Assembly: GCF_029760915.1 (NCBI RefSeq)
Contig: NZ_CP121685.1
Location: 718,001-782,000 of the forward strand
Direction: 5' to 3'
DNA: 64,000 nt
Origin: Olleya sp. YS
GTDB lineage: Bacteria; Bacteroidota; Bacteroidia; Flavobacteriales; Flavobacteriaceae
The notes below the pieces were generated by a model. The model was not told the origin of the DNA and did no database searches. It worked only from the letters and a program-made list of their open reading frames with translations. Of this stretch, positions 1 through 64,000 are shown one piece after another. Position 1 is the stretch's first letter. Each line of letters begins with the position of its first letter. Made by a program: the position numbers and the translations under genes.

Positions 1-1007
1 GAAAACCATAAGTAGGTCCAAAAGATACTAATACCAAACATAAATTTTGCTAAATCATGAATGTGACTATCGTTAACTGATGGTAACAACCCTTTTGATT
101 TAAGATATATAGTTATTAATGCAATAACTGTTATACCGCTTACAAACATACTTGCAAAAACGTACCAGCCAAATAATGTTGAAAACCAGTGTGGGTCAAC
201 ACTCATTATCCAATCCCAAGACATCATTGATTCTGTATAAATATAAAACACTAAGAATGCTGCTGCAATACGAAATGATTTTTTGAAATTTCTTATATCT
301 CCTTCTGGTGCTTCATCTTGAGCTAAAGAAAATTTACGTGCAAAGAAACGATATAGACTCCATCCACCAATAAATATTAAAGCTCTAATGATAAATCCTG
401 TTTTATTTAACCAACCAGATTTTCCTGCAACTAGCTTGTCATAATCTGCACTTTCTGGATTTACCATATCTGGATTCATCCATACAAAAATATGATCTCC
501 TGCTAATACTGCAATTGCTAAAACAATTAATGCTCCTGGTAGTAAGTAATAGGTAATGGCTTCCATCACTCTAAATAATAATGGTGACCATCCTGCTTGA
601 GATGCAAATTGAATAGCATAAAATGCTAAAACGCCTAATGAAATCATCATAAAGAAAAAAGCTGCAACATACAATGCAGACCATGGTCTGTTATGTATTT
701 GGTGCATGACATGTTCTGCATGGTCATCTCCATGATGTTCTCCTGCATCAGCATGTGCCACATCACCATGAGAAGTATCAGCATGACTATTTTCATGATG
801 AGCATCTTCTGTAGCATGCGTGTCACGTGAATCTTTTGTTGCGTGACTATCACCATGACCACCATGACTTGCTTCATTAGCTAGCATCGTTTTTACATCT
901 TCTTTGGATACATGATGTGACGTATAATAACTTGTTCCCCACATAACTGCTCCTAAGATGATTAGGATAAGAGAAACTATTTTTAGTCTATTTGAAAGTG
1001 TGTACAT
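1..1007 (-). CDS. actF: Alternative complex III subunit ActF (partial, 3' end outside window)
   Basis: Integral membrane subunit of the quinol:cytochrome c oxidoreductase (alternative complex III, ACIII), which passes electrons from menaquinol to periplasmic cytochrome c. I read it directly from the minus strand: ATG at 1007, one N-terminal membrane helix (about residues 8-27), then a strongly His-rich stretch (15 His between residues 48 and 105), then at least five hydrophobic helices up to the window edge. It is the last visible gene of the operon, 26 bp after actE, and is related to ActC within the NrfD/PsrC superfamily. The C-terminus lies outside the window. Identity rests on operon order A-B-C-D-E-F and on the membrane pattern. 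A possible alternative is to call it quinone-binding subunit 2, which is the same protein. Confidence 0.9.
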   Translation of the reverse strand, partial: MYTLSNRLKIVSLILIILGAVMWGTSYYTSHHVSKEDVKTMLANEASHGGHGDSHATKDSRDTHATEDAHHENSHADTSHGDVAHADAGEHHGDDHAEHVMHQIHNRPWSALYVAAFFFMMISLGVLAFYAIQFASQAGWSPLLFRVMEAITYYLLPGALIVLAIAVLAGDHIFVWMNPDMVNPESADYDKLVAGKSGWLNKTGFIIRALIFIGGWSLYRFFARKFSLAQDEAPEGDIRNFKKSFRIAAAFLVFYIYTESMMSWDWIMSVDPHWFSTLFGWYVFASMFVSGITVIALITIYLKSKGLLPSVNDSHIHDLAKFMFGISIFWTYLWF

Positions 1008-1033
1008 ATCTATATATAAACTTTATCTAAATC

Positions 1034-1612
1034 TTATTTTTCTAGGTCTGCTTTTAATTTCATAACATATGAAACTACTTGCCAACGTTCTTCTTCACTT
1101 AAAAAGTTAGCGTAAGAACCCATTGAGTTTTTACCGTAATACATTACGTGGTAAATACTTCCTTCAGTAATTGCTCGTCCAGCATCGTCATAACTAGGTA
1201 CTCCAAGAATTTTCTCTCGTTTTACTAGCTTACCTTGACCAGCTCCTTTGTTACCATGACAAATTCCACAATAAATAGTGTATAATTCTTTGGCTCTTGG
1301 CTCGTCAAATTGAGTAGAGTCTAAAGGTGACTTTAATTCAGCTTTAGCTAAATCGTAACCTGCTATATCGTTAGCGTAATCAAACGGTGTGTAACCTCTA
1401 GAAATTGTCCCTTCTACTGGTAGACGAGCTTCCATGTCATTTTTGAATATCTCAGTTTGACCGATTGTTACATCTGCTTCCTGATAGGCTTCATAACCAA
1501 CAGACTCATACATATTAGGCATGTATTGGTAATTAGGTCGTGACTTTTTATTACAAGACGTAAACGACACTGCAAGTAAGGCTATTATTGTTATTTTAAT
1601 TAAATGTTTCAT
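1034..1612 (-). CDS. actE: ACIII monoheme cytochrome c subunit ActE
   Basis: Periplasmic lipid-anchored cytochrome c of alternative complex III, expected to take electrons from the pentaheme subunit and hand them to the terminal oxidase or a soluble cytochrome. The 192-residue protein starts with a lipoprotein signal (residues 1-20, lipobox ending SFTSC), then a linker, then a class I cytochrome c domain with the single heme site CGICH at about residues 115-119 and a likely distal Met in the motif NSMGSY near residue 163. It is 9 bp from actD, so translation is probably coupled. Size and heme content match ActE of other Bacteroidota. Confidence 0.93.
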   Translation of the reverse strand: MKHLIKITIIALLAVSFTSCNKKSRPNYQYMPNMYESVGYEAYQEADVTIGQTEIFKNDMEARLPVEGTISRGYTPFDYANDIAGYDLAKAELKSPLDSTQFDEPRAKELYTIYCGICHGNKGAGQGKLVKREKILGVPSYDDAGRAITEGSIYHVMYYGKNSMGSYANFLSEEERWQVVSYVMKLKADLEK

Positions 1613-1621
1613 TATATCTAA

Positions 1622-2152
1622 TTAATGTGCTTTATCTACTACGTTAATTTCTACTGCACCAGTTTGGGTTAACAAGTCGTGTAATTCTTGTTGATCACCA
1701 TGAACAGGAATTTCCATTAGAAAATGATCATCTGTTGTTCTTGGGTCTGGATTTTCTGCTTTCTTAAAAGGCCACATTTTACTTCTTAAATAAAATGTAA
1801 TTACCATTAAGTGTGCTGCAAAAAACACAGTTAATTCAAACATAATTGGTACAAATGCTGGCATGTTTTCTAGATAACTAAAGCTTGGTTTTCCACCAAT
1901 ATCTTGTGGCCAATCTTCAATCATTATAAAATTCATCATTAAAATAGCAACTGTTAAACCAACACAACCATACATAAATGCACAAATTGCTAATCTTGTA
2001 GGCGCTAATCCCATTGCCTTGTCTAGTCCGTGAACTGGAAAAGGCGTATATACTTCTTCGATATGATGTTTTGCAGCTTTCACTTTTTTAACTGCATGAA
2101 TTAACACATCGTCATCGTTATAAATAGCGTGAATTACTTTTGAAGCTTCCAT
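1622..2152 (-). CDS. actD: ACIII membrane subunit ActD (DUF3341)
   Basis: Small accessory membrane subunit of alternative complex III. The 176-residue protein has a soluble N-terminal part with the conserved TPFPVHGLDKAMGL stretch near residue 36, two membrane helices (about 54-76 and 100-122) and a cytoplasmic C-terminal tail ending in a small alpha/beta region (FLMEIPVHGDQQEL). This is the DUF3341 pattern, which is found with NrfD-type membrane subunits. It has no heme or Fe-S motif and probably has a structural role. It sits 9 bp from both actC and actE in one transcript. Confidence 0.92.
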   Translation of the reverse strand: MEASKVIHAIYNDDDVLIHAVKKVKAAKHHIEEVYTPFPVHGLDKAMGLAPTRLAICAFMYGCVGLTVAILMMNFIMIEDWPQDIGGKPSFSYLENMPAFVPIMFELTVFFAAHLMVITFYLRSKMWPFKKAENPDPRTTDDHFLMEIPVHGDQQELHDLLTQTGAVEINVVDKAH

Positions 2153-2161
2153 ATGCTACCT

Positions 2162-3892
2162 TTAGTTTATTAATTTTTTAGCTTGTCCAGACCAATCGTC
2201 ACGTTCTGCTCTTCCTGGGAAAGAACCAGTAATTTCGTCTAACAAGGTATATTCTCTTTTTGTCATTTTACTTACTTGAGCATAAGTATAAATACCAATA
2301 CTATTAAGTGATTCCTCCATTTTTGGACCAATACCATTGATCTTTTTAAGATCGTCTGCTGTTTGAACGTTTGGATCAAAAGTACCTACACCTTTTAAGA
2401 TGCTATCAACTTTATCCGAGTCTTTTGCAAACGTAGGTGTAAGAGTTGTTTCCTCTTTTAGTTTTGGTACAGATGTTCTAGCATCAGACCCTGTTCCTAC
2501 TAGATTGTCTCCTCGTTCTCTAATATTTTTATAACGCTGTCCAGAGGATTTCAAGATGGTTTTAACCTCTGCTTGTGCTATTACTGGGAATGTACGAGAG
2601 TATAATAAGAATAATACAAAGAAGAATCCTATAGTACCTATAAATATTCCAATATCTACAAATGTAGGTGAGAACATTGTCCAAGATGATGGTAAGTAAT
2701 CACGGTGTAACGATGTTACAATAATTACAAAACGCTCAAACCACATTCCGATATTTACTACAATTGAAATAGCAAACGAGAACATAATACTTGTACGTAA
2801 TTTTTTAAACCACATAAATTGAGGTGAAAATACGTTACAAGACATCATTGCCCAATACGCCCACCAGTAAGGTCCTGTTGCTCTGTTTAAGAAAGCATAT
2901 TGCTCAAATTCTACTCCAGAATACCAAGCTACAAACAACTCTGTGATGTAAGCTACACCAACTATAGAACCTGTAATCATGATGACTATGTTCATTAACT
3001 CGATGTGCTGTACTGTAATATAATCTTCTAAACTACATACTTTTCTCATGATGATAAGTAGTGTGTTTACCATCGCGAAACCAGAGAAAATCGCTCCTGC
3101 AACAAAGTAAGGAGGGAAAATAGTAGTATGCCATCCAGGTATTACAGACGTTGCGAAGTCAAAAGATACAATAGTGTGTACAGAAAGTACAAGTGGTGTT
3201 GCTAAACCTGCAAGTACTAAAGATACCTCTTCAAAACGTTGCCAGTCTTTTGCACGACCTGTCCAACCAAAACTTAATAAGCTATATATTTTCTTTTGAA
3301 AAGGCTTCACTGCTCTATCACGTAGCATTGCAAAATCAGGTAATAATCCTGTCCACCAGAATACTAATGATACTGATAAATACGTAGAAATTGCAAATAC
3401 ATCCCAAAGTAATGGTGAGTTAAAGTTTACCCATAACGAACCAAATTGGTTAGGGATCGGTAATACCCAATAGGCTAACCATGGACGACCCATGTGAATA
3501 ATTGGGAATAAACCTGCTTGAACAACTGAGAAGATGGTCATTGCTTCGGCAGAACGGTTAATTGCCATTCTCCATTTTTGACGGAATAATAAAAGTACTG
3601 CAGAAATTAATGTTCCTGCGTGACCAATACCAACCCACCAAACGAAGTTAGTAATATCCCAAGCCCAGTTTACTGTTCTGTTTAGACCCCAAGTTCCAAT
3701 TCCTGTTGAAATGGTGTAAATAATACAACCTATTCCCCAAAGAAAAGCTACAAGAGCGATAGAAAATACAATCCACCACTGTTTATTTGCCTTACCTTCT
3801 ACAGGAGCTGCGATATCTACAGTTACATCGTGATACGATTTCTCGCCAGTAACTAAAGGTCTTCTAATAGGTGCTTCGTAATGAGACGCCAT
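2162..3892 (-). CDS. actC: ACIII NrfD-like membrane subunit ActC with C-terminal HhH domain
   Basis: NrfD/PsrC-family membrane subunit that binds menaquinol in alternative complex III. The N-terminal 450 or so residues carry the usual run of membrane helices with conserved elements such as HAGTLISAVLLLFRQKWR and HMGRPW. The protein is 576 residues, longer than the NrfD core needs. After a polar linker (about 450-512) the last 64 residues form a helix-hairpin-helix type domain (INGIGPKMEESLNSIGI, then FPGRAERDDW and QAKKL). That tail resembles the HhH extension on NuoE of some alphaproteobacteria. The fold call for the core is strong. The role of the tail is unknown. Spacing to actD is 9 bp. 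Confidence 0.95.
   Translation of the reverse strand: MASHYEAPIRRPLVTGEKSYHDVTVDIAAPVEGKANKQWWIVFSIALVAFLWGIGCIIYTISTGIGTWGLNRTVNWAWDITNFVWWVGIGHAGTLISAVLLLFRQKWRMAINRSAEAMTIFSVVQAGLFPIIHMGRPWLAYWVLPIPNQFGSLWVNFNSPLLWDVFAISTYLSVSLVFWWTGLLPDFAMLRDRAVKPFQKKIYSLLSFGWTGRAKDWQRFEEVSLVLAGLATPLVLSVHTIVSFDFATSVIPGWHTTIFPPYFVAGAIFSGFAMVNTLLIIMRKVCSLEDYITVQHIELMNIVIMITGSIVGVAYITELFVAWYSGVEFEQYAFLNRATGPYWWAYWAMMSCNVFSPQFMWFKKLRTSIMFSFAISIVVNIGMWFERFVIIVTSLHRDYLPSSWTMFSPTFVDIGIFIGTIGFFFVLFLLYSRTFPVIAQAEVKTILKSSGQRYKNIRERGDNLVGTGSDARTSVPKLKEETTLTPTFAKDSDKVDSILKGVGTFDPNVQTADDLKKINGIGPKMEESLNSIGIYTYAQVSKMTKREYTLLDEITGSFPGRAERDDWSGQAKKLIN
2165..2356 (-). other. HhH domain fused to ActC C-terminus
   Basis: These codons encode residues 513-576 of ActC. 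The segment begins with DDLKKINGIGPKMEESL, the typical hairpin GxG-x-K pattern of helix-hairpin-helix domains, and ends with the GR..RDDW..QAKKL signature. Domains with this exact layout are known to me from NuoE and some ribosomal L21 extensions, not from DNA-binding enzymes only, so a role in assembly or protein contacts is as likely as nucleic-acid binding. Confidence 0.75.
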
Positions 3893-3924
3893 AATCCTTT
3901 TATAATTGTTTATTAATTAATTTT

Positions 3925-6900
3925 TTATGCTTTTGTCGTGTTTCTCACTTTAGTATGATACTGAACATTAGGTTTAGTACCTACACTTTCTAATAAGTGA
4001 TACATACGATCGTCTTTTAAAAGTTTTGCAACTTTACTGTCTTTATCATTAATGTCTCCAAATACCATTGCACCATTGCTACAAGCAGCAGAACAAGCAG
4101 TTTGGAATTCGCCATCCTTAATTTGACGTCCATCACGTTTTGCATCCAGAATAGTTTTTTGTGTTTTTTGAATACACATAGAACATTTTTCCATCACACC
4201 ACGTGAACGAACAGTCACGTCTGGGTTAATTACCATACGACCTAAATCGTTATTCATGTGGTAATCAAACTCGTCATTTCCGTTATATAAGAACCAGTTA
4301 AAACGTCTTACTTTATAAGGACAGTTGTTTGCACAATATCTTGTACCAACACATCTGTTATATGCCATATGGTTTTGACCTTGTCTACCGTGTGCTGTTG
4401 CAGCAACTGGACAAACGGTCTCACAAGGTGCATGGTTACAATGCTGACACATTACTGGTTGGAATGCTACTTGCGGGTTATCTGCAGGATCTTCTAATTC
4501 TCCAAATCCTCCTAAAGAACCATTATCTCCGAATAATCCAGAGAAACCTTCTTTTTTAGCATCATCTTGTTCAAATGTATCTTCAGATGAATAATATCTA
4601 TCAATACGTAACCAGTGCATATCACGACTACGTCTTATTTCTTCTTTACCTACAACAGGTACATTGTTTTCTGCATGACAAGCAATAACACAAGCACCAC
4701 ATCCAGTACACGCATTTAAATCTATTGATAAGTTAAAGTGATGTCCAATAGAACGATCAAACTCATCCCATAAATCTACCTCTGGTGAAGTAACTGGTGT
4801 TTCTTCGTGGTTTAATGATACTACAGGAATTTTATTCCATCCATGCTTATGATCTTCTTTGTCATAAGTATTAAAGATTTCTAAAGTTGTTTCCTTTATA
4901 ATGTCACCACGTCCCATTAAGGTATTTTGTAACTGTACACATGCAAATTCATGCATTCCAGCAACTGGCTCGATTGACACGTTTTGTATGGTATCAAAAT
5001 CGTTGTAAAGTGCAAAAGCATTTACACCAGTTTTCATGTCATCTTTAAGACCAGCGTTTCTACCATATCCAAATGCTAAACCTACAGATCCTTTGGCTTG
5101 TCCTGGTTGAATAATTACTGGTACGTTTTTCAACTCAGCTTTTCCAACTTTAAGGTTTACATAGCTACCGTTTAATGCGCCTGTAGCATCATTAGTGTTA
5201 ACTAAATTCCAAGCTTCTGCATCAGACTTTGAAACGGTTAAATAATTATCCCAAGACGTTCTCGTGATAGGATCTGGAAACTCTTGTAACCATGGGTTAT
5301 TGGCTTGTTGTCCATCTCCCATTCCTATTTTAGAATATAATGTTAACTCTACTCCTTTTCCAGTTGCAGACGCTGCTAAAGCTCTAGCTGCATTTCCTGC
5401 AGGAGTTTCATCTTGTTCTACTTCTTCAGATGCAGTTTCTACAGTTGTTGTACTGCTAAATACACCGTCATGTAAAGCTTGGTTGTAAGAACTTCCGTTA
5501 AGGATTGTGTCTTTCCAAGTGGATTTAATATAATCGTTTAATGCAACATCATTCCCGTTCCACTTTAATAAAGCGTCTTGAAATTGTCTAGTATCAAACA
5601 AAGGACGAATAGTTGGTTGCATTAATGCAAAATGCCCTTTCTTTAATTCAACATCTCCCCAAGATTCTAAATAATGAGGTGCTGCTGCTATGTATTGAAC
5701 TGCTGCTGCAGTTTCATCTTCTTTAGATGAGAATGCAATAGATAATGTTGTATTCTTTAATCCTTCAGCAAAGTCGTTTGCATTAGGTAGTGTATATAAT
5801 GGATTAACACCACTCATGATAATTGCACCCACTTTTCCTGATTTCATATCAGAAATTAAAGTTTGTACCGCTTTGTTATTACCTTGACGTGTTTTTATTG
5901 GTGTTTTTGGATCAAAAGCTTTGCTTCCTAATGCCTTATTAATTTCTAAAGCTACCGTTTGGGCATTAACATCTTGAATTCCTGTTACTAAAACACCATT
6001 ACTTCCTGCTTTAACTAATTCTGAAGCTGCTTGTTGTACTGCATCTTTTACCTTTGCAGGTAAATCGTTGGCATTTACAGAACCACCTACAATCAAACTG
6101 TGCAATTGTGCTAAAGCTAATTTTTGTTGAGTTGGTGTTAATGGTACACGTTTGTCTGCGTTTGCACCAGATAATGACATGTTAGATTCAAACTGAATAT
6201 GACGCGACATTTTACCATTGGTAGGAATACGCATTTTTGAATATCCAGAATCAAATCCTCCGCCTTGCCAATCTCCTAAAAAGTCTGCTCCAACAGACAC
6301 TATGGTCATAGCTTTAGAAAAATCATAATTAGCTAAACCACGCTCACCATACATAGCTTGATAAGCATCTAATGCTGCAGATTCTGAAATAGCATCATAA
6401 ACCACGTGGATTACATTACCATATTTTTCTGTAAATTCAGCAACTAATTTAGATGTTGATGGGCTAGCATATGTTTGTGTTAATAATACAATTTGCTTTC
6501 CTGAGTCTTTTAAGCTATTTAAAGCTTGAATCGTTTCAGTATCAAAATCTGACCAAGAAATGGTTTTTCCACCTTTCTTAGGACCTTGTACTCTTAAACT
6601 ATCATATAAATCTAAAACTGAAGCATTAACTCTTGCATTAGCGTGACCGTTAGTTTTAGCTAGTGTATTGTTTTCAATTTTAATTGGACGACCTTCACGA
6701 GTCTTAACTAAAACACTTGCAAAATCAAATCCGTTAGCAATAGTGGTTGCATAATAATTTGCAACACCAGGAATAATTCTATCAGGTTGTACTACGTACG
6801 GAATAGATTTTACCACTGGTCCTTCACAAGCTGCCAAAGATGCTGCAGCTGTACTAAAACCAACATACTTTAAGAAATCACGACGTGTTGTTGAAGAAGC

Positions 6901-7035
6901 CTCTAATGTATCCTTATCACCTAAGAACTCATCAGTTGGAATTTCTTGAACAAATTCGTTTTGTTTTAGCGTCTCAACAATAGAGCTATCTTTTAGCTCC
7001 TCAACACTTTTCCAGTATTTCTTGTTTGATGACAT
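3925..7035 (-). CDS. actB: ACIII iron-sulfur/molybdopterin-like subunit ActB
   Basis: Large periplasmic subunit of alternative complex III, 1036 residues, a fusion of a molybdopterin-oxidoreductase-like domain (about 100-740) and an FeS domain of the NrfC/PsrB type (about 770-1010). A Tat-type signal (TRRDFLKYVGF, near residues 50-60) is followed by a hydrophobic stretch and a lipobox-like SLAAC. Cysteine groups CTGCGACVIAC, CQHCNHAPCETVC, CVGTRYCANNC and CSMC...ACSAAC can hold three to four FeS clusters. In characterised ACIII the molybdopterin domain carries no cofactor, and the same is expected here. It lies between actA and actC; the actA-actB gap of about 70 bp contains a palindromic repeat. 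Confidence 0.95.
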   Translation of the reverse strand: MSSNKKYWKSVEELKDSSIVETLKQNEFVQEIPTDEFLGDKDTLEASSTTRRDFLKYVGFSTAAASLAACEGPVVKSIPYVVQPDRIIPGVANYYATTIANGFDFASVLVKTREGRPIKIENNTLAKTNGHANARVNASVLDLYDSLRVQGPKKGGKTISWSDFDTETIQALNSLKDSGKQIVLLTQTYASPSTSKLVAEFTEKYGNVIHVVYDAISESAALDAYQAMYGERGLANYDFSKAMTIVSVGADFLGDWQGGGFDSGYSKMRIPTNGKMSRHIQFESNMSLSGANADKRVPLTPTQQKLALAQLHSLIVGGSVNANDLPAKVKDAVQQAASELVKAGSNGVLVTGIQDVNAQTVALEINKALGSKAFDPKTPIKTRQGNNKAVQTLISDMKSGKVGAIIMSGVNPLYTLPNANDFAEGLKNTTLSIAFSSKEDETAAAVQYIAAAPHYLESWGDVELKKGHFALMQPTIRPLFDTRQFQDALLKWNGNDVALNDYIKSTWKDTILNGSSYNQALHDGVFSSTTTVETASEEVEQDETPAGNAARALAASATGKGVELTLYSKIGMGDGQQANNPWLQEFPDPITRTSWDNYLTVSKSDAEAWNLVNTNDATGALNGSYVNLKVGKAELKNVPVIIQPGQAKGSVGLAFGYGRNAGLKDDMKTGVNAFALYNDFDTIQNVSIEPVAGMHEFACVQLQNTLMGRGDIIKETTLEIFNTYDKEDHKHGWNKIPVVSLNHEETPVTSPEVDLWDEFDRSIGHHFNLSIDLNACTGCGACVIACHAENNVPVVGKEEIRRSRDMHWLRIDRYYSSEDTFEQDDAKKEGFSGLFGDNGSLGGFGELEDPADNPQVAFQPVMCQHCNHAPCETVCPVAATAHGRQGQNHMAYNRCVGTRYCANNCPYKVRRFNWFLYNGNDEFDYHMNNDLGRMVINPDVTVRSRGVMEKCSMCIQKTQKTILDAKRDGRQIKDGEFQTACSAACSNGAMVFGDINDKDSKVAKLLKDDRMYHLLESVGTKPNVQYHTKVRNTTKA

Positions 7036-7073
7036 ATTATATAATTGAATTTATTTCTTTATTAATTTAAACT

Positions 7074-7099
7074 ACACTTCGACTACGCTCCGTGTGATA
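7074..7099. repeat. Short palindromic repeat, actA-actB gap
   Basis: The segment reads ACACTTCGACTACGCTCCGTGTGATA, split here as ACACTTCGACTACG and CTCCGTGTGATA. Its outer arms ACAC/GTGT can pair. It closely matches copies at 46694-46719 and 14611-14636, so it belongs to a dispersed family. It lies in the only wide gap of the act operon. Confidence 0.65.
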
Positions 7100-7106
7100 C
7101 TTTTTA

Positions 7107-8405
7107 TTAGTAATGACATTTACCACATTCTAAACCTCCCATTTGAGCTGCTGTAAAGTCTTCTTTCCCGTACTTTTTAGATAGCTGTTCATGTATTTTA
7201 GTGTAGTATGCGTTATCTTTAACTTTAACGTTTGTTTCTCTGTGACAATTAATACACCAACCCATAGTTAATGGTGAATGTTGGTACATAATTTCCATCT
7301 CTTCTACAGGTCCATGACACGTTTGACACTCTATACCTCCTACAACAACGTGCTGCGAGTGGTTAAAGTAAGCAAAGTCTGGTAGATTGTGAATTCTTAT
7401 CCATTTTACTGGAGAGGTTTCACCTGTGTATTTTTGTTCTGCATCATCCCAACCTACAGCTTTGTATAGTTTTTTGATTTCAGCATTATAATCTACTCCG
7501 TATTCTGCCAATCCTTCTTGTTGAGTTTCTGCTGCTACTTCGTATATAGATTTGTGACAGTTCATACATACATTTAATGAAGGAATTCCTGAATGTTTAC
7601 TTACTCTAGCAGAAGAGTGACAGTATTTACAGTCTATTCCGTTTTCACCTGCATGAATTCTGTGTGAGTAATGTATTGGCTGAACTGGTTCGTATCCTTG
7701 ATTTACACCTACTTGCATAAAGTAACCATACACAAAATATGCGCTTGCTAACATCAAAGCAATAACAGTAACAAATACTAAAAATTGATTTTGTATGAAC
7801 GCTTTCCAGATAGGTGTGCGCTTTGGCGCTTCTGTTAAAGCAACGCCTTTTGCATCTGCAAAACGACGCAACGTTTGATTAACTAAGAATAATGCTCCTG
7901 CTAATAAAGCAAATAAGACACCTAAAGCACCTAATATTAATTTGTTTGAGATTCCGCCCTCTGATGAAGTTGTTCCACCTTCTGGTCCTGGAGGAGGAGG
8001 TGGAGTAACAGTTGGTTCAGTAGCAGTATAAGCTAATATATTATCAATATCTGCATTAGTCAACGTTGGAAACGCATTCATCGCTGAAGGCTTATACTCA
8101 TTCCAAATTTTGTTGGCATAAGCATCTCCTGACTTGATTAAGCCTTGACTGTTTCTAATCCATTCATACAACCATTCTCTATCTAAACCTTCTTCTTCTG
8201 CCAAACGTGCCTCTACATTACGCAATGCAGGACCTGTCATTTTCTTGTCTAATTTATGACAAGCAATACAGTTAGCATTAAATAAAGATTTTCCAACAAC
8301 TGGGTCGCCTTCTTGAGCGAAAAGTGAGATTGAGAATGTTAGTAAAAAAATTAAGCTTAAACTAAGATTGTTACTGCTTAACTTACGGTGAATCACCTGT
8401 TTCAT
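7107..8405 (-). CDS. actA: ACIII multiheme cytochrome c subunit ActA
   Basis: First gene of the alternative complex III operon, a periplasmic multiheme cytochrome c. Six CXXCH sites are visible: CIACH in an N-terminal class I domain (just after the signal peptide), then CKYCH, CMNCH, CQTCH, CINCH and a final CGKCH in the C-terminal pentaheme part. A signal peptide (LSLSLIFLLTFSISLFAQ) and one later membrane helix (about residues 155-175) separate the two parts. The open frame extends upstream to 8489, but I place the start at 8405 (MKQVIHRK) because it gives a proper signal peptide and because a consensus -7 promoter motif (8487-8494) overlaps the longer start. The product is then 432 residues. 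Confidence 0.93.
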   Translation of the reverse strand: MKQVIHRKLSSNNLSLSLIFLLTFSISLFAQEGDPVVGKSLFNANCIACHKLDKKMTGPALRNVEARLAEEEGLDREWLYEWIRNSQGLIKSGDAYANKIWNEYKPSAMNAFPTLTNADIDNILAYTATEPTVTPPPPPGPEGGTTSSEGGISNKLILGALGVLFALLAGALFLVNQTLRRFADAKGVALTEAPKRTPIWKAFIQNQFLVFVTVIALMLASAYFVYGYFMQVGVNQGYEPVQPIHYSHRIHAGENGIDCKYCHSSARVSKHSGIPSLNVCMNCHKSIYEVAAETQQEGLAEYGVDYNAEIKKLYKAVGWDDAEQKYTGETSPVKWIRIHNLPDFAYFNHSQHVVVGGIECQTCHGPVEEMEIMYQHSPLTMGWCINCHRETNVKVKDNAYYTKIHEQLSKKYGKEDFTAAQMGGLECGKCHY

Positions 8406-8486
8406 ATTATATATTGAATTTACTTCTAAACTTTGGTATGATTTTTTCATCAGCATTACTAAAACATAGCTTAAAAAAACCTTATG

Positions 8487-8494
8487 CAAAAGTA
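8487..8494 (-). promoter_or_regulatory. Promoter -7 element of the act operon
   Basis: On the minus strand this reads TACTTTTG, an exact match to the Bacteroidota -7 motif TAnnTTTG, about 80 bp before the chosen actA start at 8405. No clear TTG is seen at -33, so the call rests mainly on the -7 box and its position. Confidence 0.5.
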
Positions 8495-8593
8495 ATACTT
8501 AAAAGTCGATTTTAGAAATCTTAAGGAAGTCTTAATTGCTAATTTAGAGGAATTCTAAATAATAAAATTAGTCACTTTTAAGTTTAATACTTT

Positions 8594-8601
8594 TACATTT
8601 G
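8594..8601 (+). promoter_or_regulatory. Promoter -7 element of the SPOR gene
   Basis: TACATTTG is an exact TAnnTTTG match, 18 bp before the ATG at 8620, implying a very short leader. The -33 region is AT-rich without a good TTG. It faces away from the act promoter at 8487-8494. Confidence 0.5.
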
Positions 8602-8619
8602 CACTAAATACATCTTAAA

Positions 8620-9012
8620 ATGAAAAAAACACCATTAAAAGCTCTTTACCTAACTGCCTTATTAACACTATGTTTTGGTGTTTTTAGCCATGCGCAGCAA
8701 GGTACTGTTGTTATAAACGAAGATCCTACTATTGATGAATTATTAGAAATTAAAAAAGACATTAATAGTGATGAAAAAAATAGTGACCGTTATAAAATAC
8801 AAGTGTATTCTGGTAATTTAGCAACAGCTGAAAGGACTAAATCTAAGTTTGACAGTTCCGTTGGACAATGGCGATCTCAGTTAGTATTTGAAGCACCAAA
8901 TTATAAAATTTGGGTAGGCAGTTTTAGAACTCGATTAGAAGCAGATCGTGCATTAGTTGCAGTGCAACGAAAATTTGGAGATGCCTTTATCTTTAAGCCT
9001 AAAAAAGAATAA
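8620..9012 (+). CDS. Secreted SPOR-domain protein
   Basis: Small exported protein of 130 residues. Residues 1-25 are a signal peptide ending SHAQ, then about 30 linker residues, then a SPOR domain (about 58-128: RYKIQVYSGNLATAERTKSK ... YKIWVGSFRTRLEADRAL). SPOR domains bind peptidoglycan strands lacking stem peptides, so a periplasmic role at the cell wall is likely. There is no membrane anchor beyond the signal peptide. It stands alone between divergent act genes and a terminator shared with infB. The exact function is not known. Confidence 0.85.
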   Translation: MKKTPLKALYLTALLTLCFGVFSHAQQGTVVINEDPTIDELLEIKKDINSDEKNSDRYKIQVYSGNLATAERTKSKFDSSVGQWRSQLVFEAPNYKIWVGSFRTRLEADRALVAVQRKFGDAFIFKPKKE

Positions 9013-9040
9013 GATTATATAACAAGTAACTAGAAAATAA

Positions 9041-9074
9041 AAAAGCGATTCAAAAATTTTGAATCGCTTTTTTT
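9041..9074. terminator. Bidirectional terminator between SPOR gene and infB
   Basis: Perfect inverted repeat: GCGATTCAAAA at 9045-9055 pairs with TTTTGAATCGC at 9057-9067, flanked by A-run and T-run, so it can end transcripts from both converging genes. Confidence 0.85.
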
Positions 9075-9092
9075 ATATGTTAAACTAAAAAA

Positions 9093-11804
9093 TTATTTCA
9101 GTTTTTTCTTAACTTCAACTTCATGGAATGCTTCAATAACATCACCAATAGCGATGTCGTTATAATTTTTAATTTGCATACCACAATCGTATCCTTTAGA
9201 CACTTCTTTAACGTCATCTTTAAAACGCTTAAGTGACGCTAACTCACCTGTATAAGTAACCACTCCATCTCTAATTAAACGGATTTGTGAGTTTCTGAAT
9301 ATCTTACCATTCATCACCATACAACCTGCAATAGTACCAACTTTAGATACTTTAAATACTTCTCTAATTTCTGCAGTACCAGTAACTTCTTCTTTAACCT
9401 CTGGAGACAACATACCTTCCATCGCGTCCTTAAGATCGTTAATTGCATCGTAGATAATAGAGTAAGTTCTGATATCCACTTCTTCTCTGTCTGCAATTGT
9501 TCTGGCGTTTCCAACAGGACGTACATTAAACCCTATAATGATAGCATCTGATGCAGTTGCTAGTAATACATCACTTTCTGTAATGGCTCCAACCCCTTTA
9601 TGAAGGATATTAACTTGAATTTCTTCAGTAGATAGCTTTTGGAAAGAATCTGTTAAAGCTTCAACAGAACCATCCACATCACCTTTAAGGATAATATTTA
9701 ATTCTTTAAATGTTCCTAAAGCAATACGACGTCCAATTTCTGCAAGCGTTAATGTTTTTGTTGTTCTAACATCTTGCTCACGTTGTAATTGAGTTCGTTT
9801 TGTTGCTATTTGTTTAGCTTCACGCTCGTCTGCAAATACATTAAATTTATCACCAGCTTGAGGCGCACCATCTAAACCTAATATTGAAACTGGTGTTGAT
9901 GGTCCAGCTTCTTCAATATCATGTCCACGCTCATCATGCATCGCTTTTACTTTACCACTATTTTTACCTGCTAAAACATAATCACCAATACGCAGTGTTC
10001 CTGCTTGTACTAAGACTGTAGACACATAACCTCTACCTTTATCTAAAAAGGCTTCCACTACTGTACCTACTGCTGGTTTTTTTGGATTGGCTTTAAGCTC
10101 TAATAATTCAGCTTCAAGTAATACTTTTTCTAATAATTCTTTAACACCTGTACCTACTTTGGCAGAAATATCATGCGATTGGATTTTTCCTCCCCAATCT
10201 TCTACAAGTAAATTCATTTGTGCTAAACCTTCTTTTATCTTTTCTGGATTAGCGTCTGGCTTATCTATTTTGTTAATTGCAAAAACAATAGGAACTCCTG
10301 CTGCTTGTGCGTGAGAAATTGCTTCTTTGGTTTGAGGCATGATATCGTCATCCGCAGCTGCTACAATAATAGCAATATCAGTAACTTGAGCACCACGAGC
10401 ACGCATCGCTGTAAAGGCTTCGTGACCTGGAGTATCTAAAAATGCTATTTTCTGACCGTTATCTAAAGTAACACCATAAGCACCAATATGCTGAGTGATT
10501 CCTCCAGACTCTCCAGCTATTACATTTTCTTTACGAATGTAATCTAATAAAGAGGTTTTACCATGATCTACGTGACCCATTACGGTTACGATTGGAGCAC
10601 GAGTTACTAAATCTTCTGGTTTATCAACCACTTCTTCAATAGACTCTTCAATATCTGCAGTAACAAATTCTGTTTTGTATCCAAATTCTTCAGCTACAAT
10701 CGCTAAGGTTTCAGCATCTAATCTTTGATTCATTGTAACCATCATCCCTAATGACATACATGCAGAGATAATTTGTGTCACTGGAACATCCATCATGGTT
10801 GCTACTTCGTTTGCTGTAACAAACTCCGTTACCTTTAAGATTTTACTTTCTGCAGCTTCGATTTGTTGATCGATTTCTGTCTGCTCTCTATGCTGATCTC
10901 TTTTTTCTCTTCTATATTTTGCTCCTTTACCTTTAGACGATTTTCCTTGAAGTTTTTCTAAGGTTTCACGTACTTGTCTCTGTACTTCTTCCTCACTAGG
11001 CTCCTCCTTGATTACAGGACTTTTACGTCCTCCTGGTTTTTTACCTTTAAATCTATCATTACTTCTTGAAGGACCTGAGCTATTTCTATTATCACCAGGT
11101 TTAGATATACGACGACGCTTCTTTTTATTGGCGTTATCGTCTTTTTTAGTGTCTTCCTTTTTCTTTTTAGGCTTCTTGAACTGAGATAGATCAATTTTAT
11201 CTCCAGCAATTTTTGGTCCTGAAAGCTTAGTGTATTTAGTTTTAAGCGTTTCTTCTGTTGGTTCGTCAGAATCCTCTGCTTCTACAACTGTCTCCTTTTT
11301 AGTTGCTGGTTTTGCTTTAGGCTTATCCTTAGATTTAGTTGTTTCTTTTGCTTTAGAAGTAGCTTCCGTTTTATCAACTTTAGGTTTAGCTTCAACAACT
11401 TTCTCTTCTTTAGATGCTTCAGTTTTATCAGCATCCAAATCTATTTTACCAACTTTTTTTGGTCCAGAAAGTGACTTTGAAGCTTTAATAACTTCTTGTT
11501 CTTTTTTAAGTTGATCAGCTTTGGCAGCTTCTTCTGCTTTTTGCTTTTCTTCTAGCTCCTTTTCGCGTTTAATACGCAACTCTTCTTTTTCTTTATTCTT
11601 AGCTTCATTAACTTCTTGCGACGCCATTTTTTTGTTCGCATCAGTTTCAAACTCGTCTGAAAGAATTTTGTAAGTTTCTTCTGAAATTTTGGTAGTCGGT
11701 CGCTTCTCAATCTCGACACCCTTAGAATCTAAAAACTCTACAGCGCGATCAAGAGAGATGTTAAGCTCACGTAATACCTTATTTAATCTAATTGTTTCAG
11801 CCAT
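9093..11804 (-). CDS. infB: Translation initiation factor IF-2
   Basis: GTPase that places initiator tRNA on the 30S subunit. The 903-residue protein has the N-terminal IF2_N fold ([21 protein letters not shown]), a long Lys/Glu-rich linker (about 60-310), a second IF2_N region near 325-390, then the G domain with G1 [12 protein letters not shown] (about residue 410), G3 DTPGHEAF and G4 NKID, followed by domains II-IV and the C-terminal tRNA-binding barrel. It is the third gene of rimP-nusA-infB, 40 bp after nusA, the usual bacterial order. The linker is low complexity; nothing looks broken. Confidence 0.98.
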
Positions 11805-11844
11805 AAATTGCCTTTAACCTTTTCTTTTTTTTCTCAAATATATG

Positions 11845-13077
11845 TTAATCTTCGAATTCTTCCTTAAGAATTCTAATAACATCTAAAATTGTTTCTTCTT
11901 CTAAGTCAGTTCTTTTTACTAAATCTGCCACATCTTGTTCTAAAATACTCTTAGCTGTGTCTAGACCTGCTTTACTAAATTCTGAGATAATCCATTCTTC
12001 GATTTCATCAGAGAATTCTCTTAATTCTACATCTTCTTCAGCTCCTTCTCTTAACACATCTATTTCGTAACCTGTTAATTGACCTGCTAAACGAATATTA
12101 TGACCACCTCTACCAATTGCTTTACTTACTTCTTCTGGTTTTAAGATTGCTTCTGCACGTTTGTTGTCTTCGTCAATTTTAATTGAAGTTACTCTTGCTG
12201 GACTTAATGCTCTGGTAATGTATAACTGTAAGTTATTGGTGTAATTAATTACATCTATATTTTCATTACCTAACTCACGTACTATTCCATGAATACGTGA
12301 TCCTTTCATACCTACGCAAGCTCCAACTGGGTCAATTCTATCATCATAAGAATCTACAGCTACTTTAGCTTTTTCACCTGGAATACGTACCACATTTTTT
12401 ATGGTTATTAAACCATCAAATACTTCAGGTATCTCAGATTCAAATAGTTTTTCTAAAAACTTAGGCGACGTACGCGACATAATAATTGCTGGCTTGTTTC
12501 CTTTAAGCTCTACACTATCAATAATACCTCTTACATTATCTCCTTTTCTGAAAAAATCTGAAGGAATCTGCTTGTCTTTTGGTAAAATAATTTCGTTTCC
12601 TTCATCATCTAACAAAATAACTGCTCTGTGACGTATGTGGTGCACTTCTGCAGTATATAAATCGCCTTCAAGCTCTTTAAATTGCTTGAAAATATTTGTG
12701 TTATCGTGCTCGTGAATTTTTGAAATTAAGTTTTGGCGTAATGCTAAAATGGCACGACGACCTAAATCTATTAATTTTACTTCTTCAGACACATCTTCAC
12801 CTACTTCAAAATCTGGCTCGATTTTTCTAGCTTCTGTTAAAGATATTTCTTGGTTTGGTTCTTCAACCTCTCCATCTGCAACAACCACACGGTTTCTCCA
12901 AATCTCTAAATCACCTTTATCTGGATTTATAATAATATCAAAATTATCATCATCTCCAAACTTTTTCTTTAATGCATTTCTAAATACATCCTCTAAAATA
13001 GCCATTAAGGTAACACGATCTATTAACTTGTCGTCTTTGAACTCTGAAAAAGATTCAATTAACGCTATATTTTCCAT
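11845..13077 (-). CDS. nusA: Transcription termination/antitermination factor NusA
   Basis: RNA polymerase-associated factor for pausing, termination and antitermination. It has 410 residues: N-terminal polymerase-binding domain (1-125), S1 domain (about 130-200, FKQFKELEGDLYTAEVHHI), KH1 (about 220-275) and KH2 with the motif GRGGHNIRLAGQLTGYEIDV near residue 325, then a short acidic C-terminal segment. It lacks the long acidic repeats of gamma-proteobacterial NusA, which is normal for Bacteroidota. It is 13 bp after rimP and 40 bp before infB. Confidence 0.97.
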   Translation of the reverse strand: MENIALIESFSEFKDDKLIDRVTLMAILEDVFRNALKKKFGDDDNFDIIINPDKGDLEIWRNRVVVADGEVEEPNQEISLTEARKIEPDFEVGEDVSEEVKLIDLGRRAILALRQNLISKIHEHDNTNIFKQFKELEGDLYTAEVHHIRHRAVILLDDEGNEIILPKDKQIPSDFFRKGDNVRGIIDSVELKGNKPAIIMSRTSPKFLEKLFESEIPEVFDGLITIKNVVRIPGEKAKVAVDSYDDRIDPVGACVGMKGSRIHGIVRELGNENIDVINYTNNLQLYITRALSPARVTSIKIDEDNKRAEAILKPEEVSKAIGRGGHNIRLAGQLTGYEIDVLREGAEEDVELREFSDEIEEWIISEFSKAGLDTAKSILEQDVADLVKRTDLEEETILDVIRILKEEFED

Positions 13078-13090
13078 AACTCTATTTGAA

Positions 13091-13552
13091 TTAAAATTTT
13101 ATTATAACTTTTGCTTCTACAACATCTTTGTAGGCAATATTTTCTTTTTTATTAACGGTAACTTTACCCTTACCAACTGGTTTTGGCTCTCTTGCTTTCC
13201 ATTCTAAAGTAAACACTTCATCATTAGCAGCAGTTAAAGCTCCTTCTATTTTTTGCGTAGCTGTTTTAACCTCTAAAACACGTCCTACATGCTTAGGGTA
13301 TTGTCTTGGCAGTGTCAATGGTGCAGAAGCTCCAGCTGACATGACCTCTAGAGCAAAATCATGCTCTTCTCTATCCATGTTATGCTCTATAGCACGACTT
13401 ATAAAAATACAATCTTCAACTTTTACGCCTTGATCACCATCAATTATTATTTTGATATCTGTATTGTTGGTCACACTAAAATCTATCAGAAATAAATCCT
13501 GACGTTCTGCTAGTGCGTCTTCTAATAATGATTTTACTTGTTCTATAAACAT
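13091..13552 (-). CDS. rimP: Ribosome maturation factor RimP
   Basis: Assembly factor for the 30S subunit. The 153-residue protein has the two-domain RimP layout: an N-terminal alpha/beta domain (FLIDFSVTNNTDIKIIIDGD, VEDCIFISRAIEHNMD, DFALEVMSAGASAPLTLPRQ) and a C-terminal SH3-like barrel. It is the first gene of the operon with nusA and infB. A hairpin followed by a T-run lies about 10 bp upstream of its ATG (13571-13591), after a good promoter at 13616-13623, so expression of the whole operon may be controlled in the leader. Confidence 0.95.
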   Translation of the reverse strand: MFIEQVKSLLEDALAERQDLFLIDFSVTNNTDIKIIIDGDQGVKVEDCIFISRAIEHNMDREEHDFALEVMSAGASAPLTLPRQYPKHVGRVLEVKTATQKIEGALTAANDEVFTLEWKAREPKPVGKGKVTVNKKENIAYKDVVEAKVIIKF

Positions 13553-13561
13553 TTTAAAGTA

Positions 13562-13591
13562 TAAAAAGAGGGGACTTTAGGTCCCCTCAAT
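13562..13591 (-). terminator. Terminator-like hairpin in the rimP leader
   Basis: On the minus strand GAGGGGAC, a short loop and GTCCCCTC form a GC-rich stem that is directly followed by TTTTTAT and, about 10 bp later, by the rimP start codon at 13552. No gene ends upstream on this strand, so the hairpin can only act on the rimP leader itself. Attenuation is an inference. Confidence 0.7.
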
Positions 13592-13615
13592 TTTCGTTTT
13601 TCTCTTACAACGCTG

Positions 13616-13623
13616 CAAATATA
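13616..13623 (-). promoter_or_regulatory. Promoter of the rimP-nusA-infB operon
   Basis: Minus-strand TATATTTG, an exact TAnnTTTG -7 box, with TTA 20 bp upstream near the -33 position. Transcription would begin about 60 bp before rimP, upstream of the leader hairpin. Confidence 0.6.
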
Positions 13624-13714
13624 CATATTTTTATTGATTTTCATAACTTTTTAAAAGTCATTTTTTATTACTAACTTTATATATAAGTTCTTTATTAACT
13701 AACTATCTTCATTT

Positions 13715-14539
13715 ATGAAAAAATTACTTGTACCAACAGACTTTTCTAAAGAAGCAGAAAATGCGGTTAAAGTAGCTGCTCAATTAGCCAGAAAACATGA
13801 TTGCGAGATCATACTTTTACATATGTTAGAGCTTCCTTTTAACCAGTTAAACGCTGGTGGAATGCCTGCTGATTTACCTGAAGCTGTTTATTTTATGAAA
13901 TTGGCGCACAAAGAATTTGAGACAGTCATGAAAAAAGACTATTTAAAAGGAATTACTGTGTATGAAACTGTAGATTTTAACGAAATTTCTACTGGAATTC
14001 TTGAAACTTGTAGAAAACATGATGTAGATTTAATAGTTATGGGATCTCATGGTGCAGAAGGATTGAAAGAATTATTTATAGGGTCTACTACTGAAAAGAT
14101 TGTTCGTACTTCCAACACACCTGTATTAGTAATTAAAAATGAGCACGAAAATTTTGATATCAAAGAATTTGTTTTTGCATCCGATTTTAAAAATGATAAT
14201 AAAGAAACCTATGTACAAGCTGTGAAATTAGCAGAGTTATTTGATGCTAAAATCCACTTGTTAAACGTTAATACACCTAGTAATTTTACAACTACTGCTG
14301 CTTCTAAAGTTAGAATGATGGAGTTTATTGAAAATAACCCTTTTGATAATTACACGCTAAATATCTACAATGATGAAACGGTAGAAAAAGGTATTTTAAA
14401 CTTTTCTAGAATTGTTGATGCTGATTTGATTGGGATTAGCACTCATGGACGACAGGGAATTGCTCACTTTTTTAATGGAAGTATTAGTGAAGATTTAGTT
14501 AATCACGCTAAAAGACCAGTAATTACTTTTAAAATATAA
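13715..14539 (+). CDS. Universal stress protein, two UspA domains
   Basis: Cytoplasmic tandem UspA protein of 274 residues. The first domain (1-145) starts MKKLLVPTDFSKEAENA and holds the ATP-binding pattern G-2x-G-9x-G(S/T) in GSHGAEGLKELFIGST, so it probably binds ATP. The second domain (about 148-274) has a weaker version, STHGRQGIAHFFNGS, in which the first Gly is Ser. It is a single gene, divergent from rimP, followed by a strong terminator. The family is linked with stress survival; no specific role can be read from the context. Confidence 0.9.
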   Translation: MKKLLVPTDFSKEAENAVKVAAQLARKHDCEIILLHMLELPFNQLNAGGMPADLPEAVYFMKLAHKEFETVMKKDYLKGITVYETVDFNEISTGILETCRKHDVDLIVMGSHGAEGLKELFIGSTTEKIVRTSNTPVLVIKNEHENFDIKEFVFASDFKNDNKETYVQAVKLAELFDAKIHLLNVNTPSNFTTTAASKVRMMEFIENNPFDNYTLNIYNDETVEKGILNFSRIVDADLIGISTHGRQGIAHFFNGSISEDLVNHAKRPVITFKI

Positions 14540-14560
14540 ACTAAATAATTACATAAAATA

Positions 14561-14592
14561 AAAAAGCTTCCCCTAAAAAGAAGCTTTTTTTT
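14561..14592 (+). terminator. Terminator after the universal stress gene
   Basis: AAAAAGCTTC at 14561-14570 pairs with GAAGCTTTTT at 14580-14589, followed by more T residues. Confidence 0.85.
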
Positions 14593-14609
14593 GTTGGCCT
14601 ACTAGGTTT
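14591..14609. repeat. Partial copy of the tRNA-Gln 3' end
   Basis: TTGTTGGCCTACTAGGTTT matches the plus-strand sequence at the 3' end of tRNA-Gln (14703-14721, TTGTTGGCCCACTAGGTTT) at 18 of 19 positions, then diverges. Such a copy can be the scar of an integration or a small duplication. Confidence 0.6.
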
Positions 14610-14610
14610 T

Positions 14611-14636
14611 ACTTCGACTGCGCTCAGCATAAACTT
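14611..14636. repeat. Short dispersed repeat copy
   Basis: ACTTCGACTGCGCTCAGC is shared with the copy at 46694-46719 except at the edge. It lies between the tRNA fragment and tRNA-Gln. Confidence 0.55.
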
Positions 14637-14660
14637 CTCAACCCAATGTTTTTTAAAAAG

Positions 14661-14695
14661 AAAAATCCTAACTATAATTTATAGTTAGGATTTTA
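14661..14695 (-). terminator. Terminator of tRNA-Gln
   Basis: Long perfect inverted repeat: ATCCTAACTATAA and TTATAGTTAGGAT with a one-base loop. On the minus strand the stem is followed by TTTTTCTTTTT, so it ends the tRNA transcript. Confidence 0.8.
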
Positions 14696-14705
14696 TTGGT
14701 ATTTG

Positions 14706-14778
14706 TTGGCCCACTAGGTTTCGAACCTAGACTCTTTGGTACCAAAAACCAACGTGTTACCAGTTACACCATAGGCCA
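14706..14778 (-). tRNA. tRNA-Gln (anticodon TTG)
   Basis: Folded by eye on the minus strand. Acceptor TGGCCTA pairs with TGGGCCA. The D arm is GTGTAACTGGTAACAC. The anticodon stem TTGGT/ACCAA encloses loop TTTTGGT, giving anticodon TTG. The T arm is CTAGG-TTCGAAA-CCTAG. CCA is not encoded. The U1-A72 first pair is typical of tRNA-Gln. Confidence 0.93.
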
Positions 14779-14930
14779 ATCTCGTAATGAGGACGCAAAT
14801 TTAAAACAAATATTTATTCAAGCAAACATTTTTTTAATAAAATATGATTTAAAACTTAACGTTAACTTAAAAATCGTGACCATTACAATATAATTACTAA
14901 ATTCGCCAACACATAACAAATTGATACTTT

Positions 14931-17900
14931 ATGATGTCTTTTAACTTTAAAAAATGGAACTTAATTTTAAGTTGGTTCGCTTTTTTAATTGCTTTAATTA
15001 CTTACACACTTACGGTTGAACCTACTGTAAGCTATTGGGATGCAGGAGAGTATATACTAACCTCATCTAAATTACAGGTTGGACATCCACCAGGAGCACC
15101 TCTATTTCAAATGTTAGGTGCAGTGTTTTCTGTATTTGCATTAGATCCATCTCAAATTGGTTTTGTTATGAATATGATGAGTGCAGTATCCAGTGCATTT
15201 GCTATTTTATTTATGTTTTGGACAATTGTTTTATTACTAAAAAAAATAGTCGGACAACCAGAAATACTTAATAAAGGACAACAAATCGCTATCTTAGGTA
15301 GTGCTTTTGTTGGTAGTTTAGCGTTTGCCTTTTCAGACTCATTTTGGTTTAACGCTGTAGAAACTGAAGTATACGCTATGGCGACTCTAATTATGACCGT
15401 CATGTTTTATTTAGGATTACGTTGGGAAAAAGACATGCACAATCCTAGAGGTAATCGCTGGTTAATTTTAATTGCATTTGTCGTTGGTTTGTCGTTTGGA
15501 ATTCATTTTATGGGATTATTAACCATTCCAGCTATTGGTTTGATTTACTATTTTAAAAATCATTTTAATTTAAAAGCTCATTTTTTACATACATTTTTAC
15601 TTTTTGTGCTTTCTATTTTTTTAATTCTTTTTGTATTAATCGAAATTACAACTAACAATCCTTTTGGTGACACCTCATCACTTTTATTGCTACTAACTTT
15701 GATAATTATCATTGGTTTAGGATTTTACACACTAATAAAACAAAATGAAAACTTTACAGTTAAACAGTTTCTTTTAGAAAATTTAGATTTTGCTAAAATC
15801 AATCTTATTGCTGTAGCCGTTTTATTGTTTGTTTTCAAATTAATGTTTCCTAACGTATTACGCTACTTTAGTGCGTTAGAGCTATTTTTTGTTAATCAAA
15901 TAGGCTTACCTTTTAACTCTGGATCCATCATAGCAGCTATTTTATTAGCAGCAGCTTTTTATTTTGGATTAAAATATACCAGAGCAAAACAATTACATCA
16001 TTTAAATACTGGTATTCTTTGCTTGTTATTTGTGTTAATAGGGTCTTCTACGTGGTTAATGTTACCAATACGCGCCAATGCTAATGTGGTGATTAATGAA
16101 AATAACCCATCTAGTGCAAGAGAATTATTAGCCTATTATAACTTAGAGCAATATCCTGAAACTCACTTGTTTTATGGACCGTTATTTACTGATCAATACA
16201 CAGGTCTAGACGAAAACGAACCTTATGTAGATGACAAGCCTAAATATGAAAAAGATGAAGCTTCTGGAAAATACATTATAGTTAACAACTATAAACGTGC
16301 TAAACAAAATTACAATTCTGAGCAAGCTGCTATATTACCAAGAATGTGGAGTGGTGAAAATGCAGAAAATTACATGTTATTTACTGGGTTTTTAGACTTT
16401 AGCCTTAAACCAGAATATCAAGGAGAGCAACGCTTAGTACAATCCATGATGGATTTTAAAAGCGATGTTGCTAGTGGAAGAATAGATTATGAAGATTACC
16501 ACAATTTTTTAAAACAATTCGGTCAATTTGTAAACATCAAAAAACCATCCCTAGCAGATAATATCTCTTACCTTTTTGAGTATCAATTAGGTTATATGTA
16601 TTGGCGTTATTTTATGTGGAATTTTGTGGGTCGTCAAGACGATTTACAAGGTCGTTACGACCAACATGGTAACTGGATTAGTGGTATTAAACTTATAGAC
16701 GAGTGGCATTTAGGACAATCTCAAGACAATTTACCTAGTGATGTTACGGAAAACAAAGGTCGAAATACTTATTATTTCCTTCCGCTAATATTAGGATTAA
16801 TAGGTCTATTTTTCCTGTTTAATAGAGATAAAAAACTGTTCTGGGTGACCTTAGTCTTTTTCCTCTTTACAGGTTTAGCCATTCAAGTATATACCAATGT
16901 CAGACCTTTCGAGCCAAGAGAACGTGACTATTCTGTAGTTGGATCATTTTATGTATTTGCACTCTGGATTGGATTGGGTGTCTATGCTCTTTTTGACTTT
17001 CTTAAAAAATACACTTCTACTAAAGTTTTAGCTCCTGCAGTTACAGTTGTCTGCCTATTACTAGTTCCTGTAATTATGGCTGCTCAAAACTGGGATGACC
17101 ATGATCGATCTGGAAAATACACAGCATTAGCTATGGCTAAAAAATATCTAGATTCCTGTGGTAAAAACGGAATTTTATTCTCTATTGGAGATAACGATAC
17201 GTTTGCGTTGTGGTATGCTCAAGAAATTGAAAACTACCGTACAGATGTACGTGTGGTTAATACTAGTTTGTTTCAAACCGATTGGTACATTGACCAAATG
17301 AAGCGTAAAGCTTACAAAAGTGACCCTATTCCGTCATCCTTATCTCATGATAAATACAAACACGGAACACGAGATTATATTATGAAGCGTTTAAGGTTTA
17401 GCGATACACTAGACATTAAAACGTTTATGAATTTTGTAACCAGTGATGACCCTAAAACTAAATTAAAATATGCGTTACAACAAGAAGGTGAAAACTTTGA
17501 GGATTACCCTCAACAGTTTTTAAACTCTAATTACTTTCCTGTTGAAAATATTAAAATCCCAGTAGACAAAGATGCTGTATTAGAACATGGTATTGTAAAG
17601 CCTAAAGATGCAGATTTGATTGAAGACACCTTATACATTAACATTTCAGATAATGCCATTTATAAAAATAGATTATTGATGTTAGATATTGTTGCCAACA
17701 ATAATTGGAAACGACCAATCTATTTTACAGGTGGTGCTTTTGGAAATGATGATTACATCTGGATGAAAGATTATCTACAATTAGATGGTATGGTCTACAA
17801 GTTAGTACCAATAAAGTCTCCAGTTGCAAGAGCTAATCCTTTTGATATGGGAAGAATTGATACCGAGTTTATGTACAACAAAGTCGTAAATTGGGATTGG

Positions 17901-18437
17901 GGAAATAGTGGAAGTGAAGACATTTACCACGATCCAGAAACTAGACGAAACTCGATTACCTACAGAGGAAATTTAGCACGATTAATTGAAAACTTAATTA
18001 ATGAGAATCAATTAGAAAAAGCTGAAGAAATAGCAGACATTGCTATGAAAAATATGCCTGTTGATAAATTTGGACATTATACTTTACTTGAACCTTATAT
18101 AAGTGCGTATTACGAAGTTGGTAAAAAAGATAAAGCAAGACAATTGTTTAAAGATGTAGCGACTAAGTATCAAGAAAATTTAAAATACTATAGTACGCTA
18201 ACTCGAGATAATCAGGATAAAAATTTTACTGAAATTCTAACAGATATTGAACGCTACAAAGCTTTAGTGGATGTTTTAGTAGAGTACGATGAAGAATTTG
18301 CAAAAGACGAATCTATGATCTTTACCAATTATTTAGAATTGTTTAAACATTATATGGAAAGTGACCCAGAACCAGAAACATTTCCAATGCCAACAGACAA
18401 CGACTTAATAAAACAGTTAGACACTGTTTTAAATTAA
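14931..18437 (+). CDS. DUF2723 multi-pass membrane protein (predicted glycosyltransferase)
   Basis: Large inner-membrane protein of 1168 residues. The N-terminal half has about a dozen membrane helices and the DUF2723 hallmark VEPTVSYWDAGEYILTSSKLQ (first part, residues 29-48) with the acidic DAGE in the first periplasmic loop and the motif VGHPPGAPLFQM. This layout is that of GT-C glycosyltransferases, and relatives (TMEM260 in animals) are O-mannosyltransferases. The C-terminal half is periplasmic with a TPR-like helical region near 1020-1130. Start MM: I keep the first ATG. A deacetylase gene follows after 10 bp. Sugar transfer is inferred from the family; donor and acceptor are unknown. 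Confidence 0.85.
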   Translation: MMSFNFKKWNLILSWFAFLIALITYTLTVEPTVSYWDAGEYILTSSKLQVGHPPGAPLFQMLGAVFSVFALDPSQIGFVMNMMSAVSSAFAILFMFWTIVLLLKKIVGQPEILNKGQQIAILGSAFVGSLAFAFSDSFWFNAVETEVYAMATLIMTVMFYLGLRWEKDMHNPRGNRWLILIAFVVGLSFGIHFMGLLTIPAIGLIYYFKNHFNLKAHFLHTFLLFVLSIFLILFVLIEITTNNPFGDTSSLLLLLTLIIIIGLGFYTLIKQNENFTVKQFLLENLDFAKINLIAVAVLLFVFKLMFPNVLRYFSALELFFVNQIGLPFNSGSIIAAILLAAAFYFGLKYTRAKQLHHLNTGILCLLFVLIGSSTWLMLPIRANANVVINENNPSSARELLAYYNLEQYPETHLFYGPLFTDQYTGLDENEPYVDDKPKYEKDEASGKYIIVNNYKRAKQNYNSEQAAILPRMWSGENAENYMLFTGFLDFSLKPEYQGEQRLVQSMMDFKSDVASGRIDYEDYHNFLKQFGQFVNIKKPSLADNISYLFEYQLGYMYWRYFMWNFVGRQDDLQGRYDQHGNWISGIKLIDEWHLGQSQDNLPSDVTENKGRNTYYFLPLILGLIGLFFLFNRDKKLFWVTLVFFLFTGLAIQVYTNVRPFEPRERDYSVVGSFYVFALWIGLGVYALFDFLKKYTSTKVLAPAVTVVCLLLVPVIMAAQNWDDHDRSGKYTALAMAKKYLDSCGKNGILFSIGDNDTFALWYAQEIENYRTDVRVVNTSLFQTDWYIDQMKRKAYKSDPIPSSLSHDKYKHGTRDYIMKRLRFSDTLDIKTFMNFVTSDDPKTKLKYALQQEGENFEDYPQQFLNSNYFPVENIKIPVDKDAVLEHGIVKPKDADLIEDTLYINISDNAIYKNRLLMLDIVANNNWKRPIYFTGGAFGNDDYIWMKDYLQLDGMVYKLVPIKSPVARANPFDMGRIDTEFMYNKVVNWDWGNSGSEDIYHDPETRRNSITYRGNLARLIENLINENQLEKAEEIADIAMKNMPVDKFGHYTLLEPYISAYYEVGKKDKARQLFKDVATKYQENLKYYSTLTRDNQDKNFTEILTDIERYKALVDVLVEYDEEFAKDESMIFTNYLELFKHYMESDPEPETFPMPTDNDLIKQLDTVLN

Positions 18438-18447
18438 ATAACTATAG

Positions 18448-19095
18448 ATGCCTGTTTTTCCTGTAAAAACACCCAAAATTATACAACGCCTTTTTTCAAA
18501 ATATATTTGGAAAAAGGCGTCGTCATCTAAAACCATATATTTAACTTTTGATGATGGTCCAACTCCAAAAATAACACAATGGACTTTAGATATTTTAAAA
18601 CAATACCAAGCTAAAGCCACCTTCTTTTGTATAGGTCAAAATATTAAAAAACATCCAGACATCTTTAAGTCAATTGTAGAAGACAAACACACTGTAGGCA
18701 ACCACACCTTCAATCATTTAAAAGGTTGGAAAACAAATACTAAGACATACATAGATAACACAGATATAACTCAAACTCTTATCGATTCTAAAATAAAAAA
18801 TAGAAAATCTGAAATAAAACATCTCTTCCGTCCTCCTTTTGGAAAAATTAAGCGCAAGCAAGCAAAGATTCTAATAAATAAAGGATATAAAATTGTTATG
18901 TGGAGTGTCATTTCATATGACTGGGAGCAAAAACTTTCTCCTGAACAATGCTTGAAAAACGTCTTAAAACATACTACATCTGGAAGCATTGTTGTATTTC
19001 ATGATAGTGTAAAAGCGTCAAGAAATATGCAGTTTGCGTTACCTAAAGTATTAGAACACTTTAGTCAAAAAGGGTATCAATTTAAAGCACTTTAA
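18448..19095 (+). CDS. Polysaccharide deacetylase family protein (NodB homology domain)
   Basis: Metal-dependent carbohydrate N- or O-deacetylase of 215 residues. NodB motifs are all present: motif 1 TFDDGP (about residue 32), motif 2 HTFNH (about 90), motif 3 RPPFGKI (about 127), motif 4 around SYDWEQ, motif 5 VVFHDS (about 189). There is no clear signal peptide, so it may act in the cytoplasm or at the inner face of the membrane, or it may use an unrecognised export route. It is 10 bp after the DUF2723 gene and probably cotranscribed. Its stop overlaps the converging thioredoxin-like gene by four bases. Candidate substrates are peptidoglycan or an acylated glycan. Confidence 0.88.
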   Translation: MPVFPVKTPKIIQRLFSKYIWKKASSSKTIYLTFDDGPTPKITQWTLDILKQYQAKATFFCIGQNIKKHPDIFKSIVEDKHTVGNHTFNHLKGWKTNTKTYIDNTDITQTLIDSKIKNRKSEIKHLFRPPFGKIKRKQAKILINKGYKIVMWSVISYDWEQKLSPEQCLKNVLKHTTSGSIVVFHDSVKASRNMQFALPKVLEHFSQKGYQFKAL

Positions 19096-19388
19096 ACAAA
19101 TTGCTCCATGATTTCAATCAAGGTATTAGCGTCTTGCTCTCCACTTTGACGCCATTTCATTTCACCATTTTTATAAATAATTAATGTAGGTAGCCCTTTG
19201 ACACGTAAAGCATCAGATAGTTCTTGATTTTTTTCAACGTCTATCTTAATCACCTTAGCCTTATCACCAAGTGCAGCAGCTACATCGCGCAATACAGCAT
19301 GCATGGTTTTAGATGGTTCATTCCACTCTGTAAAAAAGTCTAGAAGTACTGGAATGTCGACATCTATTAATTCTCCAAATTTTGACAT
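19092..19388 (-). CDS. Thioredoxin-fold protein lacking the CXXC motif
   Basis: Cytoplasmic 98-residue protein with the whole thioredoxin fold: LLDFFTEW strand before the active site, VIKIDVEKNQELSDALRVKG, the cis-Pro loop GLPTLIIYKNGE and the final helix. Where thioredoxin has WCGPCK, this protein has WNEPSK, and no cysteine is present anywhere, so it cannot be a dithiol oxidoreductase. It may act as a binding or chaperone module. It is a single gene converging on the deacetylase with a 4-bp overlap. The fold is certain; the function is unknown. Confidence 0.85.
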   Translation of the reverse strand: MSKFGELIDVDIPVLLDFFTEWNEPSKTMHAVLRDVAAALGDKAKVIKIDVEKNQELSDALRVKGLPTLIIYKNGEMKWRQSGEQDANTLIEIMEQFV

Positions 19389-19440
19389 TTGATATCAGTT
19401 TAGTTCAAACTAGTTACTAAAATATAACATTTAGTTGAAA

Positions 19441-20670
19441 TTAAGCAATTTGCGACCCTTTTTTAAGCTCTATTACAGTTATTTCTGGCCAAATTCCAAC
19501 GCGTCCTGGATAAGCTAAATACCCAAATCCTCTGTTGACATTAATATACTGTCCTTTTTCTTGATAGATACCTGCCCAATGTTTATAACGCCATTTTACT
19601 GGACTCCATTTTATCCAACCTGGTATTTCAATACCAAATTGCATACCATGTGTATGCCCACTTAATGTTAAATGGTAGTGATAATCATCCTCAATAACCT
19701 TTTCGGCCCAATGTGAAGGATCGTGAGAGAGTAATATTTTAAAATCGTTTGCTTCTATATCCTGACTGGCTTTTTTTAAATCGCCTGCTTTTTTAAATCG
19801 ACCAGCTCCCCAATTTTCAACACCAACTATTGCCATACGTTCGCCATTTTTTTCGATATATCGGTTTTCGTTTAATAATAAATCAAAACCTATTTCTTTT
19901 TGTATTGCTTTTAATTCTTCTAAATTATCGCTTTGATCTTTATCAGAAGCCCAATCTACATAATCACCGTAATCATGATTTCCTAAAACAGAAAATACGC
20001 CATCTGAAGCTGTTAATTTAGAAAAGGTATCTTTCCAATCGTACATTTCAGAAGCTTTATTATTGACCAAGTCGCCAGTAAATAAAATAACATTTCCTTT
20101 TTGCTGATTAACTAAATCAACCGCGTAATTTATCTTCTCTTTGTTATCAAAACTACCAGAATGTATATCGCTAATGTGTGTAATGCGATAGCCATCAAAT
20201 GCTTCTGGCAAATCTTCAAAATGTAAAGTATAATTTAAAACTTTGTAATTATAACGTCCTTTGTACATTCCGTATAGTAAGGATGAAAACGGAATTGCTG
20301 CCAAACCTAAAGCGACTTGACTGATAAATTTTCGTCTTGATGGTAAATAAAACGAGTCTTTTGTTATAAAATACTTATCATATAAACTTATAAAAGACCT
20401 AACAATATCCTCACCAATAAGTATAGGTGCTATCACTAAGTTTAATGCCATAAACGATAGTAAAAAGCCAATTGCATAACCTCTACCACCAGATATTACT
20501 CTACCCTCTGATGGTGTAGAAAATTGATAAATTAAATTTACAGCAACCAAAACTGCTATTGTAATAAACACGTAGTGTATCCAAGCAGATTTAAACACCG
20601 TTTTTATAGCTTGAAAACCGTAAATAGTAAGGACTATATATATTATTCCTAGAATTATTAATCGCGTCAT
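19441..20670 (-). CDS. Membrane-anchored metallophosphoesterase
   Basis: Calcineurin-like phosphoesterase of 409 residues. Residues 1-100 form about three membrane helices; a short SRRKFISQVALGLAAIPF stretch precedes the catalytic domain. Metal-binding motifs are complete: DIHSG (motif 1, about 167-171), GDLVNN (motif 2), GNHDYG (motif 3), SHDPSHW and GHTHGMQFG near the C-terminus. The architecture resembles YkuE/YaeI proteins, some of which act on UDP-diacylglucosamine or other cell-envelope phosphoesters. It is divergent from the GH92 gene. The substrate cannot be told from sequence. Confidence 0.88.
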   Translation of the reverse strand: MTRLIILGIIYIVLTIYGFQAIKTVFKSAWIHYVFITIAVLVAVNLIYQFSTPSEGRVISGGRGYAIGFLLSFMALNLVIAPILIGEDIVRSFISLYDKYFITKDSFYLPSRRKFISQVALGLAAIPFSSLLYGMYKGRYNYKVLNYTLHFEDLPEAFDGYRITHISDIHSGSFDNKEKINYAVDLVNQQKGNVILFTGDLVNNKASEMYDWKDTFSKLTASDGVFSVLGNHDYGDYVDWASDKDQSDNLEELKAIQKEIGFDLLLNENRYIEKNGERMAIVGVENWGAGRFKKAGDLKKASQDIEANDFKILLSHDPSHWAEKVIEDDYHYHLTLSGHTHGMQFGIEIPGWIKWSPVKWRYKHWAGIYQEKGQYINVNRGFGYLAYPGRVGIWPEITVIELKKGSQIA

Positions 20671-20804
20671 AAATAAACTTTAATGCACAAAATTAACCAT
20701 TATTAAAGTGAAATATCTTATTATATTGTTAAACGTTAAACACAATAAAACTACCAGTAACTATTCTTTTTTGCTAAATTGTGACTAAAAATTTTTAACA
20801 TATA

Positions 20805-23741
20805 ATGAAGTTTAAAAACGTAGTACTATTTTTTATCACGTTGTTTGTGGTTTCCTGTAAAAAACAGATAGATAATACTCCAGTTACAAAACATAAGCCA
20901 TTAATAGCTTACGTTAATCCATTTATAGGTACTGGTGGACATGGTCATACATATCCAGGAGCATCCTTACCATTTGGAATGATGCAACTTAGTCCAGACA
21001 CACGTTTGGACGGATGGGATGGCTGTTCTGGGTATCATTATAGTGATAATTATATTTATGGATTTTCGCACACACACTTAAGCGGAACAGGAGTTAGTGA
21101 TTATGGTGACATTTTAATTATGCCAACCAACAAGCAAAATTTTAACAACGGAGCAGATGGAAACGCTGGTTATCGTGCACATTTTTCTCATGACAAAGAA
21201 ATTGCAAAACCTGGTTATTATAAAGTAACATTAGATAGTACAAATATTGAAGTAGAATTGACGGTATCTAAACGAAGTGGGATACATAAATATCAATTTC
21301 CTTCGGCAGACAATCAATTTGCTATTGTAGATTTAATTCATCGTGACAAGGTATTAGATGCTAAAATTGACAGGATATCTGACACTGAAATTGTTGGTTA
21401 TAGGTTTTCTGACGCTTGGGCAAAAGATCAACGTTTATTTTTCGTAATAAAAACGTCTCATCCATTTAATGACGTCTTACAATCGCCTCCAAAACAAGGC
21501 TTAAAAGGCGCACAGAAAATAGCTTTACAATTTAACAATCCTAACAACCAGCCTGTATACATTAAAATTGGTATAAGTGCTGTAGATATTGAAGGTGCTC
21601 GTCAAAATTTAGAGCAAGAAATTGGAAATAAAACCTTTGCAAGAATTAAAAAAGAAGCAGAAATTGAATGGACTAAGCAATTAGCAAAAATTACTATTAA
21701 AACTAATAACGAAGACTATAAAACCAATTTTTATACATCTATGTATCATGTTGCTTTGGCTCCTAATTTATATCAAGATGTAGATGGAAGATATCGTGGT
21801 ATGGATATGAAAATTCACACGACTAAAGACTTTGATTATTACACTGTGTTTTCGCTTTGGGATACCTATCGCGCTACACATCCACTCTACACCATTATTG
21901 AGCAAAACAAAACCAACGATTTTATAAACACCTTTATAGCCAAATATAATGAAGGTGGTATTATGCCTATTTGGGATTTAAGCGCTAATTACACTGGTTG
22001 TATGATTGGCTATCATGCAGTACCTGTAATTGCTGATGCGTATTTAAAAGGAATTAATAATTACGATGTTAGCACAGCTTTTGAAGCTATGAAACATAGT
22101 GCTACAAGAAACAAATTAGGCTTAAAAAGTTATAAAGCATTTGGTTTTATTCCTGTTGAAGAAGAAAGCGAATCGGTTTCTAAAACTTTAGAATATGCTT
22201 ATGATGATTGGACCATTGCTCAAATGGCAAAAGTCATGAATAAAACTGAAGATTATAAAATATTTTCTGAAAGAGCTCAGTATTATAAAAACGTTTTTGA
22301 CCCAGAGACACAGTTTATGAGAGGTCGTTTTAGAAACACTTGGTTTTCACCTTTTGATCCTTACGAAGTTAATTTTAATTACACCGAAGCTAATGCTTGG
22401 CAATACAGTAATTACATTCCGCAAGACATTAGTGGATTGATTAATCTATTAGGCGGAAAAGAAAAATTAGAAGCTAATTTAGATACATTGTTTGTCGCTA
22501 AAGCGGAAACCTCTGGACGTCATCAAGCAGATATTACTGGTTTAATTGGTCAATATGCACATGGCAATGAGCCTAGTCATCACATGGCTTATCTCTATAA
22601 TTTTGTAAACAAACCACATAAAACTCAGGAGAAAGTCCACCAAATTATAACCGAACTATATTCAAACACACCAGATGGAATTTCAGGCAACGAAGATTGT
22701 GGTCAAATGAGTGCTTGGTACATTTTTAGTTCCATTGGATTTTACCCAGTCACGCCAGGAAGTAATCAATACATCATTGGAACACCACTTTTTGAAAAAG
22801 CTACTTTTAATTTAGAAAACGGAAAACAGTTTACTGTCTCAACAGAAAATTTAAACTCTAAAAATATTTATATCGCTTCTGCGAAATTAAATGGCAAACC
22901 TTTAAATCAATCTTTTATTGAACATTCTGATATTATGAATGGTGGTACCCTTAGTTTTAAAATGACTAATAAACCAACAGATTGGGCTACTAAAGACAGT
23001 GAAGCTCCAAAAACCGAAATCAAAGAACATCTGATCACTCCTGCTCCATATATTGCAAAAGGAGAAGTGGCTTTTAAAGGCGACACTGAAGTCGTGCTAA
23101 AGAATGCAGATGAGGATGCTTCAATATTTTACAGATTGGGTTATAAAGGTGACTTTAAATTATATGATAATCCTATTACGATAGATAAAGCTATTTCACT
23201 TTCGACATATTCAGAAAAAAAAGGAATTAAAAGTGCGGTTATCGAAACCCAATTTTATAAAATAGACCCAAACATGTCTATCAAATTAAATACAGACTAT
23301 GCAAATCAGTATAATGGTGGTGGAAACAACGCACTTATTGATGGCATTTATGGCACAAAAGATTTTAGAACAGGAACATGGCAAGGGTATTTTGATACAG
23401 ATTTAAACGCAACCATTAACCTAGGTAAAACAAAAATCATAGACACCATAAACGTAAACTTTTTGCAAGACCAACGCTCTTGGATTTTTTATCCAACAAC
23501 GATAGAGTGTTGGGTGTCCATTGACGATAAAAATTATAAATCTATTGGTAAATACTATTTTGATGCTAAAAAACCATCTGAAGAAGTCAATATTCAAAAC
23601 TTTTATTTCAATTTACCATCAGAAAAGGTTAAGTATGTAAAACTGAAAGCCACTAGATTAGGTCAACTTCCAGAGTGGCATTTAGGTTATGAGCATGATG
23701 GACGAAGTTGGCTTTTTGTGGACGAAATCACAATCAAATAA
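20805..23741 (+). CDS. GH92 family alpha-mannosidase, lipoprotein
   Basis: Exo-alpha-mannosidase of family GH92, which trims mannose from N-glycans with calcium. Signal peptide and lipobox FVVSC (residues 1-18) put it on a membrane surface. The GH92 core begins with VNPFIGTGGHGHTYPGAS. Near residues 525-590 are TEANAWQY and GNEPSHH, where the family places its catalytic acid, followed by GNEDCGQMSAWY. After the core there is a chitobiase-like beta domain (about 745-830) and an F5/8 type C carbohydrate-binding domain to the end. Total 978 residues. It is the first gene of an operon with a sugar transporter and a glycosylasparaginase, which fits N-glycan breakdown. Linkage preference is unknown. 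Confidence 0.92.
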   Translation: MKFKNVVLFFITLFVVSCKKQIDNTPVTKHKPLIAYVNPFIGTGGHGHTYPGASLPFGMMQLSPDTRLDGWDGCSGYHYSDNYIYGFSHTHLSGTGVSDYGDILIMPTNKQNFNNGADGNAGYRAHFSHDKEIAKPGYYKVTLDSTNIEVELTVSKRSGIHKYQFPSADNQFAIVDLIHRDKVLDAKIDRISDTEIVGYRFSDAWAKDQRLFFVIKTSHPFNDVLQSPPKQGLKGAQKIALQFNNPNNQPVYIKIGISAVDIEGARQNLEQEIGNKTFARIKKEAEIEWTKQLAKITIKTNNEDYKTNFYTSMYHVALAPNLYQDVDGRYRGMDMKIHTTKDFDYYTVFSLWDTYRATHPLYTIIEQNKTNDFINTFIAKYNEGGIMPIWDLSANYTGCMIGYHAVPVIADAYLKGINNYDVSTAFEAMKHSATRNKLGLKSYKAFGFIPVEEESESVSKTLEYAYDDWTIAQMAKVMNKTEDYKIFSERAQYYKNVFDPETQFMRGRFRNTWFSPFDPYEVNFNYTEANAWQYSNYIPQDISGLINLLGGKEKLEANLDTLFVAKAETSGRHQADITGLIGQYAHGNEPSHHMAYLYNFVNKPHKTQEKVHQIITELYSNTPDGISGNEDCGQMSAWYIFSSIGFYPVTPGSNQYIIGTPLFEKATFNLENGKQFTVSTENLNSKNIYIASAKLNGKPLNQSFIEHSDIMNGGTLSFKMTNKPTDWATKDSEAPKTEIKEHLITPAPYIAKGEVAFKGDTEVVLKNADEDASIFYRLGYKGDFKLYDNPITIDKAISLSTYSEKKGIKSAVIETQFYKIDPNMSIKLNTDYANQYNGGGNNALIDGIYGTKDFRTGTWQGYFDTDLNATINLGKTKIIDTINVNFLQDQRSWIFYPTTIECWVSIDDKNYKSIGKYYFDAKKPSEEVNIQNFYFNLPSEKVKYVKLKATRLGQLPEWHLGYEHDGRSWLFVDEITIK

Positions 23742-23780
23742 CAATTATAACTATATTTAGGACAATAAAAAACTAACTAA

Positions 23781-25444
23781 ATGAACAATCAAAACAACAA
23801 ATCTGCTTTAACTACTTTAGTAACAGTATTCTTCTTCTGGGGATTTATAGCTGCCTCTAACGGAGTCTTTATTCCGTTTTGTAAAACGTATTTAATATAG
23901 ATCAATTTCAATCGCAATTAGTAGATTTTGCATTTTATGGTGCGTATTATATTGGTGCGCTTTTATTGTTTATTATCTCTAGTGGATTAAAAAAAGACAT
24001 CTTAAATGCTTGGGGTTATAAAAACGGGATTGTCTATGGATTATTACTGTCTGCAGTTGGTGCGTTTGTCATGTATCCAGCAACAGCAGGAGCAGAACAA
24101 GGACAAACCAGTGTGTTTTATTTTGTTTTAGTCGCCTTATTTATTGTTGGTTTAGGGTTTTCGTTACAACAAACAACCGCTAACCCATTTGCAATTGCTT
24201 TAGGTGATCCCAAAACAGGATCGCATCGTTTAAATTTAGCTGGTGGAATCAACTCGTTTGGAACCACCATAGGACCCATCGTAGTTGCATTTATCATCTT
24301 TGGATCTGCACCTTTATCTAGTGAAGAATTAGCGCTCATGATTAAAAATAACGACATTAAATTAACAACCGTCCAAATGTTGTATTTAGGTGTTGGTGTC
24401 TTGTTTTTATTAGCTGCTGCACTGTTTCATTTTTCAAAAAAATTACCAGCATTAAAATCGGAAACTGCTTTTGAACCAGCCAATAAAGCCAAAAATAGTC
24501 TTATTGTATTAACTATTATTATTGCTGGTTGTTTTGGGTATATTTTTAGTACTTACACAGGTGGTGAAGTTGTTACAGAAGCTTTAGAAAACAAACGATT
24601 GACTTTCTTAATCATAGCATTAGTTGCTGTTATTGGCTGCCTATTGTTTGCGTATTCAAGTTCGTCCAAAAAACCAGAAGGTTGGGGAGCCATGAAATAT
24701 CCACAACTAGTTTTAGGGATGCTTGCCATATTTACTTATGTTGGTGTAGAAGTTACTGTTGGTAGCAATTTAGGCGAGTTACTTAAACAAGCTGTAGATA
24801 GAACCAATCTTAATGCACTTGGTTTACCTACGCTAAACGATGCCCAAATCGCACCTTTTATCTCGCTATACTGGGGAGGATTAATGATAGGTCGTTGGGT
24901 AGGTGCTATTACTGTTTTTAATCCAAGTAAAGGACTTAAAAAATGGCTGTTAATTATCGTGCCTTATGTGGCTTTTGGAGTGATTTTACTAGTGAATTTT
25001 GGCAAATACTCTACCAATCAAATTCTGTTTTTTGCTATTTGTGTGGCAGTTCAAATTGGAGGTTTCTTTTTAGCAAAAGACAATCCAGTAAAAACATTAA
25101 AAATATTCAGTTTACTAGGTGTTATTGCTATGACTATAGGATTATTAACCACAGGTAATGTAGCACTTTTTGCTCTCTTGTCTGGTGGTTTATTCTGTTC
25201 TATCATGTGGCCATGTATTTTTACTTTAAGCATTGCAGGATTAGGTAAGTATACCTCACAAGGATCTGCATTTTTAATTATGATGATTTTAGGTGGTGCT
25301 ATTATTCCGCCTTTACAAGGTAAATTAGCTGATATTTTTGGGATTCAACCTTCTTATTTAATAGCAGTGTTATGCTTTGGATATTTGCTGTTTTATGCGT
25401 TCAGAACAAAAACTGTTCTTGACAAACAAGGCGTAACGTATTAA
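23781..25444 (+). pseudogene. FucP-like sugar MFS transporter, frameshifted after codon 39
   Basis: Sugar:proton symporter of the FucP/NagP type (MFS), expected 12 helices. Reading from ATG 23781 gives MNNQNNKSALTTLVTVFFFW and a normal first helix, but the frame ends at TAG 23898-23900. Adding one T to the TTT run at 23891-23893 restores [20 protein letters not shown] and joins the rest of the protein without a gap, including the family motif [16 protein letters not shown]. So one base is missing. It is either a true recent mutation or a sequencing error in a homopolymer; everything downstream is intact. A TTG at 23966 opens the remaining frame but would lose two helices. It lies between GH92 and glycosylasparaginase (39 and 9 bp gaps). 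Confidence 0.85.
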
Positions 25445-25453
25445 TTAAGTTTA

Positions 25454-26464
25454 ATGAAAAGAAGGACATTCATAAAAAACGCATCGATTTCAGGACTAGG
25501 TATAGCTGTAGGAAGTACTACCTTAAATTGTGACAAAAAACCAAAAAACACTTCAAATCCTGAAACCAAAAGCAATATTATGAAAAAACCTTCCATATCA
25601 CCCATTGCCATTTGTACTTGGGGATTTGTTGATGCTAATGCCAAAGCAGGACAATCACTGGAAAACGGTAAAAATGCTTTAGATGCTGCAATTGCAGGGG
25701 TTTCAGTAGAAGAAGAAAATCTAAAAAACACAACCGTTGGAAAAGGCGGAACACCAGATAGAGCTGGTAACGTTACATTAGATGCTTGTGTCATGGATAG
25801 TACAGGAGATTGTGGTGCAGTGGTTTGTGTAGAAAACATTACCAATGTGGCTGCTCTAGCCAAACAAGTCATGACTGAAACGCCTCATGTGATGCTTGCA
25901 GGTCAAGGTGCAGAAGAATTTGCCTATACCCAAGGATTTAAAAAAGAACAATTACTTACAGAAGACTCTAAAAAAGCATGGGAAACATGGAAAAAATCAC
26001 CAGAATACAAACCTATAATTAATATCGAAAATCACGACACCATAGGTATGCTATGTTTAGATAAAAATGGCGATATTGCTGGTGCTTGTACCACCTCTGG
26101 ATTATCTTATAAAATGAAAGGTCGGATTGGCGATTCTCCCATAATTGGTTCAGGATTATTTATTGACAACTCTATTGGTGGAGCTGCAGCAACAGGATTA
26201 GGGGAAGAAATTATGAAAACAGTAGGTAGTTTTTTAATTGTCGAACTCATGCGAAACGGAATGCATCCGCAACAAGCTTGCGAAGAAGCTGTACGTCGAG
26301 TTACCTCAAAAAATCCAAGCTATAAAGATTTTCAGGTTGCCTATATTGCTATCAATACAGCAGGAGAAACAGGTGCTTATTGTATACATGAAGGATTTAG
26401 ATACATGAAATATCAAGATGGTGTCAATCACAATATATTGTCTGATTGTGTTGTAAAAACCTAA
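25454..26464 (+). CDS. Glycosylasparaginase (N4-(beta-N-acetylglucosaminyl)-L-asparaginase)
   Basis: N-terminal nucleophile hydrolase that cuts the GlcNAc-Asn bond left after an N-glycan is trimmed. It has 336 residues. A Tat-like signal (KRRTFIKNASISGLGIAVG) with a lipobox-like TTLNC suggests export and lipidation. The precursor autocleaves before the Thr of HDTIGM (Thr196 here), which becomes the catalytic N-terminus of the beta chain; GRIGDSPIIGSG and the GTPDRAGNVTLDAC region are typical of the family. The best-known bacterial member is from Elizabethkingia, also a flavobacterium. As third gene behind GH92 and a transporter, it completes a glycoprotein-glycan salvage set. Confidence 0.92.
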   Translation: MKRRTFIKNASISGLGIAVGSTTLNCDKKPKNTSNPETKSNIMKKPSISPIAICTWGFVDANAKAGQSLENGKNALDAAIAGVSVEEENLKNTTVGKGGTPDRAGNVTLDACVMDSTGDCGAVVCVENITNVAALAKQVMTETPHVMLAGQGAEEFAYTQGFKKEQLLTEDSKKAWETWKKSPEYKPIINIENHDTIGMLCLDKNGDIAGACTTSGLSYKMKGRIGDSPIIGSGLFIDNSIGGAAATGLGEEIMKTVGSFLIVELMRNGMHPQQACEEAVRRVTSKNPSYKDFQVAYIAINTAGETGAYCIHEGFRYMKYQDGVNHNILSDCVVKT

Positions 26465-26578
26465 TGGGTCAAGTTTTATTTAAAAAACAACCAACTATAC
26501 ACAAAACAAGGTAATTCTTACATTAATACTATTATAACTAACTTTTAGTCTGTAACTTTAAATCTAAATCCATTAGTT

Positions 26579-28750
26579 ATGAAACAACTTTACTTTACAT
26601 CCCTCTTGCTACTAACTCTGTCATTCGGATTTGCTCAACCAGCAAACGATGATTGCTCAAATGCACAGATAATTACTGTTAGTACTACTAATTTAAATGT
26701 CCCTTTTGATATTAATACTGCCACTTTAAACAACCAAGAAGGCTGTTCTGGTACGACTGCAGATTATGCTGATGTTTGGTTTGAATTTACAATGCCAACC
26801 AATGGAAATCTATATATAGATGGTTCTTTATCTTGGAACCAATTTGCCATTTACGATAGTTGTGGAGGCACAGAATTAAACTGTTTCTCTAGCAATGGGC
26901 TTTTAGATAATTTAGTATCTGGAACGACTTATACACTCAGAGTTTTTAGAGCTTCTGGAACCGCTAACAATACGTCTTATCAAAGTTTTAGTATCATAGC
27001 TTATGATACGGTAACAAATGACGATTGTACTTCATCAGAAAATATTTCAGTAACTGCTACTAATACTACAGTAAATTTTGAAATTGCTGGTGCAGAAATA
27101 AACAACGAAGTAGGATGTTCCGGAACAATCAATGATTACTTAGACATTTGGTATGATTTTACTATGCCTTTTGACGGAAATCTTTATATAGAAGGCTCAA
27201 TTAGTTGGAATAATTTTGCACTATATGACACATGTAGTGGTACAGAAATCCAGTGCGGAAGTGCTAACGAGTTTGTTGAAGGCTTAATATCTGGAACTAA
27301 CTACAAACTACGTGTTTTCAGAACTGTAGCTACTGCAGATAATACAAGTTATAAAGCTTTTAGCATTGTTGCCTACCAATCCGTTGCTAATGATACTTGT
27401 GCTGCTGCGGAAAACATAACCGTTACAACAACAGGTTCTACAGTCAATTTTGAGATTGCTGGTGCGGAAATTAATAATGAAGAAGGTTGCTCAGGTACAA
27501 CAAACGATTACCTAGACATTTGGTATGATTTTACAATGCCTGTAAACGGAAATCTGTACATAGATGGTTCCATCAACTGGAATAATTTTGCGCTTTACGA
27601 TGCATGTAGTGGGACAGAAATACAATGTGGTAGTGCTAACGAATTTATTGAAGGTCTTACAGCTACTACCAACTACAAACTGCGCGTGTTTAGAACTATT
27701 GCAACCGCAGACAACAATAGCTATAAATCTTTTTTTATTAGAGCATTTGAGACCGTGACTAATGACGATTGTGCTTCTGCTGAAAATATAACAGTAACGA
27801 CTGACCAACAAACCATTAATTTTGATATTGGTGGTGCCTCAATAAATAATGAAGAAGGCTGTACTGGTACAACAAACGACTATGCAGACATTTGGTATGA
27901 ATTTACAATGCCAGTAAATGGTAATCTTTTAGTAAATGGAGCTATCAATTGGAATAATTTTGCTCTTTACGACGCATGCAGTGGGACAGAAATACAATGT
28001 GGTAGCTCAAGTGAGCAGTTTGACGGTCTTACCGCAACTACCAACTATAAACTACGTGTATTTAGAACACTGGCTAACACAGATAATAATAACTACCGTA
28101 GTTTTACCATACAAGCATTTGAAATAATAACTAACGACGATTGTGCTTCTGCTGAAACTATTAACGTTTTATCAGGAACACCAACTACAGTTAATTTTGG
28201 TATCGCTGGTGCTAATGTAAATAATGAAGAAGGATGTTCTGGCGGAACTGTTGCAGACTATGCAGATATTTGGTATGATTTTACAATGCCAGAAGATGGA
28301 TTTATAATTATAGATGGCACAATTAATTGGAATAATTTTGCAGTATATGATGCCTGTGCAGGAACACAACTAGGATGTTTTAGTGCTTCTGGAAACGTTG
28401 GTGGTTTAACTAACGGAACAACTTATAAATTACGCTTATTTAGAGGTGCATCTACAGCAACTAACACTAATTATAAAAGCTTTACTATAGAAAGCAGTGC
28501 AACTTTAAGCACAGATGATTTATCATTAGATAAAAAAGTAACAATTTTTCCAAATCCAGCAGAAGATTTTGTTCAAATAAAGACAAGTTTAGATATTGAT
28601 TTAATAAGTCTTTATGATATTAATGGACGATTGATTTTGGATATTCCTTATACTGAAAGACTGAGTTTAGAGCACTTAGATTCTGGAGTTTATTTCCTAA
28701 AATTAAAATCTAAGAATCTAATAACAACAAAAAAAATCATAAAAAATTAA
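26579..28750 (+). CDS. T9SS-exported protein with five tandem beta domains
   Basis: Surface or secreted protein of 723 residues with no known activity. Signal peptide 1-19 (SFGFAQ). Five tandem repeats of about 124 residues follow (about 21-640). Each starts near NDDC, has a second cysteine in the EGCSGT element, then DIWYDFTMP, NWNNFALYD, CSGTEIQC and YKLRVFR. Spacing suggests an all-beta, disulfide-linked, PPC-like or jelly-roll module used for binding. The last 75 residues form a type A T9SS sorting domain (FPNPAEDFVQI, YDINGRLI, GVYFLKL). Repeats 2-4 are the most alike, pointing to recent duplication. It appears monocistronic, with a strong terminator after it. Confidence 0.85.
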   Translation: MKQLYFTSLLLLTLSFGFAQPANDDCSNAQIITVSTTNLNVPFDINTATLNNQEGCSGTTADYADVWFEFTMPTNGNLYIDGSLSWNQFAIYDSCGGTELNCFSSNGLLDNLVSGTTYTLRVFRASGTANNTSYQSFSIIAYDTVTNDDCTSSENISVTATNTTVNFEIAGAEINNEVGCSGTINDYLDIWYDFTMPFDGNLYIEGSISWNNFALYDTCSGTEIQCGSANEFVEGLISGTNYKLRVFRTVATADNTSYKAFSIVAYQSVANDTCAAAENITVTTTGSTVNFEIAGAEINNEEGCSGTTNDYLDIWYDFTMPVNGNLYIDGSINWNNFALYDACSGTEIQCGSANEFIEGLTATTNYKLRVFRTIATADNNSYKSFFIRAFETVTNDDCASAENITVTTDQQTINFDIGGASINNEEGCTGTTNDYADIWYEFTMPVNGNLLVNGAINWNNFALYDACSGTEIQCGSSSEQFDGLTATTNYKLRVFRTLANTDNNNYRSFTIQAFEIITNDDCASAETINVLSGTPTTVNFGIAGANVNNEEGCSGGTVADYADIWYDFTMPEDGFIIIDGTINWNNFAVYDACAGTQLGCFSASGNVGGLTNGTTYKLRLFRGASTATNTNYKSFTIESSATLSTDDLSLDKKVTIFPNPAEDFVQIKTSLDIDLISLYDINGRLILDIPYTERLSLEHLDSGVYFLKLKSKNLITTKKIIKN
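26641..28500 (+). repeat. Five tandem coding repeats of about 372 bp
   Basis: Repeat starts near 26641, 27013, 27385, 27758 and 28129, each at an AAYGAY-like codon pair for Asn-Asp followed by a Cys codon. Units 2 to 4 are close enough at DNA level that recombination between them is plausible. Confidence 0.85.
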
Positions 28751-28754
28751 CATT

Positions 28755-28787
28755 AAAAAAGGCGAAACAAATGTTTCGCCTTTTTTA
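28755..28787. terminator. Bidirectional terminator
   Basis: AAAAAAGGCGAAAC and GTTTCGCCTTTTTT form a perfect stem with loop AAAT, between the converging repeat-protein gene and the lipocalin-like gene. Confidence 0.88.
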
Positions 28788-28804
28788 ATAATTATAACGT
28801 TTGT

Positions 28805-29338
28805 TTATTGCTTTACAAAAACATTAGTAGCATCAGAATCTGAAAAAGTAGTGCTTGACACATCTCCATTGGCGTCAAGAAATACTATTTCATATTCAAA
28901 AAAACTAGGTCTTACTAATACATTATTTGAAGGTAAAGTAAAAATAACATCTTCTCCACCAGCGCTGGCAACAAAACTTCCATTAGCCGACTGAGTCCAA
29001 GTAAAATTAAATATAAAATTATCTTCTTCACATACGTAGCTAAAGGTTTCTACATTATTCTGGTTTGTAAGCGTAAGGTCTAAATCCGTAGTATAAGTAA
29101 CACTACCTGTACCATCTGCATTAAAAACAATCGATTCTCCTTGATAGCAACCGGTTTCAGCAATAAGATCACTTGACTCAACTCCATCGTTATTCAAATC
29201 AAATGAATCATTTTCAACATTAAACTCAGATATTACCCAAGTACCTACAATAGCAGGTGTTGTATCAGTATTAGAGTCGTCATCACTTGAACATGATAGA
29301 GCACATAAACCTAAAAAAGCAAATAATATTTTTCTCAT
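28805..29338 (-). CDS. Lipocalin-like lipoprotein
   Basis: Short lipoprotein of 177 residues. The signal peptide ends at lipobox CALSC (residues 12-16) and is followed by SSDDDS, a typical flavobacterial surface-export acidic stretch. The mature part begins IVGTWVISEF, the first strand of lipocalin-like domains often annotated in Bacteroidota, and has two further Cys (in ETGCYQG and SYVCEED) that may form a disulfide. No ligand can be proposed. Divergent from polA. Confidence 0.75.
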   Translation of the reverse strand: MRKILFAFLGLCALSCSSDDDSNTDTTPAIVGTWVISEFNVENDSFDLNNDGVESSDLIAETGCYQGESIVFNADGTGSVTYTTDLDLTLTNQNNVETFSYVCEEDNFIFNFTWTQSANGSFVASAGGEDVIFTLPSNNVLVRPSFFEYEIVFLDANGDVSSTTFSDSDATNVFVKQ

Positions 29339-29450
29339 ATTTTAAAATTTTAAACACAAACATACAATATATATTTACAATTGCAATTCAATTAATTTCT
29401 ATTTAAAGCATAAGTTTTTGTAGTTTTATAATCTTCAAAAAACAAAATTC

Positions 29451-32345
29451 ATGTCAGATCAAAAACGCCTTTTTTTAGTTGATGCTTATGCACTTATATT
29501 TCGTGGTTATTACGCCTTTATAAAAAACCCACGAATCAATTCTAAAGGAGAAGACACCTCAGCTATTATGGGTTTTATGAACTCGTTATTAGACGTTATT
29601 AAACGTGAACGTCCAGACCATTTAGCGGTATGTTTTGATAAAGGTGGTAGTACAGATAGAGTCGAAATGTTTGAAGCTTATAAAGCAAATAGAGACGAAA
29701 CACCAGAAGGTATTCGTACCGCAATTCCGCATATCTGTAATATTCTGGAAGCCATGCATATTCCAATCATGGTAAAAGAAGGTTATGAAGCAGATGATGT
29801 CATTGGTACATTATCCCGTCAAGCGGAAAAAGAAGGTTATAAAGTCTTTATGGTCACTCCAGATAAAGATTTTGCGCAACTAGTTACCGAAAACATTTTT
29901 ATGTATAGACCTGTTTTTGGTGGTGGTTATGAAACTTGGGGCATCCCAGAAGTACAGAAAAAATTTGAAGTCACAGACCCAATGCAAGTCATTGACTTTT
30001 TGGGTATGATGGGAGATTCTAGCGATAATATTCCTGGACTTCCAGGTGTTGGAGAAAAAACTGCGAAGAAGTTTTTAGCAGCCTACGGAAGTATGGAAAA
30101 TCTTTTAGCTAATACACACGAGCTTAAAGGTAAAATGAAAGAAAAGATTGAGGCGAATGGTGAGTTGGGTTTACTATCTAAGAAATTAGCAACCATTATG
30201 TTAGATGTTCCTGTAACGTTTAACGCTAAAGATTTTGAACTCGATCATCCAGATGTTGAAAAAGTAAAAGAAATATTTCAAGAATTAGAGTTTAGACGAC
30301 TCACAGATAATTTTGTAAAAACCTTTACGTCTGGTGCAGAAGCTACTTCCAAATCAAATACTAATGGAACTGTCACTTCGAGCACTTCGTCTTCGCTCAG
30401 TACAGGCTCTGTCGAGAAGTCTTCAAATTCAACCTCAGTTTCAAGTTCAAATTCTAACGCAGGTGCAGGACAATTTTCATTGTTTGGAGCAGAACCTTCA
30501 TCTGCGACTGAAACCGTTTCAGAATACACTAGAAAAACCATTGAAACTACCTCGCATTTTTACCAAAGCGTTGCGCCAGGAATGGCAACCAAACTATTCA
30601 TTAAAAATTTAATGAATCAAACTAGCGTATGTTTTGATACGGAAACCACAGGACTTAATCCATTAACTGCTGAGTTGGTAGGTATTGCATTTTCTTGGGA
30701 AGTTGGTAAAGGCTTTTATTTACCTTTTCCAGAAGACAGACAAGAAGCACAATCTATTATCGAAGAATTACGATGTTTTTTTGAAAGTGAAACCATCGAA
30801 AAAGTAGGACAGAATTTAAAGTACGATATCAAAGTACTTGCAAAATATAATGTCGAAGTTAAAGGTAAACTGTTTGACACCATGTTAGCGCATTATTTAA
30901 TCAATCCTGACATGCGTCACAATATGGATGTGTTGGCAGAAACCTATTTAAACTACACACCAGTATCTATCACAGAACTGATTGGTAAAAAAGGGAAGAA
31001 TCAATTGTCTATGCGTGATGTTCCGTTAGAGAAACAAACCGAATACGCAGTAGAGGATGCAGATATCACACTTCAACTAAAAGAGCATTTTGAAAAAGAA
31101 TTAGGCGAAGCCAACACCCAAAAACTATTTAATGATATCGAAGTGCCTTTACTTCGTGTACTGGCTGCAATGGAACTAGAAGGTATTAATTTAGATGAAA
31201 CATTCTTAAATAGTTTGTCTGAAGAGTTGGATAACGACATCAAAACCTTAGAAGCTAAAATTTACGATGTTGCTGGTGAAGAATTTAATATCGCGTCACC
31301 AAAGCAATTGGGTATTATTTTATTCGAAAAATTAAAACTCGTCGATAAGCCTAAAAAAACAAAAACTGGTCAGTACAAAACAGGAGAAGATATTTTATCC
31401 TATTTAGCCAAAGACCATGAGATTATCCAAAACATTTTAGACTATCGTGGACTTGCAAAATTAAAAAGTACCTATGTAGATGCGTTACCGCTTCAAGTTG
31501 AACCTACAACTGGTCGTGTGCACACAGATTATATGCAAACCGTTGCTGCAACAGGACGATTAAGTAGTAATAATCCTAATTTACAGAACATCCCAATACG
31601 AACTGAACGTGGTCGTCAAGTGCGAAAAGCGTTTGTACCACGTAACGACGACTATATTTTACTAGCAGCCGATTACAGCCAAATAGAACTGCGTATTATT
31701 GCTGCATTAAGTAAAGAAGAAACCATGATTGAAGCCTTTAAAAATGGTGAAGATATTCATGCGTCGACTGCATCTAAAGTGTTTAATGTGCCTATTGAAG
31801 AGGTGACTAGAGAGCAACGTAGCAATGCCAAAACCGTAAACTTTGGGATTATTTATGGTGTGTCTGCTTTTGGACTAAGTAACCAAACCGATTTGTCTCG
31901 TAGCGAAGCCAAAGAGTTGATAGATACCTATTACGAAACCTACCCTAAGCTTAAAAAATACATGAGCGAGCAAGTCGATTTTGCGCGTGATAACGGTTAC
32001 GTAAAAACCGTTTTAGACAGACGTCGTTATTTAAAAGATATTAATAGTCGTAACGCTGTAGTGCGTGGAGCTGCAGAACGTAATGCGGTAAACGCACCAA
32101 TACAAGGTAGTGCTGCAGATATTATTAAAATTGCCATGATTAATATTTATAATAAGTTATCCCACGGAAATTTTAAAACTAAAATGCTCTTACAAGTGCA
32201 TGATGAATTGGTCTTTGATGTCTATAAACCTGAACTTGACGAAATGAAAACCTTGATTAAAACCGAAATGGAGAATGCTTTTAAAATGGAGGTTCCGTTA
32301 GATGTTGAAGTCGATACTGGTTTGAATTGGTTGGAGGCGCATTAA
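29451..32345 (+). CDS. polA: DNA polymerase I
   Basis: Repair and Okazaki-fragment polymerase of 964 residues. The N-terminal 5'-3' exonuclease domain (1-290) has LVDAYALIFRGYYAF and the acidic cluster EADDVIG. A Ser/Thr-rich linker (about 295-345) follows. The 3'-5' proofreading domain keeps its acidic residues (CFDTETTGL, about 395), and the polymerase domain has DYSQIELRI (motif A), RSNAKTVNFGIIYG (motif B) and VHDELVFDV (motif C). So all three activities should be present. Part of the linker is encoded by a copy of a dispersed palindromic repeat (30371-30423). Converges with the 32352 gene with only 6 bp between. Confidence 0.97.
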   Translation: MSDQKRLFLVDAYALIFRGYYAFIKNPRINSKGEDTSAIMGFMNSLLDVIKRERPDHLAVCFDKGGSTDRVEMFEAYKANRDETPEGIRTAIPHICNILEAMHIPIMVKEGYEADDVIGTLSRQAEKEGYKVFMVTPDKDFAQLVTENIFMYRPVFGGGYETWGIPEVQKKFEVTDPMQVIDFLGMMGDSSDNIPGLPGVGEKTAKKFLAAYGSMENLLANTHELKGKMKEKIEANGELGLLSKKLATIMLDVPVTFNAKDFELDHPDVEKVKEIFQELEFRRLTDNFVKTFTSGAEATSKSNTNGTVTSSTSSSLSTGSVEKSSNSTSVSSSNSNAGAGQFSLFGAEPSSATETVSEYTRKTIETTSHFYQSVAPGMATKLFIKNLMNQTSVCFDTETTGLNPLTAELVGIAFSWEVGKGFYLPFPEDRQEAQSIIEELRCFFESETIEKVGQNLKYDIKVLAKYNVEVKGKLFDTMLAHYLINPDMRHNMDVLAETYLNYTPVSITELIGKKGKNQLSMRDVPLEKQTEYAVEDADITLQLKEHFEKELGEANTQKLFNDIEVPLLRVLAAMELEGINLDETFLNSLSEELDNDIKTLEAKIYDVAGEEFNIASPKQLGIILFEKLKLVDKPKKTKTGQYKTGEDILSYLAKDHEIIQNILDYRGLAKLKSTYVDALPLQVEPTTGRVHTDYMQTVAATGRLSSNNPNLQNIPIRTERGRQVRKAFVPRNDDYILLAADYSQIELRIIAALSKEETMIEAFKNGEDIHASTASKVFNVPIEEVTREQRSNAKTVNFGIIYGVSAFGLSNQTDLSRSEAKELIDTYYETYPKLKKYMSEQVDFARDNGYVKTVLDRRRYLKDINSRNAVVRGAAERNAVNAPIQGSAADIIKIAMINIYNKLSHGNFKTKMLLQVHDELVFDVYKPELDEMKTLIKTEMENAFKMEVPLDVEVDTGLNWLEAH
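30371..30423. repeat. Dispersed-repeat copy inside the polA linker
   Basis: The stretch contains ACTTCGTCTTCGCTCAG, a 15 of 17 match to the core ACTTCGACTGCGCTCAG of the intergenic repeats at 14611 and 46694, flanked by CACTTCGAG and TCGAGAAGT. It is translated in frame as part of a Ser-rich linker (SSTSSSLSTGSVEKS). Confidence 0.6.
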
Positions 32346-32351
32346 CTAAAA

Positions 32352-32822
32352 TTATAAGTTTATTTGATATTGAATTCTTTTATTTTTAATTATTGATTCT
32401 AACTCATCCATTTTGAGCAAACAATAAGAAAAAGAATCAGGATGTAAAGATATAAAGCAAAACCTAAATCTATCTCCAACTAATTTTGCGAAATTAAATT
32501 CATTCTCTGTAGCTCCAAAGAAAAATCCTTTTGGGTTTTCTGGCAGAAACTTTTTAGTTGTCTTTATCTCAATGAATTGAATTTCATCTAAATGTGTCTC
32601 TATATAATCTTCTTTAAATTTAATTCCTTTCAATTTAGGTATATAAATCATATCAAAAGACTGTTTAAAACTATATGGTAATTCAAGGATATCAAGCAAA
32701 GTTTTTTTCATTGGTAAATCAATCTTAAAAAAACCTGTTTGCTTTTCTAACATATATCTAATTCCTTCTTTCTCTGTAACATTATTAGATAATGTCAATT
32801 TAAAACTATGAGCTCTTGACAT
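32352..32822 (-). CDS. PD-(D/E)XK nuclease-like protein (DUF3883-like), partner of XRE regulator
   Basis: Unnamed protein of 156 residues. Residues 54-130 read like a minimal restriction-endonuclease fold: FDMIYIP with Asp57, then FIEIKTT with Glu85 and Lys87 (the D...ExK pattern), then a helix/strand ATENEFNFAKLVGDRFRF much like DUF3883 domains. No signal peptide or membrane segment. Its start codon overlaps the stop of the XRE gene by one base (TAATG), so the two are translationally coupled. That arrangement recalls controller-endonuclease pairs of type II restriction systems, but no methyltransferase is near. Nuclease activity is inferred from motifs only; a nuclease-derived binding protein is equally possible. 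Confidence 0.6.
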   Translation of the reverse strand: MSRAHSFKLTLSNNVTEKEGIRYMLEKQTGFFKIDLPMKKTLLDILELPYSFKQSFDMIYIPKLKGIKFKEDYIETHLDEIQFIEIKTTKKFLPENPKGFFFGATENEFNFAKLVGDRFRFCFISLHPDSFSYCLLKMDELESIIKNKRIQYQINL

Positions 32823-33091
32823 TATTCTTCGGTTTTCAATTGATAATCATTAAAGCTTAGTTTTGGGTTCTGATTTTCAAAATTCAGCAATTCAGAAATC
32901 TCGATTTCAAATGCTTTTGAAAAGACTGCAATATTAGTTAGTGAAATATTACGTTCACCTCTTTCAATCATACCAATGTATGTTCTGTGAAAACCTGTTT
33001 TAAAAGATAGTTTTTCTTGACTCAGTTTATTCTCAAGTCTTAACTCTCGAATTCTTAGCCCAAATTCTTTAAGAAGGAATTTATTTACCAT
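32822..33091 (-). CDS. XRE-family regulator, restriction controller-like
   Basis: Small DNA-binding protein of 89 residues, nearly all one helix-turn-helix domain (about 10-68): LRIRELRLENKLSQEKLS, TGFHRTYIGMIERGERNISL, FSKAFEIEISELL. The HRTYIGMIERGERN recognition region is close to that of C (controller) proteins of restriction-modification systems. It is upstream of and overlaps by one base the nuclease-like gene. Two 13-bp dyads in inverted orientation at 33103-33140 lie just before its start, one of them inside its probable promoter, so it very likely represses itself and the divergent gene. Confidence 0.85.
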   Translation of the reverse strand: MVNKFLLKEFGLRIRELRLENKLSQEKLSFKTGFHRTYIGMIERGERNISLTNIAVFSKAFEIEISELLNFENQNPKLSFNDYQLKTEE

Positions 33092-33102
33092 TAATCGAAA
33101 CT

Positions 33103-33140
33103 ATACTTATTGTATGCAATAATCAACATACAATAAGTAT
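33103..33140. promoter_or_regulatory. Paired operators of the XRE regulator
   Basis: Perfect 14-bp inverted repeat: ATACTTATTGTATG (33103-33116), 10-bp spacer, CATACAATAAGTAT (33127-33140). Each arm is itself a dyad of form ATAC-N5-GTAT, so two dimers can bind. On the minus strand a promoter TTG-N20-TAGTTTCG overlaps the XRE-proximal arm; the other arm lies at the -33 region of the divergent gene. Confidence 0.8.
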
Positions 33141-33144
33141 CATT

Positions 33145-33175
33145 TCATTATATTTACTTTTAAAAAATATAATGA
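33145..33175. promoter_or_regulatory. Second inverted repeat over promoter and start of the zinc-ribbon gene
   Basis: TCATTATATTT (33145-33155) and AAATATAATGA (33165-33175) are perfect reverse complements separated by 9 bp. The left arm includes the -7-like TATATTTA (33149-33156); the right arm includes the ATG at 33172. Confidence 0.65.
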
Positions 33176-33492
33176 TTTGGTATGCAAGGAAATCTAGCGA
33201 TGATGGAAAGGGAATGAATAAAGGAGTTCTTTTTTATGAAGGTGAACATTATTCAAGGACAGAAGAACATGCAAAAAAATATGTAGAATCTCTAGGTTTA
33301 GTTTGGGAGGAAGAACTTAAGACTATCAACACAAAAGATGAATGGTTCTACTTTACTGATTGGGAAGAGCTAGATGAAGAAGAATTTTATGATTTTGAAG
33401 GTAACACATATAAAATATGTCATAACTGCAAAGGTGTAGTTAGAGTATTAACTGAATTAAATCTTTGCAAAAAATGTGGAATTTATACTTAA
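33172..33492 (+). CDS. Small acidic protein with C-terminal zinc ribbon
   Basis: Unrecognised protein of 106 residues, divergent from the XRE gene and sharing its control region. The first 80 residues are rich in acidic and aromatic residues (EWFYFTDWEELDEEEFYDF). The C-terminus has C83-x2-C86-x12-C99-x2-C102, a zinc-ribbon spacing. It could be a DNA-mimic-like inhibitor because of its charge, or simply a small regulator; neither is shown. It ends 3 bp from the stop of the converging ygiQ gene, so the cassette is tightly packed. The ATG lies inside a perfect inverted repeat. Confidence 0.65.
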   Translation: MIWYARKSSDDGKGMNKGVLFYEGEHYSRTEEHAKKYVESLGLVWEEELKTINTKDEWFYFTDWEELDEEEFYDFEGNTYKICHNCKGVVRVLTELNLCKKCGIYT

Positions 33493-33495
33493 AAT

Positions 33496-35448
33496 CTAAC
33501 GTCTCTTCTTCCTAGACTTATACTTAACCTTCTGCTTCCTTTGATTAAAAGGTACAGCATCATTAAACGTGTCTTTGGCTTCACCATTAGGCTTGTTTTT
33601 ACGCCATTTTTCTTTCTTTTCTGGTAAGAGTACTTTTAGTAAATCTTGACGACCAACTTTATTCAACGTCTTTTTTATCCACGCTTTGTTTTCGTCTTTA
33701 TACCAAAAGAAAAAACGGTGTTGCTCGTCTTTTTCTTTTCGGGTTTTTGGCGTGTTTACTTTTTTAAGCGTGTAAGGATGGTAACCACTATAGTAAATAA
33801 CAGTCGCTACTGTCATTGGTGTTGGAGTAAACCCTTGTACTTGCTCTAACTGGAAACCCATATCTTTAGTTTCGGCAGCGAGGTTTGCCATATCTTCAAC
33901 TTCGCAAGCTGGATGATTAGAAATAAAATAGGGTATTAATTGAAGCTTTAAATTCTTCTTGATATTAATCTTATCAAAACGCTCTTTAAACTTATGGAAG
34001 TACGAGAACGACGGTTTCCGCATTAATTTTAAAACAGGATCACTCGTGTGTTCTGGCGCGACTTTTAAGCGTCCAGAAACGTGCTTGGTCATCACTTCTT
34101 CGGTATAAGCATCCAACTCTTTTGGGTCTGCATTTTTATTAAATTCTGGCACTAACATATCATGTCTAATTCCAGAACCTATAAATGATTTTTTTACTTT
34201 AGGATGACTGTCTACCGCTTGATATAATTCGGTTAACGGTTTATGAGACGTATCTAAATTACTACAAATTACTGGCGAAATACAACTAGGTGCCACACAC
34301 TTATCACAGATAGCTTGCACTTTACCTTTCATTTGATACATATTAGCACTTGGTCCACCAATGTCGCTTAAATAGCCTTTAAAGTCTGGCATATTGGCAA
34401 CTTTATCAACTTCTTTTAAAATCGATTCTTTACTACGACTTGCTATAAATTTTCCTTGATGCGCAGATATGGTACAAAAGCTACAACCACCAAAACAACC
34501 TCTGTGAATATTTATAGAAGTCTTAATCATCTCATAAGCTGGTATTGGTCCACGCTTATTGTATTTTGGATGTGGTAATCGTGTGTAAGGCAAATCAAAA
34601 GACGCATCAATCTCTGCTTCCGTCATGGTTGGATATGGCGGATTAATCATCAACGTCTTATTACCAACTTTCTGAAAAATTCGTCTTGCTGCCAACTTAT
34701 TAGACTCTTGCTCTATGACTTTAAAGTTAGAGGCGTATTTTTTCTTGTCTTTTAAACAAACTTCGTGTGATGCGATTTCGACATCTTCCCAATTACTATT
34801 CTTCGGAATTTTTTCATCTTTATCCATCAACACAGCTGTTTGCAATACCGTGTTAATACTATTAAAAGGAACACCTTTCTCTAACAAACGCACTATTTCA
34901 CGTAGAGGTTGCTCTCCCATTCCATACACCAGCATATCTGCTTTAGAAGTCTCTAAAATAGTTGGCATCAATTTATCACTCCAATAATCGTAATGCGTAA
35001 CACGACGAAGCGAACCTTCAATTCCACCAATTAAAACAGGTGTGTCTGGCCATTTTTCTTTTAAGATATTACTATAAACTGTTGAGGCATAATCTGGTCT
35101 AAAACCAATATCTCCATTTGGAGTATAGGCATCTTTATCGCGACGTTTTTTGTTAGCATTATAATTGCTAATCATTGGATCCATGCAACCACCAGTAACT
35201 CCAAAAAACAATCTTGGTTTACCTAGTTTGACAAAATCCTGAAGATTATCATTGACATTGGGTTGAGGAACAATAGCTACACGTAAACCCATACTTTCTA
35301 ACAAACGACCAATAACCGCAGGACCAAACGTAGGATGATCCACATAGGCATCACCACTAAATAGGATGACGTCTAGTGTGTCCCAACCGCGAATTTTCAC
35401 CTCTTTGTTTGTGGTAGGTAACCAGTCTGACAGTTTAAGTTCTTGCAT
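33496..35448 (-). CDS. ygiQ: YgiQ family radical SAM protein
   Basis: Radical S-adenosylmethionine protein of 650 residues. The N-terminal part is a B12-binding-like fold (DVILFSGDAYVDHPTFGPAVI, first 20 residues shown in part) and the radical SAM core has CFGGCSFC (CxxxCxxC, about residue 316) after NIHRG. The C-terminal end is strongly basic (KQKVKYKSRKKRR). YgiQ proteins are widely conserved and their reaction is still not known to me; a biosynthetic or RNA-modifying role is guessed from the basic tail. The length is usual for the family. Monocistronic, converging with the zinc-ribbon gene. Confidence 0.92.
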   Translation of the reverse strand: MQELKLSDWLPTTNKEVKIRGWDTLDVILFSGDAYVDHPTFGPAVIGRLLESMGLRVAIVPQPNVNDNLQDFVKLGKPRLFFGVTGGCMDPMISNYNANKKRRDKDAYTPNGDIGFRPDYASTVYSNILKEKWPDTPVLIGGIEGSLRRVTHYDYWSDKLMPTILETSKADMLVYGMGEQPLREIVRLLEKGVPFNSINTVLQTAVLMDKDEKIPKNSNWEDVEIASHEVCLKDKKKYASNFKVIEQESNKLAARRIFQKVGNKTLMINPPYPTMTEAEIDASFDLPYTRLPHPKYNKRGPIPAYEMIKTSINIHRGCFGGCSFCTISAHQGKFIASRSKESILKEVDKVANMPDFKGYLSDIGGPSANMYQMKGKVQAICDKCVAPSCISPVICSNLDTSHKPLTELYQAVDSHPKVKKSFIGSGIRHDMLVPEFNKNADPKELDAYTEEVMTKHVSGRLKVAPEHTSDPVLKLMRKPSFSYFHKFKERFDKINIKKNLKLQLIPYFISNHPACEVEDMANLAAETKDMGFQLEQVQGFTPTPMTVATVIYYSGYHPYTLKKVNTPKTRKEKDEQHRFFFWYKDENKAWIKKTLNKVGRQDLLKVLLPEKKEKWRKNKPNGEAKDTFNDAVPFNQRKQKVKYKSRKKRR

Positions 35449-35547
35449 AACAGTGCAAAAATAGATAAAAAAAGACTGTTATCTATTATTATAAAAGGGT
35501 TTAGCATATAATTTAACTGGTTAGCTTAAATTAGAAACTTAACTAAC

Positions 35548-35580
35548 AAAAAAAGGCTAACAATAATGCTAGCCTTTTTT
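35548..35580 (-). terminator. Terminator of the glucan operon
   Basis: GGCTA ... TAGCC stem with an A-run on one side and T-run on the other, placed 17-50 bp after the stop of the last GH13 gene on the minus strand. Confidence 0.8.
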
Positions 35581-35596
35581 ACACAAAGTTATGGAC

Positions 35597-37018
35597 TTAT
35601 TGTTTGACTAAAACTTTATAAGTATTGGCGTCTAGAGCTATAGCATCACCTTTTAATTCTAAGGTGTTGTTTGACATATAGTCTAGATAGTTACCTTGTT
35701 GTGGTAAGCTTGTTTTTATGTTTTCTGAAGACACATTAGCAACAAAAAGTACTTCGTTTGTTCCATTAGTTCTAGAAAAAGCAATCACGTTTTTACCGCT
35801 ATCTATTGGTGTAAAAGTGGCTGCTTGCTTCCCACCATGTAAAGCTGAATTAGTTTGTTTTAGTTGTGCTAACTTCTGTAACAATTTCCAAGTTCTAGCT
35901 TTGGTATGCGGAAAGCTATCTTTTTCAAAAAACAGTAATCTGTGGTCTAAATCATACTCTTGACCTGAATATATTAGTGGCATTCCTGGAGTTAAATAAC
36001 TTAGCACAGTCATGATTTCTCCATTTTTACCCATACGTTCTTTGATGGTTCCATTCCAAGAGTTTTCGTCATGATTGGTCACAAAATTCATTAAAATATC
36101 ATCTGCTTCGTAACGCTCTGCATCTGTTGTCATCATCTCTGTCCACGCTGTTGCGTCTTTTTCACCTTTAGCTATGGCATTCATCGCATGATGCCTGTCC
36201 CAACCATAAGCCATATCAAATAATCCATCTTTTAATAATTCTGGTTCCCAAGCTTCAGCTAGCATAAAAATATCTTTTTGAGCACGTAATTTAGGGATAG
36301 CTTGCTCCCAAAAATCTGTTGGTACAGAACCTGCTACATCACATCTAAATCCATCAACACCTTCTTTTGTAATCCAATAACTCATGTCTTCAATCATCTC
36401 TTTACGCATGTCTTGGTTGTCGTAATTTAAATCGGCAACGTCTGTCCAATCGGTACCTTCAGGATGCACGACTTCTCCTTTATCATTTTGTGTGTAATAG
36501 TCTGGATTAGTTTTTAACCATTCATGATCCCAACCTGTGTGATTAGGAACCCAATCTAAAATGACATAAATCCCATTATCGTGAGCTGTTTTTATTAAAC
36601 TTCTAAAGTCTTCAATTGTTCCAAATTCTGGATTGATTTTAGTAAAATCTGATACTGCATAATAACTTCCTAAATATTTGGCTTGTTCGTCTTCTGGGAA
36701 ATCGGTTGCAAATTTACTGTCTGCTCCACCTGTTGCTTTACGTTTGGTTTCTGAAATAGGAAATACTGGCATTAACCAAATGACTTTTACGCCTAATTGT
36801 TTTAACTGAGGAATGTCTTTAGTGAATTGCTCAAACGTCCCTTCAGGTGAGTATTGACGTATGTTAGCTTCGTAAATAACAGCAGTTTCTAGATCTGAAT
36901 CTGAAATAGGTTGAAGCTTTTGTTTTTCTTCTGAAACTGGTTTTGTTTCCGTTTGTTTCTGCTCATCTTTACAAGCAAATGCTACAATTAATAAGGCTAA
37001 TACAATTACTTTTTTCAT
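35597..37018 (-). CDS. GH13 alpha-amylase family lipoprotein (compact)
   Basis: Glycoside hydrolase family 13 enzyme of 473 residues, last gene of the minus-strand glucan operon. Lipobox IVAFAC (residues 11-16). The catalytic barrel shows DWVPNHTG (155-162), GFRCDVAG with nucleophile Asp227, AEAW with acid/base Glu255 and NHDENS with Asp317; then a short C-terminal beta domain. All catalytic residues are present, so it should act on alpha-1,4 or alpha-1,6 glucans at the membrane. It is one of four GH13 genes in the locus. The start is the ATG 7 bp after the preceding gene. Confidence 0.93.
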   Translation of the reverse strand: MKKVIVLALLIVAFACKDEQKQTETKPVSEEKQKLQPISDSDLETAVIYEANIRQYSPEGTFEQFTKDIPQLKQLGVKVIWLMPVFPISETKRKATGGADSKFATDFPEDEQAKYLGSYYAVSDFTKINPEFGTIEDFRSLIKTAHDNGIYVILDWVPNHTGWDHEWLKTNPDYYTQNDKGEVVHPEGTDWTDVADLNYDNQDMRKEMIEDMSYWITKEGVDGFRCDVAGSVPTDFWEQAIPKLRAQKDIFMLAEAWEPELLKDGLFDMAYGWDRHHAMNAIAKGEKDATAWTEMMTTDAERYEADDILMNFVTNHDENSWNGTIKERMGKNGEIMTVLSYLTPGMPLIYSGQEYDLDHRLLFFEKDSFPHTKARTWKLLQKLAQLKQTNSALHGGKQAATFTPIDSGKNVIAFSRTNGTNEVLFVANVSSENIKTSLPQQGNYLDYMSNNTLELKGDAIALDANTYKVLVKQ

Positions 37019-37025
37019 GTGTTTG

Positions 37026-38702
37026 TTATTTTAATTCTTCTAATAAAATGATGTTTTGGTTTGATGTAATTTTGACTGTTCCATTTTTAACTTCAAAATG
37101 TTCTCCTGAATAAAAATCTCTTACTTTTTGTCCTTCTTTAAAAACTGAAGACACATTTAAGATTTGTAATTCTTTTGGAAAATCTATAGCAACTATAACT
37201 TGATCTTTAAAATCACCATTTGTATATACTCTACTAAATATGTAAGGTGATTCACTAATCATTAGATGTTGTCCTGCTCCAATTGCTGGATGATTAAGTC
37301 TAAACTGACCCAGTTTTTGCCAATGGATAAGCAAATCTTGGTGTTGTGACATCTCATTCCAATTCATAAAACTACGTAAGGTGGCATCACCAACTGTACC
37401 TTCAATAGTTAAGTCTCTTGCAGTTTCATCTCCATAATAGATTTGAGACGTACCAGGTGATAGTAATAATCGGGTTGCAGTTTCAAATGTTTTTTCTCTG
37501 TTTTTATCAAACGGTTGTCCATCGTCATGCGACGTTAAATAGTTTAAAACGCCATAACCTTTTAAGTCACTATTTAATATCGTATTATAACGATTAAACT
37601 GTTCTTCATAGGATTGTTGTTGTGCGTTCCATTTCATTTCAAAATTGATTAAGCTATTAAATGCTTTATCAAAATAATTGACTTTTTTGTCTCCAAAATC
37701 GAACGCTTTTCCAGCTGAAATTCCGTAATTATATACTTCTCCTGTTAAATAAAACCCATTATTATCTAAGACCTTATTTGGGTTTTGCTGCTTAAATTCT
37801 GCGAAAGCGTTATCACAAACCTCTCTAAATTCTTGCCACACAAATTCCTCAGTGTGCTTAACTGTATCGACTCTATAACCATCAATTCCAAAGTCTGTAA
37901 TATAATCGCTTAACCACTTCATGATATAAAAACGAGGTGCACGTGGATAACCTGTTTTTTTGAAAAATGCGTCTAATTCTGCAACTTCTTGCTCATAACG
38001 ACCTTCGTCTTTCCATTTTTGAACTAATTGAGGAGGTAATTCTACTGCATTGTTGCTTTCGGTTTTAATATCTGGAAGATTTTTAACCAGTGTACAGGTT
38101 ATTGTGTTATCATAATTATCATAACGACATTGTGGCTGAGTTCTAACCCAATCGTTTGGCCAAACGGGATCCTTTTCTGTGACTGGACCTGTGTGATTAA
38201 TAACAGCATCTAACAGAACCCTGATGCCTTTTTTATGCGCAGCATCTACCAAATTTTTTAAATCATCTTTTGTACCCAAATTAGCATCAATGTTAGTCCA
38301 ATCTTTGGTCCAATATCCATGAAAACCATACGTCAATCCAGTTCCTTCATCTGTTCCGCCATGTATTTGCTCTACAATTGGTGACATCCAAATAGCGTTA
38401 ACACCTAAATTGGTAAAGTAACCTTCCTCTATTTTTTGGGTAACACCTTTTAAATCGCCTCCTTCAAAACCACGTAACACTGCTGTTTCTTTAGTCCTAC
38501 CGTAATTAACATCGTTGGTTTTGTCGCCATTATTAAAACGATCCGTTAATAAGAAATATACATTTGCGGCTTCCCAAACAAAAGGTGTTTGTGCTTCTTC
38601 TTTTTGTTGATGTTGTGCCAAATCTTGACTCGTCTTTTTATCTGATTTGCAAGAAAAAAGTACAATTATTAAAAGTGTTATTATTGGTTTTAAATTTTTC
38701 AT
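37026..38702 (-). CDS. GH13 alpha-amylase family lipoprotein
   Basis: GH13 enzyme of 558 residues with lipoprotein signal (LFSC, residues 15-18). Conserved regions: DAVINHTG (165-172), GYRVDTVKH with nucleophile Asp279, GEVYNYG with acid/base Glu322, and SHDDGQPF with Asp393. A cysteine pair (CRYDNYDNTITC) sits in the long loop between the first and second regions and may form a disulfide. Such secreted GH13 proteins hydrolyse linear maltooligosaccharides. It precedes the compact GH13 gene by 7 bp. Separated from the GH31 gene by a short gap that holds a palindromic repeat. Confidence 0.94.
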   Translation of the reverse strand: MKNLKPIITLLIIVLFSCKSDKKTSQDLAQHQQKEEAQTPFVWEAANVYFLLTDRFNNGDKTNDVNYGRTKETAVLRGFEGGDLKGVTQKIEEGYFTNLGVNAIWMSPIVEQIHGGTDEGTGLTYGFHGYWTKDWTNIDANLGTKDDLKNLVDAAHKKGIRVLLDAVINHTGPVTEKDPVWPNDWVRTQPQCRYDNYDNTITCTLVKNLPDIKTESNNAVELPPQLVQKWKDEGRYEQEVAELDAFFKKTGYPRAPRFYIMKWLSDYITDFGIDGYRVDTVKHTEEFVWQEFREVCDNAFAEFKQQNPNKVLDNNGFYLTGEVYNYGISAGKAFDFGDKKVNYFDKAFNSLINFEMKWNAQQQSYEEQFNRYNTILNSDLKGYGVLNYLTSHDDGQPFDKNREKTFETATRLLLSPGTSQIYYGDETARDLTIEGTVGDATLRSFMNWNEMSQHQDLLIHWQKLGQFRLNHPAIGAGQHLMISESPYIFSRVYTNGDFKDQVIVAIDFPKELQILNVSSVFKEGQKVRDFYSGEHFEVKNGTVKITSNQNIILLEELK

Positions 38703-38720
38703 GTTTCTATATTTAATGTG

Positions 38721-38745
38721 GATTCCTGCTTTCGCAGGAATGACA
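38721..38745. repeat. Palindromic repeat, GTCATTCCTGCG type
   Basis: GATTCCTGCTTTCGCAGGAA plus TGACA: TTCCTGC and GCAGGAA pair around a 4-base loop. It is in the gap between the esterase-GH31 gene and the GH13 gene. Similar elements are frequent in intergenic DNA of many bacteria. Confidence 0.65.
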
Positions 38746-38751
38746 AAATCA

Positions 38752-41700
38752 CTAATATTTTATTTGTGTTTCAACGTCATTTGAGGTATTCCAATTGACT
38801 TGAAAAGTCAATGTTTTATCAACCTTATTATAAGTGAATTCTATTTTTTTTCTATTGAATTTTATACGTTTTGGTGACTTCGGAAAATTGTGAATTATCA
38901 CATCTATTGTTTTAGTTGATTCTACGTAATTTGCACCTGTTTCAGCCTCAAATTCTATATCTAAACGGTTTTTGCAAGATTCAGCTTCAAACTCTAAAAT
39001 TTCATATTGTCCTTTTTCAAAAGCGTCTTTGGTGTTTCCATCATCATTGTAAAGTGTTTGAACACTTTCTTTTATTGAAGCATCAAAATAGTAGTGTAAA
39101 TCGAAGTTGTTTCCGTTATATTCTGCTGTACTTTGCATTGGTTTTGCGGTAGGAATAAATGCACCACCACGAACGTAAGTTGGGATGTAATTGTCTTCAG
39201 TTTTTACTGAAAGACTTTGTCCTCCTTCCACTTTTTCATCTGTATAATAATTGAACCAGTTGCTGTTTTTTGGAAAGTATACCTCAGCTTCTGTTTGGTT
39301 GGCATTAACAATAGGTGTTACTAAAAAGTTATTTCCCCAAAGGTAGGTTGATGCTACAGTTTGTAACTTTGAATTATCTTCCTCTTCAAAAAATAATGGT
39401 CGCATTAAAGGTGCTCCTGTTTGATTATTTTCAAATACCAAATTGTAATTATATGGTAGTAATTGGTATCGCAATTCGATAGCTTGCTTGGCTAATGCTT
39501 TCGCTTTATCGCTTCTGTAAACAGGTTCTGCAGGCACATCTTCTTGTGCGTGAGGTCTGTAAATAGGTTGAAACACTCCATACTGTAACCAACGTGCGTA
39601 CAGCTCATCATCTAGATTATTTCCTGCAAATCCACCTAAATCGCTATGCATATACGCCAAACCTTGCAGTCCCATTTGAAGCGCAATTTCTGGTTGAGAT
39701 TGTAATCCTCCCCAAGTTCTGTTGACGTCTCCAGACCAAGGAATCATCCCAAAACGTTGTGAGCCAGAACTTCCTGCACGCATTAAAATAAATGGTCTTG
39801 TATTAGAGAAGTTTTTAACGTACATCTCCTGAACCAATTCTGCCCAATGGTGACCATAAATATTATGCACCTCATCTGCAGTTCCTGTTGCGTGAAGTAA
39901 CCCTTCAGGATGCACTTCTGGCTCTCCTAAATCGCCCCAAACCCCTGACACACCTAAGTTTACTAAATCTTTATAAATATTCTGAAACCATTGTTTTCCT
40001 TTTGGATTGTAAATATCTATCAATCCTGTATTACCAAAATAGAAGTCGAAAGTATATGGATTACCTATAGAATCTTTAGCCAAAATATCGGCTTTTACAG
40101 CTTCGTCCCAACGCTTAGAAGTTGTTAACACAAAAGGTTCTGTGACTAAAACCGTTTTCACATTTTGGTCTTTTAACCCTTTAATCATTTGTTTAGGATT
40201 TGGAAACGAATCTCTGTAAAATTCTAAATTTCCCATAGTGCCTTGAATGGTTTTTCCGAACCAGAAAATATCAATGATTATAGCATCTAACGGAATGTTT
40301 TCGTCTCTAAATTTTTGAACTGTTGCTTCTACTTCTTTTTGTGAATGGTAACCAAATCGACTAGAAAAATTACCCATAGCCCAACGTGGTGGCATAGGTT
40401 GTCTGCCAGTTAGTTTTGTGTAATTTTTGGTTAAATCCAACCAAGACTCACCAACCACAATTTGATAGGTTTTTCTACCAGAAATGGTTTCGTAAGTGAT
40501 GGTGTTATCTGCGTTGCTATCTAAATCTAAAAAGCCTATTGGTGCATTATCAAAATGAATAAGATACTTATTGGAAGATACTACCATTGGCATGGTGTAA
40601 TTCATTAACTCGCTTCTTTCTTCGTAACCATAATGTGCTTTGTTGTATAGCTCTAAACGATTACCTCGTCGGTTCATACCTAACGCTCTAGCTCCACCAC
40701 CATATAATACTTCCTTTGGTTTTAAGTTGAAACTAATGGTTTCGAAATCGTCTGTTTTTTGATAGCCATTTTTTATTGAAGTGATTTCTTTACCATCTTT
40801 CCAATAGGACATATGAAAAGGCGACTTGGTAATTTTTACTGTTAATTTTGCAGATTGAAAACTAATCTCTGAAGTTGTTTCATTAAACTTTACATTAGAA
40901 AGTGCTTTATATAAAACTACAGCATGTGACTTTTTATCAAATGTTTCACCTGTTGGTAAAAATGTGGTTTCGACAGTTTTAGGATTGTAAAATTGGATAG
41001 AATAGCTTCCATCAGAAACCTGAATATTTAATTGATTATTTTTAAAATCAGCAGAAACAAATTCTCTTTTTTGAATAGCATCTTCAAACAACCACGTAAT
41101 GGCTTCTTCAAAGTTATTTCGCCATAATTCTTCATTATGCCTACCTTCTGGAACAACTTTAGATTGTATGTTTTCTTCTGGGAATCCATTGTCTTTTAAT
41201 AAAGACGTTATACTTTTCATGTCTATAACAGTCTGACTAATTTCATTAAATCCAGCATTTTCTCCTTCTTTTCCACCTGCTAAAAAGTACATTTTGGTAT
41301 TTTGAAGATTAGCATGCTTTTTGGTAAACTCATTTACTTCTGGAGCAAACCAAAACGCTGGAGAATACACTCCTACTTTACCAAAAACTTCTGGATATTT
41401 TAATGCAGCATAATGCGAAATTAATCCACCCATGGAGCTACCAAAAATAGCTGTATTGCTTCTATCTTTTTTGGTGTTGTAATTAGCATCAATATGTGGT
41501 TTTAGTGTATTGACAATAAAATCGACATACATATCTCCTTCACCTCCACCATATTTAGCATTGGTCCAAGGTGAATACTCATCTAAACGCTTAGATTCAC
41601 CATTATCGATACCAACAACAATAAGCTTTAGGTTGTCTTTGAATAATTTGTCTAAGGTTTCATCCACATTCCACTCGCCATAACCAGAGGTTTTTGCATC

Positions 41701-42228
41701 AAAAATGTTTTGACCATCGTGCATATATACGACAGGATAATCCTGCTTTGAGGTTTTATAATCTGGTGGTAAATAGATCCAAACACGACGTTTTCTGTTT
41801 AGTTGAGGCATATGAAACTCTTCGGAAAGAATGGTAACATTTTTTGAAGCAGTTGAGGCTTCTTCATTATCAAACAAATGACTCCAACCAGCAATTTTAA
41901 CCTTAAACGTGTCGTTTGGTTTTTCAAACTTGTAAATGCGATTATCTATAGCTTCACCTGTATTTGTACTTTCTGCAGTATTCCAATTGCCCAAAGTAAA
42001 CTTAAATAAAATACGCTGTTCTGTTTTTGGAAGCGTGATTTGATATTGACCATCTACTTGTTGTAATTGATAGTCTTTATGTCCACCAGACCAACCTTCA
42101 AAATCACCTGAAATAAAAATAGAAGCGTCTTTTGGTGTGTCTTCAGGAAGTCCATCCACGATGATGGTGACTTGTGCAATTGTTACTTGGACTAGTAAAA
42201 AGGATAGTATGTAAATAATGTTTTTCAT
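38752..42228 (-). CDS. Esterase-GH31 alpha-glucosidase fusion with N-terminal CBM-like domain
   Basis: Exported three-part enzyme of 1158 residues. After a signal peptide (LSFLLVQVTIAQ) comes a CBM20/48-like domain (about 20-130: ISGDFEGWSGG, FKFTLGNW), then an alpha/beta-hydrolase of the putative esterase family (about 135-385) with nucleophile Ser in GSSMGG, then a GH31 catalytic domain (about 480-1000) with IIIDIFWFG, GVWGDLGEPEV (nucleophile Asp) and IPWSGDV (acid/base Asp), and beta domains. It may remove acyl groups and glucose from substituted glucans. The open frame extends to 42279, but those 17 codons (VIQNEVKNLLN) are a translated palindromic repeat, so I start at 42228. Confidence 0.88.
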   Translation of the reverse strand: MKNIIYILSFLLVQVTIAQVTIIVDGLPEDTPKDASIFISGDFEGWSGGHKDYQLQQVDGQYQITLPKTEQRILFKFTLGNWNTAESTNTGEAIDNRIYKFEKPNDTFKVKIAGWSHLFDNEEASTASKNVTILSEEFHMPQLNRKRRVWIYLPPDYKTSKQDYPVVYMHDGQNIFDAKTSGYGEWNVDETLDKLFKDNLKLIVVGIDNGESKRLDEYSPWTNAKYGGGEGDMYVDFIVNTLKPHIDANYNTKKDRSNTAIFGSSMGGLISHYAALKYPEVFGKVGVYSPAFWFAPEVNEFTKKHANLQNTKMYFLAGGKEGENAGFNEISQTVIDMKSITSLLKDNGFPEENIQSKVVPEGRHNEELWRNNFEEAITWLFEDAIQKREFVSADFKNNQLNIQVSDGSYSIQFYNPKTVETTFLPTGETFDKKSHAVVLYKALSNVKFNETTSEISFQSAKLTVKITKSPFHMSYWKDGKEITSIKNGYQKTDDFETISFNLKPKEVLYGGGARALGMNRRGNRLELYNKAHYGYEERSELMNYTMPMVVSSNKYLIHFDNAPIGFLDLDSNADNTITYETISGRKTYQIVVGESWLDLTKNYTKLTGRQPMPPRWAMGNFSSRFGYHSQKEVEATVQKFRDENIPLDAIIIDIFWFGKTIQGTMGNLEFYRDSFPNPKQMIKGLKDQNVKTVLVTEPFVLTTSKRWDEAVKADILAKDSIGNPYTFDFYFGNTGLIDIYNPKGKQWFQNIYKDLVNLGVSGVWGDLGEPEVHPEGLLHATGTADEVHNIYGHHWAELVQEMYVKNFSNTRPFILMRAGSSGSQRFGMIPWSGDVNRTWGGLQSQPEIALQMGLQGLAYMHSDLGGFAGNNLDDELYARWLQYGVFQPIYRPHAQEDVPAEPVYRSDKAKALAKQAIELRYQLLPYNYNLVFENNQTGAPLMRPLFFEEEDNSKLQTVASTYLWGNNFLVTPIVNANQTEAEVYFPKNSNWFNYYTDEKVEGGQSLSVKTEDNYIPTYVRGGAFIPTAKPMQSTAEYNGNNFDLHYYFDASIKESVQTLYNDDGNTKDAFEKGQYEILEFEAESCKNRLDIEFEAETGANYVESTKTIDVIIHNFPKSPKRIKFNRKKIEFTYNKVDKTLTFQVNWNTSNDVETQIKY

Positions 42229-42242
42229 TTTATTATTTAAAA

Positions 42243-42268
42243 GATTCTTCACTTCGTTCTGAATGACA
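42243..42268. repeat. Dispersed repeat, GATTCTTCACTTCGTTC type
   Basis: The copy reads GATTCTTCACTTCGTTCTGA then ATGACA. It lies just upstream of the corrected start of the esterase-GH31 gene and extends that open frame artificially. Confidence 0.55.
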
Positions 42269-42287
42269 GATTGTTTCATTTAATTGA

Positions 42288-42314
42288 GACCTCTCGACTA
42301 CGCTCGAGGTAACA
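42288..42314. repeat. Dispersed repeat, TCGACTACGCTCGAGG type
   Basis: ACCTCTCGACTACGCTCGAG then GTAACA; ACCTC and GAGGT pair. It belongs with the copies at 7074, 14611 and 46694 and lies next to the repeat at 42243-42268. Confidence 0.6.
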
Positions 42315-42319
42315 TTTGT

Positions 42320-44278
42320 TTATAATTTGGTAGTTAATAGTAAGCTTCCTCTTTCTTTTAATTGGATGTCATCTTGCCATACAAAAGTTTCACCAGTGAT
42401 GATGTTTTTCAATGTTTTTCCGTTTAAACCGACTTCTTCATAGCGTTTTAAATCGATAGTAATTGGTTCATCATTTTTATTAATAATATGTACAACGGTT
42501 TCGCCTTCAACAACTCTAAACAAGAAATACGTTCCTAAAAATGGTGCAAAATGAATGGTTTTACCATCGTGAATGGCAGCACTTGTTTTTCTGTAATTCA
42601 GCACCTTTTTAAGATAGTTTTGCATATCTTTTTGGTCGTCTGTTAATCCTTCACCTGTAAATGCATTAACGGTATCACCTTGCCAACCACCAGGAAAATC
42701 CGTACGGATTAATCCATGATCGCCTGGTTTTTCAAAGTCATTCATTAAGATTTCTGTTCCATAATAAAGTTGTGGTGTTCTTGGTAGCATTAATAAATAA
42801 CTTAGTGCCATTTTTGTATTTGGAATATCACCTTTTAATTGTGTAAAAATGCGGCTCATATCATGATTATCTGGAAAAATCATGATGTCTTTTGGTGAGG
42901 TATATGCAAAGTCGTTTGCCAAACCTTCGTACATTTTAACTAATCCAGTGTCCCATTTTTCTTCTTCATTTAAAGCGTCAACGATATGTCTTTGCATTGC
43001 AAAATCCATGGTTGATTTTAAATTGGATTTGTAACCATCTTTGTTTTTGTTTCCATCTTGCCAATAGGCTATTAGCAATGGGTTATAACTCCATTCTTCA
43101 CCAACGATATTAAAATTAGGATATTCGTTCATGATTGCTCCTGCCCAATTAGCCATAAATGTTTTATCAGGATATGGATAAGTGTCTTGTCTTATTCCGC
43201 TTAGGTTTAGCGTTTCAATCCACCAAATGCTATTTTGAATAATATAGTTAGCCATAAACGGATTACGCTGGTTTAAATCTGGCATTGCACTAACAAACCA
43301 ACCTTCTGCCATTTCTTTTTTATCACGCATAGCAGCATACAAATCTTGATTGCTTGTACGTCTATGATTGGAATTGTTTAATGGTTTATTATTTTCAAAA
43401 TTGGCTTGTTGGTTTACCCAATCTTTAAATGGTAAATCTTGCATCCACCAATGCTCACTTCCGCAATGGTTAGCCACTTGGTCCATGATAATTCCCATTC
43501 CTTTTTCTTTGGCTTTTGTAGATAATTCTTCATACTCTTTTAAAGTTCCAAAACGAGGATCAACTCGATAAAAATCGGTCATTGCATAGCCATGATAAGA
43601 GGATTCAGGCATATCATTAATTAATAATGGACTAGACCATATTTGGGTAAAACCCATATCTTGAATATAATCTAAATGTTGAATGATTCCCTTGATGTCT
43701 CCACCATGTCTGCCATAATCATCTTGTCTATTAATAGTAGCTTCTTTTAAAAGGCTTACTTGTTCTCCATTTTCGTTAATACTAGAAGCATCTAAATAAA
43801 TATCATTAGAAGTATCTCCATTTGCAAATCGATCTGGAGTAATCAAATAAATGACGTCACTGCTATCAAAACCTTGAAAATCTGTTGCGTCTCTTTCTCT
43901 ATCTTTTAACTCATATGTTTGGGTTAGCTGCTTCCCATCTTTAAATTTGAAGTTGATATTAAATTGACCTGCTTTAGCACTTTCAGCAATAGCTAAATCA
44001 ACAAACAAATAATTAGGACTATCAGCTTTATGTACTTTTTCAATTGAAACACCTTGGTAGTTGATGCTTAATTCTGCGTCAGAAATGTTTGGATGCTTCA
44101 CTAGTAATTGAAACTGATTGTTATTAAAACCAATCCACCAATTAGGCGGTTCTACTCTTTCGATATCGTTTTTAGCTTCGGTAACTACTTCTGGCGCTTT
44201 AGTTTCTTGAGTTTTATTTTTACAAGACAAACTAACACTAACTAAAATTATTAATGCTACGTGTATTAATTTTTTCAT
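42320..44278 (-). CDS. GH13 neopullulanase/cyclomaltodextrinase-type lipoprotein (SusA-like)
   Basis: GH13 enzyme of 652 residues with lipobox VSLSC. An N-terminal beta domain (about 45-130, NWWIGFNNNQFQLLVKHPNI) is the type found in cyclomaltodextrinases and SusA. The barrel contains MDQVANHCGSEHWW, GIRQDTYPYP with the nucleophile Asp, VGEEWSYN with the acid/base Glu, and FPDNHDMSR with the third Asp. It should cut cyclic and branched maltodextrins in the periplasm. I use ATG 44278 rather than the TTG at 44296, because it gives a clean lipoprotein signal (MKKLIHVALIILV). It is about 20 bp after the GH65 gene. Confidence 0.93.
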   Translation of the reverse strand: MKKLIHVALIILVSVSLSCKNKTQETKAPEVVTEAKNDIERVEPPNWWIGFNNNQFQLLVKHPNISDAELSINYQGVSIEKVHKADSPNYLFVDLAIAESAKAGQFNINFKFKDGKQLTQTYELKDRERDATDFQGFDSSDVIYLITPDRFANGDTSNDIYLDASSINENGEQVSLLKEATINRQDDYGRHGGDIKGIIQHLDYIQDMGFTQIWSSPLLINDMPESSYHGYAMTDFYRVDPRFGTLKEYEELSTKAKEKGMGIIMDQVANHCGSEHWWMQDLPFKDWVNQQANFENNKPLNNSNHRRTSNQDLYAAMRDKKEMAEGWFVSAMPDLNQRNPFMANYIIQNSIWWIETLNLSGIRQDTYPYPDKTFMANWAGAIMNEYPNFNIVGEEWSYNPLLIAYWQDGNKNKDGYKSNLKSTMDFAMQRHIVDALNEEEKWDTGLVKMYEGLANDFAYTSPKDIMIFPDNHDMSRIFTQLKGDIPNTKMALSYLLMLPRTPQLYYGTEILMNDFEKPGDHGLIRTDFPGGWQGDTVNAFTGEGLTDDQKDMQNYLKKVLNYRKTSAAIHDGKTIHFAPFLGTYFLFRVVEGETVVHIINKNDEPITIDLKRYEEVGLNGKTLKNIITGETFVWQDDIQLKERGSLLLTTKL

Positions 44279-44297
44279 TTTAATTAGTGTTTTCAAA

Positions 44298-46604
44298 TTA
44301 TATTTTAACTAAATTATTAGGTGAAATAGTGACTTGCTTATTGTTTACAATAATGTCTAAATTATTTTGTCCTTCTAACTCAAAAGCAGTTTCGTTTTGC
44401 GAAATAGTCACTTTTAAAATTTGATCTCTAAAATTTACTTTAAAGGAGTAGGCTTCCCATTGTTTAGGAATACGAGGTTCAAAATTTAGCATGTCGTTTT
44501 TAATACGCATACCTCCAAAACCTTCTACAATACTCATCCATGTACCAGCCATGCTAGTAATGTGCAAACCTTCTTCAACTTCTTTATTATAATCATCTAA
44601 ATCTAAACGAGAGGTGCGCAAATAAAAGGTATATGCTTGATCCATTTGATCTAACTTAGCAGCTTGTATGCTATGCACACAAGGTGACAGTGAACTTTCA
44701 TGCACTGTAAAAGGTTCGTAGAAATCGAAATGGCGTTTTAATTCTTCAGTTGAAAATTGATCTTCAAAGAAATAAAATCCTTGTAATACATCAGCTTGCT
44801 TTATGTAAGGTGAACGTAAAATGCGGTCCCAACTCCATTTCTGATTAATTGGTCTATCTGTTTTAGGCAAGTCTTCAACTGTAATTAATTCTTTATCTAA
44901 AAAGCCATCTTGTTGTAAATACACTTGGTGTTTTTCAGAATACGGAAAATACATATTTTCTGCTACTTTTTTCCAAGTGTGAAGTTCTTCATGCGTGATT
45001 TTAGTTTTACCTTCAATACGTAAATAGTCGTCGTGATAACCTTCTTTTACTTTATCAATAGTTTCTAACGCATATTCGATACACCATTTTGCTAAATAAT
45101 TAGTGTACCAGTTATTGTTTATATTATTTTCGTATTCGTTTGGACCAGTAACACCTAAAATAACATACTGATTTTTATCTGTTGAAAACGTAGCACGTTG
45201 CTGCCAGAATCTAGCAATAGCAATTAAGACTTCTAGTCCCATTTCTGGGATATAGCTATAATCTCCTGTGTAACGATAGTAGTTAAAAATGGCAAATGCA
45301 ATTGCTCCATTACGGTGGATTTCCTCAAAGGTAATTTCCCATTCGTTGTGGCATTCTTCACCATTCATGGTTACCATTGGATATAATGCTGCTCCATTTG
45401 AAAAGCCTAATTTTTCGGCATTTTCAATCGCTTTTTCTAAGTGGTTGTATCTGTATTTTAGTAAGTTTCTAGCGACTTGTTGGTCTTTGGTTGCCATATA
45501 AAATGGGATACAATAGGCTTCGGTATCCCAATAGGTACTTCCTCCATATTTTTCGCCAGTAAAACCTTTTGGACCAATATTTAAGGTTGAATCTTTTCCT
45601 AAATAGGTTTGATTTAATTGAAAAATATTAAAGCGAATCCCTTGTTGTGCCTTAACGTCACCATCTATGGTAATGTCTGACATTTCCCAAATTTTAGACC
45701 AAGCCTCTTTTTGATTATCTAAAAGTGCCTTAAAGCCCATTTTTTTAACTGTTTTTAAAGCTTCTTTAGCTACAGAAACTAGCTCTCTTTTATCATGATT
45801 TCTATCGACTGTATAACCTCCAAATTTATTGATGGTATAGGTTTCTCCTTTTTTTACAGGATACTCATAACTAAATGAAGCTAAACTTGCATCTGCATTT
45901 ATATTAGGTTCTATCAATACCGATTTATCATTGATAAACACCTGTGATTCCATGAATGTACAGGTATAAAAATCTGTCTTCATGGTTTTAGCTTCAATAA
46001 ATGCTTGGTGATTCTCGTGACTGACGTTTAAAGTGTCCCAAAATTTATCATCCCAATTGGTGTCTTCATTAGTAATTCCACTATCTAAATACGGTTGAAA
46101 CGTGATTTTGGCATCAGTATTAATTGGAGTAATATCAAATTTAATAGCTCCAACCTCATCATACTCTAAACTTAAAAAACGCTTTACAGCAACTTTGACT
46201 TGTACTTTATTTTGAAGCGTTGCGTTAAACGATCTTGACAACCAACCTTCTTTCATGTTAAGTTCTCTTCTAAAGTCTGTAACTGAAGTGCATGAGTTTA
46301 AATCCAATTGTTCGTCATTAATCTGTACATTAATACCAATCCAGTTTGGTGCATTTAATACTTTTGCAAAATACTCTGGATAACCATTTTTCCACCAACC
46401 CACTCTGGTTTTGTCTGGATAATAAACACCTGCAATGTAACTACCTTGAAAGGTCTCACCTGTGTATTGTTCTTCAAAATTAGCACGTTGTCCCATTGCA
46501 CCATTTCCGATGCTGAATAAACTTTCTGAAGATTTTACACGTTCAGCATCAAAACCTTCTTCAATTATAGACCAGTTGTTTGGTTGTATATAATCTTGAT
46601 TCAT
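44298..46604 (-). CDS. GH65 maltose phosphorylase
   Basis: Cytoplasmic phosphorylase of 768 residues that splits maltose (or a related disaccharide) with phosphate to beta-glucose 1-phosphate and glucose. No signal peptide. GH65 features: N-terminal domain with SLFSIGNGAMGQRAN, the (alpha/alpha)6 barrel, catalytic Glu near residue 487 in GVTGPNEYENN, and KWSWDRILRSPY. The neighbouring beta-phosphoglucomutase gene uses exactly its product. Maltose is the likely substrate because of the locus; trehalose or kojibiose cannot be excluded by sequence alone. A 121-bp gap with a repeat separates it from pgmB. Confidence 0.93.
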   Translation of the reverse strand: MNQDYIQPNNWSIIEEGFDAERVKSSESLFSIGNGAMGQRANFEEQYTGETFQGSYIAGVYYPDKTRVGWWKNGYPEYFAKVLNAPNWIGINVQINDEQLDLNSCTSVTDFRRELNMKEGWLSRSFNATLQNKVQVKVAVKRFLSLEYDEVGAIKFDITPINTDAKITFQPYLDSGITNEDTNWDDKFWDTLNVSHENHQAFIEAKTMKTDFYTCTFMESQVFINDKSVLIEPNINADASLASFSYEYPVKKGETYTINKFGGYTVDRNHDKRELVSVAKEALKTVKKMGFKALLDNQKEAWSKIWEMSDITIDGDVKAQQGIRFNIFQLNQTYLGKDSTLNIGPKGFTGEKYGGSTYWDTEAYCIPFYMATKDQQVARNLLKYRYNHLEKAIENAEKLGFSNGAALYPMVTMNGEECHNEWEITFEEIHRNGAIAFAIFNYYRYTGDYSYIPEMGLEVLIAIARFWQQRATFSTDKNQYVILGVTGPNEYENNINNNWYTNYLAKWCIEYALETIDKVKEGYHDDYLRIEGKTKITHEELHTWKKVAENMYFPYSEKHQVYLQQDGFLDKELITVEDLPKTDRPINQKWSWDRILRSPYIKQADVLQGFYFFEDQFSTEELKRHFDFYEPFTVHESSLSPCVHSIQAAKLDQMDQAYTFYLRTSRLDLDDYNKEVEEGLHITSMAGTWMSIVEGFGGMRIKNDMLNFEPRIPKQWEAYSFKVNFRDQILKVTISQNETAFELEGQNNLDIIVNNKQVTISPNNLVKI

Positions 46605-46693
46605 TTTTTTATTAAGATATTAGAACATAGATGCTAGATTGCTTCGCTTTTAGACTGACTCTTGCTCTTTAATTATTTGTTTTATTATGAAAG

Positions 46694-46719
46694 ACACTTC
46701 GACTGCGCTCAGTGTGACA
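46694..46719. repeat. Short palindromic repeat, pgmB-GH65 gap
   Basis: ACACTTCGACTGCGCTCAGT then GTGACA; arms ACACT and AGTGT pair. Best preserved copy of the family seen in the window. Confidence 0.7.
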
Positions 46720-46725
46720 TTCAAT

Positions 46726-47382
46726 TTATTTGTTTATTAATTTGTCGATGAAGCTGTTATCAATTTCAGTAAAATCTGAAAATATATAATCGGCTTCGTG
46801 TAATACATTTTTCTCTCCTATACCAATACTTATCATATTTGCTGTATTTGCTGCTTGTACTCCTGCTAAAGAGTCTTCAAATACTATACAATCTTCCGGC
46901 TTCATATTTAAGTGCTGTGCAGCAATTAAAAACACCTCTGGATCTGGTTTGGCTTTGCTAACGTCATTACCATCTACAATCGCATCAAACTTTGAAAGCA
47001 AGTTGACTTTCTCTAAAATTGGTCGTGCATTTTTACTTGCTGATCCTAATGATATGGGTTGTTTTTGCTCTATTAAATAATTCAAAACTCTTGGTATATC
47101 TGGCAAAATTTCAGACTCAGTCATTTTAGCAATGAAGCTTAAATACTCTTCGTTTTTTTTACCCATTAACAACGCAAACAATTCCTTTGAGATGGTTTTG
47201 TTTCCCCATTCTAATATTTTTTCTAACGATTTTACTCGGCTAACCCCTTTTAGTTGTTCGTTTTGCTCATGTGTAAAATCTATATCTATACTTTTTGCAA
47301 GGTTTTTCCAAGCTAAAAAATGATATTTTGCAGTGTCTACAATGACACCATCTAAATCGAATATGAATCCTTTTTTAGTCAT
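46726..47382 (-). CDS. pgmB: Beta-phosphoglucomutase
   Basis: HAD-superfamily mutase of 218 residues converting beta-glucose 1-phosphate to glucose 6-phosphate. Motif I FDLDGVIVDT gives nucleophile Asp9 and acid/base Asp11; the helical cap (15-85) contains the LKGVSRVKSLEKIL loop; motif II GSASKN, motif III Lys in SKAKPDPE, motif IV FEDSLAGV. This matches pgmB rather than a general HAD phosphatase. It is next to the MFS gene (1 bp gap) and followed by GH65, the usual maltose phosphorylase pathway pairing. Confidence 0.94.
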   Translation of the reverse strand: MTKKGFIFDLDGVIVDTAKYHFLAWKNLAKSIDIDFTHEQNEQLKGVSRVKSLEKILEWGNKTISKELFALLMGKKNEEYLSFIAKMTESEILPDIPRVLNYLIEQKQPISLGSASKNARPILEKVNLLSKFDAIVDGNDVSKAKPDPEVFLIAAQHLNMKPEDCIVFEDSLAGVQAANTANMISIGIGEKNVLHEADYIFSDFTEIDNSFIDKLINK

Positions 47383-47383
47383 T

Positions 47384-48757
47384 TTATACTTCCTCTGGTT
47401 GATAAGAAATTGCGTTTTTGTTTGTGATTAATAAGTTGCAAAGACCTGCAATTATTAAACTAATTCCTGCAATTGTCATTGCATGAATGGCTTCTTCACC
47501 TAATAATCCTGAAATAAAGTTTATACCACCAAGTGCAGCAATTATTTGTGGGATGACAATAAACATATTGAAAATCCCCATAATTACTCCCATCTTTTTT
47601 GGATCAACAGAACTAGATAACATCGCGTAAGGCATGGATAAAATACTTCCCCAGGCAAACCCAATAAGAATAAAACAATATTTTAATTGTTCTGGTGAAG
47701 CGTAATTCATAAATAAGAAACCTATTCCTCCTAGAATTAGTGATACCATATGCACTAATTTTCTATTGATATTTCTTTTAGCTGTATATAATACTAGTAG
47801 TAGTGCAAAAGCCATAGATGACAAACCGTAAACACCCATTGCAGATCCTACTAAGTTTGATGATTTTTGAAATGCTGTATTAACAACATCAAATTCTGCT
47901 TTCTGTAAAGCATCTGCCATATCGTACGCAGATTCTATAGGTGCAGGAGTTGCAAACACATGTTCTGTAAGTGCTGGATTAGCTAAACTCCACATAGTAA
48001 AAAATGCAAACCAAGAAAAAAACTGGATGATTCCTAATTTCTTCATAGTTAATGGCATATTGCCAATATTGTTTAAAATATCTGGAATAAAATTATTCTT
48101 TTTTGCTTTTTCTTTTTCGAACTCTTCCATATCCTCTGGTGGATATTCTGTAGTTGTGAAAACTGTGTAAAGTATACTTGCTAAAAAGACAAACGCTCCA
48201 ATAGCAAATGCTATTTTAACAGAATCTGTGATTACACCAGAATCTGCAGAATCGCTAACTCCAAATTGAGACACCATCCATGGTAAATTACTGGCTACCC
48301 AAGTTCCTATTCCAATGATTAATGTTTGAACAACAAAACCATAAGATCGCTGAGAATCTGGTAGTTTGTCGGCAACTAGTGCTCTAAAAGGTTCCATTGA
48401 AATGTTTATAGATGCATCAAGTACCCATAAAAATCCTGCAGCAACCCAGAGCGCTGGTGAGTAGGGAACAAAAAATAATGCTAGAGAACTTAAAATAGCT
48501 CCTATTAAAAAATAAGGTCTGCGTCGTCCCCATTTAACACTCCAAGTTCGATCACTCATGTAACCTATTATTGGCTGTACCAATAATCCTGTTAAAGGTG
48601 CTGCAATCCATAATAATGGGATTTCATCCTTACTAGCTCCTAATGTTTGAAATATTCGAGACATAAAGCCTCCTTGTAATGCAAAACCGAATTGGATTCC
48701 CAGAAAACCGAAACTCATGTTCCAGATTTCCCAAAAACCTAGCGTGCGTTTTTTCAT
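47384..48757 (-). CDS. MFS maltose/oligosaccharide transporter (SLC45-like)
   Basis: Inner-membrane carrier of 457 residues with about 12 helices. It starts KKRTLGFWEIWNMSFGFLGI and has the MFS loop motif GYMSDRTWSVKWGRRRPYF between helices 2 and 3, typical of the glycoside-pentoside-hexuronide/SLC45-like sugar carriers found in flavobacterial maltose operons. It would import maltose made in the periplasm for the phosphorylase. First gene of the minus-strand operon, 130 bp from the LacI-type regulator gene. Substrate by context. Confidence 0.9.
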   Translation of the reverse strand: MKKRTLGFWEIWNMSFGFLGIQFGFALQGGFMSRIFQTLGASKDEIPLLWIAAPLTGLLVQPIIGYMSDRTWSVKWGRRRPYFLIGAILSSLALFFVPYSPALWVAAGFLWVLDASINISMEPFRALVADKLPDSQRSYGFVVQTLIIGIGTWVASNLPWMVSQFGVSDSADSGVITDSVKIAFAIGAFVFLASILYTVFTTTEYPPEDMEEFEKEKAKKNNFIPDILNNIGNMPLTMKKLGIIQFFSWFAFFTMWSLANPALTEHVFATPAPIESAYDMADALQKAEFDVVNTAFQKSSNLVGSAMGVYGLSSMAFALLLVLYTAKRNINRKLVHMVSLILGGIGFLFMNYASPEQLKYCFILIGFAWGSILSMPYAMLSSSVDPKKMGVIMGIFNMFIVIPQIIAALGGINFISGLLGEEAIHAMTIAGISLIIAGLCNLLITNKNAISYQPEEV

Positions 48758-48889
48758 AATAGTATGTTATTAGTTTATACTATTTGATAAGCGAAAAAAC
48801 CTATCAAAACTAAATTACCTGAGAAGTAAAAATTTACGTTTTGATTGCTGTAAAGATATAAAAGTTTTTAAATGGTGAGTGTTAAATTT

Positions 48890-49930
48890 TTATTTTGTGG
48901 AAGCTCGTTCTATTAATTCGGTTTCAATAACGACTGTTTCATAGATATCTTCTTCGTCTTCGCGTTCTAGGTTGTTGATTAATAATTCGGCTGCTTTTTC
49001 ACCAATTTTTTGACCATGTTGACTGACTGTTGTTAGTGAAGGTACTGCATGTTTAGACAAAACACCATCTGTAAATCCTATAATTTGAATATCTTCTGGT
49101 ATATTTAACCCAAGCTTTCTGGCTACTTTCATAGCAGTAATAGCATACAGCTCGTTAACTGCAAAAATCCCGTCAAGTTTTTTATTTTTTTGAAATAAGA
49201 TTTCAATTTCTTTTTCAAGGGAATCTAAATGATCTTCAGACAATAATTCGTCATCAACCTTTAGAATCAGGCTTGCTTTAGGACTGATTTTATAATCTTC
49301 TAATGCTTCTAGATAGCCTTGTGTCCTAAATTTACCAACACTTACATAATCTTTAGTTGTAATGATAGCGATACTTTTACAACCGTTTTCTAATAATTTA
49401 TTAACTGCTTTTCTGGCTCCTTCTGCATCATCAACAATAACTTTATCGCAATTAATTTCGTTAACCACTCTGTCAAACATTACTATTGGCATTCCTTGGC
49501 TAATGGTTTCGGTAAAATGATGATAATCTTGTTGCTGTAAGGTTTCTTTAGCAATAGATAATATAAATCCATCTATACTTCCATTAGCTAGCATTTCCAT
49601 ATTAATAACCTCTTTAGAAAACGACTCATTAGACAACCCAACAATTACGTTATATCCTCGTTTATTGGCAATTGCCTCGATACCACTAATAACTTTAGAG
49701 AAAAAATGATGTACAATCTCTGGAATGATAATACCTATAGTTTTAGTTTTCCGATTTTTAAGACTTAAAGCAATATTATTAGGTCTATAGTTATAAAGTT
49801 TAGCAAATGCTTGTACTTTTTGACGTGTGTCCTCACTAATCTCTATACTATTCCTTAATGCTTTGGACACGGTTGAAATGGATACGTCTAGCTCTCTTGC
49901 TATCTGTTTAAGTGTGATTTTTTTTTTCAT
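48890..49930 (-). CDS. LacI-family regulator of the glucan locus
   Basis: Transcription factor of 346 residues with the N-terminal LacI helix-turn-helix (KKITLKQIARELDVSISTVS, hinge YRPNNIALSLKNRKTKTIGI) and a periplasmic-binding-protein-like sensor domain. It lies between the catabolic operon (same strand, downstream) and the divergent susC operon. A perfect palindrome of LacI type (50077-50090) is in the intergenic region to susC. It could be activator or repressor; in Bacteroidota both are known. Effector likely maltose or a maltodextrin. Confidence 0.93.
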   Translation of the reverse strand: MKKKITLKQIARELDVSISTVSKALRNSIEISEDTRQKVQAFAKLYNYRPNNIALSLKNRKTKTIGIIIPEIVHHFFSKVISGIEAIANKRGYNVIVGLSNESFSKEVINMEMLANGSIDGFILSIAKETLQQQDYHHFTETISQGMPIVMFDRVVNEINCDKVIVDDAEGARKAVNKLLENGCKSIAIITTKDYVSVGKFRTQGYLEALEDYKISPKASLILKVDDELLSEDHLDSLEKEIEILFQKNKKLDGIFAVNELYAITAMKVARKLGLNIPEDIQIIGFTDGVLSKHAVPSLTTVSQHGQKIGEKAAELLINNLEREDEEDIYETVVIETELIERASTK

Positions 49931-50076
49931 AAGCTGATAAAAAACAAATCTAACATTTTAGATTTGACAATTATAAGGTGTTAAAATTATTAGTTTGAAT
50001 GCAATAAGCTTTACAAAATGATGATTATTCATTATTTTTACGCTGTTTAAATTAAATACATAAAAAGTTTTCAACA

Positions 50077-50090
50077 CGAAAACGTTTTCG
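50077..50090. promoter_or_regulatory. Probable LacI-family operator
   Basis: CGAAAACGTTTTCG is a perfect 14-bp palindrome with a central CG, the classic shape of LacI/CcpA-type operators. It is about 145 bp upstream of the lacI-type start and 109 bp upstream of susC. A weak half-like match (TTTACGTTTTGA) occurs near 48830-48842 upstream of the MFS gene. Confidence 0.75.
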
Positions 50091-50198
50091 CTGCTTATTA
50101 TATAGGGCTCAGCAGAAATTTAACATAAATTTTACATAGATTTATCATCGAGAAGTAAAAATATACATTTAAAATTTAAACTAACTTAATATTATTGT

Positions 50199-53108
50199 AT
50201 GAAAACAATTTTTAAAAGGCTACTATTAGCTTTACTGTTTATACCAACTGTTATGCTTGCACAAACAACAGTATCTGGAACAGTTACAGAACAAGCTACC
50301 GCCTTACCAATACCAACGGTAAATGTTGTTGTTAAAAACACAACCAACGGTACTGCTACTGATTTTGATGGTAACTATACACTTGACGTAAACAATGGAG
50401 ATGTACTAGTATTCTCTTACATTGGATATTTAACTCAAGAAGTCACTTATACTGGACAGTCTAGGATAGATGTTTCTTTGGCAGAAGATGCTGCATTATT
50501 AGATGAGATTGTCGTAATTGGTTATGGAGGCGTTAAAAAAGAAGACTTAACTGGTACTACTGATTTATTAACCAGTGAAGATTTTAACAAAGGACCTATT
50601 GTATCTGCTCAATCACTTATTAGTGGTAAAGTAGCAGGTGTTAACGTGACTTCTGGAAGTGGAGCTCCTGGTGACGGTCAAAGCATCAATATTCGTGGTG
50701 CTGGATCTTTATCTTTAACAACACAGCCACTTTATGTGGTTGATGGTATTCCACTAGATAATGGAGGTGTTGGTGGTTCTAGAAACCCTTTAAACTTTAT
50801 TAATCCTAACGATATTGAAACGTTTGTTGTTTTAAAAGATGCATCTTCTACCGCAATTTATGGGTCTAGAGCAGCAAATGGTGTTATTTTAATTACTACC
50901 AAAAAAGGAAAAAATAAAGATTTTAAATTTAATATAAGTTCTCAAACAACAGTATATAGTCCTGTAGATGAAATCGATGTATTATCTGCCAACCAATTTA
51001 GAGACTTAATAAACGACATAGGTACTCCAACACAGATTGCTTTATTAGGTAATGCAAATACAGACTGGCAAAATGAAATTTATACTACAGCTTTTGGACA
51101 AGATCATAATTTTAGTGCATTAGGTAATGCATTTGGTGTACCAATGAGAGCATCTTTAGGTTACTCAGAGCATGGAGGTATATTAGATGGAGACAATTTA
51201 CAACGTACTACTGGTTCTGTTAGTTTGACTCCTACATTTTTTGAAGAGCATTTAAACGTAGAGTTAAATGCAAGAGCTATGTACACAGAAAACACCTTTG
51301 CAGATAGAGGTGCAATTGGTAGTGCTGTTGGATTTGATCCAACACAACCAATCTTTGACCCTAGCTCACAATACGGAGGGTATTTTGCGTGGTTAGATAC
51401 CGGAACAGGAAATCAAAACAACTTAGCGCCTACAAACCCTTTAGCTCTTTTAAATTTAATTGATGATACAGCTGAAGTAAGACGATTTGTTGGTAATGCT
51501 AAATTAGATTATAAAATTCATGGGTTTGAGGATTTAACTGCTACAGTAAATGTAGGTTTTGATACTTCTAATAGCCATGGTAGAAGAATTACTTCAGAAC
51601 TGATTCCAACATCTGATGCTACTTTTAATGGATCTAGAACTAGTTATGTACAAAATTCAGACAACAAGGTTTTTGATGCCTATTTAACTTATAGAAAATC
51701 ATTTAACGATGTACATAACTTAACTGTTGCTGGAGGTTATGCTTATCAGTCTTTTGAGTTTGATAATTTCAGTAGCGACAGTGAAGCTCAAGAAGATGGA
51801 AATCAGTTTGAATTTATTGACAAATCTAAAAATGTATTACTATCATATTTTGGTAGAGCAAATTATGACTACGATGGTAAATATTATTTAACAGCTACTT
51901 TAAGAGCTGATGCGTCTTCAAAATTAAATCCAGATGATCGTTGGGGAATTTTCCCTTCTGTTGCTGCAGCTTGGAGTATCCATAAAGAAGATTTTATGCA
52001 AGACTCTTTCTTTAACGAATTAAAACTTCGTGTTGGTTACGGAGAAGTTGGTAACGTTAACGGACTTGGTGACTATCAGTTTTTAACAAGATATCAAGGA
52101 AGTACAGATACTGCTAACTACCAATTTGGTACTGGATTCTTCCAGACATATAGACCAGAACCAGTAAATAAAGATTTACGCTGGGAAATTGGAAGAACAT
52201 TTAACTTAGGTTTAGACTATGCTTTTCTTAACAGACGTATCTCAGGTTCCATTAATGCTTACGTAAAAGAAACTAATGATCTTATAGCAAGCTCATTGGT
52301 AGATCCTTTTACAAATTTTGGAAATAGAATTAATGCCAATATTGGTAATATGGAGAATAAAGGTCTAGAATTAAACCTTAATGTTATCCCTGTAAAAACA
52401 GATAACTTTGAATGGTCTGTAAACTATAACGTGGCGTTCAACGATAATGAAATTACTAAATTATCAGTTGATCAACCTCAAGGTGGAATTTCTACTGGAG
52501 TAGGAAACACTGTTCAAGTACACAGAGAAGGAGAATCAGCTAATAGTTTTTACGTTTTTGAACAAGTATATGATGCTTCAGGAACACCTTTAGAAGGCGT
52601 ATTTGTTGACAGAAATGGAGATAACATTATAAACGATGAAGATAAATACATCAAAGAAGATCCATTTGGTGACATCCTAATGGGCTTTAATACTAATGTG
52701 AGCTACAAAAACTGGGATTTCTCTTTACAATCTAGAGCAAGTTTAGGAAACTACATGTACAATGATGTAGAAGCTAATAGAGGTATCTTAGTAAATGCTA
52801 CTAACAACAATATCCTATCTAATATTCATGCAGATTATTATAATAGTGGGTTTACAGTAATTAGTGATAGAACAGCTTTAAGTGATCATTTTGTACAGGA
52901 AGCATCGTTCTTCAAAATTGATAATATAACTATTGGTTACACATTAGATAAATTAAAAAATACGACGTTTAGATTCTACGGATCTTTACAAAATGTTTTA
53001 ATAGTAACAGATTATAATGGATTAGATCCAGAAATTAATTTAGGAATCGATAATAATTTTTATCCAAGACCTAGATCTTTCGTAATGGGTGTAAACATTG
53101 ATTTTTAA
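50199..53108 (+). CDS. susC: SusC-type TonB-dependent receptor
   Basis: Outer-membrane importer of 969 residues for oligosaccharides. Signal peptide 1-21 (LFIPTVMLAQ), then a carboxypeptidase-D-like beta domain (about 24-95, VSGTVTEQATALPIPTVNVV), TonB box region near DEIVVIGYG, plug domain (about 110-225, VSAQSLISGKVAGVNVTSGS) and a 22-strand barrel ending with VMGVNIDF and a terminal Phe. It is the first gene of susC-susD-susE-amylase, and works with the SusD lid protein 15 bp downstream. The alpha-glucan substrate follows from neighbours. Confidence 0.95.
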   Translation: MKTIFKRLLLALLFIPTVMLAQTTVSGTVTEQATALPIPTVNVVVKNTTNGTATDFDGNYTLDVNNGDVLVFSYIGYLTQEVTYTGQSRIDVSLAEDAALLDEIVVIGYGGVKKEDLTGTTDLLTSEDFNKGPIVSAQSLISGKVAGVNVTSGSGAPGDGQSINIRGAGSLSLTTQPLYVVDGIPLDNGGVGGSRNPLNFINPNDIETFVVLKDASSTAIYGSRAANGVILITTKKGKNKDFKFNISSQTTVYSPVDEIDVLSANQFRDLINDIGTPTQIALLGNANTDWQNEIYTTAFGQDHNFSALGNAFGVPMRASLGYSEHGGILDGDNLQRTTGSVSLTPTFFEEHLNVELNARAMYTENTFADRGAIGSAVGFDPTQPIFDPSSQYGGYFAWLDTGTGNQNNLAPTNPLALLNLIDDTAEVRRFVGNAKLDYKIHGFEDLTATVNVGFDTSNSHGRRITSELIPTSDATFNGSRTSYVQNSDNKVFDAYLTYRKSFNDVHNLTVAGGYAYQSFEFDNFSSDSEAQEDGNQFEFIDKSKNVLLSYFGRANYDYDGKYYLTATLRADASSKLNPDDRWGIFPSVAAAWSIHKEDFMQDSFFNELKLRVGYGEVGNVNGLGDYQFLTRYQGSTDTANYQFGTGFFQTYRPEPVNKDLRWEIGRTFNLGLDYAFLNRRISGSINAYVKETNDLIASSLVDPFTNFGNRINANIGNMENKGLELNLNVIPVKTDNFEWSVNYNVAFNDNEITKLSVDQPQGGISTGVGNTVQVHREGESANSFYVFEQVYDASGTPLEGVFVDRNGDNIINDEDKYIKEDPFGDILMGFNTNVSYKNWDFSLQSRASLGNYMYNDVEANRGILVNATNNNILSNIHADYYNSGFTVISDRTALSDHFVQEASFFKIDNITIGYTLDKLKNTTFRFYGSLQNVLIVTDYNGLDPEINLGIDNNFYPRPRSFVMGVNIDF

Positions 53109-53123
53109 TTAAAAAAAAGAAAA

Positions 53124-55013
53124 ATGAAAAAAGAACTCAAACATTTAATTACTATCATGGTACTGTTTTTAGGACTAGTATCATGTCATGATGATTTAGA
53201 TCAATCACCAATTGATCCAGACAGTTTTACTGAGGAAGACGTATTTGCTAATGCAACCGAAGCTAAAGGTGCTCTTGCAAAATTGTATGCAAGTTTAGCA
53301 CTAACAGGACAGCAAGGACCAGCTGGTCAGGCAGATATTGCTGATATTGACGAGGGATTCTCTCAATACTCGCGTATGTTATTTAACTTAAACGAGTTAA
53401 CAACAGATCATGCGGTTGTAGGTTGGGGTGATGCTGGATTACCTGATTTACACGGACAGTATTGGTCAGGAAGTAATGACTTTACAGAAGCAATGTATTA
53501 TAGATTAGCTCAAGAAGTATCTTTTTGTAATTCATTTATAGAAAATGCTGGCGCTTTATCTGATGCTGAAGTACAATTTTATATAGCAGAAGCAAGGTTT
53601 TTACGTGCATTTGCGTATTATAACTTAATGGACTTATATGGTAATGTACCTCTAGTAACAGAAGTAACAACAGATTTACCAACACAAGCATCAAGAACAG
53701 AGTTATTTAATTTTGTTGAATCTGAGCTATTAGCAATACAAAACGATTTAAAACCAAGTGGATCTAACGAATACGGTAGAGTTGACCAAGTAGCTGCTTG
53801 GGCACTTTTATCAAAATTATATTTAAATGCTGAAGTTTGGACTGGAACACCTCGTTATACAGACTGTGTAACTTATTCTAGTAATGTAATGAACTCAACT
53901 TACAGTATTAATATGAATGATGCTAACGGAAACGGAACTGCTTATGATGAATTATTCTTAGCAGATAACGATACTAATGGTGCACAAAACGAATTTATTT
54001 TTGCATTAAACTTTGATGGTCTTAGATCTCAAACTTATGGTGGTACTACATTTTTAGTACATGCTGCAATAGGTGGGTCAATGAATGCTGCAGAATTTGG
54101 TGTAAATGGTGGCTGGGGAGGCTTAAGAACTACTAAAAATTTAGTAGAAAAATTCGCAACTGATATTAATGAGTTAAACAACGCGTTAGGAACTCAATCT
54201 GATTGGGGAATTGTAGGTGACGGAACTCCAAATGGATGGGGTGGACCAGACACAGAAATGTTTCAAACAGCTAGTAACGAATATGCTTTATATGCAGATT
54301 TAACTGACGGTTTCCTAAAATTTAGATTCAATGAAGATTGGGGAAATAATTATGGTGATGATGATCCCCAAGACGGAACTTTAGAACCAGGTGGTGGAAA
54401 CATTCCTGTTACTGCTGGAACATATTACATTACTTTAGACTTAAATGCATTAACTTATAGCATTACACCATTTTCTGCAGACAGTAGAGGTATGTTTTAT
54501 TCTGATGGTCAAAACTTAGAGATAGAAAGTATTCCACCTTTTGAAAACGGATATGCTGTAACAAAATTTAAGAATATTGATAGTAATGGAATGCAAGGAA
54601 GTGATTCTGCTGGAGATTTTGTAGATTCTGATTTGCCTTTAATCCGTTTAGCTGAGATATATTTAAACTATGCAGAAGCTTCAGTTAGAGGTGGTGGCGG
54701 AGATTTAAATTTAGCTGCAAATAAAATTAACGAATTACTAGAAAGAGCAACTGGTGGCACTTCAGCTAATATTTCAAGCGGAGACATCACATTAGATTTT
54801 ATAATTGATGAAAGATCTAAAGAATTGTATTGGGAAGGTCAAAGACGTACAGACTTAATCCGTTACGATTACTTTACAACAAGTGCTTACTTATGGCCTT
54901 TTAAAGGAAATGAGCCTGCAGGTACATCTGTAGCTAGCTATAGAAATCTGTTTCCATTACCAACTAGTATTATAACAGTTAACCCTAACCTTTCTCAAAA
55001 CGAAGGGTATTAA
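53124..55013 (+). CDS. susD: SusD/RagB lipoprotein with inserted SusE-type domain
   Basis: Surface lipoprotein that forms the lid of SusC and binds the glycan. Lipobox GLVSC (about residues 17-21). N-terminal TPR part has the SusD pattern AEARFLRAFAYYNLMDLYGN (158-177 or so) and the C-terminal part ends with IDERSKELYWEGQRRTDLIR and the usual YLWPF..P segment. The protein is 629 residues, about 90 more than usual, because residues about 359-452 are a starch-binding-like module (WGIVGDGTPNGWGGPDTEM, FRFNEDWGNNYGDD, GTYYITLDLNALTYSI) that also occurs three times in the next gene. So it may have an extra glycan-binding site. Confidence 0.93.
   Translation: MKKELKHLITIMVLFLGLVSCHDDLDQSPIDPDSFTEEDVFANATEAKGALAKLYASLALTGQQGPAGQADIADIDEGFSQYSRMLFNLNELTTDHAVVGWGDAGLPDLHGQYWSGSNDFTEAMYYRLAQEVSFCNSFIENAGALSDAEVQFYIAEARFLRAFAYYNLMDLYGNVPLVTEVTTDLPTQASRTELFNFVESELLAIQNDLKPSGSNEYGRVDQVAAWALLSKLYLNAEVWTGTPRYTDCVTYSSNVMNSTYSINMNDANGNGTAYDELFLADNDTNGAQNEFIFALNFDGLRSQTYGGTTFLVHAAIGGSMNAAEFGVNGGWGGLRTTKNLVEKFATDINELNNALGTQSDWGIVGDGTPNGWGGPDTEMFQTASNEYALYADLTDGFLKFRFNEDWGNNYGDDDPQDGTLEPGGGNIPVTAGTYYITLDLNALTYSITPFSADSRGMFYSDGQNLEIESIPPFENGYAVTKFKNIDSNGMQGSDSAGDFVDSDLPLIRLAEIYLNYAEASVRGGGGDLNLAANKINELLERATGGTSANISSGDITLDFIIDERSKELYWEGQRRTDLIRYDYFTTSAYLWPFKGNEPAGTSVASYRNLFPLPTSIITVNPNLSQNEGY
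54196..54480 (+). other. SusE/F-type domain embedded in SusD
   Basis: This coding segment matches the SusE repeats at 55795-56070 in order and spacing of motifs: WG(I/L)VG.GTPNGW.GPDT, a KFRFN.DWG..(Y/F)GDD core, DGTLE, then IPV(T/S)AG.Y.ITLDLN. It is flanked on both sides by normal SusD sequence. Confidence 0.85.
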
Positions 55014-55025
55014 TAACTTATTACA

Positions 55026-56366
55026 ATGAAAAAAATAATTAATAATTCTATCTACTTATTAGGACTTTTACTAGTATTAGTAAGTTGTGATGACAAAGAA
55101 TTAGTGACTTTAAACGCAGACGCTAATACTGTTTTAAGTGTTTCTGATCAAACACTTGTTTTAACAGAAGAGCTTGCAGAAACAGAAGTACTTACATTAA
55201 GTTGGTCAGATCCAGATTATGGTTTTGATGCAGCTGCTAATTACAAAATACAAATAGATTTTACAGGTGGAGATTTTAGTGCACCTCAATCTTTTTCTGC
55301 TGGATCAGACTTATCAAAAGTGTTATTAGGGCAAGAGTTAAATGGTAAATTATTATCTCTTGGAATAGTTCCTAACACTGCAACAGATATTGATTTTAGA
55401 ATACAAACTACGCTTAGCGAATCTACTGTTATGTATTCAGATGCTAGAACAATAAATATTACAGCATATTCGTCTTTATTAGACCTTTCCACTAACTTAG
55501 GTGTTGTTGGAAGCGGAACTCCTGGAGGTTGGGACGCTGGGTCAGATAGACCTATATTAGATATTCCTTTTTATACAACAAGTACTACTAATCAATATGT
55601 AGCTTATGCTACATTACAAACTGGTGAAATTAAGTTTAGAAAAGATAACATGTGGACTGAAAACTATGGAGATGACGGTAACGATGGTACTCTGGAAGCA
55701 AATGGAGCTAATATTGCTGTTTCTGCTGGAAGCTATAAAATAACTGTTATGACTGATGATTCTGCTACGCCTTTATCATATACAATGGAACCATTTTCTT
55801 GGGGGCTTGTAGGAAGCGGAACACCAAATGGATGGGATGGACCAGATACACCAATGACATATAACTCTTACCAAGATAATTTTAAAACAGCAGTCACTCT
55901 AACTGATGGCGAAATGAAATTTAGATTTAACAATGATTGGGGAGTTAACTTTGGCGATGATGGTCTTGATGGAACATTAGAAGGTGGAGGAGCAAATATT
56001 CCTGTTTCTGCTGGACACTATATTATAACTTTAGATCTAAATACACAAACTTATGAGTTAGAAGCTATGGACGTTTGGGGATTAGTTGGAAGTGCTGCAC
56101 CTAATGGTTGGGACGGTCCAAATCTTAAGTTTTTACCTGATTTTGGTATCAACGAAGGTTTCTACTACATTAATGGTGTAACCTTGACTGACGGAGAAAT
56201 TAAAGTACGTCAAAATGACGCTTGGGGACTTAACTATGGAGATGATGGTAATGATGGTATGATGGAGCAAAATGGTGCTAATATTCCTGTAACAGCTGGA
56301 ACTTATAATATTGTTTTTGATTTCTCAGGAGCAGCTCCGATGATTTCTCTTAACGCTTGGCAATAA
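55026..56366 (+). CDS. susE: SusE-like starch-binding lipoprotein
   Basis: Outer-membrane lipoprotein of 446 residues. Signal with lipobox VLVSC, an N-terminal SusE-type Ig-like domain (about 25-150), then three tandem binding modules starting near LGVVGSGTPGGW (about 157), WGLVGSGTPNGW (about 259) and WGLVGSAAPNGW (about 355). Each module has a KFR..N.(M/D)W core and an INxxAG turn (NIPVSAGHY). SusE and SusF proteins hold starch at the cell surface and are not required for import. It is 12 bp after susD; a terminator follows before the amylase gene. Confidence 0.9.
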   Translation: MKKIINNSIYLLGLLLVLVSCDDKELVTLNADANTVLSVSDQTLVLTEELAETEVLTLSWSDPDYGFDAAANYKIQIDFTGGDFSAPQSFSAGSDLSKVLLGQELNGKLLSLGIVPNTATDIDFRIQTTLSESTVMYSDARTINITAYSSLLDLSTNLGVVGSGTPGGWDAGSDRPILDIPFYTTSTTNQYVAYATLQTGEIKFRKDNMWTENYGDDGNDGTLEANGANIAVSAGSYKITVMTDDSATPLSYTMEPFSWGLVGSGTPNGWDGPDTPMTYNSYQDNFKTAVTLTDGEMKFRFNNDWGVNFGDDGLDGTLEGGGANIPVSAGHYIITLDLNTQTYELEAMDVWGLVGSAAPNGWDGPNLKFLPDFGINEGFYYINGVTLTDGEIKVRQNDAWGLNYGDDGNDGMMEQNGANIPVTAGTYNIVFDFSGAAPMISLNAWQ

Positions 56367-56386
56367 AATAAGATATTGAATTAATT

Positions 56387-56427
56387 AAAAAAGTCTGCAT
56401 TTATGATACATCATATGCAGACTTTTT
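56387..56427 (+). terminator. Terminator after susE
   Basis: AAAAAAGTCTGCAT and ATGCAGACTTTTT form a 12-13 bp stem. It is only about 20 bp before the amylase gene, so it may only partly stop transcription and set the ratio of susCDE to amylase. Confidence 0.8.
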
Positions 56428-56445
56428 ATTTAAAAAAATTGAAAA

Positions 56446-59361
56446 ATGAAAAGAATTTTATTCACTTTATGTTTGTTACTACCATTAATTGGTATATCAC
56501 AAGTAACAACTAATCCAGATCCTATATTAATTGATCAACCTGTAACCATTACAGTTGATGTTACTGCAACGACATGTAATAGTATTGTTAATCCTACAAA
56601 AGTATACGCGCATTTAGGTGTAGGAGACGACTCTAATGAATATGGTATTAAGGTTGTTGGAAATTGGGGACAAGATGATGGTGTTGGAGAAATGACCAAC
56701 AATGGTGATGGTACATGGAGCATTACCTTTACTCCAAACACATACTTTAACCTAACAGCAGCAGAAGAAGCTAACGTGACCAAAATGGGAATGGTATTCA
56801 GAAATCCAGATGGAACCCAAGAATTGAAACTTGATAATGGTGGATGCCAAAACTTTGTTTTTAATGTTGGTGCTTTTCAAGTAACAATGATTAATCCAGA
56901 ATCAAACGGAACAGTTGCTGTTAACAATAACTCAGGTACGCAAATATTAGCACAAAACACAAATGGATCAGCTACATATGTACTTAAAGCCAATGGATCT
57001 GTTATAAACACTCAAACTACGACTTTTTACAGCTATTTCTTTCCTAACATCACAGAAAACAAATATTGTGAATTAGAAGTCACTCAAGGAGGTTCTGTAG
57101 TTACTAAAAAATTCATAATTCTAGTCAATGATACTCAATCTGCAGCTATGCCTGCAAATATGGAAAATGGTATTAATTATACTAGTAATACTACAGCAAC
57201 TTTAGTCTTAGAAGCTCCATTAAAAGATTATGTTTATGTCGCGGGAAGTTTCAATAACTGGACACCAACTGCTAGTCACGCCATGAAAAAAGATCCAACT
57301 TCAGGAAAATTTTGGGTTGAAGTTACTGGTTTAACTGCTGGGCAAATAGAGACCTATCAATATTGGGTTGGCGCACAATCGCCTGTTGCGGACTCTCCTA
57401 GATTTGTAAAGGTAGCAGATCCTTTTTCGACTTTAGTGTTATCGCCTTTTGACGATCCATGGATACCTACATCATCATATCCTAATATACCAACTTATCC
57501 AACAGGTCAAGAAAGAGAAGTAACTGTACTTCAAACAGGTCAAATACCATACAATTGGCAAGTAACAAATTTTCAAAAACCTAAAAAAGAAGATTTAGTT
57601 ATTTACGAGGTATTAATTAGAGATTTTGACAAAAATTCAGATGGTGGAAGAAACTTTCAACATCTTATAGATAGAATAGATTACTTTAAAAATTTAAAAG
57701 TCAATGCTATACAATTAATGCCAATCATGGAATTTGAAGGCAATGAAAGTTGGGGTTACAACACATCTTTTCATATGGCTTTAGACAAATATTATGGCAC
57801 TGAAGATAAGTTTAAAGAATTTGTAGATTTATGTCATCAAAATGGAATTGCTGTCATTTTGGATATAGCATTAAACCACGCATTTGGTAGAAATCCTATG
57901 GTACGTATGTGGATGGACGATCCAGATGGTGATGGTTGGGGAGAGCCAAGTAGCGAAAACCCATACTTTAATGAAGTTGCACAACACAGTTATAGTGTAG
58001 GGTCTGACTTTAATCATACTGAACAGTATGATGCTCCAACTCCTGAAGCAACTACAACTAATCCAATAACAAACTATTATGTAGAACGTGTTATAAAGCA
58101 TTGGATTGAAGAATTTAAAATTGATGGGTTCCGCTGGGACTTAACAAAAGGCTTTACCCAAAAAGCTGAATCTGGTGAATCTGCAACTAACAGTTACCAG
58201 TCTGATCGTGTCAATATTTTAAAAGCTTATGCTGATTACTCTTGGAGTTTAGATCCAACTCATTATGTAATTTTTGAACATTTAGGTGGAAATCAAGAAG
58301 AAAAAGAATGGGCAGATTACAGAGTTGGAGAAGACAAAGGGATCATGCTATGGGGAAAAATGACAAATCCTTACAACCAATTAACTATGGGTTACGCCTC
58401 AGGTAGTGACATTAATGGAATGGGACACAACAGTCGTAGTTTTATTGAACCAAGATTAATAGGTTACCCAGAAAGTCATGATGAAGAACGCTTAATGTAT
58501 AGAAACCTTCAGTTTGGTAACACGACTAATCCAAGTCATAACGTTACTGACTTAAATACTTCAATTAAAAGAATGTCTCCTTTAGGTGCAGTATCATTAA
58601 CTATTCCTGGTCCAAAAATGATTTGGCACTTTGGTGAACTTGGCATGGAAAATTCTATTTTTACATGTAATAATGGTACAGTTAACGAACCAGGTGGTGC
58701 TGACGGAGATTGTAAATTAGATACAAAACCACAACCTCAATGGGATAACAACTGGTTGACAGATGTTAATAGAAGTCAAGTGTATAATGATTGGTCTAGA
58801 TTAAACGACTTAAAAATTAATGAACCCGTTTTTGAAGGCGATTATGCAATTAATTCTGGAAGTTTAACTCCTAAAATCTATATTTTTGATACTACTATAC
58901 CAGCAAACGAATTACGCAATGTAGTCATATTAGCAAACTTTGATGTGACCACCCAAAATATAACTCCAGATTTCCCTTACACAGGAACTTGGTATGATTT
59001 AATGGATGAAACTAATACCACTTCAATTAACGTAACTAATACTACATCAACAATAAGCATTCCTGCTGGAGAATTCAGAATTTATGGTAATGCTGTACCA
59101 CAAAGCTTAAGTAATGAAGAGTTTGATACAGTCGAATCATTTAAACTACATCCTAATCCAGCTTCAACGTCATTTTCATTAACTGTAAAGATGAAGACTA
59201 TTAAGATCATTGATATCTCTGGTAAGTTAATAAAAGAGTTTAAAGGTAGTTTTGAGGCTGGTCATCAATTTGATATTGAAAACCTTTCTGAAGGGCTTTA
59301 CCTTATTAAACTTGAAAACAATTTTGGTCAAACCAAAACAACTAAACTCATTAAAAATTAA
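56446..59361 (+). CDS. T9SS-exported GH13 alpha-amylase with CBM-like domains
   Basis: Secreted or surface alpha-amylase of 971 residues. Signal peptide (LLPLIGISQ), N-terminal beta domains (about 20-235), a CBM48-like domain with VAGSFNNWTP (about 265), the GH13 barrel with ILDIALNHAFG, GFRWDLTKG (nucleophile about Asp565), IFEHLGG (acid/base about Glu611) and ESHDEERLM (about Asp679), a C-terminal beta domain, and a type A T9SS sorting domain (LHPNPASTSFSLTV, IDISGKLIKEF, GLYLIKLENN) over the last 75 residues. It would start breakdown of starch-like glucan outside the cell. It follows susE after a terminator. Confidence 0.94.
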   Translation: MKRILFTLCLLLPLIGISQVTTNPDPILIDQPVTITVDVTATTCNSIVNPTKVYAHLGVGDDSNEYGIKVVGNWGQDDGVGEMTNNGDGTWSITFTPNTYFNLTAAEEANVTKMGMVFRNPDGTQELKLDNGGCQNFVFNVGAFQVTMINPESNGTVAVNNNSGTQILAQNTNGSATYVLKANGSVINTQTTTFYSYFFPNITENKYCELEVTQGGSVVTKKFIILVNDTQSAAMPANMENGINYTSNTTATLVLEAPLKDYVYVAGSFNNWTPTASHAMKKDPTSGKFWVEVTGLTAGQIETYQYWVGAQSPVADSPRFVKVADPFSTLVLSPFDDPWIPTSSYPNIPTYPTGQEREVTVLQTGQIPYNWQVTNFQKPKKEDLVIYEVLIRDFDKNSDGGRNFQHLIDRIDYFKNLKVNAIQLMPIMEFEGNESWGYNTSFHMALDKYYGTEDKFKEFVDLCHQNGIAVILDIALNHAFGRNPMVRMWMDDPDGDGWGEPSSENPYFNEVAQHSYSVGSDFNHTEQYDAPTPEATTTNPITNYYVERVIKHWIEEFKIDGFRWDLTKGFTQKAESGESATNSYQSDRVNILKAYADYSWSLDPTHYVIFEHLGGNQEEKEWADYRVGEDKGIMLWGKMTNPYNQLTMGYASGSDINGMGHNSRSFIEPRLIGYPESHDEERLMYRNLQFGNTTNPSHNVTDLNTSIKRMSPLGAVSLTIPGPKMIWHFGELGMENSIFTCNNGTVNEPGGADGDCKLDTKPQPQWDNNWLTDVNRSQVYNDWSRLNDLKINEPVFEGDYAINSGSLTPKIYIFDTTIPANELRNVVILANFDVTTQNITPDFPYTGTWYDLMDETNTTSINVTNTTSTISIPAGEFRIYGNAVPQSLSNEEFDTVESFKLHPNPASTSFSLTVKMKTIKIIDISGKLIKEFKGSFEAGHQFDIENLSEGLYLIKLENNFGQTKTTKLIKN

Positions 59362-59390
59362 AAATGAATCCATTTATTTATTAAATAATA

Positions 59391-59424
59391 AAAAAAGCTT
59401 CTCAGATTTGAGAAGCTTTTTTTA
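59391..59424. terminator. Terminator between amylase and tRNA-Leu
   Basis: GCTTCTCA (59397-59404), loop GATT, TGAGAAGC (59409-59416), with A-run before and T-run after. It can serve the amylase on plus and the tRNA on minus. Confidence 0.85.
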
Positions 59425-59429
59425 GTTTG

Positions 59430-59511
59430 TACAGGCGGAGAGACTCGAACTCTCACACCGTAAGGCACTAGATCCTAAGTCTAGCGTGTCTACCAATTCC
59501 ACCACGCCTGC
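59430..59511 (-). tRNA. tRNA-Leu (anticodon TAG)
   Basis: Minus strand: acceptor GCAGGCG pairs with CGCCTGT (first pair G-T). D arm has TGGTAGACAC. Anticodon stem CTAGA/TCTAG with loop CTTAGGA gives anticodon TAG. A long variable arm (GTGCCTTACGGTGT) marks a class II tRNA, as for Leu. The T loop is TTCGAGT. CCA is not encoded. Confidence 0.92.
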
Positions 59512-59622
59512 AACTTTCCATTTATAATGGGATGCAAATATAAACAATAGTTTCAATATTCATAATAACCGTAAACAAAATAATTTTCGTTTTTGTACTT
59601 TTACCTAAACTCAATTTTTAAG

Positions 59623-61008
59623 ATGAAAAACATACAATCTTACGTTCAAGATAACAAACAACGTTTTATTGACGAACTTATAGAATTACTTAAAATTCCA
59701 TCGATTAGTGCGGATTCTGCATACAAAAACGACACGATTAAAACAGCAGATGCAGTTGCAAAAAGCTTAACAGAAGCAGGCTGCGATGTGGTTGAAATAT
59801 GTGAAACTGATGGTTATCCCATAATCTATGCACATAAAATAATAGATAAAAACCTACCAACCGTTTTAGTGTATGGACATTATGATGTACAACCACCAGA
59901 TCCATTAAATTTATGGACTTCTCCGCCTTTTGAACCTGTAATTAAGGAAACCAAATTACATCCAGAAGGTGCTATTTTTGCACGTGGAGCTTGTGACGAC
60001 AAAGGACAAATGTACATGCACGTCAAAGCTTTAGAATACATGACTAAGCATGGTGAACTTCCCTGTAATGTTAAGTTTATGATTGAAGGTGAAGAAGAAG
60101 TAGGAAGTGTTAACCTTGGTAAATTTGTTAAACAAAATCAAGAGAAGCTAGCAAATGATGTTATCTTAATTTCTGACACAGGAATGATTGCTAAAGATGT
60201 ACCATCAATTACTACTGGATTAAGAGGTTTAAGTTATGTAGAAGTTGAAGTTACGGGTCCAAATCGTGATTTACATTCTGGTTTATATGGTGGAGCAGTT
60301 GCAAATCCTATAAACGTTTTAACAAAAATGATAGCGTCACTTCATGACGAAAATAACCATATTACAATTCCAGGTTTTTACGATAATGTTGAAGAATTAA
60401 GTCAAGACGAACGTGCACAAATGGCTAAAGCACCTTTTAATTTAGACAAATACAAAGAAGCTTTAGACATAGAAGCAGTTTATGGAGAAAAAGGATACAC
60501 CACCAACGAACGCAACTCGATTAGACCAACGTTAGATGTTAACGGGATTTGGGGAGGTTATATTGGTGAAGGTGCAAAAACTGTTATTGCTAGTAAAGCT
60601 TACGCCAAAATCTCTATGCGATTAGTCCCTAATCAAGACTGGGAAAACATCACACAATTATTTAAAACACGTTTTGAAAATATCGCACCAAAAGGTGTAA
60701 CTGTAAAAGTCACTCCACATCATGGAGGTCAAGGTTATGTCACACCAATCGATAGTATTGGCTATCAAGCAGCAAGTAAAGCCTATGAAGAAACGTTTGG
60801 CAAAACTCCTATTCCACAACGTAGTGGTGGAAGTATTCCAATAGTTTCATTATTTGAACAAGAATTAAAAAGTAAAACTATTTTAATGGGTTTTGGTTTA
60901 GATAGTGATGCTATACATAGTCCAAATGAACATTTTGGAATTTGGAATTATCTAAAAGGTATTGAGACCATCCCTTATTTTTATAAGCACTTTACAGCAT
61001 TATCTTAA
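59623..61008 (+). CDS. M20 family dipeptidase/metallopeptidase
   Basis: Di-zinc exopeptidase of 461 residues, cytoplasmic. Zinc ligands are visible in VYGHYDVQPPDPLNLW, ARGACDDKGQMYMHVKA, EGEEEVGSVNLG, SDTGM and, near the C-terminus, HSPNEHFGIW; the dimerisation lid carries LHSGLYGGAVANP. This is the layout of the M20 dipeptidases related to carnosinase. The open frame can be read from a TTG at 59593, but MKNIQSYVQDNKQ at 59623 is the natural start. Single gene with a terminator after it. Peptide substrate unknown. Confidence 0.92.
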   Translation: MKNIQSYVQDNKQRFIDELIELLKIPSISADSAYKNDTIKTADAVAKSLTEAGCDVVEICETDGYPIIYAHKIIDKNLPTVLVYGHYDVQPPDPLNLWTSPPFEPVIKETKLHPEGAIFARGACDDKGQMYMHVKALEYMTKHGELPCNVKFMIEGEEEVGSVNLGKFVKQNQEKLANDVILISDTGMIAKDVPSITTGLRGLSYVEVEVTGPNRDLHSGLYGGAVANPINVLTKMIASLHDENNHITIPGFYDNVEELSQDERAQMAKAPFNLDKYKEALDIEAVYGEKGYTTNERNSIRPTLDVNGIWGGYIGEGAKTVIASKAYAKISMRLVPNQDWENITQLFKTRFENIAPKGVTVKVTPHHGGQGYVTPIDSIGYQAASKAYEETFGKTPIPQRSGGSIPIVSLFEQELKSKTILMGFGLDSDAIHSPNEHFGIWNYLKGIETIPYFYKHFTALS

Positions 61009-61011
61009 TAT

Positions 61012-61040
61012 AAAACCGCTCTTAAACGAGTGGTTTTTTT
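61012..61040 (+). terminator. Terminator after the M20 peptidase
   Basis: AAAACCGCTC, loop TTAAAC, GAGTGGTTTTTTT; the stem has one G-T pair. It separates this gene from the BlaI-type operators. Confidence 0.75.
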
Positions 61041-61052
61041 ATAAAATATTAC

Positions 61053-61114
61053 TCTACATTTGTAGAATTGATATTTTTACTCTACATTTGTAGAGAACAT
61101 TCTAAATTTGTAGA
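61053..61114. promoter_or_regulatory. Three BlaI-type operators overlapping the promoter
   Basis: Three copies of a 14-bp palindrome: TCTACATTTGTAGA at 61053-61066 and 61081-61094, and TCTAAATTTGTAGA (one change) at 61101-61114. The core TACAnnTGTA is the known BlaI/MecI site. The second copy holds the -7 box TACATTTG (61083-61090), with TTG 20 bp upstream (61060-61062) inside the first copy, so binding would block the polymerase. Confidence 0.88.
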
Positions 61115-61115
61115 C

Positions 61116-61481
61116 ATGCAATTATCGAAATCTGAAGAAGAATTAATGAATTATTTATGGAAGCTTGACCAAGCTTTTATGAAAGATTTACTAGAGGCTT
61201 ACCCAGAACCAAAACCAGCAACAACTACAGTTGCTACCTTATTAAAGCGTATGACTGATAAAGGTTTTGTGGGTTATAAAACCTTTGGAAACTCAAGACA
61301 ATACTTCCCTTTGGTTAAGAAAAAAGACTATTTTTCAAAGCATGTTAATGGATTGATTAAAAACTTTTTTAATGATAGTAGTTCTCAATTTGCGTCTTTT
61401 TTTACAAAAGAAACCGATTTGAGTAAAACAGAATTACAAGAGCTTCGCACTATCATTGATAACGAAATTAAAAACAAGTAG
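61116..61481 (+). CDS. BlaI/MecI/CopY family repressor
   Basis: Winged-helix repressor of 121 residues. LSKSEEELMNYLWKLDQAFM and TTTVATLLKRMTDKGFVGY form the DNA-binding domain; KKDYFSKHVNGLIKNFFNDS is the dimerisation part. In characterised systems it is cleaved or displaced after its membrane partner senses a signal. I take ATG 61116, directly after the third operator, instead of the upstream TTG-like start at 61068, which would place codons in the promoter. The M56 peptidase gene starts 2 bp after its stop. Confidence 0.92.
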   Translation: MQLSKSEEELMNYLWKLDQAFMKDLLEAYPEPKPATTTVATLLKRMTDKGFVGYKTFGNSRQYFPLVKKKDYFSKHVNGLIKNFFNDSSSQFASFFTKETDLSKTELQELRTIIDNEIKNK

Positions 61482-61483
61482 TT

Positions 61484-63439
61484 ATGGAACTTATACTTTT
61501 AAAATCCAGTGCTTGTCTTTTAGTGTTACTAACGTTTTACAAATTCGCTTTAGAGCCTTTAAGTATCCATAAATTCAAGCGAATTTATTTGTTAACTGCT
61601 ATTGTAGTAGCTGCTGTTATACCACTTATAACGTTTATTAAATATGTTGATCCAACTTTTACGTTTCCAGAATCGGATCCAAACGCAATAACTCCTCCTC
61701 CCTTTTTTGTAGCTGACGCTTCAATTGAAAAAGAAACTACTACTAATTATATGTCAACAATTTTATGGAGTATGTATGGCTTTGGAGTTGTTATTTTCTT
61801 AATAAGATTTTGTATTAATTTAGTTGGCATCATTTCAAAAATTAAAAACAATAACACATTAAAAAATAATCCTTTTGTAAATGTGTTGATAGAGCATTTA
61901 CAAGTACCTCATACGTTTTTCAACTTTATTTTTTTAAATAAGGACAAGTTTGAAAACAATCAAATCCCAAAAGAGGTACTGTTGCACGAACAGACTCACG
62001 CCATTCAAAAACACAGTCTAGATATCTTGTTTTTAGAACTTGTTCAAATTGTGTTTTGGTTTAACCCATTATTATATTGGTTAAAAAAAGAAGTAAAACT
62101 TAATCATGAGTTTTTAGCAGATCAAGCTGTATTACATCAAGGAATAGAGACTAAAACCTATCAAAATATCTTGTTGTCGTTCTCATCAAACCATCAAGAA
62201 TTAGCATTAGCATTAGCAAATGCTATTAATTATTCATCAATCAAAAAACGATTTACACTTATGAAAACACAAACACCAAAGTCAATAGTTTGGCTACGCA
62301 GTTTACTATTGCTACCACTTTTAGCATTGTTAATTTATAGCTTTAGTAGTACAAAAGAAATTGAAAAAGAGGTTGTACCTAAAATGGATATTGAAAATAA
62401 TAACAATACATCTGCAATACTTTTTCAGGATGAAAAAGTAGCAAACACAAATTATGTAGGAAATAAAAATAATAAAGAAGCACATCAGTCTCCAGCAACA
62501 CCAAAAGAGGTGGCAGATTATAATTCTTGGGCTAAAAAAATAAATAGTGAAACTATTAATTTAGGAAACAATGCAAAATCACTACCTATTGTAGAAGAAA
62601 AAAACTTAGTAAAATACATTGACATTTACAAAAGGATGACAATGGAACAAAAAGAGCAATCAGAGAAAATGCCTTTTGATGGTATTGAATTAAAAATTGA
62701 TAATATAGATTTTTTAGAAAATCAAGATGGAGCAACAAAAAAACAGATTGCCGAATATAATGCTTTAGCTAAAAAGTATAATTCCATGTCAAAAGACAAG
62801 ATGATTATAAAATCTAAAGATGTAGAACGTTTAAAATATTTATACAATGTCATGAGTGCAAAACAACGTGAAAAAGCAGAACCATTTCCTAATTTTCCAG
62901 AACCTCCAAAAGCACCTAAGCATAAAAAAGTAATAAAGGGAGAAGACTCAAGCATTCCTCCACTACCTCCACCACCACCTGCTCCAGAAGTTCCAGAGGA
63001 AAATACTACAGAAAGAAATAAAAAGCTAGCAGCTGCAAGAGCAAATATGGAAGCTAGAAGAGCAGAAATGGAGGCAAAACGTCAAGAGATGTTAGTTAAA
63101 AGAGAAGAAAAAATGAAAGAAAGAAACGAAAAATTAAAGGAACGATTAGAAAAAAGAGAGGCTCAATTAAAAGCTAATAAAACCAGAAGAGCAGAATTAT
63201 CTGAAATGCCACCACCTCCTCCACCTCCAAAATCACCTATAGATCATGTGATTGATATGGCTAAAAAAGGCGCTTCTTTTTATTATAATGGAGAGGCCAT
63301 TACCTCTGACAAAGCAATAGATTTACTTAAGAAAAATCCAGAATTAAACATTTCATCTCAGACTAATAATGGTGTATCAACTGTACACCTTTCAGAAAAA
63401 CCAATTACAGTTAAAAATGGCAAAGTGGTAAATGACTAA
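61484..63439 (+). CDS. BlaR1-like M56 membrane metallopeptidase
   Basis: Membrane signal-transducing zinc peptidase of 651 residues. Helices near 5-22, 35-53 and 92-115; zinc motif HEQTH (168-172) with Glu209 in NHEFLADQ as third ligand; a fourth helix near 268-286. The periplasmic C-terminus (290-651) has no penicillin-binding domain. It holds two similar segments of about 90 residues (EVADYNSWAKKINS and QIAEYNALAKKYNS, each followed by a YK(R)MT.EQ / YNVMSAKQ helix), then a Lys/Glu-rich coiled coil between two proline stretches. It is coupled to the BlaI-type gene and should inactivate it on an unknown envelope signal. Confidence 0.9.
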   Translation: MELILLKSSACLLVLLTFYKFALEPLSIHKFKRIYLLTAIVVAAVIPLITFIKYVDPTFTFPESDPNAITPPPFFVADASIEKETTTNYMSTILWSMYGFGVVIFLIRFCINLVGIISKIKNNNTLKNNPFVNVLIEHLQVPHTFFNFIFLNKDKFENNQIPKEVLLHEQTHAIQKHSLDILFLELVQIVFWFNPLLYWLKKEVKLNHEFLADQAVLHQGIETKTYQNILLSFSSNHQELALALANAINYSSIKKRFTLMKTQTPKSIVWLRSLLLLPLLALLIYSFSSTKEIEKEVVPKMDIENNNNTSAILFQDEKVANTNYVGNKNNKEAHQSPATPKEVADYNSWAKKINSETINLGNNAKSLPIVEEKNLVKYIDIYKRMTMEQKEQSEKMPFDGIELKIDNIDFLENQDGATKKQIAEYNALAKKYNSMSKDKMIIKSKDVERLKYLYNVMSAKQREKAEPFPNFPEPPKAPKHKKVIKGEDSSIPPLPPPPPAPEVPEENTTERNKKLAAARANMEARRAEMEAKRQEMLVKREEKMKERNEKLKERLEKREAQLKANKTRRAELSEMPPPPPPPKSPIDHVIDMAKKGASFYYNGEAITSDKAIDLLKKNPELNISSQTNNGVSTVHLSEKPITVKNGKVVND

Positions 63440-63460
63440 TCCTGTTCTAAATTATTTTAA

Positions 63461-63490
63461 AAAAGCTTCAATTACATTGAAGCTTTTTTT
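63461..63490 (+). terminator. Terminator after the M56 gene
   Basis: GCTTCAAT (63465-63472), loop TAC, ATTGAAGC (63476-63483) followed by eight T. Confidence 0.85.
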
Positions 63491-63557
63491 TGTTAAAACT
63501 GTAACAATATTAAACATTTAGCGTTCTAATAGATATCAATCAAAAATCAATCACATC

Positions 63558-64000
63558 ATGTTAAAACAATTCTTTATGGTCTGCTCTGGTGCAGACACCA
63601 ATCTTTTAAAAACTTCATCTTTAGGCGAACAAAATAAATATGCAGGAATTGGTGCAACTGTATTTTTCACAGCAGTTATGGCTTTTATAGCTTCTAGCTA
63701 TGCACTATACACTGTTTTTGATAACCTCTATACATCTATTGGATTTGGTCTAATTTGGGGTCTATTAATTTTTAATTTAGACCGATTTATCGTTTCAACA
63801 ATTAAAAAAAGAAATAGCTTTTTAGACGAATTTGTTCAAGCGACACCAAGATTAATTTTAGCTGTAATTATAGCAGTAGTCATCTCTAAACCTTTAGAAT
63901 TAAAGATTTTTGAAAAAGAAATCAACCAAGTATTGTTAGAAGAAAAAAATGCAATGACGCTTCAAAATCAAGACGAAATTGCTTTACAATTTACACCTAA
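63558..64000 (+). CDS. DUF4407 membrane protein (partial, 3' end outside window)
   Basis: Start of a membrane protein read from ATG 63558: MLKQFFMVCSGADTNLLKTS, two hydrophobic helices (about residues 33-70), the conserved WGLLIFNLDRFIVSTI and a third helix near 95-112, then KPLELKIFEKEINQVL leading into what is normally a long coiled coil. This is the N-terminus of DUF4407 proteins, whose function is not known. About 147 codons lie in the window. It has its own terminator-separated unit after the M56 gene. Confidence 0.85.
   Translation, partial: MLKQFFMVCSGADTNLLKTSSLGEQNKYAGIGATVFFTAVMAFIASSYALYTVFDNLYTSIGFGLIWGLLIFNLDRFIVSTIKKRNSFLDEFVQATPRLILAVIIAVVISKPLELKIFEKEINQVLLEEKNAMTLQNQDEIALQFTP

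Follow-up and report, generated by a model that had tools for sequence, protein, structure and literature searches.

The analysed window is a 64,000-nucleotide stretch of DNA from Olleya sp. YS in which three small genes are packed between polA (29451–32345, forward strand) and ygiQ (33496–35448, reverse strand), the left and right borders of an integration hotspot. Specifically, nuc (32352–32822, reverse strand) encodes a 156-residue predicted PD-(D/E)XK nuclease with E17, D57 and E85-x-K87, an assignment that draws on conservation, fold comparison and dN/dS; xre (32822–33091, reverse strand) encodes an 89-residue protein that profile matches place among the controller (C) proteins; and zr (33172–33492, forward strand), divergent from xre, encodes a 106-residue acidic zinc-ribbon protein that appears to be an optional passenger. 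The fit is tight, with 6 bp between the end of polA at 32345 and nuc and 3 bp between zr and the 3' end of ygiQ at 33496. Additionally, xre and nuc share a single base, the C-R overlap described in the initial annotation, whose gene coordinates, gap lengths and residue numbers for D57, E85 and K87 all proved correct. A copy at the same site in Flaviramulus basaltis (L006 and L022, one genome, G805, counted once) is 89% (xre), 91% (nuc) and 86% (zr) identical to that of the window, with dN/dS ratios of 0.115, 0.066 and 0.074, respectively, which are rough values, as are all the ratios given here, since they were obtained by the Nei-Gojobori method with dS often above 1. Together, these identities and ratios indicate that the three small open reading frames are real genes.

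The C-like nature proposed for the regulator is borne out by profile comparisons. The XRE protein matches the PADLOC 'Control_protein' models with a best E value of 1.3e-21, as do 8 of 8 aligned homologues, and a profile of these eight homologues retrieves C.BclI (E 8.6e-18), C.AhdI (3.9e-17) and an 'R-M controller protein' (3clc, 1.1e-10) from the PDB. On this evidence, xre encodes a C protein of the controller family. The 80-bp gap between xre and zr furthermore contains a feature absent from the initial annotation, namely a perfect 14-bp inverted repeat with a 10-nt spacer (arms 33103–33116 and 33127–33140), a length reached by none of 3000 dinucleotide shuffles. Both arms hold a smaller palindrome, ATAC-N5-GTAT, so that the repeat can be read as a pair of operators spaced by 12 nt: a proximal half ('OR' by analogy, 33103–33115), in which ATACAATnnGTAT on the xre strand is kept in 11 of 13 loci, and a distal half ('OL' by analogy, 33128–33140), in which ATTGT is kept in 13 and GATAC in 12 of 13. 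Between the halves, a TTG on the reverse strand (33124–33126) is a possible -33 element, embedded in a GTTGA that recurs in 12 of 13 loci, and TAGTTTCG (33096–33103, reverse strand) resembles a -7-type promoter box of xre-nuc. Beside the distal operator, TATATTTA (33149–33156, forward strand; TATATTTG in F. basaltis) may tentatively be read as a -7-like box of zr. The box of xre-nuc corresponds to TAnnTTTG, the promoter consensus of Bacteroidota. Because the ATG of xre lies only 4 nt past its -7-type box, the xre-nuc transcript would be near-leaderless.

This arrangement is conserved. All 13 carriers in the locus alignment have a C-box-like operator ahead of xre, with both halves present in 11 and the xre-side half lost in L011 and L007. 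The distance from the beginning of the C box to the xre start is 50–51 nt in 12 of 13 loci and 132 nt in L008, whose xre start codon may be misassigned, and in most of the 13 a -7-like box follows the C box, with the start codon a few bases further on. As such, the region upstream of xre has the anatomy of a C box combined with what would function as a Bacteroidota-type promoter. A search of the window's genome with the C-box pattern, allowing up to two mismatches, returned five matches, one of them exact, versus six for the reversed control; since the sole exact match is the site before xre, regulation by xre looks local. Matches to the same pattern in two viral contigs were set aside as chance, as they lie, by eye, within or between phage structural genes and lack xre-nuc.

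The layout closely recalls C-controlled type II restriction-modification (R-M) systems such as PvuII, Esp1396I, AhdI and Csp231I. The regulator belongs to the same protein family, the C gene lies upstream of and overlaps the R gene, which by position could be cotranscribed, and two symmetric operators in the putative C promoter go together with a message that is likely near-leaderless; in C systems the promoter is commonly flanked by operators and the message near-leaderless (PMC4824078). The same paper gives the Csp231I operators as CTAAG-n5-CTTAG, 18 nt apart, and the PvuII-like ones as GACT-tat-AGTC, whereas the xre operator, ATAC-n5-GTAT twice, 12 nt apart, falls outside both classes. Two further differences are that the R protein here belongs to an unclassified 156-residue family and that xre-nuc has no linked methyltransferase. 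By analogy, xre-nuc would thus work like a C-controlled restriction module without being a member of the class, since the linked methyltransferase is missing.

The nuclease assignment rests first on its residues. E17, D57, E85 and K87 are invariant in the 13 aligned rows of the nuc family, one of which ends at a contig end after residue 89, and D57, E85 and K87 remain invariant in a seven-row set that includes two alphaproteobacterial relatives with 28% and 24% identity; E17 is not kept in these Agrobacterium and Sphingomonas plasmid relatives. The triad singled out in the initial annotation is therefore conserved among homologues, and nuc carries, as judged from the alignments, the D...(D/E)xK active site of the PD-(D/E)XK superfamily. 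Two AlphaFold models agree with each other (pLDDT 74.1 and 74.6, pTM 0.73), and their VIA-align comparisons are headed mostly by PD-(D/E)XK enzymes, the fold that the residues predict, at Z scores all below 8, a range that the tool describes as possibly just a common arrangement. Among the matches listed are SPARDA (Z 7.8, 112 residues aligned, rmsd 5.3), the BisI-family enzymes NhoI (Z 7.0, 92, 3.6) and Eco15I (Z 5.9, 97, 4.6), Hjc (Z 6.7, 94, 3.7), RecU (Z 6.0, 102, 4.3), I-Ssp6803I (Z 5.9, 99, 4.1), and HinP1I, EcoRV and PvuII (Z 4.7, 4.5 and 4.2); NhoI and Eco15I are listed in one comparison and are not among the 50 entries listed in the other. tRNA-splicing endonucleases and viral cap-snatching nucleases occur in the same lists as weaker matches. 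Foldseek gave no match at E<=0.001; its five best rows are human Rep15 complexes, with Hjc next. Searching the PDB with a nuc profile retrieved no relative, WD-repeat proteins scoring best at E 0.3, and none of the PADLOC families matches nuc. Of the outcomes that would have refuted the proposed PD-(D/E)XK likeness, a lack of conservation of D57/E85/K87 was not observed, and the fold comparison did not point clearly to an unrelated fold either, though its scores are middling.

A DUF3883-like segment had also been proposed, and it persists only as a weak resemblance: the window's nuc scores 18.2 bits against Pfam NOV_C (PF13020), under the gathering cut-off of 22.1 bits, and E<=10 is reached by 11 of the 13 family members, 2.2e-4 being the best value. 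The likeness to NOV_C/DUF3883 proteins lies around E85-x-K87 and an FFF.AT.NE segment; the difference, beyond the sub-cut-off score, is that nuc is a stand-alone protein of 156 residues, while the NOV_C/DUF3883 domain is usually found terminally in a large protein. The FokI cleavage domain is matched weakly by 4 of 13 rows (best E 8.7e-3). nuc, in turn, is under purifying selection, with dN/dS of 0.013–0.039 in the nine pairs shown among L009, L023, L024, L025 and L026, and of 0.013–0.244 over the 33 of 66 pairs that are unsaturated.

Carriers of nuc comprise 13 distinct genomes, all of them Bacteroidota (G000, G805, G945, G1063, G954, G810, G1007, G191, G112, G034, G358 and L007, a Flavipsychrobacter MAG) except for one Acidobacteria MAG (L008). 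They come from 395 genomes of the class (five carriers), a phylum sample of 395 (one, the window's own), 349 family genomes (seven full-length copies), five genomes of the order of G112 (one) and three loci in named genomes, one of which is the same F. basaltis. Three weak matches (E 3.1e-4 to 7.3e-4) are uncounted, two with internal stops and the third within a 947-residue frame. In all 13 carriers xre lies directly upstream of nuc, including L011 and L008, where the automatic gene picker had omitted it and tblastn located it. Pattern scans of viral contigs (4 and 72 stretches) and of phage records yielded no nuc relative, and likewise P0001 in phages.

Far less constant is zr. Its CxxC...CxxC pattern is visible in the sequence, with a sub-threshold match to DZR_2, and its 22 D/E versus 14 K/R residues agree with the acidic zinc-ribbon protein first described. 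Within the flanks examined, it accompanies xre-nuc in two of the 13 carriers, and it occurs in one of 60 relatives whose whole genomes were searched, namely the window's own. The three-gene cassette of the initial annotation is not upheld by these counts, and the conserved unit appears to be the two genes xre-nuc. The same survey bears on a toxin-antitoxin-like unit, in which nuc would be a toxin checked by a small neighbour, zr here and other small genes elsewhere. Compatible with such a unit are the acidity of zr, its purifying selection between the window and F. basaltis, and the presence of a small gene convergent with nuc in 8 of 12 loci where the 3' flank could be read. These convergent genes form two families, neither of them zr: small79 in L023, L025, L026, L010 and L007, and small97 in L009, L027 and L024. 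However, the small97 of L024 has stop codons next to an intact nuc, L011 and L008 match neither family, and none of zr, small79 and small97 stands next to nuc in all carriers. Because zr is present in so few carriers, it does not seem to be a general antitoxin, and the restraint by the small acidic protein that had been envisaged loses its footing on the same counts and on the broken small97. A toxin-antitoxin-like unit is therefore very improbable.

The genomic setting suggests mobility. Nine relatives (L081–L089), eight from the genus and one from the family, were surveyed out of 29 genomes with a polA match; other genes occupy the polA-ygiQ gap in every case, and in eight they include genes of R-M or type IV systems. 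L081 has a type IV methyl-directed enzyme (PADLOC E 2.3e-224), L088 has McrC-like PD-(D/E)XK genes, and C5 methyltransferase genes were identified by profile in L082, L084, L085, L086 and L087 and, in L083, by 99.5% identity to that of L084; in L089 no defence gene was recognised. Since eight of nine relatives hold such genes at this site, polA-ygiQ is an integration and defence hotspot of the genus with xre-nuc as one occupant, in keeping with the inserted, mobile defence-type unit first suspected.

Elsewhere the cassette likewise sits among R-M genes, most of its neighbours having been identified by eye and not by profile. In three loci (L009, L023 and L027) the cassette is flanked by a C5 methyltransferase gene on one side and a MutH-type restriction enzyme (PF02976, E 3.9e-41), presumably Sau3AI-like, on the other. 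The C5 gene is broken in all three, frameshifted and truncated in L009 and truncated in L023 and L027, with L009 and L023 sharing one break, so that at most two independent events are involved. Of the MutH-type gene, L009 retains the complete frame, L023 is missing the catalytic N-terminal part and L027 has a frameshifted copy; just 56–82 C-terminal residues of it remain in L024 and L025. Intact homologues of the broken C5 gene occur in two cassette-free relatives, L083 and L084. In L084 (2805–3850), the intact homologue, 412 residues long, precedes a frame in which a GIY-YIG-like segment is recognisable by eye, which would mean that this M family pairs with different R types. Repeats of about 90 nt with GGATTTCCACTGCAATCCCTAACGC-like ends, which we take to be REP-like, flank the cassette and lie at the C5 gene break in L009, L023 and L027. 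Broken R-M genes beside the cassette in several loci might suggest a decaying R-M remnant in which nuc is no longer a working nuclease. Such decay is barely plausible given that nuc, xre and the C box are intact while their neighbours decay, that the dN/dS of nuc is low and that its catalytic residues are invariant. Rather, the low dN/dS argues that nuc is maintained while neighbouring R-M genes and one small97 are being lost.

The lack of a linked methyltransferase, remarked on from the start, holds in the window and largely beyond it. An intact methyltransferase adjoins the cassette in one locus only, L026, where a D12 gene is divergent from xre. As the missing partner, this gene was rejected and judged resident: the same D12-DUF4254-GT9 order is found in G1007 with another gene in front, and about ten residues left in L026 resemble, by eye, the end of that preceding gene. 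Genome-wide, D12 matches occur in seven of the 13 carriers, C5 in seven and N6_N4 in five; nine carriers have at least one of the three, and none of the three families is common to all. G805, G1063, G954 and G358, which are 100, 100, 99 and 94% complete, have no match to the three families searched, C5, D12 and N6_N4. For N6_Mtase-like genes, a crude motif scan of 400 kb each gave no frame in G954 and one in G805. The sole match in G191, for the three searched families, is the broken C5 gene beside the cassette, and the window's genome has one C5 and one D12-type gene far off (C1 2.67 and 2.13 Mb versus 0.75 Mb). In a 400-kb sample of G954 (10% of the genome), all 4096 6-mers occur, so an unprotected ordinary cutter of 4–6 bp would find targets and, if active, should be lethal; the corresponding sample of G805 lacks six 6-mers. 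Hosts without the tested methyltransferases, together with the 6-mers present, suggest that nuc has no need of a classical partner or lacks one. GATC was considered as a target and dropped as uninformative: it is avoided in most carriers, including G954 (354 seen versus 1001 expected), and equally in nine pooled non-carriers (0.53).

These data also weigh on a conventional type II enzyme protected in trans, whereby nuc would cut a short unmodified site covered by a distant host methyltransferase. There is precedent, as Ershova et al. (2012, PMC3488263) report 272 solitary restriction enzymes, of which 57 had a predicted distant methyltransferase, 99 were likely fragments and 116 were unexplained; solitary enzymes are also reported in PMC4176335, which puts forward that recent decay of complete systems is not the origin of most solitary R-M genes. 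The nine carriers with at least one methyltransferase match and the D12 gene of L026 point the same way, as do distant relatives of nuc that adjoin methyltransferases. The Agrobacterium plasmid relative follows an N6_N4 methyltransferase and a Res-like helicase, and the Sphingomonas one follows an Eco57I-type methyltransferase and a 304-residue unknown protein; from these neighbours, it seems that the wider nuc family can belong to methyltransferase-bearing systems. On the other side stand the four carriers without any of the three families, the lack of a family shared by all, the residency of the L026 gene, and the nuc proteins of L024 and L025, which are 91% identical and so probably share a specificity, although none of the three families was matched in G1063 and G954, the genomes they come from. 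Protection in trans is accordingly considered unlikely.

The available data are best explained by a compact, horizontally spreading cassette that moves between distant bacteria. The order of the genes, the place of xre among the C proteins, the layout and conservation of the C box, the catalytic residues, the purifying selection and the hotspot location can be read from the DNA, and the explanation would add to them promoter function, DNA cleavage, a role in defence, methyltransferase independence and a type of target. Specifically, we consider it somewhat probable that xre-nuc is a C-controlled, methyltransferase-independent and possibly modification-dependent restriction cassette. If it behaves as C systems do, weak basal transcription would yield C protein, which would activate from the distal operator and, once bound at both operators, repress its own promoter; nuc, on the same transcript, would rise late and stay at a capped level. 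The nuclease itself would be a small PD-(D/E)XK DNase attacking incoming DNA. Since no cognate methyltransferase travels along and some hosts lack the three tested families, it would most likely spare unmodified host sites altogether, likeliest by requiring a modified base in the manner of type IIM/IV enzymes, with recognition of a structure or of a long rare site as further possibilities. Why such an enzyme should be delayed by a C protein could be explained in one of three ways: low steady levels may matter, target methylation in a new host may first have to be lost or diluted, or the cassette may descend from a complete R-M system whose switch it has retained.

Recognition of a structure or an end leads to another reading, in which nuc would serve DNA repair or the competition between mobile elements, as a Hjc- or RecU-like enzyme might, and not restriction. 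Hjc and RecU are among its fold matches, and a nuclease of this kind would need no methyltransferase. It is nevertheless quite improbable in view of the restriction contexts in which the cassette sits and of its C-box control and C-R overlap, a hallmark of restriction systems (PMC4824078, PMC3850674).

A modification-dependent nuclease, as in the preferred restriction cassette, would explain both the methyltransferase-free hosts and the adjacent C5 genes, which are broken in three of three loci that have one; the breaks may equally be attributed to the repeats that lie at them. A more specific version is that a C-timed, modification-dependent cassette swaps into R-M loci, replacing or breaking the resident R gene, much as DpnI and DpnII take each other's place, and that the neighbouring C5 methyltransferase then disappears, since DNA methylated by it would expose the host to attack. 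We regard this version as doubtful, mainly because the repeat at the C5 break offers a simpler cause.

Two groups of enzymes invite comparison with the proposed restriction cassette. Solitary restriction endonucleases (PMC3488263) resemble it in having an R gene with no usable M gene nearby, sometimes beside corrupted M genes; they were, however, found as relatives of enzymes from annotated R-M systems, whereas here the M-less C-R pair itself appears as the conserved, spreading unit. Type IIM/IV enzymes such as DpnI and the BisI family need no protective methyltransferase (PMC3874153, PMC11347163), and NhoI and Eco15I are listed in one of the two fold comparisons of nuc; no sequence match links them to nuc, whose modification dependence is a proposal. 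The terms 'C protein' and 'controller' are absent from the text of PMC3488263, 'C protein' does not occur in PMC3874153, and a literature search found no title or abstract opening that describes a methyltransferase-less C-R pair. The novelty lies in a C-R pair that is conserved and travels as a unit, in the class of its operators and in the nuclease family.

These findings bear on how C proteins are understood. Usually they are explained by the need for methyltransferase before endonuclease; a spreading C-R pair without M would mean that C control also serves enzymes harmless to unmodified host DNA, or that the host is protected in an unknown way. Additionally, nuc would add a new compact family of restriction enzymes and the site before xre a new C-box class, and polA-ygiQ is marked as a place to find further defence genes in the group.

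Several loci contain further features of note. The distant plasmid relatives of nuc lie at L051 4809–5303 (Agrobacterium vitis) and L161 2388–2876 (Sphingomonas). In L082 (850–3057), a 735-residue frame has matches to a C5 methyltransferase as well as to an integrase arm-binding domain. Finally, the window's genome holds a trio (L037 3951–7786, C1 ~2.668–2.672 Mb) of a C5 methyltransferase gene, a 707-residue ATPase-like gene and a 198-residue receiver-like gene (by eye), which resembles one in L087.
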